A stretch of DNA of 64,000 bases, taken from contig NZ_JADLZT010000006.1 in NCBI RefSeq assembly GCF_015453285.1, forward strand, positions 248,001 through 312,000, written 5' to 3'. The position numbers and the translations under genes are program-made. The notes below the pieces were generated by a model that was given only the letters and a program-made list of their open reading frames with translations, was not told the DNA's origin and did no database searches. This DNA comes from Lysobacter niastensis (lineage in GTDB: Bacteria > Pseudomonadota > Gammaproteobacteria > Xanthomonadales > Xanthomonadaceae). Shown here piece by piece: positions 1-64,000 of this stretch (positions are counted from its first letter, which is position 1; every line of letters begins with the position of its first letter).

Positions 1-861
<861 letters not shown>

Positions 862-870
862 GTTGTGACC

Positions 871-906
871 AAAGAAGGGAGACGCAGGTTTCCCTTCTTT
901 GTTTTG
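871..906 (+). terminator. Stem-loop after guaB
   Basis: AAAGAAGGGA (871-880) pairs perfectly with TCCCTTCTTT (891-900) around a 10-nt loop, followed by GTTTTG. It has the shape of a rho-independent terminator or attenuator between guaB and guaA. The arm is bidirectional, but the T-rich tail is on the plus strand. Whether guaA is read through or has its own promoter is not visible. Confidence 0.7.
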
Positions 907-942
907 TGCCTCTGAAATTCATCCAGCATTTGCACGGCCCCC

Positions 943-2508
943 ATGACCGACATCCATAGCGACAAGATCCTGATCCTCGACTTCGGCGCGCAATACACGC
1001 AGCTGATCGCCCGCCGCATCCGCGAAATCGGTGTGTATTGCGAAATCTGGGCCTGGGACCACGACCCGTCCGAGATTGCCGCCTACGGAGCCAAGGGCAT
1101 CATCCTGTCGGGTGGCCCGGAGTCGACCACAGTCGAGGGCGCGCCGAAGGCGCCGCAAGAAGTCTTCGATTCGGGGCTGCCGATCCTCGGCATCTGCTAC
1201 GGCATGCAGACGCTGGCTGCGCAGCTGGGCGGCGCCACCGAAGCCGCCGATGCACGCGAGTTCGGCCATGCGGAAGTCGAGCTGGTCGCGCACGACGCGC
1301 TGCTCGGTGGCCTCAGCGACCACGATGGCGAGCCGCGCATCGACGTCTGGATGAGCCACGGCGACCACGTCGCCAAGGCGCCGCCGGGCTGGACGATCAC
1401 CGCCGTCACCGACCGCATCCCGGTGGCCGCGATGGCCCTGGAAGAGAAGCGCTGGTACGGCGTGCAGTTCCATCCCGAGGTTACGCACACCAAGCAGGGC
1501 CTGACCCTGTTGCGCCGCTTCGTCAGTGAGATCTGCGGCTGCAAGACGCTGTGGACCGCCGCCAACATCATCGACGACCAGATCGAGCGAGTGCGCGCCA
1601 AGGTCGGTTCCGACGAGGTCATCCTCGGCCTGTCGGGCGGCGTGGATTCGTCGGTCGTCGCCGCGCTGCTGCACCGGGCGATCGGCAAGCAGCTGACCTG
1701 CGTGTTCGTCGACACCGGCCTGCTGCGCTGGAACGAGGGCGACCAGGTGATGGCGATGTTCGCCGAGCACATGGGTGTCAAGGTCATCCGTGTCAACGCT
1801 GCCGACCGTTACTTCAACGCGCTGGCCGGCGTCGAAGACCCGGAGGCCAAGCGCAAGATCATCGGCAACCTGTTCGTCGAGATCTTCGACGAAGAGTCGT
1901 CCAAGCTGGCCAACGCCAAGTGGCTGGCGCAGGGCACCATCTATCCGGACGTCATCGAGTCGGCCGGCAGCAAGACCGGCAAGGCGCACGTCATCAAGAG
2001 TCACCACAACGTCGGCGGCCTGCCCGAGGACATGAAGCTCGGTCTGGTCGAACCGCTGCGTGAGCTGTTCAAGGACGAGGTGCGGCGCCTCGGCGTCGAG
2101 CTCGGCCTGCCCAAGAGCATGGTCTACCGCCATCCGTTCCCCGGCCCCGGCCTGGGCGTGCGCATCCTCGGCGAGGTCAAGCGCGAGCACGCCGAGCTGC
2201 TTGCCAAGGCCGACCACATCTTCATCGACGAGCTGCGCAAGGCGGACCTGTACGACCGCGTCAGCCAGGCCTTTGCCGTGTTCCTGCCGGTGAAGTCGGT
2301 CGGCGTGGTCGGCGACGCGCGTGCCTACGAGTGGGTGATCGCACTGCGTGCAGTGGAGACCATCGACTTCATGACGGCCCACTGGGCACACCTGCCGTAC
2401 GAGTTCCTTGGGCGAGTTTCCAACCGTATTATCAATGAGTTGCGCGGTGTTTCTCGCGTTGTTTACGACATCAGCGGCAAGCCGCCCGCGACCATCGAGT
2501 GGGAGTAA
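943..2508 (+). CDS. guaA: GMP synthase (glutamine-hydrolysing)
   Basis: A 521-residue protein, normal for GuaA, which aminates XMP to GMP using glutamine and ATP. Residues 1-200 form the class I glutamine amidotransferase, with nucleophile Cys85 in GICYGMQ and His177/Glu179 in QFHPE. The ATP-pyrophosphatase P-loop SGGVDSS is at residues 231-237. The C-terminal dimerisation domain contains [11 protein letters not shown] and ends in KPPATIEWE, the family's typical terminus. The ATG at 943 gives an N-terminus beginning [19 protein letters not shown], as expected. It lies downstream of guaB in the same orientation. A 536-residue antisense frame across it is a codon-bias shadow. Confidence 0.98.
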
Positions 2509-2544
2509 CCGCGAGGAGCGGTACCGCATTTACAGGGAGGGTAA

Positions 2545-3518
<974 letters not shown>

Positions 3519-3524
3519 CCGGCA

Positions 3525-4007
3525 TCAGCCAACGGGTGGCAGCCTGTCCTTCGCGAGTTGCTCGTTGAGTTCCTTGTCGAGCATGCGCAGACCCAGCTTC
3601 GCCTCGTGACCCAGGCACAGGGACGCGGCGAACATCAGCAGTACCCCGACCACGGCCAGGGCCGTCGGGACCAGGTCCAGCCGATAGCCGAAGAAGGCAT
3701 CGACGGCGATGCCCAGGCTGGTGCCGACGAAAGCGCTGATCGCCGCGTACAGCATGCGCACCGAGGCCAGCACCAGCACGGAACGTTGCCGGTGGATGGC
3801 GATGCGCGCTTCCAGTGCGAGTCGGGCGTCTCCCTGCGAGGTGGCCCTGAGGGTATCGATCTCCGAACGCATCCGGTCGACCACACGCGCCAGACGATTG
3901 TTCGACGAGATCAGCAGCGAGCTGGCCGCTGTCAGGAAGAACGCGGGCGTGATCATGGCCGAGACGACGGCGTAGTGCGAAGGATCGATCGGAAGGGGCG
4001 AGGGCAT
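3525..4007 (-). CDS. DUF2721 family membrane protein
   Basis: About 160 residues from the ATG at 4007; a longer frame to 4037 adds ten residues of doubtful coding value. The protein starts near a [37 protein letters not shown] segment, which is the DUF2721 signature. It has three predicted membrane helices: one N-terminal, then two around residues 75-130 separated by a short loop. The soluble stretch between helix 1 and 2 is rich in Arg and Ala and may be helical. The family has no known function. It sits convergent with tadA and divergent from orn. Confidence 0.85.
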
Positions 4008-4085
4008 GGGCTTTCCGTGGCGAGGCGCGGCCTGCATGCGCAGGCAGTCTGTATGATGCTACCGGGATTCCACCAGTGCGCGCGC

Positions 4086-4658
4086 ATGGCAGCCGTAAAC
4101 ACGACGAACGACGAGCACCTGATCTGGATCGACCTGGAAATGACCGGGCTGGATACGGGTGGCGACTCCATCCTCGAGATCGCCACCGTGGTGACGGACA
4201 AGCAGCTCAACATCCTGGCCGAAGGGCCGGAGCTGGCCATTGGCCATCCGCTCTCGCGGCTTGAAGCGATGGACGAATGGAACCGCAACCAGCATCGCAA
4301 GTCGGGTCTGTGGCAGCGCGTGCTCGACAGCCAGGTGACGATGGGCGAGGCCGAATCGCAGACCGTCGAGTTCCTCTCGCGCTGGGTGCCCGCGGGCAAG
4401 TCGCCGATGTGCGGCAACTCGATCTGCCAGGACCGGCGCTTCCTGCATCGGCTGATGCCGCAGTTGGAGCGGCATTTCCATTACCGCAACCTTGACGTCA
4501 GCACCATCAAGGAGCTGGCCCGGCGTTGGGCGCCGGATGTCTACGCCGGCATCAGCAAGGAAGCGCGCCATACCGCGCTCAGTGACGTGCGCGACTCCAT
4601 CGCCGAATTGCGCCATTACCGCCTGTCGATGGGCCGCCTGGGCGGCCTGGACGGCTGA
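4086..4658 (+). CDS. orn: Oligoribonuclease
   Basis: A 190-residue DEDDh-type 3'-5' exoribonuclease that degrades di- and oligoribonucleotides, including pGpG from c-di-GMP turnover. Exo I ([11 protein letters not shown], with Asp16 and Glu18), Exo II ([12 protein letters not shown]) and Exo III ([11 protein letters not shown]) are all recognisable. The open frame extends much further upstream, but homology begins at [14 protein letters not shown], so the ATG at 4086 is chosen. It ends just before the convergent mscS-like gene. A CCGCCAT/ATGGCGG hairpin (4665-4685) lies across the junction and could terminate either transcript. Confidence 0.95.
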
Positions 4659-4673
4659 TCCGGGCCGCCATTC

Positions 4674-5591
4674 TCAGGATGGCGGGCGCTCTACCGTCAA
4701 CGTGATCCCTGTTGCGCCATCCTGGGTGATGGCGCGCACCGCGCGCACGTCGCGCTGCGCTCCCTGGATGCTGATCCCGGCTTCGTCGAAGGCGCGCTTG
4801 ATCCGTTCGTTGAGATCGCACTTGGTCGCGAAATGGTCGGCGTTGCCGACATGGCACCGCACACCCAGGCGCACCGCGGTATCGGCCAGCTCGTAGACCA
4901 TCACGTCGGGCGCGGGCTCGGCCAGGATGCGTTCGTCGGCGCGCATGATCTTCATCACCGCTTCGCGCGCGACATCGATGTCGTCGGTGTAACCGATGCC
5001 GATGATGAGCTCGATGCGGCGCATCGTGTCCGGCGTCAGGTTGATGATCGGCGCCGTGGTAATCAGGTTGTTGGGCAGCACGATCGTCTGGTTGTCGGCG
5101 CCGCGCAGCCGGGTCTGGAAAATGCTGACCGCCTCGACCTTGCCACTGCTTCCGGCGATCTGGACGATGTCGCCCACGCGGAAAGGCTTCAGCGTCACCA
5201 GCATCACGCCGGACGCGACGTTGGACAGCGAATCCTTCAGCGCCAGGCCGATAGCCAGACCGGCCGCGCCCAGCACCGCGATGAGCGAGGTCGGCGCGAC
5301 ATTGAAAAAGACCTGCAGGATGGCCAGCACCAGCACGACCACCAGCACCACGTACGCGAGGCGGCTCATGAACTGCATCGCGGTCGGCTCGACGTGCGCG
5401 CGCGTCAACGCTCGCGAGATGATGCGCGACACCCATTTGACCAGGTGCAGGCCGACGTAGAAGACGACGAGCGCACCCGCGAGCTTCAGTCCGATGCGCA
5501 GCGCCAGGTCCGTCAACTCCTGGGTGGACAGCAGGCTGAGGTCGGGCACTTCCGGCACGACGGGTGACTTCGGGACAAGCGTGGCGAGCAA
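4674..5591 (-). CDS. MscS-family small-conductance mechanosensitive channel
   Basis: A 305-residue inner-membrane channel of MscS size that releases osmolytes on hypo-osmotic shock. Three hydrophobic segments occupy roughly residues 25-125. The pore helix and beta domain follow, with the typical LKDSLSNVASGVMLVTLKPFRVGDIVQI and LPNNLI motifs. The C-terminal part matches the MscS cytoplasmic vestibule. It lies downstream of ppsA on the same strand after a 78-nt gap that holds a strong stem-loop, so it may be transcribed separately. Confidence 0.92.
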   Translation of the reverse strand: MLATLVPKSPVVPEVPDLSLLSTQELTDLALRIGLKLAGALVVFYVGLHLVKWVSRIISRALTRAHVEPTAMQFMSRLAYVVLVVVLVLAILQVFFNVAPTSLIAVLGAAGLAIGLALKDSLSNVASGVMLVTLKPFRVGDIVQIAGSSGKVEAVSIFQTRLRGADNQTIVLPNNLITTAPIINLTPDTMRRIELIIGIGYTDDIDVAREAVMKIMRADERILAEPAPDVMVYELADTAVRLGVRCHVGNADHFATKCDLNERIKRAFDEAGISIQGAQRDVRAVRAITQDGATGITLTVERPPS

Positions 5592-5614
5592 GGTGTTCCT
5601 CCGGTACCAAATGC

Positions 5615-5644
5615 GACGCCCCGCGAGGGCGGGGCGTCTGTTTT
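5615..5644 (+). terminator. GC-rich stem-loop with T-tract
   Basis: GACGCCCCGC (5615-5624) pairs with GCGGGGCGTC (5629-5638) and is followed by TGTTTT. The U-tract is on the plus strand although the flanking genes are minus, so its terminator polarity is ambiguous. The stem and the 14 nt after it are nearly repeated at 18282-18320. Confidence 0.55.
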
Positions 5645-5669
5645 ACCTCAATGCCGCGTCGACGGGGTG

Positions 5670-8054
<2,385 letters not shown>

Positions 8055-8188
8055 GCGGGCGGTCTCCAGAGGGGGCTGGCGCGTGCGGGCGCGGCGAAGC
8101 GGATATGATCGCCGCTGCGTCGGATGCATACAAGCTTGATTCGACGGGGTTTTTCGTATTGGAAACGGTTTTTGAGGGAGTTTGGGCC

Positions 8189-9010
8189 ATGGCCTTGGTG
8201 CGCCCCGTGTTCTATGTCTCCGATGGCACCGGAATCACTGCCGAAACCATCGGACACAGCCTGCTGACGCAGTTCACCGAAACCCGCTTCGTCACCGATC
8301 GCATTCCCTTCGTCGACAGCGTCGAACGGGCGAGGGAAGTGGGGGCGAAGATTCGCGCCGCGGCCGAGATCCATGGCGTCCGCCCGGTGGTGATCAATTC
8401 GTGCATGGATGGCGACGTCGGCGCGGCCCTGGCCGAAAGCGGCGCCTTGATGCTCGATGTTTTTGCGCCGTTCATCGAACCGCTGGAGCGTGAGTTCGGC
8501 GAGTCCCGCCAGCGCAGGATTGGCCAGGCGCACGGCCTCGTCGATTTCGAGACCTATCACCGCCGCATCAACGCAATGAACTTCGCGTTGACCCATGACG
8601 ACGGCCAGAGCATCGACTACGACGATGCCGACCTGATCCTCGTGGCGGTGTCGCGCGCCGGCAAGACGCCGACCTGCGTCTACCTGGCGTTGCATTACGG
8701 CGTGCGCGCGGCCAACTACCCGTTGACCGAAGAGGACCTGGAGCAAGACCGCCTCCCGCCGCGCCTGCGCCCGTACCGCAACAAGCTGTTCGGCTTGACC
8801 ATCGATCCGATCCGCCTGCAGCAGATACGCCAGGAACGGCGGCCCAATTCGCGCTACGCGCAACTGGAGACCTGCAAACGCGAAGTGGCGGCGGCTGAAA
8901 TGATGTTCCGCGCTGAACGGATTACCACGCTGAGTACGACCAATACGTCGATCGAGGAAATCTCGAGCAAGGTACTGACGACGCTGGGTATCCACCGCGA
9001 GATGTTCTGA
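8189..9010 (+). CDS. ppsR: PEP synthase regulatory protein (kinase/pyrophosphorylase)
   Basis: A 273-residue DUF299 protein that switches PpsA off by ADP-dependent phosphorylation and on by Pi-dependent dephosphorylation. The P-loop-like SRAGKTPT motif and the following [15 protein letters not shown] match the family closely. The ATG at 8189 gives the standard [18 protein letters not shown] start; an in-frame GTG/ATG extension to 8003 overlaps ppsA and is rejected. Divergence from ppsA with a 134-nt gap supports a shared control region. Confidence 0.96.
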
Positions 9011-9178
9011 CGCCGTAGCGGCCCATAGCTTGGCCACACCTTCTCACTGAGTGAGAACGTCGATGCGAGCAAAGCGCATCGGAGAAGGGGCCCGGTCGCG
9101 GGGAATCCTTACGGTAGGCTTGCTGGCGGGGTGCGTCAACGCTGCCGCCGGGGCTGAGGGACGTGTAGGATCGGTTCC

Positions 9179-9694
9179 ATGACGTCCCTGGCAACCCACG
9201 CCGCACGCATTCCAAAACTCAGCCGGTTCGGCTGGCTGATGGGCCTGTATGCGGAGAACCATGCGCGGCTGACCCGCCTGTTCGAGCCGGCGGACCTGGT
9301 GCCGGGCTGCTACCGCTCCAGCATCGGCGACGGGCTGGATCTGCAGCTCGACGTGATTGAGCAGCATCGCTACACCACTGAACTCCGCCTTACGTATGTA
9401 CTGCGCGATCCGCTCACCGGCGAGCCGGATCCCTCGGCTTTCCTGCGGGTCTACCACGACGCCCGTCAGGTGGAAGCCACGCATTGCTACGTCGGCAGGC
9501 GCTGGCAGGACGTGATCGGCATGTATCCGCCGCCGGCCGAAGTCATCGGCCATCGCATGCGCATGAATACTTTTCTCGGAAAGTGGCTCGAGTATCTAGC
9601 GGAGCGGGGACATGGTGTGGCAACATTGCACCTCGTTGTCGCCGGCCACACAGCAGGCGACACGGACGAAAAAAACTTGGCAGCGAACGCTTGA
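9179..9694 (+). CDS. DUF1249 family protein
   Basis: A 171-residue soluble protein. Residues 18-150 carry the DUF1249 signature: LMGLYAENHARLTRLF, later LRLTYVLRD and a C-terminal RMRMNTFLGKWLEYL helix. The family is gammaproteobacterial with no known biochemical role. The gene sits just upstream of the tRNA-Ala/tRNA-Glu pair, and its stop codon overlaps the likely tRNA promoter at 9691-9720. Confidence 0.88.
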   Translation: MTSLATHAARIPKLSRFGWLMGLYAENHARLTRLFEPADLVPGCYRSSIGDGLDLQLDVIEQHRYTTELRLTYVLRDPLTGEPDPSAFLRVYHDARQVEATHCYVGRRWQDVIGMYPPPAEVIGHRMRMNTFLGKWLEYLAERGHGVATLHLVVAGHTAGDTDEKNLAANA

Positions 9695-9720
9695 CGACAT
9701 CGCTGAACGCCCAGTACAAT
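9691..9720 (+). promoter_or_regulatory. Promoter for the tRNA-Ala/tRNA-Glu pair
   Basis: TTGACG (9691-9696) and TACAAT (9715-9720), separated by 18 nt, match sigma-70 -35 and -10 elements and lie 20 nt upstream of the tRNA-Ala 5' end. No other candidate is seen between the upstream stop and the tRNAs. Confidence 0.6.
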
Positions 9721-9739
9721 TTTCGTCTTTCCAGCACGT

Positions 9740-9815
9740 GGGGCCATAGCTCAGCTGGGAGAGCGCCTGCATGGCATGCAGGAGGTCGGCGGTTCGATCC
9801 CGCCTGGCTCCACCA
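9740..9815 (+). tRNA. tRNA-Ala (anticodon GGC)
   Basis: A 76-nt cloverleaf including an encoded CCA. The acceptor stem GGGGCCA pairs with TGGCTCC (one G-T pair). The anticodon stem CCTGC/GCAGG encloses ATGGCAT with anticodon GGC. The T-loop GGTTCGATCC is standard. Confidence 0.95.
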
Positions 9816-9835
9816 ACTTGCTGAAAACCAGTTTT

Positions 9836-9911
9836 GTCCCCATCGTCTAGAGGCCTAGGACATTACCCTTTCACGGTAGCGACCGGGGTTCGAATCCCCG
9901 TGGGGACGCCA
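9836..9911 (+). tRNA. tRNA-Glu (anticodon TTC), island attachment site
   Basis: A 76-nt tRNA. The acceptor stem GTCCCCA pairs with TGGGGAC and is followed by encoded GCCA. The anticodon loop contains CTTTCAC with anticodon TTC. Its 3' 47 nt (from 9865) are repeated at 54043-54089, so the gene was used as an integration target and its 3' half was rebuilt from the incoming element. Confidence 0.96.
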
Positions 9912-9949
9912 ACTAGAACAAGCACTTAGGGCTGCCGAGAGGCGGCCCT
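9865..9949 (+). repeat. attL: 85-bp direct repeat at the island's left end
   Basis: Identical at all 85 positions to 54043-54127; the bases on both sides differ (T/C before, A/T after). It starts in the anticodon arm of tRNA-Glu and runs 38 nt past the CCA end, ending with the GGGCTGCCGAGAGGCGGCCCT hairpin region. The size and position are typical of tyrosine-integrase attachment cores. Confidence 0.93.
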
Positions 9950-9957
9950 AGTTGTTT

Positions 9958-9981
9958 TGCGGTAACGGTGCGGTAACTTCC
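9958..9981 (+). repeat. Repeated GCGGTAAC motifs just inside attL (putative arm sites)
   Basis: Two copies of TGCGGTAAC occur 11 nt apart just inside the left repeat, the second continuing as TTCC. A matching pair lies at 53904-53925 next to the integrase gene. Paired short repeats on both inner sides of an att core are what lambda-type integrases use as arm-binding sites; this role is inferred. Confidence 0.5.
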
Positions 9982-10089
9982 GGTACAAGGAGTGTCGGTT
10001 CCAGCGGTCAGCGAATGTGCGAACACGAGAACCGCAAAGTAGGGTGCAAATGTGCCCAAATGGCAGCTGACCGTCTGCCAGGGTGCCGA

Positions 10090-10494
10090 ATGGACATCGA
10101 AAAAATCCAACGCGCTCTCCAAGCGTTTGCTGATGAGCGGAACTGGGAGCAGTTCCACAACCCAAAGAAACTTGGCTATGGCGTTGGCAGGCGAAGCGGG
10201 TGAACTCTGGAATTGTTCCAGTGGCTATCCCCTGAGGAAGCCGCGTCCGTAAGTGGCAATGCCGACCTACAAAGCAAGGTAGCCGAGGAGCTAGCCGACA
10301 TATCTCTCTATTTGCTGAGGCTCGCTGCGGGGTGGGACATCGAGTACGTGACAGATGCGGGAGAGCCAATTTCGGTGGAGGTGAAGGCAACCACTTCACC
10401 AACGTTCCCTTGCTTTGAGATAGCGGATAACGAACTTCGCGCTGCCACAAAGCTGGGCGACAGATATCACCTCCATCTGGTATCGAATTGTTGA
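10090..10494 (+). pseudogene. Decayed MazG-like/DUF3883 chimera
   Basis: Frame 1 from the ATG at 10090 reads MDIEKIQRALQAFADERNW, the start of a small MazG-like nucleotide pyrophosphohydrolase. An extra A near 10170 shifts the homology into frame 2 (NLAMALAGEAGEL), and a lost base near 10208 returns it to frame 1 (FQWLSPEEAASVS...VAEELADISLYLLRLA). Frame 1 meets a stop at 10201 between the two indels. After LYLLRLA the sequence continues as WDIEYVTDAG...VEVKATT...FEIADNELRAATKLGDRYHLHLV, which resembles the DUF3883 nuclease-like domain. It therefore looks like two gene remnants joined. Sequencing error cannot explain the domain switch. Confidence 0.75.
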
Positions 10495-10715
10495 AGCCAG
10501 AGCTTCGGAAGCTGCAGATTGTTCGAAATCCTTCGAAGGAGTACGAGGGGCGATTCACGCCGATGGTTTACCGCGTGATGGGGTGAGTCGTCTGGGGCGA
10601 ATTCAGGCGTCATAGCAGGCGAAGGTGCTCGGCCAATAGGCTCACGGCCAGAAAGTTGCAACCGTTGTCACATTCGCGCACGATGCCGGAACCAGGGGGC
10701 TGGGGAAAGTGCGGC

Positions 10716-11015
10716 ATGGGCACCATCGAAATTGAGATGGATCGGGGACTGTTTACGCCCGACGTTATCGCGCGCACAGCGCATCGGTATACCGCCGACT
10801 ACTTCGTCGAGGTGAGCGCGGCGGGCGGCAGCATCGTGGTACGCCTGACGCCCAAAGGTCCTTCAGTCGACACCGAGCACCTAGCGCAGCGCTTTTGCAA
10901 TGACGCTTTAGACGATCGCCTACGCGCCGCGGTGGCGGAGCAGACCACCGAGCTGCACACGGCACTGGTGCGGGCTGCACTGGGCGAGGCGCAACCTCGG
11001 GATGCCTCGGCGTGA
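10716..11015 (+). CDS. hxsD: His-Xaa-Ser system protein HxsD
   Basis: About 99 residues from the ATG at 10716, chosen because MGTIEIEMDRGLFTPDVIARTAHRYTADYFVEV matches the HxsD start and a GGGGAAAG precedes it; upstream ATGs at 10683 and 10656 are possible. HxsD is a small family found only with HxsB and HxsC. It may act as a peptide-recognition or accessory subunit for the radical SAM maturases, but no activity has been assigned. The stop overlaps the GTG of hxsB by 4 nt, so it heads a four-gene operon. Confidence 0.85.
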   Translation: MGTIEIEMDRGLFTPDVIARTAHRYTADYFVEVSAAGGSIVVRLTPKGPSVDTEHLAQRFCNDALDDRLRAAVAEQTTELHTALVRAALGEAQPRDASA

Positions 11016-12505
11016 AGTTCCGTTCCGCTGATGCATTCTCGGGCGCGGCCGGCTATCGCCTACTACCGCTACGTTTTCGCCGATTGCCGTGGGATACAGA
11101 ACGGGTATTCGTCAGCTCAGCCGCCGGTGACTGGCTGATCATGGGGCACCGCGAGCTCGAACAAGTTATTGCTGGGACCATTGACCAGAATTCGACGTTA
11201 GGGATGGACCTGCAGGCACGGAACATGATCGCCGCCGACCCGTCGCGGACGACGCTGGCACCACTGCTTTCGCAGATGCGCAGCCGCAAGCAGTACCTGC
11301 AGCAGGGACCTTCCCTCCATATCTTTGTTGTATCGCTGCGCTGCCATCACACATGCAGCTACTGCCAAGTATCGCGAGCAGAATCGACCGAAACCGCCTT
11401 TGATCTCGACGAGACCAACGCCCGGTTGGCAGTGGAACGTTTGTTCGAGTGGCCCTCATCGACTCTGACCGTCGAGTTTCAAGGCGGCGAACCTTTGCTG
11501 CACTTTGCGCGCGTGCGGGCAATTACCGAGCAGATCCAGCAGCGCAATCGCCATGAGGGGCGAACCCTGCGGTTTGTGCTCGCTTCTACGCTTCACGACC
11601 TTAATGATGACCAGCTTGCGTTCTTCCGTGAGCACGACTTTCAGCTGTCGACCTCATTGGATGGCCCGGAGTGGCTGCACAACGCGAACCGGCCCCGGCC
11701 GGAGCGCGACAGTTATGCGCGCACCGTGGCCGGCATCGACCGCGCACGCCGCGCCCTGGGTGACGACGCGGTGTCGGCCCTGACGACGTTAACCCAGCGA
11801 AGCCTCTCGGCTCCGCGCGAGATTGTCGACGAGTATCGACGCCTAGGCTTCCATTCGATCTTCCTGCGCCCGCTCAGTCCCTACGGCTTTGCCAGGAAGA
11901 CGGGGCCCCGCATCGGCTACTCGCTCGCCGATTTCTTTGCGTTCTACCGCGAAGCACTGGAACACATCCTCGCGGTCAACCGTGACGGTTATCCGTTAGA
12001 AGAAGCGTACGCGAGTCTAATGCTGTCGCAGCTGTTCACTCCGTTTAGTCATGGCTACGTCGATCTGCGCTCGCCGACTGGCGCGGGCCTTGGCGCGGTG
12101 GTCTACGACTATGATGGCCAAGCGTACCCCTCGGACGAGGCGCGGATGCTGGCGGCCATGGGTGATCGCTCATTCGCGCTCGGTCATGTAGGTCAATCCG
12201 TTCGAGAGTGGCTGGCTTCACCAGCGATGCGGCGCGTGCTTGATGCTGGCGTCGCCGAGGCGTTGCCCGGCTGCGCAGATTGCGCTTTCGTGCCGCTGTG
12301 CGGAGCCGATCCAATCGACCACTATGCACGCCAGGGCGACACATGCGGGCATCGTCCATCGTCGGACTTCTGTCGCAAGCAACTTGGGTTCTTCGATTTG
12401 CTGCTGGAGCGGACGGAGCGGGCGGATGCCTATGATCGGGCGGTCCTGGAAAGCTGGGCCTTACCGCGGCGCAGCGCAACCCCGTGGCAGATAGAGGCTG
12501 CTTGA
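11012..12505 (+). CDS. hxsB: His-Xaa-Ser system radical SAM maturase HxsB
   Basis: A 497-residue radical SAM enzyme starting at GTG 11012. The CX3CX2C motif (Cys111, Cys115, Cys118 in RCHHTCSYC) binds the [4Fe-4S] cluster that cleaves S-adenosylmethionine. A GGEPLL motif follows at about residue 156. The C-terminal region contains a further cysteine set (CADCAFVPLCGADP...CGHRP...FC), like SPASM or twitch auxiliary clusters used in peptide-modifying enzymes. It overlaps hxsD and hxsC, showing translational coupling. The likely substrate is the HxS-repeat protein encoded 3' (hxsA). The chemistry of the modification is not known. Confidence 0.92.
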   Translation: MKFRSADAFSGAAGYRLLPLRFRRLPWDTERVFVSSAAGDWLIMGHRELEQVIAGTIDQNSTLGMDLQARNMIAADPSRTTLAPLLSQMRSRKQYLQQGPSLHIFVVSLRCHHTCSYCQVSRAESTETAFDLDETNARLAVERLFEWPSSTLTVEFQGGEPLLHFARVRAITEQIQQRNRHEGRTLRFVLASTLHDLNDDQLAFFREHDFQLSTSLDGPEWLHNANRPRPERDSYARTVAGIDRARRALGDDAVSALTTLTQRSLSAPREIVDEYRRLGFHSIFLRPLSPYGFARKTGPRIGYSLADFFAFYREALEHILAVNRDGYPLEEAYASLMLSQLFTPFSHGYVDLRSPTGAGLGAVVYDYDGQAYPSDEARMLAAMGDRSFALGHVGQSVREWLASPAMRRVLDAGVAEALPGCADCAFVPLCGADPIDHYARQGDTCGHRPSSDFCRKQLGFFDLLLERTERADAYDRAVLESWALPRRSATPWQIEAA

Positions 12506-13695
12506 TGTTGGCACTTGAGGCCAAGGCGACTTTGGAGGGCTGGGGCCACCGCGGCCAGTACAAAGTCGCCGGATTGCAGGATTTCGCCGCTGCGCGATTG
12601 CCGCTGGAAAGGATGCTGCTGGATCTGCGTCCGAGCAGTGGCGTCCCAACTAGGTCGATGCTGACGAGATTGCCTTGGGCCGGTTTCTTGGTCGATTCGA
12701 AAGAGGCCGCCCCGCCAGGACGCAGATGGCTGCACCTCCACGGTAACGCCCGCACCGTTCAGCCCGGCGACGTGGTCGAGGTCATTCCGAGTCTGGGCAA
12801 GGTTGGGGTGCGCTACCGCCGCGGAAGCAATGGTAATGTCCTGTTCGCAACCGAACGTTGCAACAGCTTCTGCCTGATGTGTTCTCAGCCACCGCGGAAG
12901 ATCGAGGACGATTGGCGAGTCGCTCAACTGTGCGAACTGGCGGAACTTATCGATCCAGACGAGCAGTCGCTGGCGATAAGCGGAGGCGAGCCGACCCTGC
13001 TTGGCGACGGGTTGCCGCAGGTGATCCGGCATTGTTCGGTTGCACTACCCAAGACACATTTGCATGTGCTGTCCAACGGTCGTCTGCTCGGCGAAGATGA
13101 CTATGCCGCCTCGTTCCGTGACCTCCACCCGCATCTGACTTGGGGTGTGCCGTTGTACAGCGACAGCTTCGCAGTTCACGATCATATCGTTCAGAGCGAG
13201 GGCGCTTTCGCCCAGACCGTTCGCGGGTTGTACGCGTTGGAGCGCGCCGCGCAACGTATCGAGGTGCGCGTGGTGCTGGTACGACCGACCGTGGAGCGCC
13301 TCGCGGCGCTGGCGCGCTTCCTTTACCGCAACATGCCCTTTGTGGAGCATGTGGCGCTGATGGGAGTGGAGCCAATCGGCTTCGCCAAGGCCAATCACGC
13401 CGCTGTATGGCTGGATCCTGTCGACATGGCGCAAGCTTTGGGCGAGGCAGTGACCTTCCTGTCCGAGCGCGGCATGCGAGTTTCGCTGTACAACCTGCCG
13501 TTGTGTGTGCTTCCGCGTGATTTGTGGCCTTACGCTAGACAGAGCATATCGGACTGGAAGCAAGACTACCTGGCGGCATGCAGCGGCTGCGCGGTTCAGG
13601 CGCACTGCAGCGGATTCTTCTCTTGGATCAACGACCAGTGGCGCAGTAGGGCTATCGCGCCGATCCCATCATTCGCGGAGGTTCTCGATGAGTAA
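12505..13695 (+). CDS. hxsC: His-Xaa-Ser system radical SAM maturase HxsC
   Basis: About 396 residues from the ATG at 12505, which forms a TGATG overlap with the hxsB stop; an in-frame GTG at 12484 is an alternative. An N-terminal domain of about 110 residues precedes the radical SAM motif CX3CX2C (Cys119, Cys123, Cys126 in RCNSFCLMC). The SAM-binding ISGGEPTLLG sequence follows. The C-terminus has a CSGCAVQAHCSGFF cysteine cluster. Two different radical SAM enzymes in a single operon with one substrate is the defining layout of the Hxs system. Its stop overlaps the hxsA start by 8 nt. Confidence 0.92.
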   Translation: MLALEAKATLEGWGHRGQYKVAGLQDFAAARLPLERMLLDLRPSSGVPTRSMLTRLPWAGFLVDSKEAAPPGRRWLHLHGNARTVQPGDVVEVIPSLGKVGVRYRRGSNGNVLFATERCNSFCLMCSQPPRKIEDDWRVAQLCELAELIDPDEQSLAISGGEPTLLGDGLPQVIRHCSVALPKTHLHVLSNGRLLGEDDYAASFRDLHPHLTWGVPLYSDSFAVHDHIVQSEGAFAQTVRGLYALERAAQRIEVRVVLVRPTVERLAALARFLYRNMPFVEHVALMGVEPIGFAKANHAAVWLDPVDMAQALGEAVTFLSERGMRVSLYNLPLCVLPRDLWPYARQSISDWKQDYLAACSGCAVQAHCSGFFSWINDQWRSRAIAPIPSFAEVLDE

Positions 13696-14284
13696 GGCAT
13701 TGACGCTTGCGACGGCTACGCTGGGTTCGCTTCAGCCTGGTCATCAGGATCACGTCGTCGGCTGGCAGGCGCACTTGCTGACGATGAGTCAGGATGATGC
13801 TCGTTTCGCGGTGACGCTGACGGCGCCGCTGAACCTGGATAGGCATAACATGTATGCGGGTCACCGTTCTCACAGCTCACACAGGTCGCATAGTAGCCAC
13901 AGCTCCCACTATTCGGGCAGTGGCGGCTATAGCGCCCCGGCCTATACGCCGCCGCCACCGCCTTCACCGCGGCCGGCCTCGTCGTCTTACGTTCCGCTGT
14001 CGCGCGGCTCCTCGCCTTCATCTGCCGATCCGTTTTCACCTTCTGCTGCATCGGCGCGCAACAGTCAGTCGCCACGTGCCAGCCAAGATCAATTGCAGTT
14101 GATGATCATGCGCGTGCAGGCGGCACTGTTTGCACGTGGTTACGACCCTGGTGGTATTGACGGTGCACTCGGCCCCCAGACTCGAATGGCACTCGAGCTG
14201 TTCCAGAGCCGGCATGGCATGCCGGTGACGGGCACAATGACAACGGACACGCTTAATGCGCTGGGCATATCTCTGTCGCCGTAA
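13688..14284 (+). CDS. hxsA: His-Xaa-Ser repeat protein HxsA (presumed substrate)
   Basis: A 198-residue protein whose ATG lies inside the hxsC end. Residues 1-55 form a leader-like region ending MYAG. Residues 59-76 read HRSHSSHRSHSSHSSHYS: six tandem His-Xaa-Ser triplets, the proposed modification sites. A Pro/Ser-rich linker follows (about residues 80-135). Residues 140-195 form a peptidoglycan-binding 1 domain (IMRVQAALFARGYDPGGIDGALGPQTRMALELFQ). This combination suggests a modified peptide tethered to cell wall, which is inferred. No classical signal peptide is obvious, so how it would leave the cytosol is unclear. Confidence 0.92.
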   Translation: MSKALTLATATLGSLQPGHQDHVVGWQAHLLTMSQDDARFAVTLTAPLNLDRHNMYAGHRSHSSHRSHSSHSSHYSGSGGYSAPAYTPPPPPSPRPASSSYVPLSRGSSPSSADPFSPSAASARNSQSPRASQDQLQLMIMRVQAALFARGYDPGGIDGALGPQTRMALELFQSRHGMPVTGTMTTDTLNALGISLSP

Positions 14285-14396
14285 CAGAGCGACAAGGCGG
14301 CACTTACACGCTGGACGCCTTATGAGCGTAGTTCTGGTCAGTTCGCCGAAGGCGAGGCCGCTTTCGGCGCGCCCTCTCTAGCACTAGGGGTCTCGC

Positions 14397-14897
14397 GTGA
14401 AGCCGAAACCACGGATTCCGTTAAAGCAGCTTCGACAGCATCAAGATAGGTACAGTGAATACACTGATTCAGAATTTGACCACCTGCGTGGCGTGGCGCA
14501 CCTGACTCCCGCACAGCTGTACGAGATCTGCAGGTGGAAGTCCAAGCGCCGGCCGGAACTTGCACTTGGAAACTCGAAGGAACTCGTTAAAGAGATCACC
14601 GCATTTGCCTTCAGCGCGAAGCGCGAGGAATCAAGAATTGGCGCGTTGACCTTGCTTGATGGCGTCAGCTTTCCAACCGCTTCAGTCATCCTACATTTCT
14701 GCGTGAGCAGGAGCTACCCAATCCTGGATTTTCGGGCCCTATGGAGTCTTGGGATCGAGAAGCCAGCAGCATATTCGGCCAGATTCTGGATCGAGTACGT
14801 GGCGTGTTGCCGAAACATGGCAATGGACAACGGACTGTCCGTACGCAGCCTCGACAAAGCGCTATGGCAGTACTCGCGCGAGCACCAAAAGACATAG
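14397..14897 (+). CDS. Hypothetical protein with HhH-like segment
   Basis: A 166-residue protein starting at GTG 14397. The middle part (LTLLDGVSFPTASVILHFCVSRSYPILDFRALWSLGI) resembles the helix-hairpin-helix region of base-excision DNA glycosylase-like proteins, but the catalytic Lys/Asp arrangement of that superfamily cannot be confirmed. The N-terminal 60 residues are highly charged. Codon use is less GC-biased than in the core genes. It is a lone gene between hxsA and a decayed channel; no function is claimed. Confidence 0.65.
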   Translation: MKPKPRIPLKQLRQHQDRYSEYTDSEFDHLRGVAHLTPAQLYEICRWKSKRRPELALGNSKELVKEITAFAFSAKREESRIGALTLLDGVSFPTASVILHFCVSRSYPILDFRALWSLGIEKPAAYSARFWIEYVACCRNMAMDNGLSVRSLDKALWQYSREHQKT

Positions 14898-15014
14898 TCG
14901 GAGGTGTTGGCCTCTAGTGGCACAATCTGGGGGGGCTCACCAGGAACGACTGGGATCCAGGCCGGCCGTTAGCGCTGTCTTAGTAGGCCTGGCGTGCAGC
15001 TCGGTACCGCTAAT

Positions 15015-15871
15015 TTATTCGAGCCGACGCAGCTCCTGGTCTCGGCCGGGCGCGCCAGGAGCACAACGGTGCTTGGAGTCGCGCTTGGCGCGAAACGCCT
15101 CCGAAAAGGCGGCGGACAAGATTCCAGTTGGCATTGCGATTAGGCCAATTCCAGACAGCGCAGTGAGAGCGGCGGACAAGCGACCCAATACGGTCACTGG
15201 CACAACGTCGCCGTAGCCGACCGTTGTCAATGTGCTGACCGACCACCAGAGCGCCCTGGGAATGCTGCCAAACGCCTCGGGTGCACGTCGGCTTCTACAG
15301 AGTACAGCGCTGCGGCGGACAACAAAATCATGCACCCCGCGAGGGATACAGAGAACAACAGTTCATGTCGACGCTCATAAACCGAGCGTAAAACCAATTG
15401 CATCGCCGCTGAATAACGGACTAGGCGCGAAAGCGTCAGTAGCCGAAAAATCGGAGTAGACGGAACAAGAAGGACTGAGTCCCCCAGCCCCGAAGTAGGG
15501 AAGGATCGAAGCAAGGTCGAGCAAGGCCATGGGGGTCAGTGCATACCGAATACGCCCCAACACATCTGAGTAGCGCGGATCGGTTCCGCCGCCCAAAGGC
15601 GAAGTCCGTATTCCGTCGCAAAGAATGTGATGAAAGCAAGCTCGAAAGCTGGCCCGATCGCGCCAAGCGAGCTGCTGATCGCAGGCTCCGTCGTGAAGAT
15701 TGCAAAAACAATGGACAGGACAATAACCAAGGCGCTGAGCCTTTGAAACCAGGTCAACTGGTGGGCTTCAGTGCCGTGCAGCACCTTGTGGACCCGCGGC
15801 CGAATGTCATCCGCGTCATCACCCGCGCAGGTTATCGCGTCGACCCCGAGCCCACTATTCATGTCGTTCAT
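15015..15871 (-). pseudogene. Frameshifted voltage-gated potassium channel
   Basis: Four consecutive minus-strand frame segments together make one six-helix ion channel. Segment 15871-15536 carries S1 and S2; 15596-15375 carries S3 (MALLDLASILPYF); 15514-15227 carries an Arg-spaced S4 (FRLLTLSRLVRYSAAMQLVLRSVYERR) and S5; 15335-15015 carries the pore with the K+ selectivity filter TVGYGD and S6. The reading frame alternates 1-2-1-2, so at least three single-base indels separate the pieces. The start overlaps the DUF4236 stop by 4 nt, implying an operon when intact. Either it is a decaying gene or the assembly has local indel errors. Confidence 0.8.
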
Positions 15872-17115
15872 TGGTTGATCGCGTTGTATTGTGCCGGCGA
15901 TGCTTTCATTACCTCCTCGGGCAAGAACGGCGCAATGGCCTTAAAGACGCCCGACTTGCTCATGGCCCTACGAAGATCGAAGCGGGCGATTGCATCAACG
16001 ACGTCAATGCATTCGAGAGCGGAGGGGGAGAGCTCAATCTCAGTCCACTCTTGCCTCGTCGCAATCAACGACAAGAGATACTCATCGGCAATTCGGCCGG
16101 TGGCTTTGTCGCTGCGCTGGGAGTATCCGGATATGACCACCCGCTCAGCCTTGGGGAGTGCTGCGAAAATCTCGCCAACAATTCGAAACACGATGGCATG
16201 AATATGTCGCATGTACAGGCGTTGCACTTGCGTCGGCGACATATCCTTGACTGACAGCTTCATTCCCCGCGCCGGCACGCCCGCCACTTTGTCCGGCATG
16301 TCGCCGATTTCTGGGAGATCGACATCGGCAAAAACGTCCAGGCCACCCGCCTCAACTTCCGCCGAAATAAGAGTTTCCCGTGGCCAAGCGATGTTTTGCA
16401 GCGTTGCCTCAAGATGGAGCTCCATCGCTTTCGTGCCGACGTAGATCTGCTCCTCGATCAACACGCGGCGTGCATGCTCTGCCTGTCTATGGTCGGTCGC
16501 CGCCGACTCCCATTGGGCAACTAAGTCCTCATAATGCCGGTTGATCTGTTGATTCTCCGCGTCGATGCGTTCCCGCGTCCGCTTGAAGAATTTCCCTAAG
16601 AAGCTGGGGGCTTTGGGCTTGGGTTGAACCGGGCGAGGCGATTCAAACTCGCGCCCAATGAAGGCAGGTCGATAATCTGGAGATGGGGTGTCGCGATGGA
16701 GTTCGCCCACTGCTTCGATCTGGGCATTAATCTCATCACACTTAGACTGAATCAACTTGCGTATCGCGTCGCCATGCTGCTGTTTGGCGATGCGGACCAG
16801 GCGCTCGGCAAGCGGCGCTCCAGCCTGGTCCTGGAAAAATACCTCTCCATCATCGCGGACTCCGACTGAAACCGGAAGCGAGATCATCTGAGCCGGTTGT
16901 GCCGCAGAGTGGGAGTGGGGCGTACCGCCTCCAGTTGATAGCTTCTGCCGCATTGACAGTCCTGTTCCGGGAATGCCGACGCTTCCATAGACGCCGCGCT
17001 TGCCGACACTGACAGAGGCACCACGAGGGCCGAAACTGAAACTGGTGCCGCCTCCGCTTAGGTTCATGCGAACTCCGGGCGCAAGCTTGAACGACTTACG
17101 AGAACGAATCCCCAT
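15868..17115 (-). CDS. DUF4236 domain protein
   Basis: About 415 residues from the ATG at 17115 (MGIRSRKSFKLAPGVRMNLS), where DUF4236 begins; the longer frame to 17169 adds 18 doubtful residues. Residues 1-60 hold the domain signature SGGGTSFSFGPRGASVSVGKRGVYGSVGIPGTGLSMR. The remainder is a mainly helical, charged region with a basic segment near FLGKFFKRTRERIDAENQQINRHY. DUF4236 is found fused to many different C-termini in bacteria and phages and has no proven role. Its stop overlaps the K+ channel pseudogene start. Confidence 0.8.
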   Translation of the reverse strand: MGIRSRKSFKLAPGVRMNLSGGGTSFSFGPRGASVSVGKRGVYGSVGIPGTGLSMRQKLSTGGGTPHSHSAAQPAQMISLPVSVGVRDDGEVFFQDQAGAPLAERLVRIAKQQHGDAIRKLIQSKCDEINAQIEAVGELHRDTPSPDYRPAFIGREFESPRPVQPKPKAPSFLGKFFKRTRERIDAENQQINRHYEDLVAQWESAATDHRQAEHARRVLIEEQIYVGTKAMELHLEATLQNIAWPRETLISAEVEAGGLDVFADVDLPEIGDMPDKVAGVPARGMKLSVKDMSPTQVQRLYMRHIHAIVFRIVGEIFAALPKAERVVISGYSQRSDKATGRIADEYLLSLIATRQEWTEIELSPSALECIDVVDAIARFDLRRAMSKSGVFKAIAPFLPEEVMKASPAQYNAINQ

Positions 17116-17209
17116 TACGTCTCCCCAGACGTACAGACCCTCGTGGGCCAATTTGGAAGAGTACCCCAAGGATTGTGTGCTCCCAAGCCCAGTGTGGGTG
17201 GCAAATTGG

Positions 17210-17475
17210 CGGGCTCTGCCGCGAGTACAAGTGCATCACCACCGCTAGGAAAAGCCAGCCTTCGTAGTGCGGATGTAGGTGATGTCGGTGACCCGGACCG
17301 TGTTCGGCGCCGAAGGCGCGAAGTCGCGGTTGAGCACGTTGCCCACCACGCCCAGCGGGGCCGCCACGGTGGCGCGGCTAGTGGCCAAAGCCTGCCTGGG
17401 CGCGTAGGCCCTCGGCCTTCATCAACCGTACCCGGTGCGGCTGCAAGTCTCGCCGGGTCCAGGCGGGCTGGGCGG
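17210..17475 (-). mobile_element. IS3-family transposase remnant
   Basis: On the minus strand one frame reads VVGNVLNRDFAPSAPNTVRV followed by TDITYIRTTKAG, the start of the IS3 OrfB DDE domain with its first Asp. Upstream another frame reads RLMKAEGLRAQAGFGH followed by a stop, and downstream a third reads EGWLFLAVVMHLYSRQ. The piece is thus a short, frameshifted internal fragment without ends or later catalytic residues. It is an inactive relic between the DUF4236 gene and hsp20. Confidence 0.75.
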
Positions 17476-17624
17476 CTCACGTGCTGGTGTCATGCGAGCA
17501 AGGCGGGCGGACGGCCAAGCGCGGTCGTAGTGCGCGCGCAAGCTTGATTCGTTAGAGAGGGGGTGACCATCCGCCGTGGTCATACATCCGATAGACCCGG
17601 CTTGTCGCCGGTATGGCGCCGGTG

Positions 17625-17655
17625 TCCGCTTTCGACCCATAGCGGACATTCCTGC
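17625..17655. repeat. Short palindrome, REP-like
   Basis: GTCCGCT and AGCGGAC flank TTCGACCCAT, giving a 7-bp stem. A related imperfect stem (GTCCGCTTC/GAAGCAGAC) occurs near 18648-18671. Such GTCCGCTTTCGACCC elements look like dispersed intergenic repeats; the class is inferred from shape and recurrence only. Confidence 0.4.
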
Positions 17656-17717
17656 GGGTGCGATTTTTATGCATTTTTGACGACCCTTAAGAATCGCCAA
17701 CGGACCTATATCCCCCC

Positions 17718-17756
17718 GCTTGAAAATGCGCGTCGGCGCGCTATTTTTCGGGCCGG
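17718..17756 (+). promoter_or_regulatory. Possible heat-shock sigma factor promoter for hsp20
   Basis: GCTTGAAAAT (about 17718) resembles the sigma-32 -35 element CTTGAAA, and CGCTATTTTT (about 17738) is a weak -10. It lies 50-80 nt upstream of the hsp20 ATG. The spacing is approximate and the -10 does not match CCCCAT well. Confidence 0.35.
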
Positions 17757-17803
17757 ATGGGACCTACCACATCCGGATATCAACGCTTAATTGGAGAGAT
17801 GCG

Positions 17804-18274
17804 ATGAATCAGATGGCTCGCTTTCCGCAGTGGGGCGGACAGGGAACCACAGACCCAGTCCGCCAAATCATCGATCGCCTTTTTGAAGGCAACTTTTTGC
17901 AAGGCGGCTCCAGGGATGAATCGTCAGTCGTCACAAGCCAATGGATTCCGTTAGTAGACATCAAGGAAGAGCAGGACCGCTTCATCCTCTATGCCGATAT
18001 TCCCGGCGTGGACCCCAAGAACATCGATGTGCAGATGGATAGGGGATTGCTCACTATCAAAGGAGAGCGTACGAGCGAGATCGACGAAAGCGAACGCTTC
18101 TCCCGCATCGAGCGCCAACACGGCAGCTTCCATCGCCGTTTTGCGCTCCCCGATAGCGCGGACCCTGAAGGGATTACGGCGACCGGTCACAACGGCGTGT
18201 TGCAGATCATGATCCCGAAGCGTCCCGAGACAACCCCTCGCCGCATCCAGGTGGGATCAACCTTCAACAACTGA
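17804..18274 (+). CDS. Hsp20 family small heat-shock protein
   Basis: A 156-residue alpha-crystallin chaperone that holds unfolding proteins in the cytosol without ATP. The start at 17804 has a GGAGAG site 11 nt before. Residues 45-145 form the crystallin domain, with WIPLVDIKEEQDRFILYADIPGVDPKNIDVQMDRGLLTIKGERT and the family's FHRRFALPDSADPEGITATGHNGVLQIMIPK close. The C-terminal tail contains the RRIQV IxI/V-like assembly motif. It is monocistronic, ending in a strong terminator. A second Hsp20 occurs at 35954. Confidence 0.93.
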   Translation: MNQMARFPQWGGQGTTDPVRQIIDRLFEGNFLQGGSRDESSVVTSQWIPLVDIKEEQDRFILYADIPGVDPKNIDVQMDRGLLTIKGERTSEIDESERFSRIERQHGSFHRRFALPDSADPEGITATGHNGVLQIMIPKRPETTPRRIQVGSTFNN

Positions 18275-18281
18275 TCTAGTA

Positions 18282-18311
18282 GCGCCCCGCGGAGGCGGGG
18301 CGCTTTCTTTT
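18282..18311 (+). terminator. Rho-independent terminator after hsp20
   Basis: GCGCCCCGC pairs with GCGGGGCGC around GGAG, followed by TTTCTTTT. The stem, the T-tract and the following ACCTCAATGC are almost the same as at 5615-5652 in the core region. Confidence 0.88.
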
Positions 18312-18333
18312 ACCTCAATGCTGGTGGAAGCCT

Positions 18334-18603
18334 ATGGACCGACTGACGGAGGAAGCGCTTTGCGATTTGCAGGCTCAGGTTCTTGTCCTTCGGATGGCAC
18401 TACGGGCTTTGATTCGTACGCATCCCGATCCGGACGCCTGCTTGGCTGCATGGCGTACGACAGTTTCGGATATTGCGTCCGGTCCTGCCGTGTTGCCGGT
18501 GTACGCTCGTGGCAGCGAGTACGTCACCGAGAGGTGCTATGCGTTTGCTGAGGATTGGACAGCCGAGTTGGTCGAGCACGCGGTTGCATGCAAGGGCAAT
18601 TAG
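18334..18603 (+). CDS. Small hypothetical protein
   Basis: An 89-residue, mainly helical soluble protein (LCDLQAQVLVLRMALRALIRTHPDPDACLAAWR...). It starts at an ATG shortly after the hsp20 terminator and has normal codon-position bias for this genome. No motif or family is recognised. There is a similar-length shadow frame; this one is preferred for its composition. Confidence 0.5.
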   Translation: MDRLTEEALCDLQAQVLVLRMALRALIRTHPDPDACLAAWRTTVSDIASGPAVLPVYARGSEYVTERCYAFAEDWTAELVEHAVACKGN

Positions 18604-18743
18604 ATGCATCTCCATGCGCCGGGAGAGGCCGGATGACGGCGTGGATGTCCGCTTCTGGCCGGAAGCAGACATGCGACGCGCTTTCGCGCGATGAGATTTG
18701 GCGCCATGGCGCCCGCTGGCTCCCTTGAGGTGACAATCCGCGC

Positions 18744-20441
18744 TTACTCGCGCTCAGGTGTCGACACTCCCACCAACTGCGCTGACAACTGAAGCGCCGA
18801 CTCGAAGTCGGCAACGAAATGCAGCTCGCCTTCACGAGGGTGGAGGTGCATTTTGGCGATCACCCGGCGCGGCTGCGGTTGCAGGCCGGACATGACCAGG
18901 ACGATGCCTCGGCGCCTGCAGCGGTCGAGCAAAGCCTTGAGCGCGTGCACGCCGCTTGAGTCAACGATCGGTACCAACCGCATCCTCAGGATGAAGACTT
19001 TCGGTGGGTCGCGGAATTGATCAAGCAGGTTGTCGAGGCGATTGGCGGCGCCGAAGAACAGCGGCCCGCTGATCTGAAACGCCTCGACCCCAGGTGGCAG
19101 ACGGTCGCGTTGCGACAGGTCGGTGGGTACTTCGCCGTTATCTTCGATCAATTTGACGCCCGAGGTGACCTCGACGGCCTCCGCCATCCTGAACATGAAG
19201 ACGAAGGCGGCGACCACCAGTCCTACTTCGATGGCCAGCGTCAGGTCGAAGAAAACAGTAAGGAAAAACGTCAGCAGCAATACCAGACGGTCCCCTTTCG
19301 GAGCCGACAGCGTGTGGCGGAAGTGTTCGTACTCGCTGATGTTCCAGGCGACCACCAGCAGCACCGAGGCCAGGGCCGCCAATGGCACGAAACGCATCAA
19401 TGGCGCCAGAGCGAGCATGAAGACAAGCAGGAGCGCTGCATGCAGCATCCCTGCAATGGGCGAGTGACCGCCGGCTCGCACGTTCGTGGCGGTGCGCGCG
19501 ATCGCTCCGGTGGCCGGGAGTCCTCCAAACAGGGCAGATCCGACGTTGGCGACGCCTTGCGCGACCAGCTCGCAGTTGGATCGGTGGCGGCCGCCGGTCA
19601 TGCCGTCGGCCACGACCGCCGACAGCAGGGACTCAACGCCTGCGAGGAACGCGATGGTGAACGAGCTGGGGAGGAGTTCGCCGGTGCGCTCGAACGGAAT
19701 GTGCGGGATCTCGAAGGAGGGCAGTGCGGAAGGCAGCATGCCGAAGCGGCTGCCGATGGTTTCCGCGGGAAGTCCGATGGATACCAGGCTGCATAGCAGC
19801 AGAGCGATCAGAAACCCCGGCCACCGAGGGAACCAGCGCCGCATGGTCAGGATCACGGCCAGACCGAGCAGGGTGATGCCCAGCGCTGCCGGCTGCGCCG
19901 TCGCCACGTGCTGGCCGTAGGCCTGCCAGCGCGCCAGGAAGTCCGCCGGTACGTTGCCCATCTGCAGGCCAAGCGCATCTTTGATCTGGCTGGAGAAGAT
20001 GCTGATGGCGATGCCCGCGGTGAAACCGGTGATCACCGGCTGCGGCATGTACTTCATCAAGGTGCCCAAGCGCATCAAACCCGCAGCGATCAGCATCAGA
20101 CCCGCCAGCAGCGTGCAAAGAATCAGTCCACCGATGCCGAACCTCTCGATGACGACAAACACCACCGGAATGAAGGCGGCCGTCGGCCCGCCGATCTGCA
20201 CTCGCGATCCCCCGAGTGCCGAGATCAGGAAACCCGCAATGATCGCCGTGTACAGCCCCTTCTCGGGCGTCGTTCCGCTGGCGATCGCCAGCGCCATGGC
20301 CAGGGGTAGCGCCACGATGGCCACGGTCAATCCGGCGACGGCATCCCGGCGCAAGTCGGCCGAGGTGTAGCCCTCGCGCAGCACCGTCAGGAGTTTGGGT
20401 TCTAACAGCTTTGCGTATTGCTTGACCCTGTGCGATGCCAT
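18744..20441 (-). CDS. SulP family anion permease with STAS domain
   Basis: A 565-residue inner-membrane transporter of the SLC26/SulP family, which carries sulfate, bicarbonate or other anions. The N-terminal domain begins DLRRDAVAGLTVAIVALPLAMALAIASG and is followed by about 10-12 hydrophobic segments to about residue 420. The signature GGLPATGAIARTATNVRAGGHSPIAGM is present. Residues 450-555 form a STAS domain (FQISGPLFFGAANRL...RMRLVPIVDSSGVHAL). The substrate cannot be told from sequence. It is on the same strand as, and downstream of, the unknown gene at 20484. Confidence 0.93.
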   Translation of the reverse strand: MASHRVKQYAKLLEPKLLTVLREGYTSADLRRDAVAGLTVAIVALPLAMALAIASGTTPEKGLYTAIIAGFLISALGGSRVQIGGPTAAFIPVVFVVIERFGIGGLILCTLLAGLMLIAAGLMRLGTLMKYMPQPVITGFTAGIAISIFSSQIKDALGLQMGNVPADFLARWQAYGQHVATAQPAALGITLLGLAVILTMRRWFPRWPGFLIALLLCSLVSIGLPAETIGSRFGMLPSALPSFEIPHIPFERTGELLPSSFTIAFLAGVESLLSAVVADGMTGGRHRSNCELVAQGVANVGSALFGGLPATGAIARTATNVRAGGHSPIAGMLHAALLLVFMLALAPLMRFVPLAALASVLLVVAWNISEYEHFRHTLSAPKGDRLVLLLTFFLTVFFDLTLAIEVGLVVAAFVFMFRMAEAVEVTSGVKLIEDNGEVPTDLSQRDRLPPGVEAFQISGPLFFGAANRLDNLLDQFRDPPKVFILRMRLVPIVDSSGVHALKALLDRCRRRGIVLVMSGLQPQPRRVIAKMHLHPREGELHFVADFESALQLSAQLVGVSTPERE

Positions 20442-20483
20442 GACTTGCTCCCCTCAGTCATTGTCGGCTCGCCAGCCTGCGAG

Positions 20484-21260
20484 TCAGCGGCGCTTTTTCC
20501 TGGCCGCCGGTCTCCCGCGCTGGAACGGGTTGTGCGCCAATTTCGTCAATACTGCTTCAAACAGCGGATCGCCGGTGTTCTCGAACAGCACATGCCTGGC
20601 GGCCGCGGCGGCCACCACTTGGGCCAACTCCAACGGCAGCGGTTCCTGCGCCTCGGTCCAGAACTGCAACCGCAGGTCACTCAGCCAAGGTGCACTGGGC
20701 AACAGCGTTCGGCAGCGCTCCAGCTCACCCTGGCACCCTTTGTCGAGTGCGGCCGACTGGCTGCGGGACACCAGCATGGTGCAGGGCGCGCGCATCGGCG
20801 TGCGGAGGAACCGATCGTAGACCGACAAACACTGCTCGAGCCCTTGCTGTTGAGCGCCGGTGGCAATGCGCCCGTCGTGGGAATCGACGACGGCAATGGC
20901 GGCTTGCATCGGAGTGCGCGCCAGGAGGGCGGCGATCGAGCTCTCCTCGGCTGCAGCAGTGCCGCAGAAGGGCGCCGCCAGCTGCGGCGCGCAGGACCTC
21001 AGCCAGGACGGTGGCTTGTCGACGACCGGTGCATGGGGGCTGGGTTTTCCCCGCCCGGCCCATAGAGAACTCAACCCCTGCGTGAGGTCAATCCAGGCGG
21101 TCGGCAACGTCGGCCAGCACAGGGACCGCACAAAGACTGTCTCGCCCGCCTCGTTGGAGGCCTGCGCGGAACCCAGGAATGCAATGCGAGCGGGTTGGGG
21201 TCTTTCCGCCTTTGCGGGGGCGCGCGATCTGGGGGAGCGGGCGGGAGAGAAGGTCGTCAT
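20484..21260 (-). CDS. Hypothetical protein downstream of an SOS-like palindrome
   Basis: About 258 residues from the ATG at 21260; the frame stays open to 21563 but the extra 100 residues look non-coding. The N-terminus is Ser/Arg/Ala-rich, then PARIAFLGSAQASNEAGETVFVRSL, and the C-terminal half is helical and ends with a basic QRGRPAARKKRR. No family is recognised; a RecA-like or ImuA-like fold was considered but no P-loop is evident. A 24-bp palindrome containing a CTG-N10-CAG box lies 46 nt upstream. It precedes the SulP gene on the same strand with a 42-nt gap, so the two may be co-transcribed. Confidence 0.55.
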   Translation of the reverse strand: MTTFSPARSPRSRAPAKAERPQPARIAFLGSAQASNEAGETVFVRSLCWPTLPTAWIDLTQGLSSLWAGRGKPSPHAPVVDKPPSWLRSCAPQLAAPFCGTAAAEESSIAALLARTPMQAAIAVVDSHDGRIATGAQQQGLEQCLSVYDRFLRTPMRAPCTMLVSRSQSAALDKGCQGELERCRTLLPSAPWLSDLRLQFWTEAQEPLPLELAQVVAAAAARHVLFENTGDPLFEAVLTKLAHNPFQRGRPAARKKRR

Positions 21261-21303
21261 GGCGGCGGCTGTGCTGTCCAACTGGGCAAGGGCTTGAAAG
21301 CCA

Positions 21304-21327
21304 TATACTGATGCTATATACAGTATA
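21304..21327. promoter_or_regulatory. SOS-box-like palindrome
   Basis: TATACTG and CAGTATA form perfect 7-bp arms around a 10-nt AT-rich centre; the inner TACTG...CAGTA (21306-21325) matches the E. coli-type LexA box CTG-N10-CAG. Xanthomonadales LexA is known to use a different site (TTAG-N6-TACTA). The box may therefore be the operator of the adjacent XRE protein, or a foreign LexA site. Confidence 0.5.
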
Positions 21328-21509
21328 CATGATGTGTAACCCATCATTTTAGAGGGGTACGCATTCATGGGGTGGCTTTTAGGGAAGCGCTTCAAGATCA
21401 TGCGCATCCCAAACCGGTCGCCCCGGTGGCAGCGGAAGACAGTGATGCAGAACGCGTCCCGTGCAATGAGCAGTGCCTTTTCCTCGATGGCGGTTTTGGA
21501 GTCCCGGCC

Positions 21510-21767
21510 ATGATCACGGCGGCGCAGCTTCGAGCGGCCCGAGCCCTGGCCGGAATGGATCAAAAGACGCTGGCGGAAAAGGCCGGCGTGTCACTGCCCA
21601 CGATCCAGCGCATGGAGGCCAGCACGGGCAATGTCCGTGGTGTGGTCGACACGTTGACCAAGATCATCACGGCGCTCGACGCGGCTGGCATTGAGTTGAT
21701 CGGAGAGAACGCCCCGAGTCAGGGCACAGGACGGGGAGTCCGGCTCAAGAGCCCCGCTTCGCCCTGA
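21510..21767 (+). CDS. XRE-family helix-turn-helix regulator
   Basis: An 85-residue DNA-binding protein. The HTH spans about residues 5-50 (LRAARALAGMDQKTLAEKAGVSLPTIQRMEAS), followed by a short helical tail with ITALDAAGIELIGENA, common in antitoxin-like or SulP-linked XRE proteins. The ATG at 21510 fits this start; the frame is open upstream to 21372. It is divergent from the gene at 20484, with the palindrome between them as a possible operator. Confidence 0.82.
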   Translation: MITAAQLRAARALAGMDQKTLAEKAGVSLPTIQRMEASTGNVRGVVDTLTKIITALDAAGIELIGENAPSQGTGRGVRLKSPASP

Positions 21768-21848
21768 CTTGCAGGTCAACCACGACCCTCGTTGGTAAGG
21801 GGCGCGGATCTCTCCACCAGATAACCCGATAAGGCAAGAGGTGATGAA

Positions 21849-22055
21849 GTGGCGACTGATGCGGATATCGACGAGATCAAGCGGATGTGCGTGCTGTTGT
21901 TCCTGGAACTCCAGGAGATCCGCCGCAAGTTAGAGATCGAACCCGTTGGATCTCGCGATCGTGACGAGTATCAAATTGCGGTCCCCGGGCATCTGACAGA
22001 GTTCGAGAACAAGATGCGGCACCTTGTCAACGTATTGCCGCAGCGCGAAGCGTAA
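21849..22055 (+). CDS. Small hypothetical protein
   Basis: A 68-residue charged helical protein (IDEIKRMCVLLFLELQEIRRKLEIEP...) starting at GTG 21849 after an AAGAGGTGA ribosome site. No family is recognised. It lies between the XRE gene and another small frame in the same direction. Confidence 0.5.
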   Translation: MATDADIDEIKRMCVLLFLELQEIRRKLEIEPVGSRDRDEYQIAVPGHLTEFENKMRHLVNVLPQREA

Positions 22056-22135
22056 CCAGGCGATGGATGGCGGACTAAGGCGGCTCAAAGAAGGGACCGT
22101 GATGGTGCAGAACATCTCGCGCCGGTTGGTGGGCT

Positions 22136-22336
22136 ATGCATAGGTTTGATCTGTCTCCGTTTGAGCGCGCTGCGCTCGACGTGCTCCTGAGCCGTAAGCC
22201 CCTGTTCAAATGGGAGCGGGAAGCCTTCACCGACGGCATAAAGCAGAGCTTAGAGAAGAAGGGATTGATCGCGCGGGACGGGGAACAGTGGCAGGTCACG
22301 GAAGTCGTGCGCGTGCGACCCTTGCTCCAACGCTAA
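22136..22336 (+). CDS. Small hypothetical protein, winged-helix-like
   Basis: A 66-residue protein (FDLSPFERAALDVLLSRKPLFKWEREAFTDGIKQSLEKKGLIARDGEQWQVTEVVR). The helix-helix-wing order and the KKGLIARDGEQWQVT hairpin resemble a small winged-helix unit, but no family is assigned. ATG start at 22136. Confidence 0.5.
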   Translation: MHRFDLSPFERAALDVLLSRKPLFKWEREAFTDGIKQSLEKKGLIARDGEQWQVTEVVRVRPLLQR

Positions 22337-22427
22337 ACGCGCAATCACACAGTGGCGTCGCGGGTCCGAGTGACTGGTATTTTGGGCATCAAGGCTTTTT
22401 GCGGATCGAAAAGACCGTCAGATAGTC

Positions 22428-22943
22428 TCACCACATCCGCCGAAGCACGTCGTCGCGGCGGACGAACTGGTGCCACAGTGCCGCGAGAGAGTGCAGTGCA
22501 ATCACGGCGTAAAACACGTTACCGACGGTTTCGTGCAAGTCCTCCAGCGTCTCAGACCACGCTTCGCCCAGCACGAAGAGCGGCCGGAGCTGCCACCCAG
22601 TGAGCGGCACGGGCAGTACCTCGCCTTCCGCCCATACCATCAGCACGCCGAGCAATGGTTGAACTACCAGGAACAGCAGCAACGCCACTTGCACCAACCG
22701 CGCGGACCATGTCGCGAAAGGCGAGGTGAGCACGGGTGCGCGGTTCGCGGCGAACCGCGCCAGTAGTCGTGGAACGAACACCAGCAGCAGCGCTAGGCCA
22801 GCAAGGATGTGCCACTGGCCACCACTGCTTCTAGGGTCTTCGGCCGATTCGGCAGTGGCGTAGGCGATTATTACCAGTACGACGCTGAGCCAGTGGATCC
22901 AGCGGACCGGGCGGGGATAACGGAACGGCAGGGGCATGGCCAT
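22428..22943 (-). CDS. Cytochrome b561 family protein
   Basis: A 171-residue four-helix membrane haem protein, from the ATG at 22943. The helices carry conserved His residues: RWIHWLSV (helix 1), QWHILAGLALL (helix 2), LEDLHETVGNVFYAVIALHSLAALWHQFV (helices 3-4). These are the axial haem ligands of diheme b561 proteins, which pass electrons between quinol and periplasmic acceptors or superoxide. A perfect FNR-type box at 22996-23009 lies 60 nt upstream, linking it to the stress block. Confidence 0.9.
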   Translation of the reverse strand: MAMPLPFRYPRPVRWIHWLSVVLVIIAYATAESAEDPRSSGGQWHILAGLALLLVFVPRLLARFAANRAPVLTSPFATWSARLVQVALLLFLVVQPLLGVLMVWAEGEVLPVPLTGWQLRPLFVLGEAWSETLEDLHETVGNVFYAVIALHSLAALWHQFVRRDDVLRRMW

Positions 22944-22995
22944 GCGGGATCTCCGACGCGACGAATGCAGCTTGGGCCGGTCGCTCTGCGTTGCG

Positions 22996-23009
22996 TTGAT
23001 CCAAATCAA
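22996..23009. promoter_or_regulatory. FNR/Anr-type box upstream of cytochrome b561
   Basis: TTGATCCAAATCAA, a perfect palindromic match to TTGAT-N4-ATCAA. Its centre is 60 nt from the minus-strand ATG at 22943. Confidence 0.82.
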
Positions 23010-23328
23010 CTTGGCGATGCGTGCGGATGATGAGCTGCCGTTCTGCGGGGCGCATAGCCGGGGGATGACTGCTCCTGGCTTTCATAGGCGAATAAGCCGA
23101 ACCGCAACCGGAATGCGAGCGCAAGAAAGGTGCATTGGGGCAGCAGCTGCAGCGCTAGAAGCACGCGCCCGCCCGCCCCGCTGGCCGCGTGACCCGCTCT
23201 GCGGTGACCTGGCCCGGCACGTGATCCCACCCGGGCCGGTCGTGCTCAAAGCCTGAGTTTCGACCCGGTACGACTTCGTCGCAGCTACTACCAGCCCGAC
23301 AAACAGGCGTGCCTATCCGGTCAGTTAG

Positions 23329-23342
23329 TTGATCAAGATCAG
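23329..23342. promoter_or_regulatory. FNR/Anr-type box upstream of the DUF4377 lipoprotein
   Basis: TTGATCAAGATCAG, one mismatch in the second half-site. Its centre is 76 nt upstream of the ATG at 23411. Confidence 0.65.
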
Positions 23343-23410
23343 AACGCCGGCCGGCCGTGGAGTTATGGTAGTCATCCTCGATGATCCGGCCGTGCTTTGG
23401 AGACTTGGCC

Positions 23411-23737
23411 ATGAAGAAACGGTGTGCATGGGTTGTGGCAGCGATCGGCTTGACCAGCTGCTCCCAGATCCTCCTCGACGATGCCACCGTCGTCAGGACG
23501 ATTCACGTCGCGTCGGTGAAGGCGGCCTGTCCCCATGACCCGACCCGCGAGTGCTATCAGATCAGTGACGGGGCAGGGGCGTGGCAGACCGTCGACGCAC
23601 AAATTGCCGGGTTCAACTATGCGCCTGGGACCGAGTACGTCATCGAGGTGTCCGAACCCAGCGTTTCGCCGCAGACGTCAACGGAGCCACCGCGGTGGGA
23701 GCTGATGCGGGTAATCGACGAAAAGCCGAGCCGATGA
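23411..23737 (+). CDS. DUF4377-like lipoprotein
   Basis: A 108-residue protein with a lipoprotein signal (MKKRCAWVVAAIGLTSCS; the lipobox Cys follows LTS at residue 17). The mature part matches the small DUF4377 beta domain, with CYQISDGAGAWQTVDAQIAGFNYAPGTEYVIEVSE. It is probably anchored to a periplasm-facing membrane leaflet. Its stop overlaps the next start (ATGA), so they form an operon with the zinc-ribbon gene, under the box at 23329. Confidence 0.8.
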   Translation: MKKRCAWVVAAIGLTSCSQILLDDATVVRTIHVASVKAACPHDPTRECYQISDGAGAWQTVDAQIAGFNYAPGTEYVIEVSEPSVSPQTSTEPPRWELMRVIDEKPSR

Positions 23738-24024
23738 CTCTCCAAGGGATTAAATGCCCGCACTGCTGCGGCCGTGCTGTCACGCGTCCGCGGAAGCTCC
23801 TCCTGGGCCCGGGCTTCGTCACGTCATGCAGATCGTGCGGCAAGAGGGTAACTACCGGAGCAAGGTCGCTGTATGCATTAGGTCCCGCACTCCTCGGCCT
23901 AATCCTGGCCGATACGATATCCACGCCCGGCTCGGCCACGGGCCTGATCCTGATGGCCGCCGGATGGATGCTTGCCATATTTATTTACGTGTGCCTGCTG
24001 CCACTTCTTCCAGGCGAGGCCTGA
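23734..24024 (+). CDS. Small zinc-ribbon membrane protein, hypothetical
   Basis: A 96-residue protein. Residues 8-36 carry two CxxC pairs (CPHC, CRSC), a zinc-ribbon pattern. Two hydrophobic helices follow (about residues 47-64 and 68-92). It overlaps the lipoprotein stop by 4 nt. No named family is assigned. Confidence 0.65.
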   Translation: MTLQGIKCPHCCGRAVTRPRKLLLGPGFVTSCRSCGKRVTTGARSLYALGPALLGLILADTISTPGSATGLILMAAGWMLAIFIYVCLLPLLPGEA

Positions 24025-24171
24025 CAGCAGTCCAATCCCGAGAGTCGCGTGTGCGCCAAACGCCCCACCCATTGCGCAACGACACCCCGCGCCCACGGGC
24101 GGCTTGCCAGCATTTGACTCAATCCCCATCAGAGCCAAGCCGGGCAGCCGATGCTTGGTAGGCCCCGTTTC

Positions 24172-24185
24172 TTGATGCAGGTCAA
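24172..24185. promoter_or_regulatory. FNR/Anr-type box upstream of usp-1
   Basis: TTGATGCAGGTCAA, matching TTGAY-N4-RTCAA. Its centre is 67 nt upstream of the ATG at 24245. Confidence 0.75.
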
Positions 24186-24244
24186 CAGGCCTCGGCCAGG
24201 AAGGCGCCTAATCCGGTCGTCTGCAGCGCCGCGGAGCTTCCGCC

Positions 24245-25093
24245 ATGATCAAGGACCTCATCCTCCCCCTTACGGCCACACAGGGCGATTCGAATGCGAT
24301 CGAAGCAGCGCTGGCGCTGGCCACGATGGCCCAAACGCACCTGGTGGTGCTGGACACGGTCTACATGCCGGCACCGATCCCCGGGGCGTGGAGTGTCGCA
24401 CCGGACGCGAGCTCGATGCAGCAGGTCTACACGGAGGTTCGCGCCATGGCCGAAGCCCAGGCCGCTCGGCTCCGCGACCGTCTGGGGCGCGAGGCGGTGT
24501 CCTCCGAAGTCCGGCTGGCCGAGACCGTGGTGGGTGGACCCCGGCATGTCGCGGCGCTGCACGCGCGCTACGCCGACCTGGCGGTGCTCACATCGGCGGG
24601 AGACAACGCCGGCGAGCGCTCAGCCGTGAGTGCGATCTTCAGTGGATTGCTGTTCGAGTCGGGGCGGCCGGTGATGATCGTGCCTCCAAAATGCACGGGT
24701 TCGTTCCCAGCGCGGCACGTGGTGGTGGCGTGGCGTCCGACGCGCGAAGCCACCCGCGCCGTGCACGACGCCATGCCGTGGCTCCAAATGGCAGATTCAG
24801 TCGATGTCCTGGAGGTCGAGCCCGACCCGGATCAGCGCAGCGACGACGGCGCGCTGCCCGGCGCCGACATCGCGACCCATCTGGCACGCCACGGCATCAA
24901 GGTCCGGGTGGTGATACACCAACAGCGCAACGAGTCCGTTTCCACCGCGTTATTGCGGCACTGCGAACAATCAAACGCCACGCTTCTGGTGGCCGGCGGA
25001 TACGGACATTCACGCTTCCGCGAGTGGGTGCTCGGCGGCACGACTCGGGAGTTGCTGCAGTTCGCGCATCTACCGGTGCTGTTCTCGCATTGA
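24245..25093 (+). CDS. Tandem-domain universal stress protein
   Basis: A 282-residue UspA-family protein made of two domains (about 1-145 and 150-282). The first begins IKDLILPLTATQGDSNAIEAALALA; the second has VVVAWRPTREATRAVHDAMPWL and ends with VAGGYGHSRFREWVLGGTTRELL, the ATP-binding loop with a Gly where many Usp proteins have Ser. Proteins of this type support survival under anoxia and starvation. It is monocistronic under the box at 24172. Two further tandem Usp genes lie at 25888 and 43508. Confidence 0.9.
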   Translation: MIKDLILPLTATQGDSNAIEAALALATMAQTHLVVLDTVYMPAPIPGAWSVAPDASSMQQVYTEVRAMAEAQAARLRDRLGREAVSSEVRLAETVVGGPRHVAALHARYADLAVLTSAGDNAGERSAVSAIFSGLLFESGRPVMIVPPKCTGSFPARHVVVAWRPTREATRAVHDAMPWLQMADSVDVLEVEPDPDQRSDDGALPGADIATHLARHGIKVRVVIHQQRNESVSTALLRHCEQSNATLLVAGGYGHSRFREWVLGGTTRELLQFAHLPVLFSH

Positions 25094-25162
25094 TCCGACT
25101 CAACAGCGTCGCCAGAACAGCCGGAGGTTCGCCGTCAAAGCATGCTGCAGAGTTTATGGTTG

Positions 25163-25729
25163 TCAGGAGTTGCCTTGCAGATCCAGCTCGTGGATGACCT
25201 GCCCGGCGTCGCCGGGATCCTCCCGGCGTAGGAAGCCGAGATAGGACGCCAAATCGCGCATCGCGATGTTGTCGGCGGCGTCGATCGACGTCAGGCAACG
25301 GATGCCGCGGCCACGGGCGACCTCGATCAGATGTTTCATCAGCACCGTTCCCAAGCCCCGGTTCTGCCAATGATCATCCACGGTCACGGCGCATTCGCCG
25401 TACAACCCCTGAGGGTCCGTTGCGTAGCGGCTGGTGCCGACTATCTTCTCAACGCCGTCTTCCTGCACGACCGCGGCGAAGGCGACCTGATGCACGTAGT
25501 CGATGGCCGTCAGCTGCCGGATCAACACATCGCTTGGGTGGCTGACTTGACCTAAAAAGCGGAAGCGACGCGCCTGAGGAGAGAGGCCCAATATGAATTG
25601 GCGCTCGCGAGCGGCATCGTCCGCGGTGATTGGCCGGATTGATACCTGACTGCGATCACGCAGCGTTTCGGTCCACTGCGGGTATTCAGGACCAACGCCG
25701 TCACCGGTGATGGGAACCGTGGTGTTCAT
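25163..25729 (-). CDS. GNAT family N-acetyltransferase
   Basis: A 188-residue acetyltransferase. The acetyl-CoA site is in VTVDDHWQNRGLGTVLMKHLIEVARGRGI (Q/RxxGxG/A-like QNRGLG). The N-terminal RPITADDAARERQFILGLSPQARRFRF resembles GNAT domains linked to protein-lysine acetylation. An AGGAGA site precedes the ATG at 25729. The FNR-type box at 25784-25797 is 62 nt upstream and shared divergently with usp-2. The acetyl acceptor is unknown. Confidence 0.9.
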   Translation of the reverse strand: MNTTVPITGDGVGPEYPQWTETLRDRSQVSIRPITADDAARERQFILGLSPQARRFRFLGQVSHPSDVLIRQLTAIDYVHQVAFAAVVQEDGVEKIVGTSRYATDPQGLYGECAVTVDDHWQNRGLGTVLMKHLIEVARGRGIRCLTSIDAADNIAMRDLASYLGFLRREDPGDAGQVIHELDLQGNS

Positions 25730-25783
25730 CGGAAATCTCCTCTTGCGTGCAGAGGCAGGCTAGGCAAGCGGCGGACACCTGGT

Positions 25784-25797
25784 TTGATCTGGATCAA
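25784..25797. promoter_or_regulatory. FNR/Anr-type box upstream of the GNAT gene
   Basis: TTGATCTGGATCAA, a perfect palindromic match. Its centre is 62 nt from the minus-strand ATG at 25729. Confidence 0.82.
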
Positions 25798-25815
25798 CAT
25801 TCGCCCAAGGCAGGC

Positions 25816-25829
25816 CTGACGCAGGTCAA
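25816..25829. promoter_or_regulatory. FNR/Anr-type box upstream of usp-2
   Basis: CTGACGCAGGTCAA, one mismatch (C for T at position 1). Its centre is 66 nt upstream of the ATG at 25888 and 32 nt from the neighbouring box. Confidence 0.65.
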
Positions 25830-25887
25830 TTCCCGGGGTCGCGCAGGCGCCAGACTCTGATCTGGGAGTTCATACCGAGAGTGCACT

Positions 25888-26709
25888 ATGTACAAGGACA
25901 TCCTAGTCCCGGTCGTGCTCGGGGACATTCACGAGCCGGCCATCTGCGCCGCGTGTTCGATCGCGGCGAGGTTCGATGCCCGCCTCGTCGCATTGGCCGG
26001 CGTCAGCATCATTGCGCCCAGCCTGGAGACATGGAAGTACTATCCGGCCAGCGTTTATCCCACCATGCACCAGAGCGCCGAGGCCACGACGCAGGCGTTG
26101 GCCGAGGCCGTGGCTCGACGCCTGGCGAAGGAACCCGTGGTCACCGAGGTTCGCAAATCCGAACTGTTCTGGCTGACCCCGGCCGAGCTGTCTGCGCTGC
26201 ACGCCCGCTACGCTGACCTGGTGGTGCTCGGCGTGGATCGCAAGATGGCCGACGCCGATGCCAGGTTGTTGGGCGGGCTGCTGGCCGGCGGCGGGCGTCC
26301 CGTGCTGCTGGTGCCTCCTCAGACGCCCGAAGTAGCGGCTTACGAGCGCATCGTGATTGCCTGGAAGTCGACTCCGGAAGCCTCGCGGGCCGTGCACGAT
26401 GCGTTGCCGCTGCTCCAAGCGGCCCGTTCGGTGGACCTGCTGACGGTGGGGCACGGGGCCGCGCCGCTGGATCATCTCGAGGTGAACATTGCTCCGCACC
26501 TGCAGCGGCATGGCGTGCAGGTCAATCTGGTAAGGCGTTCCGGAACGGGACCGGCGGCACAGGAGATCCTGGGACATGCCGGCGAAAGCAGGGCGGACCT
26601 GATCGTCGCCGGCGGCTATAGCCACTCGCGTGCGCTCGAGCAGGTGATCGGTGGCGTCACGCGCGGGCTGCTGCAACGGTCGCCGATTCCGGTGCTGTTT
26701 TCGCATTAG
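25888..26709 (+). CDS. Tandem-domain universal stress protein
   Basis: A 273-residue UspA-family protein, two domains. It starts YKDILVPVVLGDIHEPAICAACSIAARF; the second domain contains IVIAWKSTPEASRAVHDALPLLQAA and ends VAGGYSHSRALEQVIGGVTRGLLQ, where the ATP-loop pattern is partly altered (GGYSHS). The general architecture matches usp-1 and usp-3 and suggests duplication. It lies divergent to the GNAT gene with a box for each direction. Confidence 0.9.
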   Translation: MYKDILVPVVLGDIHEPAICAACSIAARFDARLVALAGVSIIAPSLETWKYYPASVYPTMHQSAEATTQALAEAVARRLAKEPVVTEVRKSELFWLTPAELSALHARYADLVVLGVDRKMADADARLLGGLLAGGGRPVLLVPPQTPEVAAYERIVIAWKSTPEASRAVHDALPLLQAARSVDLLTVGHGAAPLDHLEVNIAPHLQRHGVQVNLVRRSGTGPAAQEILGHAGESRADLIVAGGYSHSRALEQVIGGVTRGLLQRSPIPVLFSH

Positions 26710-26882
26710 CGCCCGGGTGCTCGGCGGAGCGACGGGGCAAAGTATGACAATGTCTTTCAATACGTGGACCCTGTTTCATGGCGTGAAATCACGGCCGACC
26801 ACGCGCACGTCGTCGCGCAGGTTGTCGCCAAGGCAGAGCACGCCCCTTGCAACTCCGCCGCGTCATCTTCGAAGCGACCGAT

Positions 26883-29696
<2,814 letters not shown>

Positions 29697-29761
29697 GGAC
29701 AGGGCGGCCTGCAGGCGCGGCAAGACACCGCACCAGCATGGAGCCACATCGGGGTACGGGA

Positions 29762-29775
29762 TTGACGTGGATCAA
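29762..29775. promoter_or_regulatory. FNR/Anr-type box upstream of the acyl ligase/acyltransferase
   Basis: TTGACGTGGATCAA, matching TTGAY-N4-RTCAA. Its centre is 73 nt from the minus-strand ATG at 29696. Confidence 0.75.
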
Positions 29776-29828
29776 TACCCACGCTGAGATTCAGAAACAC
29801 GCCTTCCGGCGCGCGCGGGCGAAGCCCC

Positions 29829-32420
29829 TCATCTGAATCTCACCAGGTGCAGCAGCGCGACCATGGTCAGCGGCAGAGCCAACGCCGCCAGCCACAAGCC
29901 CCACGGTGGTGCCGAAAAACCAAACCAGGACGATGGGCCGGCCAGGCGGGTGACGGCGACGAGGATCACCATCGCCAACGTCGCCACCGTGATGAATGCG
30001 GGGTTGCGTGCGCGCAATGTGGCCCAGACCGTCTCGCCCGTGCGGTAAAGGACGACCAGCCCGAGATTGCCGATCACAAGCGCGGTGAAGGCCAGCGCTC
30101 CCAGTTGCGGATCGGTCAGTCCCTGCCGTGCCCCCAGGGAATAGATGATAACGACCGCCGCGAACATCAGCAGGCCGTGAGACAGACTGCCAAGCAGACC
30201 ACGGAGGCCGAGCATGGGTTCCTTCAGAGACCGCGGCGGTCGCCGCATGATGTCTGCGGATGCGGGTTCGCGCTCGAAGACCAGCGAACAGACGGGGTCG
30301 ATGATCAGTTGCAGAAAGACCAAGTGCAACGGCAGCAGGATCAAGGGACTGCCAACAAGCAGAGGCAGCAACGCCAGGCCCGTGATCGGCACGTGCACGG
30401 CCATGATGTAGCGCGCTGCCCGTCGTATGTTGTCGTAGATGGTGCGGCCGAGCCTGATCGCGCGAACCACCGTAACGAAGTCGTCGTCGAGCAGCACAAT
30501 CGAAGAGGCTTCGCGTGCGACGTCGGTGCCGCGCCCCCCCATCGCAACGCCGATGTGGGCCGCCATCAATGCGGGAGCGTCGTTGACACCGTCGCCGGTC
30601 ATCGCGACCACGCGGCCGGCGCGTTTGATGGCATCCACCAGGCGCAGCTTGTGCTCAGGTCGCACGCGCGCGAATACCCGGGTGTGCTGCAATCGCTGCG
30701 AAAGTTCCTGTGCATCCATCGCATCGATCTCCACTCCGAGCATCACTTTCGGATCCGGATCTATGCCGGCCTCTATCGCGATGGCGCGTGCGGTCTCGAC
30801 GTGATCGCCGGTCAACATGATGATGTCGACGCCTGCGGCGCGGGCCTCGGCAACCGCGTGGCCCACGCCTGGGCGCAGGGGGTCGGCGAAGCCGACGAGC
30901 CCCCGCCAGGCGAAGTGGATATCGCGGATCGAAGCGGGCAGTTCGTGGGAGTTCGCGCTGGCATCCACGGGCCACATCGCCGAGGCCACCGCCAGCACGC
31001 GCAAGCCCTGACGGGCCATGGCGGTTACGTCAGTGAGCGCCGCGTCCCGTTGCTCCGGTGGCAGGCGGCACAGATCCGCCACGGTCTCCGGTGCGCCTTT
31101 GCAGGCGACGAACAGCGATTGTTCGTCAGGCTGCGACCATGCGTGAGCGACGGCGGAGCACTGGGAACTCAGCGGATACTCCCGCACATGGTGGGCATCG
31201 GAACTCGCATGCGACAGGCATGCCAGGTCGACCGCCTCGCGCAGCGCTACCTCCATCGGGTCGTACGAGGTTGCGCGGCTGGCCAGCCATGCAGTGGACA
31301 GTACGGTGCGCAGCGCATCCGAGGAAATGTCCGCCGGTTGCGCTCGTTTGCCGCCGGCGGCGACCGTCGCGACGACCATGTGGTTCAGGGTCAGCGTGCC
31401 GGTCTTGTCGGTGCACAGCACGCCAGTGGCGCCCAAGGCCTCGATCGCGGGAATCCGCCTTACCAGAGCATGGTGCCGGGCCATTCGCCAGGCGCCGAGC
31501 GCGAGGAACACGGTCAGCACCACCGGGAACTCTTCGGGAATGGTGGCGATCGCCAGCGTGATGCCCGCCAATAACGCGTTCAGCCATTCGCCTCGCAGCG
31601 TGACGTAAAGCCCCGTCATCAGCGCGCAGGCGGCGATGCTCAACAGCGTGAACAGCATGACCACTCGCCGGATCTCGCGTTGCAGCGGAGTCCGTTCGAT
31701 GCGAATCGCCTGCAGGGTGACGCCGATGCGGCCGATTGTGGTGCCGGCGCCCGTCGCGGACACCACCGCACTGCCGTGTCCACGCACGACCAGGGTGCTT
31801 GCGCGCAGCATGTGCTCGTCGTCTGCGGCGTCCGCATGGCGCCTGACCGGGATTGATTCCCCGGTAAGCAGTGATTCGTCGACATGAAGGTCGGTCGCCT
31901 CGATCAGCCTGGCATCCGCCGGAACGCGGTCGCCCTCGGCCACCAGGATGAGGTCGCCAACGACCACTTCTCGGGCGGCCAGAACGTGGATCGTGCCATC
32001 GCGTATCACTCGCGCGCGCGGACTGCTGAAGTCGCGCAGTGCCTGCAGGGCGTGTTCGGATTTCTGCTCCTGGTACAGGGTCAAGGCAATCACCACCAGC
32101 ACCGACACGCCCAGCAGCGCCGCTTCGCCCGGATCGCCCAGCAGCAGGTAGATAGCCGTTGCCGCCAGCAACAGCACCAGCATCGGTTCGCGGATGATGT
32201 GCAGGGCGATGACCCAGCCGCGCCGCCTTTCCGCCTCAGGCAGCAGGTTCGGCCCATCTTGGCGCAGGCGTTCGGCGGCTTCGCGGCGGCTCAGCCCGCG
32301 AAACGGCCCGGCGGCAATATTCGGGCCATTGACGACTGGCGGCTCGGAGGGGGCAGGGCGCGTGTGGCTCACAGCGGATGATCCAATCGCGTACCTCAGG
32401 CTGGGCAGCGCTGCCTGCAC
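29829..32420 (-). CDS. P-type cation-transporting ATPase (P2-like)
   Basis: An 863-residue inner-membrane ATP-driven cation pump. The start is a GTG at 32420; another GTG at 32372 would remove 16 residues. The phosphorylated Asp lies in CTDKTGTLT, and the hinge contains MTGDGVNDAPALM. Helix 4 has PEEFP, a variant of the PEGLP ion-binding motif. The later LIIDPVCSLVFEREPAS resembles P2A pumps, though the usual acidic ion ligands cannot be assigned. Candidate ions include Ca2+ or K+/Na+, but the substrate is unresolved. It is in an apparent operon 45 nt downstream of the MBL gene, with no box of its own. Confidence 0.9.
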   Translation of the reverse strand: MQAALPSLRYAIGSSAVSHTRPAPSEPPVVNGPNIAAGPFRGLSRREAAERLRQDGPNLLPEAERRRGWVIALHIIREPMLVLLLAATAIYLLLGDPGEAALLGVSVLVVIALTLYQEQKSEHALQALRDFSSPRARVIRDGTIHVLAAREVVVGDLILVAEGDRVPADARLIEATDLHVDESLLTGESIPVRRHADAADDEHMLRASTLVVRGHGSAVVSATGAGTTIGRIGVTLQAIRIERTPLQREIRRVVMLFTLLSIAACALMTGLYVTLRGEWLNALLAGITLAIATIPEEFPVVLTVFLALGAWRMARHHALVRRIPAIEALGATGVLCTDKTGTLTLNHMVVATVAAGGKRAQPADISSDALRTVLSTAWLASRATSYDPMEVALREAVDLACLSHASSDAHHVREYPLSSQCSAVAHAWSQPDEQSLFVACKGAPETVADLCRLPPEQRDAALTDVTAMARQGLRVLAVASAMWPVDASANSHELPASIRDIHFAWRGLVGFADPLRPGVGHAVAEARAAGVDIIMLTGDHVETARAIAIEAGIDPDPKVMLGVEIDAMDAQELSQRLQHTRVFARVRPEHKLRLVDAIKRAGRVVAMTGDGVNDAPALMAAHIGVAMGGRGTDVAREASSIVLLDDDFVTVVRAIRLGRTIYDNIRRAARYIMAVHVPITGLALLPLLVGSPLILLPLHLVFLQLIIDPVCSLVFEREPASADIMRRPPRSLKEPMLGLRGLLGSLSHGLLMFAAVVIIYSLGARQGLTDPQLGALAFTALVIGNLGLVVLYRTGETVWATLRARNPAFITVATLAMVILVAVTRLAGPSSWFGFSAPPWGLWLAALALPLTMVALLHLVRFR

Positions 32421-32465
32421 CTGCTTGTCCCTGGTCGGGGCGCTGGCGCTGGCATAAAAGGACGC

Positions 32466-33878
32466 CTACGCGACGACGTCGTGGGTGCGTTGCGCCTGGA
32501 GCGTGACCTTCTCCAGATACTCCGGCACATGCGCGGGCCATCCCAGCTCGCGCTTGATGCGCACACGCAAAGCATCGGCCGCATCGGGTTCGCCGTGGGT
32601 GATGAAGACGCCTCGCGGTAGATGCTCCGCCGTGTGCAGCCAGGCCAGAATCTCGTTGGCGTCCGCATGTGCCGAGGCCGTGGTTAGCTGGATCACCTGG
32701 GCATTGATGGCAACGTCCTGTCCGTAGATGCGCAGGGACCGCGCGCCACCGACGAGCGCGGCGCCGCGTGTTCCGCCTGCCTGGTATCCGCACAGCACGA
32801 TGGCGTTGCGGGGATCGGCGGAAAAAGCGATCAGGTGATGCAGGACCCGCCCCCCTGTCAGCATCCCGCTGGCGGAAACAATGATCATCGGGCCGCGGTG
32901 ACGATTGAGCGCCTTGGATTCTTCTGCGCTGTTGATGACGATCGTCATGCGCCGCATTGCGTCCAGGTCCTGCGATTCAAGTCGATGAAGACCGGAATGA
33001 CGGGCATACAGATCGCTCACGTCGGTCGCCATAGGGCTGTTCAGATAGACCGGCACGTCGGGCAGGCGATGATCTGCCTGCAGTTTTGCAATCACGTGCA
33101 GCAGCATCTGCGCGCGTCCTACCGCGAACGAGGGGATGATCGCAATCCCGCCACGTGCCAGAACGGGCGCGAGTACATGGTGCAGTTCCTGCTCCAGCGA
33201 GATCGCGGGATGCAGGCGGTTGCCATAGGTCGCCTCGGTCACTATCCAGTCGGTTTGCCCGAGCGGCCGCGGGGGTGGCATCACCGGGTCGTTGGGCCGA
33301 CCGAGGTCGCCGCTGAAGGTGATCCGCGTCCCGGCGAATTCCAGCGTCACCGCGGCGGCGCCGAGGATGTGGCCCTGCATGCGAAAGCGGGCCGTCATGC
33401 CCGGGACGGGTTCGAAGTCCTGTTCGAACTCCACCATCCGCATCAACTCGAGCGACCTTCGGGCGTCGTCCTCGGTATACAGCGGTCGCGCCGGGCTGTG
33501 CCTGGACGAGCCAACGCGGTGGGCGTATGTCGCTTCTTCCTCCAGCAGATGGCCGGAATCGGGCAGCAGGATTCGGCAGAGGCTGGCGGTGGCATGCGTG
33601 CACCAGACGCGTTTGTGGAACCCCTGCAACTCCAGGCGGGGAAGATATCCGCTGTGGTCCAGATGGGCATGGGTGAGGACCACGGCATCGAGACTCGCGG
33701 GATCCACTGGAAATGACGCCCAGTTCCGCAGCCGCAGCGTTTTGTATCCCTGGAAGAGACCGCAATCGACCAGCAGCCGATGCCCAGCGGCTTCGACCAG
33801 GTATCGCGACCCGGTCACGGTTCCGCAGGCCCCCAGGAACTGGAGATGGAAACGGGTCGAATCCGGCACTGCAGTCAT
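32466..33878 (-). CDS. MBL-fold RNA-processing enzyme (beta-CASP)
   Basis: A 470-residue protein from the ATG at 33878; the upstream extension to 34097 looks non-coding. The N-terminal metallo-beta-lactamase domain has HAHLDHSG, the double-zinc motif, and downstream His ligands. The beta-CASP insert is followed by the C-terminal RMMBL specificity part (SASGMLTGGRVLHHL; the terminal TTASAHADANEIL with catalytic His). Homologues are RNases or CPSF-like hydrolases; an RNA role is probable but the target is unknown. It starts an operon with the P-type ATPase, and a box at 33940-33953 is 69 nt upstream. Confidence 0.9.
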   Translation of the reverse strand: MTAVPDSTRFHLQFLGACGTVTGSRYLVEAAGHRLLVDCGLFQGYKTLRLRNWASFPVDPASLDAVVLTHAHLDHSGYLPRLELQGFHKRVWCTHATASLCRILLPDSGHLLEEEATYAHRVGSSRHSPARPLYTEDDARRSLELMRMVEFEQDFEPVPGMTARFRMQGHILGAAAVTLEFAGTRITFSGDLGRPNDPVMPPPRPLGQTDWIVTEATYGNRLHPAISLEQELHHVLAPVLARGGIAIIPSFAVGRAQMLLHVIAKLQADHRLPDVPVYLNSPMATDVSDLYARHSGLHRLESQDLDAMRRMTIVINSAEESKALNRHRGPMIIVSASGMLTGGRVLHHLIAFSADPRNAIVLCGYQAGGTRGAALVGGARSLRIYGQDVAINAQVIQLTTASAHADANEILAWLHTAEHLPRGVFITHGEPDAADALRVRIKRELGWPAHVPEYLEKVTLQAQRTHDVVA

Positions 33879-33939
33879 CGCTTGGGATATCCAATGGCAA
33901 CCGGGCGCCCGAAGCATGAATCCACTGCGGAACGACACG

Positions 33940-33953
33940 TTGATCTGGGTCAA
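33940..33953. promoter_or_regulatory. FNR/Anr-type box between MBL and UbiB genes
   Basis: TTGATCTGGGTCAA. Its centre is 69 nt from the minus-strand MBL start and 107 nt from the plus-strand UbiB start, so it may serve the MBL operon mainly, or both. Confidence 0.75.
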
Positions 33954-34052
33954 CAGGGAGCGTCGCGCCGCGGGCAGTCTCCAAAGACCTGCCGCGGTCG
34001 CCGTTCGCGTTGCATCGAAGCGAATGCCCCCTTGCACGAGGGATCCCCAGCC

Positions 34053-35732
34053 ATGTGGGACACGCTTATCGTCACCCACGATACGGGCCGCCTCCACGCA
34101 CTCGCGGCCATCCTGATCCGATACGGCTTCGGCGACGTGGTGCGCCGGATCGGGCTGGGACGCGCTCTGGCCCGCGCGGGCAGGGTGCTACCGCTGGCGC
34201 ACCTCCAGGAGTTGGCTGAGCTTCCGACGCCTGTGCGCGTGCGCCGGGCGCTGGAGGACATGGGGCCGTGTTTCGTCAAACTGGGGCAGGTGTTGGCCAC
34301 GCGTGTGGACCTATTCGCGCCGGAATGGATCGCGGAGTTCAGTCGCCTGCAGAACGCCGTGCCTGCCGTGCCTTTCGAGGCGCTGTGCGTGGAAATGCGC
34401 GAGGCGCTCGGCACAAACCTGGAGGACGCATTCCTTTCCATTGAGCCGGTTCCGCTGGCGGCGGCCTCGATCGCACAGGTTCATAGAGCGCGTCTCCATG
34501 ACGGTCGTCAGGTGGTGATCAAAGTGCGTCGTCCGGGAATTCGGCGCCTGGTCGAAGCCGATCTTCGCCTGTTGCAATACGCGGCCGACAGGCTCGAAGC
34601 GAAGTACCCCGACCTGCGTCGCTTCCACCCGGCGGGCATGGTGCGCCAGTTCAAGGCGTCGCTAACCCGCGAACTCGACCTGGCGGCCGAGTGCCGCCAC
34701 GCCGAGCGCATTGCCGCGAGCTTCGCCCGGGACCGGCGCCTGTTCGTCCCGGCGGTGTACTGGCCGTACACGAACGAGCGGATGAACGTGCAGGACTTCG
34801 TCGACGGCGTTCCCGTGACCGATCTGGCGGCCCTCGAAGCGGCCGGGGTCGATCGCCGCCACGTGGCGCGGACGGGTGCGCAACTGGTGCTCAAAATGAT
34901 GCTCGAGGACGGTTTCTTCCACGCAGACCCACATCCCGGCAATGTGTTCGTGCTTGGAGACGGACGCATTGCGGTGATCGACTTCGGCATGGTCGGCCAT
35001 CTCTCACAGGTGCGGCGCGGCGAAGTGGTCATGCTGCTGTCCGGGCTGGTCGAACGCGACCCGGAACGTGTCACCGAAGTACTGCTGGACTGGACCGGTC
35101 GCCCCGATGTCGACGAAGCGCAGCTGGCGATCGACATCGATGCTTTCGTCGATCGCTACCATGGCCTGCCGCTCGCCGAGCTCGATCTGGCCCGCATGCT
35201 GTTGGAAGTAACGGCGCTGCTCCGCTCCCACCGTCTTGCCCTGCCGGCCGATCTGGCCTTGCTGATCAAGGTCTGCCTGACGCTGGACGGGTTGGGACGC
35301 AGCCTGGATCCTGCTTTCGACATGGCGCAGCAGGCACGGCCATTCCTTCGCCGCGCGATGGCGGCCCAGTACGGCCCGCGTGCGATCGCGCGGCGCAGCG
35401 CACGGACGATGACCGATACCCTCAGCCTGCTGGCGACCTTGCCACGGGATATGCGGCGGATGTTGCGGGCGATGCGGAGCGGGGGAGGGCGCTTTCATCT
35501 GCAAGTGGACGAGTTGCGGGATCTGAACCGGCAGTTCAGTCATTCGGCCAACCGCCTCTCCGGCGCGCTTGTGATCGCCGCGTTGATCGTGGGTTCGTCG
35601 ATCACGATGACCGTAGGCGGCGGCCCGACGCTGCTGGGGCTGCCGTTCTTTGGATTGCTGGGTTTCGTGGGAGCGTCATTGGCGGGAATCTGGCTGCTTT
35701 GGTCGATATTCCGAAGCGGCGGCGGGCGCTGA
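34053..35732 (+). CDS. ABC1/UbiB-family atypical kinase
   Basis: A 559-residue protein from the ATG at 34053, with GAGGGA before it; the frame is open far upstream but without homology. Motifs follow ABC1/UbiB order: the KxGQ helix (VKLGQVLATR), an Ala-rich nucleotide loop (AAASIAQVHRA), VIKVRRPGI with the catalytic Lys, the EDGFFHADPHPGN motif, and VIDFGMVG with the metal-binding Asp. The C-terminus has two hydrophobic helices. The family acts in ubiquinone biosynthesis or lipid handling. This copy is outside a ubiquinone operon and may be a specialised version for low-oxygen membranes (inference). Confidence 0.9.
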   Translation: MWDTLIVTHDTGRLHALAAILIRYGFGDVVRRIGLGRALARAGRVLPLAHLQELAELPTPVRVRRALEDMGPCFVKLGQVLATRVDLFAPEWIAEFSRLQNAVPAVPFEALCVEMREALGTNLEDAFLSIEPVPLAAASIAQVHRARLHDGRQVVIKVRRPGIRRLVEADLRLLQYAADRLEAKYPDLRRFHPAGMVRQFKASLTRELDLAAECRHAERIAASFARDRRLFVPAVYWPYTNERMNVQDFVDGVPVTDLAALEAAGVDRRHVARTGAQLVLKMMLEDGFFHADPHPGNVFVLGDGRIAVIDFGMVGHLSQVRRGEVVMLLSGLVERDPERVTEVLLDWTGRPDVDEAQLAIDIDAFVDRYHGLPLAELDLARMLLEVTALLRSHRLALPADLALLIKVCLTLDGLGRSLDPAFDMAQQARPFLRRAMAAQYGPRAIARRSARTMTDTLSLLATLPRDMRRMLRAMRSGGGRFHLQVDELRDLNRQFSHSANRLSGALVIAALIVGSSITMTVGGGPTLLGLPFFGLLGFVGASLAGIWLLWSIFRSGGGR

Positions 35733-35858
35733 GCAGTTCCAAGGCGTCGCCCCGGCATGGAGTACCTGCAACTGGCACGGCCCTCGGCATCACGGCTACC
35801 GGCGCGCCAGCAGGAGGAGCGTAACAGGCCATGCCGGCGCGAGCCTCCGACGCATTCG

Positions 35859-35872
35859 TTGACTTCGGTCAA
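35859..35872. promoter_or_regulatory. FNR/Anr-type box upstream of the second hsp20
   Basis: TTGACTTCGGTCAA, a perfect palindrome of TTGAC half-sites. Its centre is 89 nt upstream of the ATG at 35954. Confidence 0.75.
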
Positions 35873-35953
35873 ATCACGTCGACGGTATAGGCGCATGGTG
35901 GCCTTACGCGCCCAAGCGGTGGGCGCCAAAGTCATCCAAACTGGAGCGCCGTC

Positions 35954-36400
35954 ATGGCCATTCCCACCCGCTGGCATCCGATCCGCCAGATCGCCCGTTT
36001 CGACCCGTTCCCCGAACTGGAGGATCTGGTGCGCAGTTTCGGCCTGCACAGCCCGCTCGCGCGTCAGTACGAGCACACCCTGGAAATGCGCATGGACGTG
36101 CACGAGGATGACAAGGGTTACCGCGTCACGATCGACATGCCCGGCGTCAAGAAGGAGGACATTGACGTCTCGATCGAGGGCAACCAGGTCACGGTCACTG
36201 CCGAAGTGAAGCGTGAGCAGGGTGGCGAGGCCGAGAAGGAGCTGTACAGCGAACGCTACAGCGGCAAGGCCTTCCGATCCTTCACCGTGCCATCCGACAT
36301 CGACAGCGGCAGCGCGGAAGCCAATTACGATGGCGGCGTGCTGAGGCTGGTCCTGCCCAAGAAGGCCGGCAGCCCGTCGCGCAAGCTGTCCGTCAACTGA
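35954..36400 (+). CDS. Hsp20 family small heat-shock protein (second copy)
   Basis: A 148-residue crystallin-type chaperone. The core (YRVTIDMPGVKKEDIDVSIEGNQVTVTAEVKRE and SFTVPSDIDSGSAEANYDGGVLRLVLPKK) is complete, and the C-terminus has a KLSVN tail. It is only moderately similar to the copy at 17804, which has no FNR-type box and sits outside the regulon; this copy lies 89 nt from a box, suggesting separate regulation. It ends before a stem-loop. Confidence 0.93.
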   Translation: MAIPTRWHPIRQIARFDPFPELEDLVRSFGLHSPLARQYEHTLEMRMDVHEDDKGYRVTIDMPGVKKEDIDVSIEGNQVTVTAEVKREQGGEAEKELYSERYSGKAFRSFTVPSDIDSGSAEANYDGGVLRLVLPKKAGSPSRKLSVN

Positions 36401-36453
36401 CCCCAGGGGACGCGGGCCGAGTTCGAGCGCGATTCCGAGGCGCCCGTCGACAA

Positions 36454-36482
36454 GAGCCCCGACCGCCCAAAGCGGTGGGGCT
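36454..36482 (+). terminator. Stem-loop after the second hsp20
   Basis: AGCCCC...ACCGC pairs with GCGGT...GGGGCT around CCAAA. The stem is strong, but no T-run follows (CCTGTG), so terminator activity is uncertain. Confidence 0.5.
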
Positions 36483-36584
36483 CCTGTGACCGGCACCCGT
36501 TGTTACCTTCCGTTACACATCGATCGTCATCGTGTTGCGAAGCGTCGCTAGGCTTGCTCCAGGACCCGCCCTGGAGCCGCCGCG

Positions 36585-37307
36585 ATGTTGGATGCCCTGG
36601 ATTCTTCCTTCAGTGCACTCGAGCCTGCCCTGCTGGAGGAGCTTGCTCCGCCCGTGCCAGCAGGACTCCTTCCAATGGAGGCGAGGTTCGGCAGCCTGCC
36701 GGTGCAGCGGCGCCGACTGAACGCGCGTCGCTATCTGTTTCGGGCCGGGCAGCCCCGGCACGCCCTCTATCTAGTGCACGCAGGCTTCTTCAAAACTTGC
36801 CTGCTCAGTGAGGACGGCCGGGAGAAGATCACCGGGTTCCGAATGCGCGGTGACCTGCTCGGACTCGAGGCGCTGGACCTGCCCAATTACACCTGTGACG
36901 CCATCTCGCTCGATGTCGGTGAAGTCTGGGAGATCCCCTGCAGCCTGCTGCGAGCGGGCCCCTCCGACGTCACGGAAGCGATCACGGCAGCACTGGCGGG
37001 CGAGATCCGGCGCGACTGGCACTGGATGCTGATGGTGGGCACGCTCGCCGCCGATCAGCGGGTCGCCGCGTTCCTGCTCGATCTGTCGACGCGACTGGAG
37101 TCGCTGGGGTTCAGCAGCCGGCATCTGCTGCTGCGCATGACCCGAGGCGATCTTGCCAATTACCTGGCGCTGAAACTGGAAACCGTCGTGCGTTCGCTTG
37201 CGCGCCTGCAGGGGATGGGCCTGATCCGGGTCGACCGCCGCGAGATCCGCATCGAAGACCGGTGCGGTCTGCAAAGGCTGGTGACGCGGGCGCATGCGGT
37301 GCATTGA
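36585..37307 (+). CDS. CRP/FNR-family regulator without the iron-sulfur cysteines
   Basis: A 240-residue DNA-binding protein; the ATG at 36585 was chosen. Residues about 35-125 form the cNMP-binding-like sensor with FNR-like ITGFRMRGDLLGLEAL; residues 183-215 hold the HTH (RMTRGDLANYLALKLETVVRSLARL). The recognition helix keeps Glu199 and Arg203, equivalent to FNR Glu209 and Arg213, but has Val202 where FNR has Ser212. No cysteine is present in the first 70 residues, and Trp115 replaces FNR Cys122, so an FNR-type [4Fe-4S] cluster is not expected; Cys72, Cys104, Cys119 and Cys227 remain. It is the only FNR-type protein in the block and the natural candidate for the local boxes. Confidence 0.92.
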   Translation: MLDALDSSFSALEPALLEELAPPVPAGLLPMEARFGSLPVQRRRLNARRYLFRAGQPRHALYLVHAGFFKTCLLSEDGREKITGFRMRGDLLGLEALDLPNYTCDAISLDVGEVWEIPCSLLRAGPSDVTEAITAALAGEIRRDWHWMLMVGTLAADQRVAAFLLDLSTRLESLGFSSRHLLLRMTRGDLANYLALKLETVVRSLARLQGMGLIRVDRREIRIEDRCGLQRLVTRAHAVH

Positions 37308-37312
37308 GCCGG

Positions 37313-37546
37313 TTAGTCCGGCTCCCAGTCCAGATCGAAGTCCTCGCGTCCCTGCAGGACCTGCTGCGCCACGGCCATCACCCGATCGGAAGCAAAGGTC
37401 GCGGTCCAACCTTCAATCTGGTCCGGCTCGGGAGCCAGCTCATCGTCACCTTGGAGTTCGTCAAGCAGCGCGAGGAGCTGCGCGCATTCGTCGTTGGTCA
37501 GTGTGCCCAGATGGCGGCCACTTCGTCGGTCATAAAGTCTTGGCAT
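37313..37546 (-). CDS. Small conserved hypothetical protein
   Basis: A 77-residue acidic protein from the ATG at 37546 (MPRLYDRRSGRHLGTLTNDECAQLLALLDELQG...); the frame to 37585 adds 13 residues. The layout of a short beta start plus helices resembles small proteins found in other Usp/low-oxygen loci that are sometimes mis-labelled as galactosyldiacylglycerol synthase. No function is known. An FNR-type box (37609-37622) is 70 nt upstream. Confidence 0.7.
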   Translation of the reverse strand: MPRLYDRRSGRHLGTLTNDECAQLLALLDELQGDDELAPEPDQIEGWTATFASDRVMAVAQQVLQGREDFDLDWEPD

Positions 37547-37608
37547 GAGGGGGCTCCGTGCGCGCGATTCTGACAGAGGAATCATGGAGGCCCGACACTG
37601 CGTCGGTG

Positions 37609-37622
37609 TTGACCGGGGTCAA
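37609..37622. promoter_or_regulatory. FNR/Anr-type box upstream of the small gene
   Basis: TTGACCGGGGTCAA, a perfect TTGAC palindrome. Its centre is 70 nt from the minus-strand ATG at 37546. Confidence 0.75.
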
Positions 37623-37642
37623 CGATGCCGCACGTTGCGGCC

Positions 37643-38161
37643 TCACCATGGGGAGGCCTTGATACCCAGCGCACAGGAGATACGGTTCACCAGCAAGTCG
37701 CCCACAAAGGTGGCAGCGAGGATCAGGGCTACGTCGCCCGCGGACAGCGTGATCCACGGCCCCACCAGCAACAACGCGCCGACCGCGAAATCGAGCTGGT
37801 CGAACGGAAGCCATCGCGCGCCCGGCGCGATGCCGATGCGACGCTTGAACAGGCTCTTGATGGCGTCGCCAGCGGCGACGCCGATCCCCATGCCGAGTCC
37901 GATCCAGAGCCAAGGAGCGTGTACCGCCCAGACGGCAGGCCGGCCGAGCCCGGCCTGCGCGGCGGTGGTCAGTACACCCGTGGCAAGGGCCAGCGCAAAG
38001 CCGACCACAGTCTTGTGACCACCGAACAGGCGGGTGCTGATCGGCCGATTCCAACCCCTCCAGTAGCGGACGAACGGCGGCGCCATGTTGGCCAAGTAGG
38101 CCGGCGCCATGAAGTAGAGCAGGGACAAGGGGCGCATTGCGATAACCGCGCTCGGTCTCAA
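37643..38161 (-). CDS. CDP-archaeol synthase-like (CarS/DUF46) membrane protein
   Basis: A 172-residue protein with four to five membrane helices. Motifs of the CTP-dependent lipid-CDP synthase family are visible: PAYLANMAPP, FGGHKTVVGF (similar to FGxxKTxxG) and GDAIKSLFKRRIGI...PFDQLDF. In archaea CarS makes CDP-archaeol; bacterial homologues act on an unknown lipid phosphate. It overlaps the alcohol dehydrogenase stop by 4 nt, so it is the second gene of that operon. Confidence 0.8.
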   Translation of the reverse strand: MRPSAVIAMRPLSLLYFMAPAYLANMAPPFVRYWRGWNRPISTRLFGGHKTVVGFALALATGVLTTAAQAGLGRPAVWAVHAPWLWIGLGMGIGVAAGDAIKSLFKRRIGIAPGARWLPFDQLDFAVGALLLVGPWITLSAGDVALILAATFVGDLLVNRISCALGIKASPW

Positions 38162-39159
38162 TCCGGTACCAGCACGGCCGCGCCGCGCAACCGGCCATCG
38201 CGCAGGGCCTCCAGTGCCGCATTGGCATCGGCGAGTGGATAGCGCTGCACGTGCGTCTGTACGCTCGCCAGCTTCGCCACCTCAAAGAAGGTTCGGCCGT
38301 CGTCGCGCGTCAGGTTGGCCACCGAGGTCAGATGGCGCTCCCCCCACAGTAGGCGGTAGGGAAAGGCGGGAATGTCGCTCATGTGAATGCCGGCGCAGAC
38401 GACACGCCCGCCCTTGCGCACATTGCCCAGTGCAGTAGGCACCAGCGCTCCGTCCGGGGCGAACAGGATGGCGGCATCGAGCGGATGTGGTGCCGGCTCA
38501 TCCGAGCCGCCCGCCCAGCAGGCTCCCAGCGTGCGCGCGAATTCCTGCATCGCCAGATCACCCGGGCGGGTGAACGCATGGACGAGGATGCCCTGTGCCA
38601 TCGCGATCTGCGTGAGGATGTGCGCGGCCGCACCGAATCCGTAGAGGCCCAGACGCGGGCAGGGGCTGGCGGCGCGGAGCGCACGCCATCCTATGAGCCC
38701 CGCGCACAGCAAGGGCGCTGCCGCCACCGGATCGAGCCGGGCGTCCAAAGGCAGGCAATAGGCAGCGTCGGCGAGCAGGTGCGTGGCATACCCTCCGTCG
38801 CGACTACAGCCGGTGAATTGGGCGCTATCGCACAGGTTCTCATGGCCCCCGCGGCAGTAGCGGCAGTCACCGCACGTCCACGCCAACCAGGGCACGCCGA
38901 CGCGATCGCCTAGTGCCAGCGTGCGAACGCCGACGCCGATCCCGTCGACCTCGCCGATCACTTCGTGCCCCGGCACGATCGGATACACCGCCTGCGGCAA
39001 TTCACCGTCGATGACGTGCAGGTCGGTGCGACATACGCCGCAGGCCTGCACCCGGATCCGCACCTGTCCCGCGTCGGGCGCGACAAGGGGGCGCAAGGTT
39101 TCGACCAGGCGCGTGTGAGGTTTGCGCAGCAACATCACGCGGGATTCGGAGAGTTTCAT
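38158..39159 (-). CDS. Zinc-dependent alcohol dehydrogenase family protein
   Basis: A 333-residue MDR enzyme, from the ATG at 39159; the frame to 40161 overlaps the divergent gene and is a shadow. The catalytic-zinc region has CGVCRTDLH and GHEVIGEVDGIG; structural-zinc cysteines are in CGDCRYCRGGHENLC. The Rossmann motif is LYGFGAAAHI, a variation of GxGxxG. Similar NAD(P)-dependent alcohol dehydrogenases are common in low-oxygen stress loci. The substrate is not known. A box at 39209-39222 lies 57 nt upstream. Confidence 0.9.
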   Translation of the reverse strand: MKLSESRVMLLRKPHTRLVETLRPLVAPDAGQVRIRVQACGVCRTDLHVIDGELPQAVYPIVPGHEVIGEVDGIGVGVRTLALGDRVGVPWLAWTCGDCRYCRGGHENLCDSAQFTGCSRDGGYATHLLADAAYCLPLDARLDPVAAAPLLCAGLIGWRALRAASPCPRLGLYGFGAAAHILTQIAMAQGILVHAFTRPGDLAMQEFARTLGACWAGGSDEPAPHPLDAAILFAPDGALVPTALGNVRKGGRVVCAGIHMSDIPAFPYRLLWGERHLTSVANLTRDDGRTFFEVAKLASVQTHVQRYPLADANAALEALRDGRLRGAAVLVPD

Positions 39160-39208
39160 GCGGACCAACCTGTCCGATGCGAGCGTGGCCTGCCCACATG
39201 TCGACACT

Positions 39209-39222
39209 TTGACGCAGGTCAA
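39209..39222. promoter_or_regulatory. FNR/Anr-type box between adh and the PRTase fusion
   Basis: TTGACGCAGGTCAA, matching both half-sites as TTGAC/GTCAA. Centre 57 nt from the minus-strand adh start and 41 nt from the plus-strand start at 39256, so it could serve both directions. Confidence 0.78.
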
Positions 39223-39255
39223 ACTCGCTAGCGAAGGTCGCCTCACAGTGTAGCC

Positions 39256-40611
39256 ATGAGCCCCTTCCACACCCACGCCGTAGCCCACCTCCCATTTGAA
39301 GATCGGAGCGAGGCCGCGCGCCGGCTCGGGGACGCGCTTGTCCAGTATCGCGGCCAGCACCCATTGGTCCTGGCGATACCGCGGGGCGCCGTGCCGATCG
39401 GGAGGATCGTTGCCGACATGCTGGGCGGCGAGTTCGATGTCGTGCTGGTTCACAAGCTTGGTGCGCCGACCAATCCCGAGTTGGCGATCGGCGCCGTCGA
39501 TGAGCGTGGCACCGTTCTGCTGAACGAGAATGCGGCATGGACCGGTGCCGACGACGCCTACATCCGGCGCACGGCACAGCAACAACTGGAGCTGATCGAC
39601 GAACGCCGACTCCGTTACCGCGCCGGCCGGCCTGCACCCGTCGTCGAAGGCCGCACGGTCATCGTGCTGGACGATGGCCTGGCGACCGGCGCGACGATGG
39701 TCGCGGCGTTGGGTGCGGTACGCGCGCAGCGTCCGGCCAGGCTCGTGTGCGCTGTTCCGGTGGCGGCCCGCGAGAGCCTCGCGGAGGTCGCTCGTCTCGC
39801 CGATTTCACGGTGTGCCTGGCGACACCGTCGCCATTCCATGCCGTGGGCCTGTACTACCGGGATTTCTCCGAAGTCAGCGACGGGCAAGTGGCCGCACTG
39901 CTGAGCGCGACGACCGGCGCGCCCCCCCCTCTGTCGCACATGGCGGGCGCGCGCGCGGTTCGGATCGCAACCGAGGAAGCGGTACTCGATGGCGACCTGA
40001 TGGTGCCGCCGTCGCCACGCGGCCTGATCTTGTTTGCGCATGGGTCCGGCAGCAGTCGTCACAGCCCTCGCAACCGCTTCGTTGCCCAAGTGCTGAACCA
40101 CCGCGGGCTCGCCACGCTGCTCTTTGACCTGCTGACGCCAGTGGAGGACGCGGAAGGGCATGCCCGTTTCGACATCGCGCTGCTTGCACAGCGCTTATCA
40201 GCAGCCCTGCAATGGACGCGCAACGAGGCGGGGCTGAAAGACTTGGGGATCGGCCTGTTCGGTGCCAGTTCGGGCTCCGCGGCGGCCTTGGCCGTGGCGG
40301 CCATGCGCCCGGACCGGGTCGTGGCCGTGGTATCGCGCGGGGGCTGTCCGGACCTAGCGGGAGGATGGGTCCTTGCGCACGCGCATACGCCGACGCTGCT
40401 GATCGTCGGTGGCGCCGATGAGGAAGTTCTCAAGATCAACCGCACCGCCCAAGCCCTCATGGGGCATTGGGCGGAACTGGTCGTCGTACCTGGTGCGACG
40501 CATCTGTTCGAAGAACCCGGGGCGCTCGAGGAAGTTGCCACCCACGCGGCGAACTGGTTCGCGCGCCACTTCCGCAATGCGGCCACGACCGGCTCTGCGG
40601 TCACGCTGTAG
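39256..40611 (+). CDS. Phosphoribosyltransferase fused to an alpha/beta hydrolase
   Basis: A 451-residue fusion. Residues 15-215 form a PRTase domain with IPRGAVPIG, VHKLGAPTNPELAIGAVDE and the PRPP loop VIVLDDGLATGATM. Residues 225-440 form a dienelactone-hydrolase-like domain with FAHGSGSSRHSPRN and the nucleophile elbow GLFGASSGSAAA (Ser in GxSxG); the late Asp/His (GGADEE; GATHLFEE) complete a triad. Both domains appear intact. The natural substrate of this class is not established. Confidence 0.92.
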   Translation: MSPFHTHAVAHLPFEDRSEAARRLGDALVQYRGQHPLVLAIPRGAVPIGRIVADMLGGEFDVVLVHKLGAPTNPELAIGAVDERGTVLLNENAAWTGADDAYIRRTAQQQLELIDERRLRYRAGRPAPVVEGRTVIVLDDGLATGATMVAALGAVRAQRPARLVCAVPVAARESLAEVARLADFTVCLATPSPFHAVGLYYRDFSEVSDGQVAALLSATTGAPPPLSHMAGARAVRIATEEAVLDGDLMVPPSPRGLILFAHGSGSSRHSPRNRFVAQVLNHRGLATLLFDLLTPVEDAEGHARFDIALLAQRLSAALQWTRNEAGLKDLGIGLFGASSGSAAALAVAAMRPDRVVAVVSRGGCPDLAGGWVLAHAHTPTLLIVGGADEEVLKINRTAQALMGHWAELVVVPGATHLFEEPGALEEVATHAANWFARHFRNAATTGSAVTL

Positions 40612-40629
40612 GAGGTGGCGCACCGCTGT

Positions 40630-42627
40630 CTATGTAGGCCTTCCGAGGCTGCGGCGCAGCGCCATCGCCAGTTCCTCATGGCGATAGGGCTTTCGCAGCA
40701 GTTCAAACCCGTCGGATGGATCGCGTGCCACCGGCACCACGTTTTCATCGGCGTAGCCGGACGTGAGCAGTACCGGCAAGGCCGGTCTGAGCGCTCTCGC
40801 GGCAAGTGCGAGTTCGTGCCCGTCCATCCCGCTTCCGAGCCGGACATCGCTGAAAAGCAGCGAGATCGTAGGATCCTCCTGCAATTGATGCAGGGCTTCC
40901 ATGGCGCTCCCGACCCCGCGCACGCGATAACCTATCGAACCCAGGAATGCCTCGGCGATCTTGCGAACCTCGTCCTCGTCCTCGACGACCAGAATGGTTT
41001 CACCGCTGCCGGGTGCCAGGACAGGCAGCGGTGCCGAAGCGACAACCGCAAGGGGAGGCGCGGTGGGCAGAAAAAGCTCGACCTGTGTGCCGTAGCCAAG
41101 TCGGCTGTCGATGCGCAGAAATCCGTTGCTCTGCTTGACGAACCCATAGACCATGCTCAGCCCGAGCCCATTCCCCATCTCGCGGGTCGTAAAGAACGGC
41201 TCGACCGCATGCGCCAGCGTCTCCGGCGTCATGCCGCTACCGGTATCGCCGACGGTAAACACCACGTAATGACCCGGCTCGACTTCGCTGTGGCGCTCGC
41301 CCGGCGTGATTCGGCAATCACGGGCCGAGAAAGTGATCTCGCCACCCTGCGGCATGGCATCGCGTGCGTTCAACGCCAGGTTCAGCAGGGCGGTGTCGAG
41401 CTGGGCCGCGTCGACGTAGGCCGGGGCGACGGGACCCTGGTTCTCGATTCGCACCCGAATCGATTCACCGAGTGCGCGCTGCAGCATGCCGGCAATCTCG
41501 CGCAGCAATGCTTCCGGATCGACCGCGCGAGGCAACAGGCGCTGGCGCCGCGCGAATGCCAGCAGCTTGGCGGTGAGTTCGGCGCCGCGTGACACCGCCC
41601 GCAGCGCGCTTTCGATCAGTTCCGAAGACTGCGGCGGCAAGTCCGTCTGCTCCTCAAGCAACTGCAGATTGCCGGACATTACGGTCAGCAGGTTGTTGAA
41701 GTCATGGGCGACGCCACCTGTCAGCTGCCCGATCGCTTCCAGTCGCTGCGCGTGCGCCAGCTGCTCCTCGGTACGTCTCCGCTGGATCATCGCGGCAAGC
41801 AGGTTGGCCACCAGCTGCAGCAAGTGCATGGCGTCGTGGTCGAAGCGCTGGACTTCCGGCGCCAAGACGATCAGCGCGCCGATCGGGTGCTCGCGATCGC
41901 CGATCGGCATGACAGCGCCGCGGCGGAACCGACCATCGTCCGGTTGCGGCCAATCGTCCTGGGAACCGTCGGCTAGCATCTCGGCGACGAGCGGTTGGCC
42001 ATTGACGAGCGCGCGCCAAAGCCCGGTCTCGGCGTGTGGCCTCCGGACGAACCGCTCCATTCGTTCCGGGGCGATGCCGTGCGCACCGGCTACGCGTATC
42101 GATTGGCCATCCGGTGCGAGCATCACGACCATCACCGCTTCAGCCTGCAGCGCTTCCTTCAGTTGCTCAGGCAAGCCTTCGATCACGGTTTCGTCGGACG
42201 AGGCGAGTGCAAGCTGGCCAACGCGCGCTACCAGCGCGTCGTATCGCCCCCGTACGAGGGCTTGGCGCACACGCTGGCTTTCCGATACGTCGCGAATCAC
42301 CGCCAGGTACAGCGTGCGCCCTTGGGATTCCAGCGGCCCCAACGAGATTTCTACAGGAAACTGGCCTCCGTCCAGACGCTGTCCGGTCAGGGACAATCCC
42401 GTCGTCCCCATGGGCCGCACACGGGGGGCGGACATGTATTCGACGCGGTGCTGGGCGTGACGGGCACGCGTGCCTTCAGGCATCAGAGCCTCGATCTGAA
42501 TGCCGTCCAGACCTTGCGGCGGGTATCCGAACAGGCGTTCGGCCGGGCCGTTGGCCCGGACGACGCGGCCGCCTTCGTCCACCACGATCAGTGCGTCGGG
42601 CAGGAGTTTAAACAGTTCCCTCAGCAC
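40630..42627 (-). CDS. Hybrid sensor histidine kinase (PAS-GAF-HisKA-HATPase-REC)
   Basis: About 665 residues from GTG 42627, chosen because GAGG lies 9 nt upstream and it follows the response-regulator stop by 10 nt; GTG 42678 would overlap that gene. N-terminal PAS (VVDEGGRVVRANGPAERLFGYPPQGL) and GAF-like (residues about 150-300) domains sense an unknown signal. HisKA has the phospho-acceptor His in GGVAHDFNNLL; the HATPase has NLALNARDAM and GNGLGLSMV boxes. A C-terminal receiver (VVEDEDEVRK...FSDVRLG) has the conserved Asp in SDVRLG. No transmembrane helix is seen, so it is likely cytoplasmic. It forms a two-component pair with the upstream regulator. Confidence 0.92.
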   Translation of the reverse strand: MLRELFKLLPDALIVVDEGGRVVRANGPAERLFGYPPQGLDGIQIEALMPEGTRARHAQHRVEYMSAPRVRPMGTTGLSLTGQRLDGGQFPVEISLGPLESQGRTLYLAVIRDVSESQRVRQALVRGRYDALVARVGQLALASSDETVIEGLPEQLKEALQAEAVMVVMLAPDGQSIRVAGAHGIAPERMERFVRRPHAETGLWRALVNGQPLVAEMLADGSQDDWPQPDDGRFRRGAVMPIGDREHPIGALIVLAPEVQRFDHDAMHLLQLVANLLAAMIQRRRTEEQLAHAQRLEAIGQLTGGVAHDFNNLLTVMSGNLQLLEEQTDLPPQSSELIESALRAVSRGAELTAKLLAFARRQRLLPRAVDPEALLREIAGMLQRALGESIRVRIENQGPVAPAYVDAAQLDTALLNLALNARDAMPQGGEITFSARDCRITPGERHSEVEPGHYVVFTVGDTGSGMTPETLAHAVEPFFTTREMGNGLGLSMVYGFVKQSNGFLRIDSRLGYGTQVELFLPTAPPLAVVASAPLPVLAPGSGETILVVEDEDEVRKIAEAFLGSIGYRVRGVGSAMEALHQLQEDPTISLLFSDVRLGSGMDGHELALAARALRPALPVLLTSGYADENVVPVARDPSDGFELLRKPYRHEELAMALRRSLGRPT

Positions 42628-42637
42628 GAAGCTTGCC

Positions 42638-43369
42638 TCAGCCGGCGTGGATGGGGGCCGCGAACAGGTAACCGGCACCGCGCACCGATTGGATGAGCCG
42701 CGGTTGCCCTGGGTCGCGTTCGATCTTGCGCCTTAAGCGACCGATCTGGGCATCGATCGCCCGATCCAGAGGGCCGACATCGCGGCCGTGCAGATGATTC
42801 ATGATCTGGTCGCGGCTGAGCACCTGGTTCGGGTGCTCCAGCAGGAAACGGAGCAGCTCGAACTCGCCCGTGGTCAGGGCGACATCCTGCCCGTCGCGAC
42901 CGGTCAGGTGGCGTGCCGCCACATCCAGGCGCAAGCCGTCGAACTCCAGCCTCGGCGCCTCGGCGACACCGTTCGGATGGGATCGACGCAGCACCGATCG
43001 AACCCGGGCGAGCAACTCCCGCAGATCGAATGGTTTGCTGATGTAATCGTCCGCGCCCAGCTCCAGGCCGACCACGCGCTCGACCGGCTCGCCACGGCCA
43101 CTCACCACGATGACGGGGCCGTGCCAGTGTTGCTGGAACCCGCGCAGCAGGCTGAGCCCATCGGCATCGGGCAGCCCGAGGTCCAACAGGATCAGGTCGA
43201 TACGCTCATGCTGCAGGATCCGCCGCAGCCCGTCGGCGTCGCCGACATGGCTGACCCGGTAGCCGTGCCCGCCCAGGTACCGGGTCAGCAGGCGACCGAT
43301 CTCTTCGTCGTCGTCCACCACCAGCACATGGGGTTGCGCTTCGGTCGAAAATGCTTCGCGGGCGAGCAT
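42638..43369 (-). CDS. OmpR-family response regulator
   Basis: A 243-residue regulator from the ATG at 43369 (a TTG at 43399 is less likely, since it would leave only a few bases after a -41.5 FNR box). The receiver domain has VVDDDEEIGR and LILLDLGLPDADG with phosphorylatable Asp. The winged-helix trans-reg domain is complete (LTTGEFELLRFLLEHPNQVLSRDQIM and RLIQSVRGAGYLF). It is translated just before the hybrid kinase. The box at 43438-43451 is 76 nt upstream, so the low-oxygen regulator would control it. Confidence 0.92.
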   Translation of the reverse strand: MLAREAFSTEAQPHVLVVDDDEEIGRLLTRYLGGHGYRVSHVGDADGLRRILQHERIDLILLDLGLPDADGLSLLRGFQQHWHGPVIVVSGRGEPVERVVGLELGADDYISKPFDLRELLARVRSVLRRSHPNGVAEAPRLEFDGLRLDVAARHLTGRDGQDVALTTGEFELLRFLLEHPNQVLSRDQIMNHLHGRDVGPLDRAIDAQIGRLRRKIERDPGQPRLIQSVRGAGYLFAAPIHAG

Positions 43370-43437
43370 GCCTGGGCCCCGGTTTTCGATACCGACCAAG
43401 CATAGAACGAATGTTCCATGGCCGCAGGGTGGGGAAT

Positions 43438-43451
43438 TTGACCTACATCAA
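43438..43451. promoter_or_regulatory. FNR/Anr-type box between the two-component genes and usp-3
   Basis: TTGACCTACATCAA. Its centre is 76 nt from the ATG at 43369 and 64 nt from the plus-strand ATG at 43508, so it may serve both. Confidence 0.75.
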
Positions 43452-43507
43452 TGGGCCCGATCCAACCGAGCGCCAGGATCGTAGCCCCACGCCTCAGGTC
43501 GACCGCG

Positions 43508-44326
43508 ATGCGAGACATTCTTGTGCTGGCCCAGACGTCGGGCCCCTGGACCCATGCCACTGAGTATGCGGCGCGTCTGGCGGCGATGCTGGGGGGGAGC
43601 CTGACCGGACTGTGGTGCGCGCCGCCGCCGAATGCCGTGATCGCCGGCGACGTCGGTGCCATGGTGGCCGTCTCGGTCGACCTCCCTGATCCGGAACTGG
43701 AGGTCGCAGTCGCCGCAGCCGGGCAATTCCAACGCTGGGCCGCGTCCCTCGGAGTGCCACACAGCGACTGGCTGGCCTGCGAGGCCGACACCGCCGCAGC
43801 CGTCCGCCACGTCGGCCAGTGGCACGACCTGTTGGTGTTGGGAAGCGACCAGAACGCGCCATGGGGGGGCGAGTCGGCGTTAGCAGAGATCCTCGTGATC
43901 ACGCGACGCCCGTGCCTCGTGGTGCCGGAGTTCCAATCGCGCCCGCCGCGCCTGGACCGCATCGCGGTGGCCTGGGATGGCTCGACCACCGCCTTGCGCG
44001 CCTTGCACGCAGCAATGCCGCTGCTGCAGCGGGCTGGTCGAGTCATCGTGCTCGATGGAGAAAAAGGGCGGGACTTCCGCCTCTCGCTTCCAACGTTTGA
44101 CCTGGATCGGTACTGGGAGCGGCACGACATGGCGGTGGAGCGCGTACGCCTTACCAACGCGGTTGGCCCGATCGGGGGAGCGCTGTTGAGCGAGGCCGTT
44201 GCGGCCAACGCCGACCTGCTCGTCATGGGGGCGTTCGGGCACACGCGCCTGCGCGAGTGGGCGCTGGGCGGCGTTTCGCGGCACATGCTGGAGCACAGTC
44301 CGATTCCGCTGCTGATGGCTCATTGA
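43508..44326 (+). CDS. Tandem-domain universal stress protein (third copy)
   Basis: A 272-residue UspA-family protein starting at ATG 43508. Domain one begins DILVLAQTSGPWTHATEYAARLAAMLGG; domain two contains IAVAWDGSTTALRALHAAMPLLQ and the ATP-loop VMGAFGHTRLREWALGGVSRHMLE, with Gly-Gly-Val in the terminal loop. The N-terminal domain is more divergent than in the other two copies. Monocistronic and divergent from the two-component genes. Confidence 0.9.
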   Translation: MRDILVLAQTSGPWTHATEYAARLAAMLGGSLTGLWCAPPPNAVIAGDVGAMVAVSVDLPDPELEVAVAAAGQFQRWAASLGVPHSDWLACEADTAAAVRHVGQWHDLLVLGSDQNAPWGGESALAEILVITRRPCLVVPEFQSRPPRLDRIAVAWDGSTTALRALHAAMPLLQRAGRVIVLDGEKGRDFRLSLPTFDLDRYWERHDMAVERVRLTNAVGPIGGALLSEAVAANADLLVMGAFGHTRLREWALGGVSRHMLEHSPIPLLMAH

Positions 44327-44375
44327 TGCGAGAAGCCCAAAGCAAAGAGGGGCAGGACGGAGCCCGGGTCAGAAC

Positions 44376-47078
44376 TCATGCCAGCCGCACGCGGACCGCG
44401 ACCACCTTATATTCTGGGGCCGAAGTAACGGTATCTCGGACCGGACCGGTGAGCCTGTTCAGCATCCTGGCCGGATCGTGGAAGGTGGCAAACAACTGCC
44501 CGGGCGCAACTGCATCGCTGACCCGCAGCGGCAACACCACTTCGCCATGCCGGCTCTCCACACGAACCGGCATGTCATCGCGCAAGTCGAGTTGCCCGGC
44601 ATCGTAGGGATGCATGTCGAGCGTGTCAGTCGGACGCAGCAGCTGCTGTCGGGTTCGACCGGTCATGGTGCCGACGTTGAAGTGGTGCAGGGTGCGCCCG
44701 GTGGTCAGCAGGAACGGATATTGCTCACTCGTGCATTCCGTCGTCGGCCGATAATCAACCTGCTCCAGCTTCGCCTTGTCCGCGTTGGCGAATCGCCTTG
44801 CGTGAAGGACCGCCGTCCCCGGGTCATACTCGTCGACGCAGGGCCACTGCAAGCCATGCCGGGAGCTGCGCCCGTAACTGATGCCCGCAACGGCCGGCCA
44901 CACGGCTCGGATCTCGTCCCACACCGCTTCAGCGCAGGTGTGCCGGAACTGGTCACCGAAGCCGAGCTCGCCGGCGAGCCGACAGAGAACCTCCGCGTCG
45001 CTCAAAGAGTCCCCACGCGGTGCGACGGCGCGCCGCACCCGCTGGATGCGGCGTTCGGAATTCATGAACGTGCCGTCCTTCTCGAAACTGGACACGACCG
45101 GCAGGAACACGTGGCCGAACGAGTTCGCGGTTTCGTTGAGGAACATATCCTGGACTATCACCAGATCCAATTTGGACAGCGCCATCGCTGTGACGTCCGC
45201 GTTCGCAAGGCTGGCGAAGATGTCGTAGCCGATCACGTACAGGGCCTTGAGCTTGCCGGCATGCGCCGCGTCAATCATCGTCACTGCATTGAGGCCCGGC
45301 TTGTGGGGGAGGGCGACGCCCCAGGCCGCTTCGAAACGTTGGCAGGCGTCGACCAGGCGCACCGAACCGGTGAGCGTGCCCGGATCGCATCCCATGACGG
45401 CGGCGCCCTGCACGTTGTTCTGGCCACGGAGCGGATTGATGCCGCTTCCCGCGCGGCCAAGGTTGCCGGTGAGCAGCGCCAGGTCAATCAGTGCCATGAC
45501 TCCCTGCGTACCTTGCAGGTGCTCAGTCAATCCCAAGCCATGCAGGGCCATCGCCGGACGTTCGAGTGCGTACAGCCGGGCTGCGCGACGGATAGCGTCG
45601 GCCGGTACACCGCTCAGTTGTGTTGCACGCTCGGGCGTCCACGGTGCCATGAAGGCGGCCAGACCCTCGACGCCTTCCACGCGTGCCGCGAGGAAGTCGC
45701 GATCCACCAGGTCTTCGGCAAACAGCACATGGGCGAGTGAATTCAACAACGGCACGTTGGTGCCGGGACGAGGCGCCAGGTGTACATCGGCGATCCTCGC
45801 CAGTCCCGTGCGTCGAGGGTCGATCACGATCAGATGTGCGCCTCGCTGCGCCTGCTGGCGGATCCGGGCACCCACCACGGGGTGGTTCTCCAGCGGGTTG
45901 GCGCCGACGACCAGCAGCGTCTTCGCCTGTTCGATATCGTCGAAGCTGTTGGTCGCCACTCCCGTGCCGAGCATGTGCTTGAGCGCCGCGGCACTGGGTG
46001 TGTGGCAGACGCGTGCGCAACAGTCGACGTTGTTGGTTCCGATCACGACACGCGCGAATTTCTGGGTGAGGTAGTTTTCCTCGTTGGTTGCACGCGAGGA
46101 GCCAAGCACGCCGATTGCATCGGGCCCGTGCTCCGCCGCGACGCGCCGCAGGCCGTCTGCCGCAAGCGTGATCGCTTCAGCCCAGTCGGTACTGCGCCAA
46201 CGACCATCGTGACGCACCTTCGGCACCGTGATGCGGTCGGCCGCATCGACATATCCATGCGCGTACCGCCCCTTCACGCACAAGTGCCCCTTGTTGGAGG
46301 GAGCGTCGATCACCGGTCGGGTAGCGACGATGCGGTCTCCGGCGACGCCGACCTCGAGCTTACAGCCGACGCCGCAGTAGGGGCAGGTTGTTCGCGTCCA
46401 TTCAGTCGGGACTGGTTCGTGCCAGGCCGAGGCATCGGTCAGGGCAGCCGTCGGGCAGGTGTCGACACACGCACCGCAGCCGACGCAAGGACTTTTGGCG
46501 AGTGGCAGACCTCCCTCGGTATCGATGCGAAGGTCATCGCCGCGTCCGAACACGTGCCACACCGACTCGCCCTGCAGATCGTCGCAAATCCGCACGCAGC
46601 GCCGGCAGGCGATACAGCGATTCATGTCAACCCGGATATGGGGGTGCGAGACGTCGATTGCGATCGGATGATCCAACCCTGCTCGCGCAGGAACACCGAA
46701 CTCGCGCAACAAGCGGTGCAACGCCTTGTCGGGGAATCGCTCCATCTCCTCGGGTGCAACGCGTGCGGCCAGTTGCTCCAGGAGATTTCGGCGAAAGGCA
46801 TCCAGCGACGCACTGCCGCTCCGGATCGAGCAGCCGTCGCGCAGCGGTTCGCGGCAGGCCGGACGGTTGGAGAAGGGAAGCCCGCGGGGCAGGCTGACTT
46901 CTACCGCACATACCCAGCATTCGCCGACGGGCGTCAGGCGATCGTCGTGGCAGAGCGTTGGCACGCTGATGTTCAGCGTGCGTAGCGCCTGAAGCATCGT
47001 CAGGCCATGCGGAAACTGGCGTTCAACGCCATCGACTTCGACCGTCTGCAGAGGGGGATGTTCCGATGCCATCGCCAT
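44376..47078 (-). CDS. Formate-dehydrogenase-like molybdopterin oxidoreductase
   Basis: A 900-residue protein similar to the alpha subunit of cytosolic formate dehydrogenases. N-terminus: a 2Fe-2S-type domain (CHDDRLTPVGECWVC...CREP), then two ferredoxin-like 4Fe-4S motifs (CIACRRCVRIC; CVGCGACVDTC), then the CPYCGVGC 4Fe-4S site beside the cofactor. The presumed Mo ligand is Cys in DCCARVCHTPS, where selenoprotein FDHs have Sec. It would transfer electrons from formate (or a similar substrate) to an unidentified partner, as no beta/gamma subunit or FdhD gene is adjacent. A perfect box at 47128-47141 is 57 nt upstream. Confidence 0.92.
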   Translation of the reverse strand: MAMASEHPPLQTVEVDGVERQFPHGLTMLQALRTLNISVPTLCHDDRLTPVGECWVCAVEVSLPRGLPFSNRPACREPLRDGCSIRSGSASLDAFRRNLLEQLAARVAPEEMERFPDKALHRLLREFGVPARAGLDHPIAIDVSHPHIRVDMNRCIACRRCVRICDDLQGESVWHVFGRGDDLRIDTEGGLPLAKSPCVGCGACVDTCPTAALTDASAWHEPVPTEWTRTTCPYCGVGCKLEVGVAGDRIVATRPVIDAPSNKGHLCVKGRYAHGYVDAADRITVPKVRHDGRWRSTDWAEAITLAADGLRRVAAEHGPDAIGVLGSSRATNEENYLTQKFARVVIGTNNVDCCARVCHTPSAAALKHMLGTGVATNSFDDIEQAKTLLVVGANPLENHPVVGARIRQQAQRGAHLIVIDPRRTGLARIADVHLAPRPGTNVPLLNSLAHVLFAEDLVDRDFLAARVEGVEGLAAFMAPWTPERATQLSGVPADAIRRAARLYALERPAMALHGLGLTEHLQGTQGVMALIDLALLTGNLGRAGSGINPLRGQNNVQGAAVMGCDPGTLTGSVRLVDACQRFEAAWGVALPHKPGLNAVTMIDAAHAGKLKALYVIGYDIFASLANADVTAMALSKLDLVIVQDMFLNETANSFGHVFLPVVSSFEKDGTFMNSERRIQRVRRAVAPRGDSLSDAEVLCRLAGELGFGDQFRHTCAEAVWDEIRAVWPAVAGISYGRSSRHGLQWPCVDEYDPGTAVLHARRFANADKAKLEQVDYRPTTECTSEQYPFLLTTGRTLHHFNVGTMTGRTRQQLLRPTDTLDMHPYDAGQLDLRDDMPVRVESRHGEVVLPLRVSDAVAPGQLFATFHDPARMLNRLTGPVRDTVTSAPEYKVVAVRVRLA

Positions 47079-47127
47079 CGTGCATGTCCAACAACTAATG
47101 ATCTTGGTGCGCGCACCAGCACAGGTA

Positions 47128-47141
47128 TTGATCTAAATCAA
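47128..47141. promoter_or_regulatory. FNR/Anr-type box upstream of the formate dehydrogenase-like gene
   Basis: TTGATCTAAATCAA, a perfect palindromic match. Its centre is 57 nt from the minus-strand ATG at 47078. Confidence 0.82.
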
Positions 47142-47182
47142 CACATCTGGTTTCCATAGGGCTTCCCGCGGCCGCCACTACG

Positions 47183-48541
47183 TTAGGAACTCGCGCTTGC
47201 GCCGATCCAACTCCATACGAGTGCCGAAATACATGAAAGGATCAGCAGAATGCTCATCCAGCCTGTGATGGTCGAGACCCTTCCTGACCTGGAATCGCCC
47301 ATGACCTTTGGATCGCGCGCGAGCAGTTGGAGTGCGATCACATGCAACGGCAACATGACCGCATTCACCACCTGGCTGCTGTAAATGATGGGAATGAGGG
47401 GCAAGCCGGGCAGCGAGACGACGCTTGCGGCCGCCACCGTCAGGATCACGAACGCTACGTAGAAGATCCGGAAATGGTGTGAATCCAGGTCGAGGGAGGC
47501 CGGCGAGCCGACACCTTCGGCAATCGAATATGCGGTTGCGAGCGGAACGATCGCCGCCGCCAGTAGTGCCGCGCCCAGCAATCCGGTGCCAAACAATGCA
47601 GTCGCGAATGGTCCGGCAAGCGGGCGAAGCGCGGCGGCGGCATCACTCGCTTCGTCAATGTGCGCACCGGCGCGATAGAGCGTGGCCGCACATGCGACGG
47701 CTATGGCCAGTCCGATGAGGCCAGTCAGTAGTGAACCGATGACCACGTCGATTCGCTCCCAACGCAGGTTGGCAAGCGTGATCTTCTTGTCGACAGCGTA
47801 AGACTGAATGAACGCCAGGCCCCAGGGCGCGAGCGTCGTGCCCAGGGTCGCGGCGACGGCAATCCAACCTGCGGCATCGTGGGGCGCATGCGGGACGATC
47901 GAGTTGTGCCAGACTAACGACCAGTCTGGTGTGGCCAGAATGCCATCGAGCAAGTAGAGGCCCAGAGTAGCCGACACGATCAGAAGGACGCGTTCCACAC
48001 GGTGGAACGAACCGAGTACGACGACGAGCGAGATCAGCGTCGCAGAGATCGGAGCACTGATCCATGGCGGGATGCCGACGAGCGAACATGCGGCGGAAAT
48101 GCCCGCGTATTCCGCGCAGATCGTCCCGAAATTCGCAAACACCAGACCGACCACCGCTGCATATCCCCATCGGTGCCCCCAGCGTTCGCGAATGACGCCG
48201 ACAAATCCCTTGCTCGTCGCCGCACCAATGCGCATCGCCATCAGGTGGAACTGGACGAGCAACACCGTCGATGCCGGGATGATCCACAACAGCCGATAGC
48301 CGTGATCGGTCCCCAGGATCGAATACGTGGTGATTCCGGCCGGGTCGTCGTCCGAGAGGCCGGCCAGTAACCCGGGGCCGAGCACGGCCAGGAATGCGGC
48401 TAACGCTCCCAGCCCGCTTGCGCGAAGTCGAGCGAACCGGAGCGCGACGCCGCGCCGATGGTGCGCGACGGCATGCGCGGGGGCGCCTGTGCGCTCATGG
48501 AGACGACGAACCAGGCCGCGCTTCCTTTTGTGGGCACTCAT
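47183..48541 (-). CDS. Nramp-related transporter with atypical metal-site motifs
   Basis: A 452-residue membrane protein with about 11 helices and LeuT-like Nramp organisation. The helix 1 metal motif reads DPAG (residues 66-69) instead of DPGN, and helix 6 has TLAPWGLAFIQS instead of the methionine-containing MPH motif. Those changes argue against a classical Mn2+/Fe2+ carrier; proteins of this branch may move other cations such as Mg2+, which is unproven. The N-terminus is basic (MSAHKRKRGLVRRLHERTG...). It is upstream of, and on the same strand as, the formate dehydrogenase-like gene; no FNR-type box is seen in front of it. Confidence 0.85.
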   Translation of the reverse strand: MSAHKRKRGLVRRLHERTGAPAHAVAHHRRGVALRFARLRASGLGALAAFLAVLGPGLLAGLSDDDPAGITTYSILGTDHGYRLLWIIPASTVLLVQFHLMAMRIGAATSKGFVGVIRERWGHRWGYAAVVGLVFANFGTICAEYAGISAACSLVGIPPWISAPISATLISLVVVLGSFHRVERVLLIVSATLGLYLLDGILATPDWSLVWHNSIVPHAPHDAAGWIAVAATLGTTLAPWGLAFIQSYAVDKKITLANLRWERIDVVIGSLLTGLIGLAIAVACAATLYRAGAHIDEASDAAAALRPLAGPFATALFGTGLLGAALLAAAIVPLATAYSIAEGVGSPASLDLDSHHFRIFYVAFVILTVAAASVVSLPGLPLIPIIYSSQVVNAVMLPLHVIALQLLARDPKVMGDSRSGRVSTITGWMSILLILSCISALVWSWIGASASS

Positions 48542-49072
48542 GTCGACTGGTTGGATGCACGTCTGGTGTTAGGGTAATCCCCACCGCCATGCCTCGGACA
48601 CTGCCCTCGTGCCGGGCAGTCGCGCGGGCCATCGAACCGCCGGCGCAGAGCCGAAGCCGCTTCGCCGGTTGCCCGCGATCCCGGCGACTGAGACGCCGTG
48701 TTTGATATCTAGCGGGCACAGCAGACGCCGACCGAGCCTACCGTCGTGCGGTTCTATGGAGGGGGCACAGCGGCGATAACCGGGCCTTATCGTCAGTAGC
48801 TATCCCGCTAGGCCAGCTGTTCGGTCCCAATAGTCCAGTCGTCCTGATTTGACGCTTTCGTGAGTGGCCGCAGGTTCTCGGGCCTGCGCAGATAGCCCAC
48901 CCGGGCTAAGAGGTAATTGATATACCTATGGGTACAGTAATCAAAAAATGAGTTTCTAGGGACTACGCACGCCGAAGAACGGGCGGTGTCGACGCCCCCG
49001 CATGCGCGCCCCCTTAGGAAGGACCCAACAACTCCCATATCATCGAAGGAGGGCATTGGGGAGTCTTGGGGA
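48542..49072. other. Intergenic stretch with no identified gene
   Basis: 530 nt between the Nramp-like start and the 49073 membrane gene. It is noticeably less GC-rich than the preceding block. A 129-residue minus frame here mostly shadows the next gene. No tRNA, hairpin with T-tract, or clear operator was found. Confidence 0.5.
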
Positions 49073-49702
49073 ATGGAACTTCTATCCGCGCTTAAGAATG
49101 AAGTCTTTCGGCCACTGGCGTCGGTCGTATTACCAGGCGTGTTGGCGTTGGCTCCGTATGTGATCGTCACCTGCAACTTAATTCCCGACGTCTTCAAGTT
49201 CTATCAGTCGCAGGCGACTTGGTTCTTGATCGTCGTTCTGGCCTGCGGAACAGTGGCAGGAATGCTTCTGGAAGACATCGGGTCGAGCATCGAACGGGGT
49301 ATCGACCGATGCATGGACCTGGAGTACCTGTACGGGCATGACAAGGTGTGGCTTGCGTACCTGTCTGACGGGACCACGGACAACAACGGACGGCGATTCC
49401 TAGGCGCAGCTGTCACGCGCTTGAAGTTCCTAAACTCTCTAATGCCTGCGCTGTTCTTCTTCGCGATTGGCATCGTCTGGCTTCACTGCCAAACAGGCCT
49501 CTGGAAGGATTCGTCCGTATTTATCTTCTGTCTCTGCGCGCTCGGACTTTTGAGTTGGATGTTTAGAGCATCGACTGAGCTAAGCGAAGTTGCCCTCGAC
49601 GACTCGTTTTTGCCTGCTCAAGCGGGAGGACCAACCAAAGGAATACGACGTAAACGCGATCACGGTTCGAAGGATGCGCCACTTCGCATATGCGATCGGT
49701 GA
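49073..49702 (+). CDS. Hypothetical membrane protein
   Basis: About 209 residues from the ATG at 49073, which has TTGGGGA before it; the frame is open to 48986. Four hydrophobic segments lie at about residues 18-36, 48-66, 122-141 and 150-167. A charged cytoplasmic loop sits between the second and third (SSIERGIDRCMDLEYLYGHDKVWLAYL). No family is recognised. The codon usage is less GC-biased than the stress block, which suggests a different origin. Confidence 0.6.
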   Translation: MELLSALKNEVFRPLASVVLPGVLALAPYVIVTCNLIPDVFKFYQSQATWFLIVVLACGTVAGMLLEDIGSSIERGIDRCMDLEYLYGHDKVWLAYLSDGTTDNNGRRFLGAAVTRLKFLNSLMPALFFFAIGIVWLHCQTGLWKDSSVFIFCLCALGLLSWMFRASTELSEVALDDSFLPAQAGGPTKGIRRKRDHGSKDAPLRICDR

Positions 49703-49847
49703 GGTCATTACCTCCAGAGCATCTGATATCGACCTGAGAGGTCGTCACCCCATGGCAGTGGTTCCTGAATCGTTCTTGCTGTTCTTTGGTTTCAAGAAAA
49801 CCAAGATTGATATGCAGGCTCCACCACAATCCGAGTATCGGGACTAG
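49590..49847 (+). CDS. Small hypothetical protein (overlapping)
   Basis: An 85-residue frame (MPSTTRFCLLKREDQPKEYDVNAITVRRMRHF...SFLLFFGFKKTK) that overlaps the previous gene by 113 nt in another frame. It could instead be a frameshifted continuation of that gene or start later at 49677. Low certainty; no family recognised. Confidence 0.3.
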   Translation: MPSTTRFCLLKREDQPKEYDVNAITVRRMRHFAYAIGEVITSRASDIDLRGRHPMAVVPESFLLFFGFKKTKIDMQAPPQSEYRD

Positions 49848-49859
49848 CTGCTCGTTGCC

Positions 49860-49958
49860 TGTCCGTTTCGTCCGTCGTCCGGTTGCCTATAGGCAAACCG
49901 GACAAACCGGACGCGGCAAATCGGGCAAACAGGACGCAAACCGGACGCAAACCGGACG
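49860..49958. repeat. Iteron-like repeat array beside the replication gene
   Basis: At least five copies of CAAACCGGAC or close variants (starting at 49894, 49903, 49926, 49937 and 49948), plus one weaker copy (49917), several at exactly 11-nt spacing. On the left are copies in opposite orientation (GTCCGTTTCG, GTCCGGTTGCC; 49860-49887). It lies directly 3' of the primase-helicase stop. Direct repeats of about one helical turn at a rep gene suggest a replication origin, but this is inference. Confidence 0.6.
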
Positions 49959-49965
49959 CTGGGTT

Positions 49966-51972
49966 TCACAGCGCGCGGACGTAATCTCCATATTCGATGG
50001 CAATCTTTCCAGCGGTTTGAAGCGTATTGCGCAGGTCGTAGAACCGCTTCCGGTCGATGTCCTCGCCTGCAAGCCTGGCGCGCCATTCGTCAAGCTTCAC
50101 GCGAGCGCCGTTCGGATCGTGCCCGCTGCGCTCCAGTCGCTGGCGGCGCTCGGCTTCCAGTTCCGCCAAGATTTGCAAGGCGACTGTCTGATGGCGACCG
50201 CGGCCAGCCTTACCAGCCTTCGCTGCAGGAACATAGGAAACGCCACTAAGGGCAACGCTATGCAACGGCTGCCCGTCGTCATCCCGGATCGGAAGCTCTA
50301 CGCGATCCATGCGAAACGCGATTGGCTCGGGTTGCTCAGCGTCCTTCATCTTCGTGGCCTCGATGCGGACAAGGCCGTTTTCGTCCTTGGTGACCGAATA
50401 CTCGGCGTCCAGCGCGCCCTTCAGTGCGGTTGAACCACGCGCGCGGGTCTTGTCGGCATGGCCCGAGTGGTGAACGATCATGACGCACGCGCGAAACCGC
50501 GTGCGGAGGTATTCGTCGAGGTTGGCAACGAATGCGCCCATGTCCTGCGCGCTATTTTCATCGGCGCCGCCGAAATTGCGGGCCAAGGTGTCGATTACAA
50601 TGAGGGCCGGGGCTTGCCCACTCGTCTTAGCCAGTTCCTCGACAGCTTCGGAAACCGCTTTGGCTGCAGCCATATCGAACAGGCGAGCAGGTCGCAGGCT
50701 CACGAACAGCGGAGCGCCCTTCAAAGAAACCCCGTTGTGTACCTCCCAACCGGCGAAGCGCCGCGCCAATCCGTTTTGACCCTCACCGGCGATATAGAAC
50801 ACGGGGCCCGGGGTCGTGCGGCGGCCATGCCAAGACGTACCCGTGGCGACGCAGCAGGCCAGATCGATGGCTGTGAATGACTTACCGCAGCCAGGGTCAC
50901 CGAACATCAGCGCCAGAGAATCGGTTTCAACGTAGTCGCGCACCAGCCAGGCAATGGGCTTGATGTTCTCTCCGATCAAGTCGCCGACGCGACAAAAGGC
51001 GAAGGACCGCGCCCCAGCAGCGTCGTGAGCGGCAGTGACCTGTTGTTCGTTCCGGAGCAACTCCCGTACAACTTCGATCCCATCACGGATGTGCAGGTCG
51101 TTCACGTCTGCGCCGTCGGGCAGGTCACTGGGCAGCTCAATCCACGTGCAGCCCAAGCGTTCGGCATCCGCTTCGCGGGCCGACTCCTTTCCGCGGTCAG
51201 CCACCAGCACGAGGTGTGACGCATGGGATCGCACGGCGGCCGCAACGCGGGACGTGTTGCCTGATCCAAAGGTCACCACGGCAGCCGCGCCTGTCGCTTC
51301 GTGAACTGTCCATGCGGCACCGATACCCTCGACAATGTAGGCGGGTGTGTCATTGCGGAGGTCGCCAACGACATGAAACGAGCCCGAGAGGGGCGCGCCG
51401 GGCAGATTCAGCTTGTTGACCTTGCCACGGCGAGGGGCGATGAATTGCAGACTTTGCAGGTCGCCTGCAGCATCGCATGCAGGCAGCATCAGCCAGCCAT
51501 CGACGCAGGTATTGGCGATCTTCAGTGAGCCGCGATATACGCGAAGCCCATCCGGCTTGCCACCTTTGCCTGCGATGTAGGCGTGATTGGCTGATGCGGG
51601 CTCAGCTGCCTCCCACAATTTGCCAGGATCGTGTGCGCGCGTGTTGCGAACTGGCGCTGGCGGCGCGCGCGACGACCTTACCTGAGGGTTTTGCCCAGCC
51701 CAGTTGGAGCACCTCGCCAGGTAGAAGAGTGTAGCTGCGCCGATGCCCCTACCTGGCTTCAAGCTACGCCATGTGCTACGGACCGCAACGGCGTCGTACT
51801 TCGTCGGGTCCCGCTGCGACCAAGCATCGAAATCGGTCAAAGACACGCCGGCAGCTTGTGCTGCTGCGGCGATCTTCATCCATGTGTCATGGTCGCAGCC
51901 AGGATCGAGTGCGTGGAGCGCGGACAATGCGCGAGAACTCTCGCAAATGGAGTCGTCGAGCATCACTCCCAT
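49966..51972 (-). CDS. Phage/island replication protein: PriCT, Toprim and RepA-type helicase
   Basis: A 668-residue replication protein. The N-terminus has a PriCT-like segment (HDTWMKIAAAAQAAGVSLTDFDAWSQRDPTKYD). The Toprim-like domain contains YIVEGIGAAWTVHEATG and LVLVADRG. A RecA-type ATPase follows with Walker A GDPGCGKS (about residues 355-363), Walker B LIVIDTLARNF and HHSGHADKTRARGSTALKGA. Such proteins start and unwind DNA for plasmids, satellites and prophages. It is the third gene of a minus operon (alpA, unknown, rep), next to the iteron-like array. Confidence 0.9.
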   Translation of the reverse strand: MGVMLDDSICESSRALSALHALDPGCDHDTWMKIAAAAQAAGVSLTDFDAWSQRDPTKYDAVAVRSTWRSLKPGRGIGAATLFYLARCSNWAGQNPQVRSSRAPPAPVRNTRAHDPGKLWEAAEPASANHAYIAGKGGKPDGLRVYRGSLKIANTCVDGWLMLPACDAAGDLQSLQFIAPRRGKVNKLNLPGAPLSGSFHVVGDLRNDTPAYIVEGIGAAWTVHEATGAAAVVTFGSGNTSRVAAAVRSHASHLVLVADRGKESAREADAERLGCTWIELPSDLPDGADVNDLHIRDGIEVVRELLRNEQQVTAAHDAAGARSFAFCRVGDLIGENIKPIAWLVRDYVETDSLALMFGDPGCGKSFTAIDLACCVATGTSWHGRRTTPGPVFYIAGEGQNGLARRFAGWEVHNGVSLKGAPLFVSLRPARLFDMAAAKAVSEAVEELAKTSGQAPALIVIDTLARNFGGADENSAQDMGAFVANLDEYLRTRFRACVMIVHHSGHADKTRARGSTALKGALDAEYSVTKDENGLVRIEATKMKDAEQPEPIAFRMDRVELPIRDDDGQPLHSVALSGVSYVPAAKAGKAGRGRHQTVALQILAELEAERRQRLERSGHDPNGARVKLDEWRARLAGEDIDRKRFYDLRNTLQTAGKIAIEYGDYVRAL

Positions 51973-52259
51973 CCCCGTGCTGCTTCAACCTCGTCGTGCA
52001 CAGCCTCGACGATCTTCCTCATGTCAGCGAACTTCAGGCGAACAGGCAGCTTCGCGTAACGGACCTGACGCGCAAGGATGCGGGGCAGGTAGTGCAAATA
52101 CATGGTCGAGCTGCGCCCGGCCGTCTCGGCCGCGTAGATTGCATAGTTCCTGGCAGCCTGAGTTTGCTCCTCAATGCTCGTCGCAGTGATGAGCTTTGTA
52201 TAGAACGCAAAGAGAGCGGAATGCAGGCGGCCGTCGACAGGCTTATCCATATCGCTCAT
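51963..52259 (-). CDS. Small hypothetical protein between alpA and rep
   Basis: A 98-residue soluble helical protein from the ATG at 52259, overlapping the alpA stop (ATGA); the first three residues of the longer frame were dropped. Its stop overlaps the rep start by 10 nt. No domain is recognised. The tight packing indicates a shared transcript for island replication or excision. Confidence 0.7.
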   Translation of the reverse strand: MSDMDKPVDGRLHSALFAFYTKLITATSIEEQTQAARNYAIYAAETAGRSSTMYLHYLPRILARQVRYAKLPVRLKFADMRKIVEAVHDEVEAARGWE

Positions 52260-52459
52260 GACGCGCACTCCTGGCGGCGGGCGATTCGTTCATTGACCCA
52301 CGCTTGGACCTCAGTAAAAACCCAGCCGGCAGCCCTCGGGCCGATTTTGAGTTGTTTGGGGAATGTCCCCTTCGCCATGTGATCGTAGATCGTGGCGCGG
52401 GGAAGGCCGGTCATTTCTGATACGGCCGGCAAGCGGATAATCTTGATCTGTTCTGACAC
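52256..52459 (-). CDS. AlpA family transcriptional regulator
   Basis: A 67-residue MerR-like winged helix (IIRLPAVSEMTGLPRATIYDHMAKGTFPKQLKIGPRAAGWVFTEVQAWVNERIA), the classic AlpA/excisionase-like signature. In P4-like elements AlpA activates the integrase, and related proteins can act as excisionases. It lies directly 5' of the rep operon and 3' of the integrase on the same strand, fitting that role. Confidence 0.9.
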   Translation of the reverse strand: MSEQIKIIRLPAVSEMTGLPRATIYDHMAKGTFPKQLKIGPRAAGWVFTEVQAWVNERIARRQECAS

Positions 52460-52584
52460 GCTGACACCCTGTTTCTAGTGGACGGGGTCAGTGTGGAAGG
52501 GCGTCTAACTGGAAACCTCTCGCGGGATTTCCATCGCCAACTTGGAAGGCGGTGGGGCTAATGGTTCCTGTAAGCCATTGATTT

Positions 52585-53853
52585 TTAGAAGCCGAGTGCA
52601 GGTAGCCTAGCGATTCCGGCCTTAACTTCAGAAGGGAGGAGGGCGGCGTAATGCTTGCGCGTAATGCGACTGTCGCTGTGTCCAAGAGCCTTCGCTACGA
52701 GCTCGATGTCCTTCGTAGCCACTAGCAGAAGCTTTCCGTAGGTCGCGCGCGTGGTCTTAAAAGTCACTTCTTCAAGTTGGGCGGCAAGTACTGCCGTGGC
52801 CATCGGCTTAGCCGCATCGGACCGCGCCCATGGAGCACCACCCTCCCTGACAAATATCGGATCATCTTTTTTGCGATCGGCCGTCAAAGCTTGAAACAGG
52901 GCGACGCCCTCAGGCGTGAGAGGCTGAGTCAGCGTCTTATAGGTTTTGGACTGGCGAATGGTTACGGTTCCATGGGCGGCGTCGAAATCCCGCACGCGCA
53001 TTGTGCAAAGTTCGCCGTAACGGGCACCAGTCATGAGCGCTCCCTGCAGCAGAGTTCGCAAGTCAGTCGGGGCAGCGCCCAGCAGTCGCGCTATTTCGTC
53101 CTTGTCTAGCATGCGCGGCACTGGGTCATCGCCCAGGGCGAAGGGCGACACGTTCCGCCACCAATCCGCCATGTCGTCTGGCAACGCGTCGTGCTGGCGT
53201 GCCCATGTGAGGGCGGCCTTCGCTATCGTGAGAATACGGTTTGCGGTCGCACGCCGACTACGGACCCGCTCAGGGTCGGTCGCGTCGAAGTCTTGGGTCT
53301 TGCCGCGTACGGTCGGAGCCACAGTCGCCATGCTGGCGTGCCACTTCCGCATTGCCTTGGCATCCAGGGCAGTTACCAGTTTGGATCCAATGTCCTTACG
53401 CGCGTGACGCTCCCAAACTTGATTTGACATTTGCGCGGTGGATTTCGGCATCACCCGATTGAAGCGTCCGCCAGGCGTAACCTGGCGCTGCTCCAGGTAG
53501 TCGTCAAAGACTTGATTTAGTGTTAGACCGTCGGAGTAATGACGGGGGAGGGGCTTGCGATCCTCCAATTGCATGGTCGTCGCCAGCTTCACGGCCTGGG
53601 AGTAGGACAGCACGATGGTGCCGTCGGCCTTGATTCCGTCGTCGGGGGTTCCTATTCGCTGCTTTCGATAGGCACCTGCAGCCCGTTGGCGCACGAACCA
53701 TGAAACATCCCGAACGCCTTTGGCGTAGCCGATGGCCGTGCCCGGAACCAACTCGACCCAGTACGGCTCGCGGCGCACATGAAGTCGATTGCGAGCCTCC
53801 GCGCTCGATATCCGCACTCCGCTCTGGCGGCTATTTACGGGCTTTCTAGCCAT
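52585..53853 (-). CDS. Tyrosine recombinase (island integrase)
   Basis: About 422 residues from the ATG at 53853; the frame to 53904 adds 17 residues. An N-terminal arm-binding-like part precedes the SAM-like core-binding domain (about 90-205). The catalytic domain has the first Arg in TGARYGEL (about residue 278), the second-box Arg in KTTRATYGKLL with Lys where His is usual, ALGHSDSRITRKHYAAL with His and the nucleophilic Tyr (about residue 401). It sits 190 nt inside the right repeat and is transcribed away from it, the expected layout for the enzyme that joined the island to tRNA-Glu. Confidence 0.93.
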   Translation of the reverse strand: MARKPVNSRQSGVRISSAEARNRLHVRREPYWVELVPGTAIGYAKGVRDVSWFVRQRAAGAYRKQRIGTPDDGIKADGTIVLSYSQAVKLATTMQLEDRKPLPRHYSDGLTLNQVFDDYLEQRQVTPGGRFNRVMPKSTAQMSNQVWERHARKDIGSKLVTALDAKAMRKWHASMATVAPTVRGKTQDFDATDPERVRSRRATANRILTIAKAALTWARQHDALPDDMADWWRNVSPFALGDDPVPRMLDKDEIARLLGAAPTDLRTLLQGALMTGARYGELCTMRVRDFDAAHGTVTIRQSKTYKTLTQPLTPEGVALFQALTADRKKDDPIFVREGGAPWARSDAAKPMATAVLAAQLEEVTFKTTRATYGKLLLVATKDIELVAKALGHSDSRITRKHYAALLPSEVKAGIARLPALGF

Positions 53854-53903
53854 GGGTGAAATCCTCTGTCTTGCAGTCGCCACCGGCGCGGTCGTTCCCA
53901 ACA

Positions 53904-53925
53904 CTGCGGTAAAGTGCGGTAACTT
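53904..53925 (+). repeat. TGCGGTAA motif pair near integrase start
   Basis: TGCGGTAAA and TGCGGTAACTT recur 11 nt apart, like the pair just inside attL (9958-9981). They are the proposed arm-type sites on the integrase side. Confidence 0.5.
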
Positions 53926-54042
53926 ACCGACCTAGATGCCATTGGATGCTACCGTACAGTAAGCATGGAAAAAAGCAACACTATCAAATGGTTAGGTATT
54001 CACAGATGTGAATGTTTTAACGCAGATGACGGCGCCAATGAC

Positions 54043-54127
54043 ACCCTTTCACGGTAGCGACCGGGGTTCGAATCCCCGTGGGGACGCCAACTAGAACAAG
54101 CACTTAGGGCTGCCGAGAGGCGGCCCT
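54043..54127 (+). repeat. attR: 85-bp direct repeat, 3' fragment of tRNA-Glu
   Basis: The identical partner of 9865-9949. Bases 54043-54089 are the last 47 nt of tRNA-Glu including the encoded CCA region, with no 5' half upstream. It is the original chromosomal 3' end left after integration. Confidence 0.93.
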
Positions 54128-54635
54128 TAGTGTTTTCCGGAGTTCATCCGTAATTAATCGCCCGATAGGCAACCGATAGGCAACCGGTAGGCAAGTTTCT
54201 CGCCCCGAGGCGGTCGCGAGGATCGGCTTGCCGAATGAACGACCTCGGCATAACCCTGTCGTTCTTCGGATGCACACGTGCTATTGGACGATTGGCACGG
54301 CGACACAGGAACGCACGTCAGTCATCTTCCGCGCGGGCGCGGTTCATCCCATTACGGTCCGCTCTACTATTCGCATTCGCTAGCAGTTAATCGCCGGCTG
54401 CTCGCCCGCTACGCGGTCGGCTTTGAGGCCACAACTGGGGGCCTCTACGCTCCGCGAAATCTGCAGCTCACGGGAGCTATTGCCGTGATCTATCACATCT
54501 CGGGGCGCAGCCAGTGGACGCAGCAAAAACGCGACCAGCAGCGCACGCGTTGGCCACCGTGGCGATGCCGTTGAACCGAGCGATTACGTTGCGCTCCGAA
54601 CTTGCGTCTGGAAGTACGTTGACGCGCGAACACCC
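54128..54635. other. Intergenic stretch after attR with GATAGGCAACC repeats
   Basis: Three tandem copies of an 11-nt unit (GATAGGCAACC, GATAGGCAACC, GGTAGGCAAGT) lie at about 54163-54195. The motif resembles the CTATAGGCAAACCGG segment beside the iteron array at 49887-49901. A 98-residue plus frame at 54278 has no support. No RNA gene was seen. Confidence 0.5.
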
Positions 54636-54899
54636 TCAGGCGTGGCAGGTGCCGCAGCAACTTCCCTGGTTGGCGGGGGCAGTGTCCGATGGCGCGTCAT
54701 CTCCCAAGATGGATACTACGCTGTAGCCCTCGTCATGGATGGCTTTGACGGCGGAGTTCACGTCAAGAGGGCTGTCGATGCAAACCTCTTCGGTGGTGAG
54801 GTCGACATGGACCAACGCCGAGGGATCGAGCCTCTGGATGGCGGTGGTGATGGCGCGGACGCAGCGGCCGCATGTCATGCCTTCGACGATCAGTTTCAT
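54636..54899 (-). CDS. HMA-domain copper chaperone-like protein
   Basis: An 87-residue protein. Residues 1-65 form a heavy-metal-associated domain with the GMTCGRC motif (MxCxxC binds Cu+), and a second cysteine cluster ends the protein (GSCCGTCHA). CopZ-type chaperones carry copper to a P1B ATPase; a matching copper ATPase is encoded at 56871. The start overlaps the stop of a short minus frame by 4 nt. Confidence 0.9.
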   Translation of the reverse strand: MKLIVEGMTCGRCVRAITTAIQRLDPSALVHVDLTTEEVCIDSPLDVNSAVKAIHDEGYSVVSILGDDAPSDTAPANQGSCCGTCHA

Positions 54900-55078
54900 A
54901 GTTTGCTCCTTGTCGCCGGCGGACTGCCGGCGGGAGGGAGCGTCCGCCTTGCCTCCGTGGCAAGGTCAAGCCCCGGAGAGGCGATGGCCACCACGTCCCA
55001 GGTCGAACCGGTTGGGTGTTGACCTTCCCATAGTAGTAACGCCCACCCTGCATCCAGCCTCAGGAAGCCGTGTGCCAT
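54896..55078 (-). CDS. Short hypothetical protein upstream of the copper chaperone
   Basis: A 60-residue frame (MAHGFLRLDAGWALLLWEGQHPTGSTWDVVAIA...) with an ATGA overlap with the copper chaperone gene, which suggests coupling. No family is recognised and the C-terminal half looks low-complexity, so it is reported at low confidence. Confidence 0.35.
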   Translation of the reverse strand: MAHGFLRLDAGWALLLWEGQHPTGSTWDVVAIASPGLDLATEARRTLPPAGSPPATRSKL

Positions 55079-55412
55079 GAACCTGTCCCTTGCTCAACTG
55101 CTGCCGCCCTCCTGGAGGCGTTCCGTCTTGGCATTCGCGCATGCGACCTGCGCGTCCAACGCGCCTCATCGGACGAGTAGAGAAGAGGCCTCACGTCAAG
55201 TATCACGTTCGGTGAGGATCCGGACATGAACCAATCGCAATCCACGCGTGCCCGATTCAAGGATGCTTTACGCAATGTCGCGGCGCTGGCCTTCCTTGCA
55301 TTCGCGACTGTCTCGCCGTTCCAGGTGGGATAGCGTCCGAAGCGCCGATGGCATCGGCAGGATGACGGCCACTCCCACTTCCCACGTGAAACACTGACTG
55401 GAATCAGCCGCC
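55079..55412. other. Intergenic stretch before the MDR gene
   Basis: 334 nt with no recognised gene. A 35-codon plus frame at 55226-55333 (MNQSQSTRARFKDALRNVAALAFLAF...) has a hydrophobic tail, but its coding status is uncertain. Long antisense frames here are shadows. Confidence 0.4.
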
Positions 55413-56426
55413 ATGAAACTCTATCGACTGCGCCGGGGCGAAGGCACCTCCGGCCTCCATATCGACCATGCACAGGATCGCGCCCCTGACGCCCATGAAG
55501 TGCGGGTTCGCATGCACGCCGCCTCGCTGAACTATAGGGACCTTCTGGTCGCACAGGGACGGATGGGCACGGGTGAGCTGCGAGTACCCCTGTCCGATGG
55601 CGTCGGTGAGGTCGTGACAGTTGGTCGGGCCGTCACGCGTTTCGCCTGCGGCGATCGCGTCATCCCGACATTCTATCCGCATTGGCTGGCGGGGCCGCCC
55701 TCCGGTGAGGCGGTCAGCGAGTCGCTCGGAGGAAACGTCGACGGCGTGTTGTCCGAGTACGTCATCGCGAATGAGGATGCCCTGGTGCGCGCGCCCGAAT
55801 CCCTGTCCTGGGCAGATGCCTCGACGATTGCTTGCGCCGGCGTAACCGCATGGCACGCACTGTTCGGTGAAAATCCGATGCGGGCCGGAGATCGGGTGCT
55901 GATCCAGGGCACCGGCGGCGTATCGACCTGGGCCCTGCAACTCGCGGTTGCTGCACGCCTGCGCGTGATCGTCCTTTCGGGCTCGGACGACAAACTGTCA
56001 CGCGCCCGTGCCCTGGGGGCCGAGCAAACCATCAACTACGCGACCGAGCCTGAGTGGGACGCGCGCGTGCGAGACCTCACGGATGGAGGAGTAGACCGAG
56101 TCCTCGACATCGGAGGGGCCGACACGATCAGTCGCGCCATTCGCAGTACGAGATACGGAGGCACGGTGGCTACCATTGGTGGTGTCAGTGGCGGCTTTGC
56201 ATTGAGCGTCGAGCCCTTTGCGCTCATAGGACGATCACTGACCGGAATTCTGGTGGGTTCGCGCACGATGGCCGAATCCCTGATCAGATTCGTCGATACG
56301 AACGGGGTCGTTCCGGTGATCGACTCCGTTTTCCCGTTTGATGGGGCAGCTGATGCCTATGCCAGGCTAGAGTGCGAACGTCCGCTCGGAAAAGTAGTTA
56401 TCGATATCAGTGGCGGCAGCCGATAA
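55413..56426 (+). CDS. MDR-family NAD(P)H oxidoreductase (zinc-independent)
   Basis: A 337-residue quinone-oxidoreductase-like enzyme. The N-terminal GroES-like domain contains AASLNYRDLLVAQGRM and VVTVGRAVTRFACGDRVIPTF; the Rossmann domain has VLIQGTGGVSTWALQLAVAA, the nucleotide-binding site. It lacks the zinc-ligand cysteines of the gene at 38158. It reduces or oxidises a small carbonyl compound not predictable from sequence. A cupin gene follows. Confidence 0.9.
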   Translation: MKLYRLRRGEGTSGLHIDHAQDRAPDAHEVRVRMHAASLNYRDLLVAQGRMGTGELRVPLSDGVGEVVTVGRAVTRFACGDRVIPTFYPHWLAGPPSGEAVSESLGGNVDGVLSEYVIANEDALVRAPESLSWADASTIACAGVTAWHALFGENPMRAGDRVLIQGTGGVSTWALQLAVAARLRVIVLSGSDDKLSRARALGAEQTINYATEPEWDARVRDLTDGGVDRVLDIGGADTISRAIRSTRYGGTVATIGGVSGGFALSVEPFALIGRSLTGILVGSRTMAESLIRFVDTNGVVPVIDSVFPFDGAADAYARLECERPLGKVVIDISGGSR

Positions 56427-56542
56427 AGACAACTCAAACGGGGCGCGGGAACTCGCTTCCCGGGGCATCCGGACTGAAAGAGTTGCCCAGGCTGCGGCCT
56501 GGGTGCCCGATTGCTGTCCAGAGAACAATAGGAATCATCACG

Positions 56543-56854
56543 ATGGAGATCATCGAAAGCAGCACGTTCGTCAGCGATCGCGCATGGGGCAGCCGGCTCC
56601 TGCTGGAAATGCCAGACCATACCGTGAAGATCCACTGGACCGACCAGCCCTATCGCTGGCATCAGAACACCGGCGAAGAGCTGTTCGTGGTGCTCGACGG
56701 CGAAGTTGAGATGACCTACCTCGAGGAAGGCGAGGAGCGCATGCGCATCATCGCAGCAGGCCAGATGGCGCTGATCGGCAATGGAGAGCACCATGTGGCA
56801 CGGCCGCGGGGCGAAGCGCGGATTCTCGTTGTCGAGAAAAAAGGAACCGACTGA
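56543..56854 (+). CDS. Cupin domain protein
   Basis: A 103-residue single-domain beta barrel from the ATG at 56543; the longer frame has no homology. The two cupin motifs are visible: WHQNTGEELFVVLDGEVEM with metal-binding His and Glu, and MALIGNGEHHVARP with the second His. No specific reaction is known. It follows the MDR gene in the same direction. Confidence 0.85.
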   Translation: MEIIESSTFVSDRAWGSRLLLEMPDHTVKIHWTDQPYRWHQNTGEELFVVLDGEVEMTYLEEGEERMRIIAAGQMALIGNGEHHVARPRGEARILVVEKKGTD

Positions 56855-56870
56855 TCGTCGTCGACGCGGC

Positions 56871-59228
56871 TCAGTTTGCTGCGATGTCCTTCCTGCCCAA
56901 CCGCAGCGCATTGCCGACCACCGAGACTGAACTCAGGCTCATCGCAAGAGCGGCGATCATCGGGCTGAGCAGCAGGCCGGTCAGCGGAAAGAGCACGCCG
57001 GCGGCGATCGGCACGCCCAGCGCGTTGTAGAGGAATGCGAAGGCGAGGTTCTGCTTCATGTTCGCCACGGTCGCCCGCGACATGGACTGTGCCCGGGCAA
57101 TGCCACGCAGGTCGCCTTTGACCAGCGTGACCTGCGCGCTGGACATCGCCACGTCCGTTCCCGTACCCATCGCGATGCCGATGTCGGCGCCGGCGAGCGC
57201 AGGGGCGTCGTTGATGCCGTCGCCGGCCATGGCTACCTTGCGGCCTTCGGCCTTTAGTCGCTGGACCAGTTCCACCTTGTCCTTCGGCCGTACTTCGCCG
57301 TAGATCTCGTCGATCCCCAAGGCGCGCGCGACGGCATGGGCGGTGGTGGCGCCATCCCCGGTGGCCATGACGATCCGCAGGCCGGCCTGGTGCAGGGCGC
57401 GAATGGCCTCCGGCGTAGAAGCCTTGATCGGATCCGCGACGGCGATCAGGCCGGCCAGTGCACCGTCGACGGACACGAACATCACGCTCGCGCCGTCCTG
57501 ACGCAGGCGCTCGGCCTCATTGGACAGCGGCGCAGTGTCAGTGCGCTCCTCCCGCATCAACTCGGTGTTGCCGACCGCGATGCGCCGGCCGCCGACGCGC
57601 CCGCGCACGCCGATACCGGTCGCGGACTCAAAGCCGTCTGCTGGCTGGAGCGACAGGGCACGACGGCGCGCCTCGGCGACGATCGCGTCGGCGAGAGGGT
57701 GTTCGCTGCCCGCATCCAGGCTCGCAGCCAGCGAGAGCAGAGCGTCCTCGTCGAAACCGGCGGCGGGAAGGGCTGAGCGGAACGCCGGTTTGCCTTCGGT
57801 CAGCGTGCCGGTCTTGTCGACGATCAGGGTGTCTATCCTGCGGAAGTTCTCTATTGCTTCCGCATCACGGAACAGCACGCCGGACTGCGCCGCGCGGCCG
57901 GTGGCCACCATGATCGACATCGGCGTCGCGAGCCCCAGTGCGCACGGGCAGGCGATGATCAGTACGGACACGGCGTTGAGCACGGCGTAGGTCCATGATG
58001 GCTCGGGGCCGAAGGCACCCCACGCGAAAAACGTCGCCACCGCCACGGCCAGCACCGCCAGCACGAACCAGAACGCCACCCTGTCGGCCATGCGCTGCAT
58101 CGGCGCACGGGATCGCTGCGCCTGTGCGACCAGCTGGACGATCTGCGCGAGGGCGGTCTCTGAACCCACTTTTTCGGCCTGGATCACCAGGCTGCCGGTA
58201 CCGTTGAGCGTCGCGCCGAAGACTTTCGCGCCGCGGTCCTTTTCGACGGGAATCGGTTCCCCGGTCAGCATCGATTCGTCCACGCTGGAACGGCCTTCGA
58301 CGACGACACCGTCGACCGGCACCTTTTCGCCGGGGCGGACCCGGAGACGATCGCCAACGTGCACGTGGCTGAGTTCGATATCTTCCTCGCTGCCGTCATC
58401 GCGCAACCGTCGCGCGGTCTTTGGTGCGAGGCCGAGCAGTGCCTTGATCGCGGCGGAGGTCTTCGAACGCGCGCGTAGTTCCAGTATCTGGCCGAGCAGG
58501 GTCAGCGACACGATGACTGCGGCCGCCTCGAAATAGACGCCGATCCGGCCATGCTCGCGGAATGACTCAGGGAACAGACCCGGCGCCACGGTGGCAACGA
58601 CGCTATAGCTGAACGCGGCGAGGACACCGGTGCCTATCAGCGTCCACATGTTCGGGCTTCGATTCCGAATGGACTGCGCGCAGCGCTCGAAGAACGGCCA
58701 CCCCGCCCACAACACGACTGGCGCGCTCAATGCAAGCTCGATCCAGGTTCGCGCTTCGGTGGATAAGGCATGCAGGCGGTGCCCCAGCATCGCCAGCGCT
58801 AGCACCACCAGCGTCAGCGGCAACGTCCACCAGAACCGTCGCGTGAAGTCGGCCAGTTCAGGGTTGTCCTCGTCCTCGGGTCCAGGCATTTCCGGCTCAA
58901 GAGCCATGCCGCAGATTGGACAGGTGCCCGGATGAGCCTGGCGGATCTGCGGATGCATCGGGCAGGTGTAGATCGTGCCCGGTGCTGCCGCCTGCGGGGG
59001 CGGTGGTGCGCGATACTTCCGTGGTTCGGCGATGAATCGACCGCGACATGCGGTCGAACAGAAGTAATAAATAGACCCGTCGTGCTCCGCCCTGTGCGGC
59101 GTGGTTCCGGGATCGACTGGCATGCCGCAGACCGGATCGGTCGCCGCGGGAGATGGTACGCCGCCGATAGCCGCTGCATGGTGCTGATGCGCATCGTGGC
59201 CGCGGTGGCCGTGTCCAGATGTGTTCAT
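56871..59228 (-). CDS. Copper/silver-exporting P1B-type ATPase
   Basis: A 785-residue pump. An N-terminal YHS-type metal site ([16 protein letters not shown]...[12 protein letters not shown]) is followed by a second heavy-metal-binding segment ([21 protein letters not shown]). The core has the transmembrane CPC motif ([12 protein letters not shown]), DKTGTLT with the phosphorylated Asp, and [16 protein letters not shown]. His-rich stretches near the start ([13 protein letters not shown]) may bind metal. These features point to Cu+ or Ag+ export; the chaperone at 54636 supports this. Confidence 0.93.
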
Positions 59229-59554
59229 GCATCCTCCATAGCGTGCAACGAGGATAAGTCATCGCTCGGGTGGCATGTGTTCATGGCGGCTCATCCAGAC
59301 GGCGCTGCCCGACCAGTCCGCAACTCGAGTGGTCGACCAATGCTGGCCTCAATCGCGATCCGAGCCGGCACTCGTCGCTAGCGCGGGCGTGCGCCATTGA
59401 GCGCCGGCGTCGTCGCCATCATCGTGCCGATAGTGCCATTCGCGATCTGACGGATTCTGAGCTTACGGCCGCCAGACAAGTGAATGCGGCGTGATCTAAG
59501 AGACCGTTTGACCAAACTCGCGACGAAGGCCCTGCGTCGCGAGGGTCGGCAACG
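59229..59554. other. Intergenic stretch between copper ATPase and hutG
   Basis: 326 nt without a recognised gene. It holds the 5' region of the copper ATPase gene and the stem-loop after hutG. Confidence 0.45.
59517..59543 (-). terminator. Stem-loop after hutG
   Basis: CTCGCGACG (59517-59525) pairs with CGTCGCGAG (59535-59543) over a 9-nt loop; on the minus strand it is followed by TTTGG. A possible terminator for the hut operon. Confidence 0.5.
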
Positions 59555-60487
59555 TTAACGCGATCTGCTGTAGGCAAGCGCTGTCTGATGGATAAGACGT
59601 GCCGCGACTCGCGCCGTGGTTCCGTCGCGATCAAAAGGGGGCGACAGTTCCGCGAAATCAAGCAGACGGACGCGCCCCGTCCCTATAACTGCAGCAATCA
59701 ACGATTCGATGACCTCTAAATCAACACCGCGCGCACTGGGGGCGCTGACGCCTCCCGCTATCGAAGGGGGCAGCACGTCCAGACAAACACTGAGATAGAT
59801 CGCCTCGGCCGGCTCGAGCCATTGCGCCAACTGAGTTGTCCGTGCATCGACATTGGCGACACTCAGTTCGCGGTCCAGCAAGTATTGGGTCCCGGTCGCT
59901 TCCGCAGTGCGAAACAGCCGCGCCGTGTTCGCCGACTCACTGACACCTAGGCAGATATAGTCCAGCTCTATACCGTGGCGCTGCGCGTGCTCGATTGCCT
60001 GGAGGAACGGCGTTCCCGAGTTGGGCGTGGCGCTCTCGCGTAGATCGAAATGTGCATCGAGATTGACGATGGCTAGGCGTCCTGCGCGGCTAGCTCGATG
60101 CTGTGCCAGACCCAAATAGCTCGCGAACCCGATCTCGTGACCGCCCCCCAAGCCAATCGGAAAATGGCCGGCGTCTAGTAGTGCGGCCAAGCAGTCTGCG
60201 AAATGCTGTTGCGCGACTTCCAAGTTTCCGGACTCGCACGCGACGTCGCCGGCGTCATAGAGCGGAACCCTCCCCAGCGCAGGGAGGTTGGAGAGCGCCC
60301 GGCGCAGCGCCGGTGGGCCGAGCGCCGCACCGATCCGACCGCCGTTGCGACGCACGCCTTCGTCGCAGGCGAAGCCGAGTAGTGCAATACCTGGCAAGGA
60401 GCTTGCCTCCGGCCGTCGCACCACCTGATGCCAGCGCATCGCATCGGCGTCTCGCGTCGAATCGACGCGGCCCTCCCATACCTCCAT
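59555..60487 (-). CDS. hutG: Formimidoylglutamase
   Basis: A 310-residue ureohydrolase-fold enzyme that hydrolyses N-formimidoyl-glutamate to glutamate and formamide, the last step of histidine use. Metal-binding motifs GGGHE, LDAHFD and the SVCLDVLP region are present. The start overlaps the hutH stop (TGATG), so the two are coupled. It could be confused with arginase or agmatinase, but gene context argues for HutG. Confidence 0.92.
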   Translation of the reverse strand: MEVWEGRVDSTRDADAMRWHQVVRRPEASSLPGIALLGFACDEGVRRNGGRIGAALGPPALRRALSNLPALGRVPLYDAGDVACESGNLEVAQQHFADCLAALLDAGHFPIGLGGGHEIGFASYLGLAQHRASRAGRLAIVNLDAHFDLRESATPNSGTPFLQAIEHAQRHGIELDYICLGVSESANTARLFRTAEATGTQYLLDRELSVANVDARTTQLAQWLEPAEAIYLSVCLDVLPPSIAGGVSAPSARGVDLEVIESLIAAVIGTGRVRLLDFAELSPPFDRDGTTARVAARLIHQTALAYSRSR

Positions 60488-62016
60488 CAGACGACCGCCT
60501 TCGCGAAGGCATCGCCAAGAAACGTCGTGAAGACGTCGGTGGCAATCAGCTCATCGGCGGCGGCGATATCCGGCGCAAAATAGCGGTCCTCGTCGTAGCG
60601 GGTCACGACGCCGCGGAAGAGGGCATGGACTGCCTCAAGCCGTTCCGACGATCGCAGCGGCCGGCGGTACTCGATGCCTTGGCAGGCGGCCAGCAGTTCG
60701 ATGGCAATGATGCGGCGCACGTTGACTGACACGTCCACGGCCTTGCGCGCAGCGAACGTCGCCATGCTGACATGGTCTTCCTGGTTGGCCGATGTGGGCA
60801 GCGAGTCGATGCTAGCCGGATGCGCCAGGGTCTTGTTCTCACTGGCCAAAGACGCAGCGGTGACATGCGCGATCATGAAACCGGAGTTGATGCCTGCATC
60901 GGAGACGAGGAAAGCCGGCAGCCCCGAGATGCTGGAGTCGATCAGCAAGGCAATGCGGCGTTCCGACAATGCACCCACCTCGGCAATCGCGATGGCGATC
61001 TGGTCTGCAGCGAAGGCGACCGGTTCTGCATGGAAGTTGCCGCCGGAGAGGACCTCGCCGGTATCGGGGAAGACCAACGGGTTGTCGGAAACTGCGTTGG
61101 CTTCGATGAGGAGGGTGGCGGCGGACTGACCGAGCACGTCGTAGCACGCGCCCATGACCTGAGGCTGGCATCGCAGGCTGTAAGGATCCTGGACGCGGGT
61201 GTCTTCGTGGCGATGCGATTCCCGGATGGCGCTGCCGGCCAGCAACTCGCGATAGAGTCCGGCGACGTGGATCTGCCCCGGTTGGCCGCGGATGGCGTGG
61301 ATCCGTGGATCAAAAGGCGTGTCGGAACCACAAGCGGCATCGACGCTCAGGGCACCGGCGACCACCGCGGCGGAGAAGGCCTGCTCGGCCGCGAACAAGG
61401 CCACCAGCGCGATACCGGTCGAAACCTGCGTGCCGTTCAACAGCGCGAGTCCCTCCTTGGCCGCCAGGCGGATCGGTTCAATGCCGGCTCGCTTCAGACC
61501 CTCGGCTGCCGGCAGAACTGTCCCGTTTACGCGAACAGAACCTTCACCCATCGCGGCCAAGGTCAGATGGGCGAGGGGGGCCAGATCGCCGGAGGCTCCC
61601 ACCGAACCCTGCGACGGGATGCACGGCCAGACTTGGGCGTTGTACATCGCGATCAATGCCTGGAGCATCTCCCAGCGCACGCCGGAGTAACCACGGGCCA
61701 GTGAAGCGATCTTCAACGCGAAGATCAGCCTCACCGTCGCATCGTCAAGGAGAGCGCCGACGCCGACGGCGTGTGAGCGCACCAGATTCGTTTGCAAGTG
61801 GGCTAGCTGTTCGTCCGGAATCTGGATCTTGGCCAGCTTTCCGAAACCGGTATTGATTCCGTAGGCGGGCTTGCCCGCCGCGACGATGTTCTGGACCGTG
61901 GCCGCGGAGGCGCGCACCTGGCCCTCGCACTCGTGCGGCAGAGCGATGGGTTCGAAGCGCGCCGCAATGGCGCGCAGTTGGGGCAGTGACATCTGCCCCG
62001 GATTGAGGGTCAACAT
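60487..62016 (-). CDS. hutH: Histidine ammonia-lyase
   Basis: A 509-residue enzyme that turns histidine into urocanate and ammonia. The Ala-Ser-Gly triad forming the MIO cofactor is in [15 protein letters not shown]. Other conserved parts include [11 protein letters not shown] at the N-terminus and QEDHVSM towards the C-terminus. Length and start (ATG 62016) are normal. It overlaps hutG and follows hutU by 6 nt. Confidence 0.96.
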
Positions 62017-62022
62017 GGGTGG

Positions 62023-63717
62023 TTATCCGGTAATGGCGGGCAGCTTCAAGCCGTGATCTTTCGCGCACTGCAATGCGAGGTCGTAACCCGCATCGGCATG
62101 GCGCATAACACCGGTCGCGGGGTCGTTCCACAGCACGCGCTCGAGTCGCTTCGCTGCGGCTTCAGTTCCGTCGCAAACGATCACCACGCCGGAATGCTGG
62201 GAGAAGCCCATGCCGACACCGCCGCCGTGGTGCAGGCTGACCCAGGTCGCGCCACCGGACGTGGCCAGCATGGCGTTGAGCAGCGGCCAATCAGACACGG
62301 CGTCGGAGCCGTCGCGCATGGCTTCGGTTTCGCGGTTGGGGCTGGCGACCGAACCGCAATCCAAGTGGTCTCGACCGATGACGACCGGCGCCTTCAGTTC
62401 GCCGGTGCGGACCATCTCGTTGAAGGCCAGCGCAGCTCGATGCCGCTGCCCGAGGCCCAACCAGCAGATTCGTGCCGGAAGCCCTTGGAAGGCAATGCGC
62501 TCGCGTGCCTGATCCAGCCAGCGGTGCAAATGCGCATCGTCTGGAAACAGTTCCTTGACCTTGGCGTCGGTGCGGTAGATGTCTTCAGGATCGCCGGAAA
62601 GGGCAACCCACCGAAACGGTCCTTTGCCCTCGCAGAACAACGGCCGGATGCAGGCAGGCACGAATCCAGGAAAGGAAAAGGCGTCGGCGACGCCCGTGTC
62701 GAGTGCAACCTGGCGGATGTTGTTTCCATAGTCGATGGTCGGAACCCCCATGCGATGGAAGGCGAGCATGGCCCGCACGTGTGTCGCGCACGAATTCGCC
62801 GCTTCGGTTCTGAGCCGCTTGCGCTGTTCGTCATCGCCCTGACGCGCCTGCTCCCATTCCTCGAAGGTCCATCCGGCCGGGAGATAGCCGTTGATCAGGT
62901 CATGCGCCGAGGTCTGATCAGTGACGGCCGCGGGCACGGCCGCTCCCGCTTGAGCAAGTTCGACGAAACGCGGCATCAGTTCGGCGGCATTTCCGAGCAG
63001 CCCCACGGACACCGGTGTGGACGAGTTCTGCACTATTGTCAGAGCTTCTTCGATGGTGCGCGCCTTGTAGTCGATGTAACGCGTGCGAAGGCGGAAGTCG
63101 ATTCGCGACTCCTGGCACTCGATCACGATGCAGCTCGCACCGGCCAGGACGGCGGCCAGCGGCTGTGCGCCGCCCATGCCGCCGAGGCCGGCCGTAAGAA
63201 CCCACTTGCCCGACCAGTCGCCGCTGTAATGCTGGCGCCCGAGTTCAACGAAGGTCTCGTAGGTGCCCTGCACGATCCCTTGCGAACCGATGTAGATCCA
63301 CGAGCCGGCCGTCATCTGGCCGTACATCATCAATCCCTTGCGATCGAGTTCGTTGAAGTGATCCCAGGTTGCCCAGTGCGGGACCAGGTTGGAATTGGCG
63401 AGCAGCACGCGGGGCGCGTCCGCGTGGGTGCGAAATACGCCTACCGGCTTACCAGATTGGATGAGCAGCGTATCGTCTTCGGCGAGGTCGCGCAGCGTGT
63501 CGAGAATGCGGTCGAAGCTAGGCCAATCGCGCGCCGCACGGCCAATACCGCCGTACACGACCAGATCTCCAGGACGCTCGGCGACGTCCGGGTCCAGGTT
63601 GTTCTGCAGCATGCGGTAAGCGGCTTCGGCCAGCCAGTTCTTGCAGTGCAGGGCGGTTCCGCGTGGAGCGCGTACGATGCGCTCGCTCGAACTTGATGGC
63701 GTAACGTGGGTGTCCAT
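62023..63717 (-). CDS. hutU: Urocanate hydratase
   Basis: A 564-residue NAD+-dependent enzyme that converts urocanate to imidazolone propionate. Typical segments: [48 protein letters not shown], and [18 protein letters not shown] near the C-terminus with the conserved Cys region (WLGLGQRHR upstream). It is the first complete gene of the cluster in the window. Confidence 0.96.
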
Positions 63718-63726
63718 GATGACTCG

Positions 63727-64000
63727 TCAGGAGGTGGTGTCGCCGACCTGGAATGAACCGACGAAGCGGTACTTCCCGGCCGGATGGGTGAGGCGGACAT
63801 AACTGGCTACGTGGCCGCGCGACCAGGTGCGCCGGCTGAGGGTCAGCAGCGCGGCACCCAGTTCGACCTCGAGCACACGGGCCAGGCGCTTGTCGGCTGC
63901 TTCGGCCTCGATGACATGCTCGGTGCGCTGAAGCGGGGCCGTACGCATCAAGTACTGGTGTGGAATCTCCACATGAAAATCGATGTCGAGGTAGTCTGGC
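63727..64000 (-). CDS. hutC: HutC repressor, C-terminal part (start outside window)
   Basis: The frame continues from the window end (PDYLDIDFHVEIPHQYLMRTAPLQRTEHVIEAE...) and stops at 63727. It matches the UTRA effector-binding domain of GntR-type HutC repressors, ending with HPAGKYRFVGSFQVGDTTS. The N-terminal wHTH is not in the window. HutC represses hut genes and is released by urocanate. Imidazolonepropionase (hutI) is not in this segment and may lie beyond. Confidence 0.88.
   Translation of the reverse strand, partial: PDYLDIDFHVEIPHQYLMRTAPLQRTEHVIEAEAADKRLARVLEVELGAALLTLSRRTWSRGHVASYVRLTHPAGKYRFVGSFQVGDTTS

What the first reader, a model, noticed from the sequence alone, without database searches (positions are those of the whole stretch)
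10716..14284. Complete His-Xaa-Ser (Hxs) maturation system with two radical SAM enzymes
hxsD-hxsB-hxsC-hxsA are tightly overlapped. HxsA carries six tandem HxS triplets (residues 59-76) followed by a Pro/Ser linker and a peptidoglycan-binding domain. The protein families are known computationally, but the modification made on the repeats and the purpose remain undescribed. A system on a mobile island with a wall-binding product deserves biochemical work.
Basis: partly seen in the sequence, partly recalled or inferred. Interest (0 to 1): 0.9.

Follow-up and report, generated by a model that had tools for sequence, protein, structure and literature searches.

The report
Mobile protein-modifying cassette, known Hxs type
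A four-gene cassette on a mobile DNA island makes a protein carrying six His-x-Ser triplets, with two radical enzymes that probably modify those triplets; the gene family is already catalogued but I found no account of its chemistry, and the sequence evidence here points to two leading, testable possibilities.

Summary
hxsD-hxsB-hxsC-hxsA lie at 10716-14284 with overlapping ends; HxsA has six HxS triplets (residues 59-76) and a peptidoglycan-binding domain. It is a member of a catalogued family (NCBIfam TIGR03976-03979); only HxsD scores below its cut-off. The cassette sits just inside a 44-kb island in tRNA-Glu, bounded by an 85-bp repeat with an integrase at the far end; a diverged second copy lies in another island 101 kb away. 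In 197 sampled genomes of the family, HxsA and HxsB occur in the same 13. Relatives sit on plasmids and phages in four phyla; no fifth conserved gene was seen.

Added here: HxsA lacks Cys, ruling out thioethers. HxsB lacks the AuxI ligands of sulfatase maturases but keeps AuxII and an invariant Asp beside a lost ligand. Its predicted fold resembles peptide maturases, sulfatase maturases and a cyclophane synthase. Best guess: loss of 2 H per triplet, as a His-Ser cyclophane or formylglycine, before export to the envelope. Chemistry and function are inferred, not shown. New member of a known kind.

The parts
9865..9949 (+). attachment site, left end of island 1: 3' 47 bases of tRNA-Glu (9836-9911) plus 38 bases
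   Evidence: 85 bases identical at 54043-54127; 47-bp core again at 110657 and at C15:14017
10716..11015 (+). hxsD, small partner protein, predicted beta-alpha-beta-beta-alpha fold
   Evidence: TIGR03976 37 bits, below cut-off 50; AlphaFold pLDDT 87; no confident fold match
11012..12505 (+). hxsB, radical SAM maturase with an N-terminal domain of RRE-like topology and a SPASM-type domain with AuxII ligands only
   Evidence: TIGR03978 560 bits; model pLDDT 84; best fold match CteB 5wgg
12505..13695 (+). hxsC, second radical SAM maturase; C119/123/126 and C334/359/362/368 invariant in 14 of 14
   Evidence: TIGR03977 374 bits; alignment A2
13688..14284 (+). hxsA, substrate protein
   Evidence: TIGR03979 173 bits, over cut-off
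13862..13915 (+). six HxS triplets (residues 59-76 of HxsA)
   Evidence: 34 distinct arrays of this type, this genome's two included, found by the pattern itself
14111..14263 (+). PG_binding_1 domain of HxsA (residues 142-192)
   Evidence: 2.2e-13
52585..53904 (-). tyrosine integrase at the right end of island 1
   Evidence: PF00589 2.8e-23; phrog_1 integrase
54043..54127 (+). attachment site between island 1 and island 2
   Evidence: 100% identical to 9865-9949

Best explanation
A mobile, self-contained RiPP-like protein-modification cassette. Step 1: HxsA is made with an N-terminal leader that doubles as an export signal. Step 2: HxsB, through its N-terminal RRE-like domain and helped by HxsD, captures HxsA. 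Step 3: HxsB abstracts a hydrogen from C-beta of the Ser in each HxS triplet, with Asp375 nearby as a possible base, and the Ser carbon is joined to the His imidazole (C2-Cbeta three-residue cyclophane), costing 2 H per triplet and up to 12 H in all; HxsC completes or extends this. Step 4: the modified protein is exported and held at peptidoglycan by its C-terminal domain, where the rigid imidazole array serves the mobile element's host, most likely by binding something at the cell envelope. Shown by sequence: the genes, repeats, domains, candidate cluster ligands, selection, coupling and mobility. Inferred: capture, the bond, export, location and use. My confidence that this is a radical-SAM-modified, envelope-targeted substrate is about 0.75; that the bond is a His-Ser cyclophane, about 0.35.
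For: HxsA and HxsB in identical sets of 13 of 197 genomes. Low pairwise dN/dS between the two copies. Between the copies 4 of 6 x residues changed but 0 of 12 His/Ser (p = 0.005; one pair only), although 5 of 6 Ser codons differ. No Cys in HxsA, so no thioether. HxsB fold list: CteB, anaerobic sulfatase maturase, ChlB, TigE and SuiB lead; a reference title in PMC12636437 calls ChlB a multiple cyclophane synthase. HxsB lacks AuxI ligands, as does the one GrrM/OscB-family enzyme compared. Precedents in a review (PMC11002830, passages): HaaB C2(His)-Cbeta(Ala), YhhB C2(His)-Cbeta(Arg), MscB C4(Phe)-Cbeta(Ser), in a class whose links join residues i and i+2. Model topology beta3-alpha3 at HxsB residues 20-92. 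Export-like N termini, by eye, in most relatives.
Against: By family score HxsB is closer to PapB (78 bits), QhpD (73) and sulfatase maturases (63.5) than to cyclophane families (AmcB 52, YhhB 48, GrrM/OscB 48, FxsB 38, XyeB 35); the SCIFF thioether maturase is at 49, and all are far below their cut-offs. The one GrrM-family sequence lacks HxsB's Asp, so the Asp points to sulfatase-maturase chemistry instead. A search of the PDB with the HxsB N-terminus alone found no RRE. The window's HxsA has the weakest hydrophobic N-terminus of the 13 compared (1.63), and the 47-residue HxsA of L008 shows no export-like N-terminus by eye. Two radical SAM enzymes are not explained by one bond type.
Confidence: 0.4

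Rival explanations
1. Poly-formylglycine: HxsB oxidises the Ser of each HxS to formylglycine as sulfatase maturases do, giving an array of aldehydes that could react with amines of peptidoglycan or of an incoming target.
For: Asp375 is invariant in 26 of 26 HxsB and aligns with the Asp that follows the third AuxI Cys in 6 of 6 sulfatase maturases, five of them from one genome. In anSMEcpe that Cys is C276 (PMC5715301); that the next residue is the catalytic base is recalled, and a search for it found no passage. Sulfatase-maturase structures rank directly after CteB. The substrate residue is Ser.
Against: HxsB lacks the AuxI ligands that sulfatase maturases keep; 63.5 bits against a cut-off of 349. 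It gives no role to the invariant His or to HxsC.
Confidence: 0.25
2. Another radical change (epimerisation, hydroxylation, aminomalonate, or two different changes by HxsB and HxsC) on His, x or Ser.
For: Two different radical SAM enzymes go together: HxsB in 60 and HxsC in 60 of 61 loci. Epimerase EpeE appears in the HxsB fold list, well below the leaders.
Against: None specific; epimerisation would not obviously need His and Ser at every triplet.
Confidence: 0.3
3. Function: an envelope metal binder or buffer, comparable to Sec-exported modified copper buffers.
For: Six His in 18 residues; export-like N termini; bufferins are a precedent for modified, Sec-exported proteins (PMC12452194, passages). 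The islands carry an NRAMP gene and P-type ATPases.
Against: No metal gene turned up as a conserved neighbour of hxs; metal genes are common island cargo. No test was done.
Confidence: 0.3
4. Function: an envelope guard or competition factor of mobile elements (exclusion of phages or other elements, or action on rival walls).
For: Found on phage LE1, plasmids, viral contigs and this island; neighbours in some plasmids are toxin-antitoxin or nuclease genes; the product bears an envelope domain.
Against: No PADLOC family beyond weak radical SAM matches to viperins. No experiment.
Confidence: 0.2

Closest known systems
His-Xaa-Ser (Hxs) system, NCBIfam TIGR03976/03977/03978/03979
   Same: All four genes, HxS array, PG-binding tail
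   Different: HxsD is below its cut-off; two diverged copies lie in neighbouring tRNA-Glu islands of one genome
HxsA2/A3/A4 short HxS repeat proteins (NF038296, NF038309, NF038313)
   Same: HxS array after an N-terminal leader. Of 8 relatives scanned, 3 were over the HxsA2 cut-off, 1 (long) over HxsA, 4 below every cut-off
   Different: Array at or near the C-terminus in the short forms seen, no PG-binding domain there
Three-residue cyclophane enzymes (GrrM/OscB, FxsB, XyeB, YhhB, HaaB) and the cyclophane synthase ChlB
   Same: Triplet substrate logic; no AuxI Cys in the one GrrM/OscB enzyme compared; ChlB in the fold list
   Different: Sequence families far apart (35-48 bits against cut-offs 310-450); HxsB has an extra N-terminal domain and an invariant Asp absent from that GrrM/OscB enzyme
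Anaerobic sulfatase-maturating enzyme
   Same: Fold, AuxII ligands, Asp after the lost AuxI Cys
   Different: AuxI ligands missing; extra N-terminal domain; below the family cut-off
CteB (SCIFF maturase, 5wgg)
   Same: Best sequence and fold match, aligned over 479 columns
   Different: CteB forms thioethers; HxsA has no Cys

Membership tests
Hxs system | HxsA with tandem HxS, over TIGR03979 cut-off | tested here: met
   173 bits, cut-off 121.65
Hxs system | HxsB and HxsC over cut-offs, with CX3CX2C | tested here: met
   560/370 and 374/268 bits; Cys positions
Hxs system | HxsD over TIGR03976 cut-off | tested here: inconclusive
   37 bits, cut-off 50; same place and alignable with 27 relatives
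Hxs system | radical SAM modification of the HxS repeats | not testable with these tools
   needs mass spectrometry
Three-residue cyclophane-forming enzymes | sequence over a family cut-off (GrrM/OscB, FxsB, XyeB, YhhB) | tested here: not met
   48, 38, 35 and 48 bits against 310, 370, 450 and 445
Three-residue cyclophane-forming enzymes | aromatic residue i joined to C-beta of i+2 | not testable with these tools
   the HxS motif fits; the bond is not shown
Anaerobic sulfatase maturase | over TIGR03942 cut-off | tested here: not met
   63.5 bits, cut-off 349.45
Anaerobic sulfatase maturase | AuxI and AuxII cluster ligands | tested here: not met
   AuxII Cys in 26 of 26. AuxI: third Cys is Ser374 in 26 of 26; fourth position is Pro in 24, V or I in 2; no Cys at the first two in the 7 HxsB rows looked at
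Genomic island in a tRNA gene | att repeats, integrase next to one, different flank in relatives | tested here: met
RiPP recognition element in HxsB | beta3-alpha3 winged-helix domain before the radical SAM core (definition recalled) | tested here: inconclusive
   model topology E-E-E-H-H-H; near full-length fold match to CteB; no sequence match of the N-terminus alone
Bufferin-type exported RiPP | MNIO enzyme and partner | tested here: not met
   the operon has radical SAM enzymes instead

The most novel reading that the evidence does not exclude
Each HxS triplet becomes either a His-Ser C-C ring, giving a chain of six contiguous three-residue cyclophanes, or a formylglycine, giving a poly-aldehyde; the finished array is exported to the cell wall as an envelope guard carried by phages, plasmids and islands. 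HxsB would be an AuxI-less radical SAM enzyme combining sulfatase-maturase catalysis with RRE-guided substrate capture.
Probability: 0.2. Interest if true: 0.85.

Novelty: new member of a known kind. Interest (0 to 1): 0.45.

Why it matters
The Hxs system is named in databases and was identified by Haft and Basu (as cited in PMC9062424), but I found no description of its chemistry or purpose in the held library. It is widespread on mobile elements: an HxsB relative is in 411 plasmid records, 317 of them Klebsiella. The cluster-ligand and Asp pattern of HxsB turns the open question into a few mass and reactivity tests. A repeated His-Ser cyclophane or formylglycine protein held at the wall would, as far as I know, be new protein chemistry.

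Tried and rejected
Thioether or sactipeptide chemistry: rejected, since HxsA has no Cys. HxsD as an RRE: not supported; the model is beta-alpha-beta-beta-alpha and the best PDB matches are weak ferredoxin-like or Pcc1-like folds (E 0.05 or worse). A fifth conserved gene (protease, transporter, immunity): none found. In 27 loci, four of them only 4.4 kb long, the clusters after B (27), C (26), D (24) and A (20) were, by eye, antisense or out-of-frame shadows of the hxs genes or families in at most 3 loci. In 61 loci, some of them the same region fetched twice: B 60, C 60, D 46 (plus a separate cluster of 7), long-form A 38, and by eye no other true neighbour family in more than 5. Integrase near relatives: 3 of 27 loci within the held flanks, with a narrow home-made profile; tRNA near relatives: 4 of 25. 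Known defence system: no PADLOC family beyond weak viperin-type matches. Sigma-70 promoter in 10300-14500: none found by a simple scan that expects 1 by chance. E. coli genomes: no match by blastn with the hxsC gene. A Cu-amine-oxidase-like tail in the Calothrix HxsA, suspected by eye, was not confirmed by Pfam.
Full report
OBSERVATION. HxsA has 198 residues, no Cys, six contiguous HxS triplets at 59-76 (HRS HSS HRS HSS HSS HYS), a Pro/Ser-rich linker, and PG_binding_1 at 142-192. NCBIfam gives HxsB 560 bits (cut-off 370), HxsC 374 (268), HxsA 173 (122) and HxsD 37 (50), the last below its cut-off.

IS IT REAL AND ACTIVE? The genome holds a second hxsDBCA at window coordinates 112284-115846 (L003:8284-11846), inside a 7.3-kb block 85% identical to window 10328-17616. 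Between the two copies dN/dS is 0.06 (B), 0.10 (C), 0.15 (A) and 0.30 (D). Within the 18-residue array 4 of 6 x residues changed (R/S swaps) and 0 of 12 His/Ser, p = 0.005 from this one pair, although 5 of 6 Ser codons differ. In 197 genomes sampled from the bacterial family, HxsB (E <= 1e-60) and HxsA (over cut-off) occur in the same 13, this genome included; two further HxsA matches, below the cut-off, are in genomes without HxsB at that threshold. Controls: at these thresholds 0 of 14 control genomes ring for either family; at E <= 0.001 HxsB rings in 14 of 14 and HxsA in 5 of 14, none over a cut-off. Substrate and maturase thus come and go together.

WHERE IT SITS. The 3' 47 bases of tRNA-Glu (9865-9911; 85 bases with the flank for the first pair) recur exactly at 54043 and 110657 on the same contig and at C15:14017. 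Tyrosine integrases lie just before the repeats at 54043 and 110657 (52585-53904 and 109274-110506) and before that on C15 (93% identical to the first). hxsD starts 0.8 kb after the repeat in island 1 and 1.6 kb after it in island 3. Islands 1 and 2 are bounded on both sides; of island 3 only the left end is on this contig. All 12 genomes of the genus, this one included, have the tRNA-Glu locus. I compared 10 of their 12 downstream flanks, this genome's included: 7 share one flank, 2 (one of them G846, which has hxs) share another, and the window's matches neither beyond about 50 bases. The common flank has its best counterpart in this genome on another contig (C9, 77% identity). In the 197-genome sample 8 genomes are of the same genus and 2 have hxs, one being this genome.

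SPREAD. HxsB at E <= 1e-60, this genome counted each time: 5 of 369 genomes sampled from the class, 15 of 398 from the phylum, 13 of 197 from the family. Plasmids: 411 records, all under 60% identity, 317 of them Klebsiella. Phage records: 2, one a Leptospira phage. Viral contigs: 13 by HxsB and 22 by HxsC, partly the same contigs; of the 22, L063-L067 are weak and showed no HxS protein, nor did L047. Plasmid hosts include Pseudomonadota, Cyanobacteriota, Bacteroidota and Spirochaetota. No fifth gene was seen to be conserved, so export and any trimming would have to use host machinery.

HxsA ACROSS RELATIVES. Two forms occur. One has a PG-binding tail, as here. The other is short, with the array at or near the C-terminus. 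N termini look export-like in most, by eye; the 47-residue HxsA of L008 is an exception. Best 9-residue hydropathy in 13 proteins that I picked: 1.63 in the window (the lowest), 2.26 in the second copy, 1.89-2.74 in the other 11. Export of the window's protein is therefore plausible but not established. Arrays of four or more triplets found by pattern had 4 to 7 triplets in 34 distinct cases, with x mostly Ser (93), Arg (70), Tyr (17) or Ala (16), and Tyr the commonest last x (16 of 34) (the pattern itself fixes His and Ser, so those are not evidence).

THE ENZYMES. HxsB: the predicted model (pLDDT 84) has three strands and three helices (residues 20-92) before the radical SAM core, the topology I recall for RiPP recognition elements. 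The top fold match is CteB over 479 columns; next come sulfatase maturases, ChlB, TigE and SuiB. By sequence the PDB order is CteB, sulfatase maturase, ChlB, TigE. The N-terminus alone found nothing credible, so the RRE assignment is an inference. Cluster ligands: in anSMEcpe AuxI is C255, C261, C276, C330 and AuxII C317, C320, C326, C348 (PMC5715301, passages). HxsB has the AuxII equivalents C421, C424, C430, C454 in 26 of 26, but Ser374 where C276 would be in 26 of 26, and Pro (24) or V/I (2) at the fourth AuxI position; the first two AuxI positions hold no Cys in the 7 HxsB rows looked at. The residue after Ser374, Asp375, is invariant (26 of 26) and matches the Asp of 6 of 6 sulfatase maturases, five of them from one genome; the one GrrM/OscB-family enzyme compared lacks both the AuxI Cys and the Asp. 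That this Asp is the catalytic base in anSMEcpe is recalled; a search did not find it in the held library. HxsC: seven Cys invariant in 14 of 14, suggesting the radical SAM cluster and one auxiliary cluster. HxsD: predicted beta-alpha-beta-beta-alpha (pLDDT 87), no confident fold match; by this model it is not the RRE.

MECHANISM. Without Cys in the substrate, a thioether is impossible. Hydrogen abstraction at Ser C-beta fits the sulfatase-maturase-like features. The radical could go on to formylglycine, or be captured by the His two residues before. The second is precedented piecewise: C2(His)-Cbeta(Ala) by HaaB, C2(His)-Cbeta(Arg) by YhhB, and C4(Phe)-Cbeta(Ser) by MscB, in a class of i to i+2 links (PMC11002830, passages). 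ChlB, in HxsB's fold list, is titled a multiple cyclophane synthase in a reference seen in PMC12636437. The cyclophane uses both invariant residues and so is preferred (0.35) over formylglycine (0.25), but the family scores and the Asp speak for the latter; other changes hold the rest. Both give -2 H per triplet, so mass alone will not decide.

KNOWN OR NEW. It is a member of the catalogued Hxs family and, by sequence, neither a member of the cyclophane-synthase families scanned nor of the sulfatase-maturase family. Three papers of the held library hold 'His-Xaa-Ser'; the passages read list or mention it as a putative system. The original report (Haft and Basu, cited in PMC9062424) and the triceptide paper could not be read here; I know of them only through what others cite and from recall. 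Papers in closed journals may already report the chemistry.

Noticed in passing
window 9865, 54043, 110657 (L003:6657) and G000:C15:14017: Four exact copies of the 47-base tRNA-Glu end and three related integrases: tandem islands, with P-type ATPases, NRAMP and a molybdopterin oxidoreductase among the cargo.
   Followed up: partly
window 15015-15871 (-): An ion-channel gene whose reading frame is broken; the counterpart in the second copy's island (L003:12584-13441) is open over 285 residues.
   Followed up: partly
window 9952-10494 (+): A stretch with a NOV_C match (4.8e-9) and a sub-threshold MazG-like match, between tRNA-Glu and hxsD, without one continuous reading frame.
   Followed up: no
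window 14111-14263 versus L003: The PG-binding part of hxsA has dS 0.29 between the copies, against 1.1-1.2 in hxsB/hxsC: a sign of gene conversion or mosaic exchange.
   Followed up: no
window 14397-17169: The duplicated block also carries an unknown 166-aa gene (92% identical, a 37-residue match to phrog_24538) and a DUF4236 gene (91% identical) next to hxs in both copies.
   Followed up: partly
L118:7949-8485, L121:7633-8349, L014:1-80: A thermonuclease-family gene lies near hxs in three plasmids of different genera (in L014 about 7.5 kb away); too few to call an association.
   Followed up: no
L117:3818-4579: Hymenobacter HxsA carries two separate HxS arrays in one protein.
   Followed up: no
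L012 (Klebsiella plasmid): hxs lies between insertion sequences near resistance cassettes; 317 Klebsiella plasmid records match HxsB.
   Followed up: no
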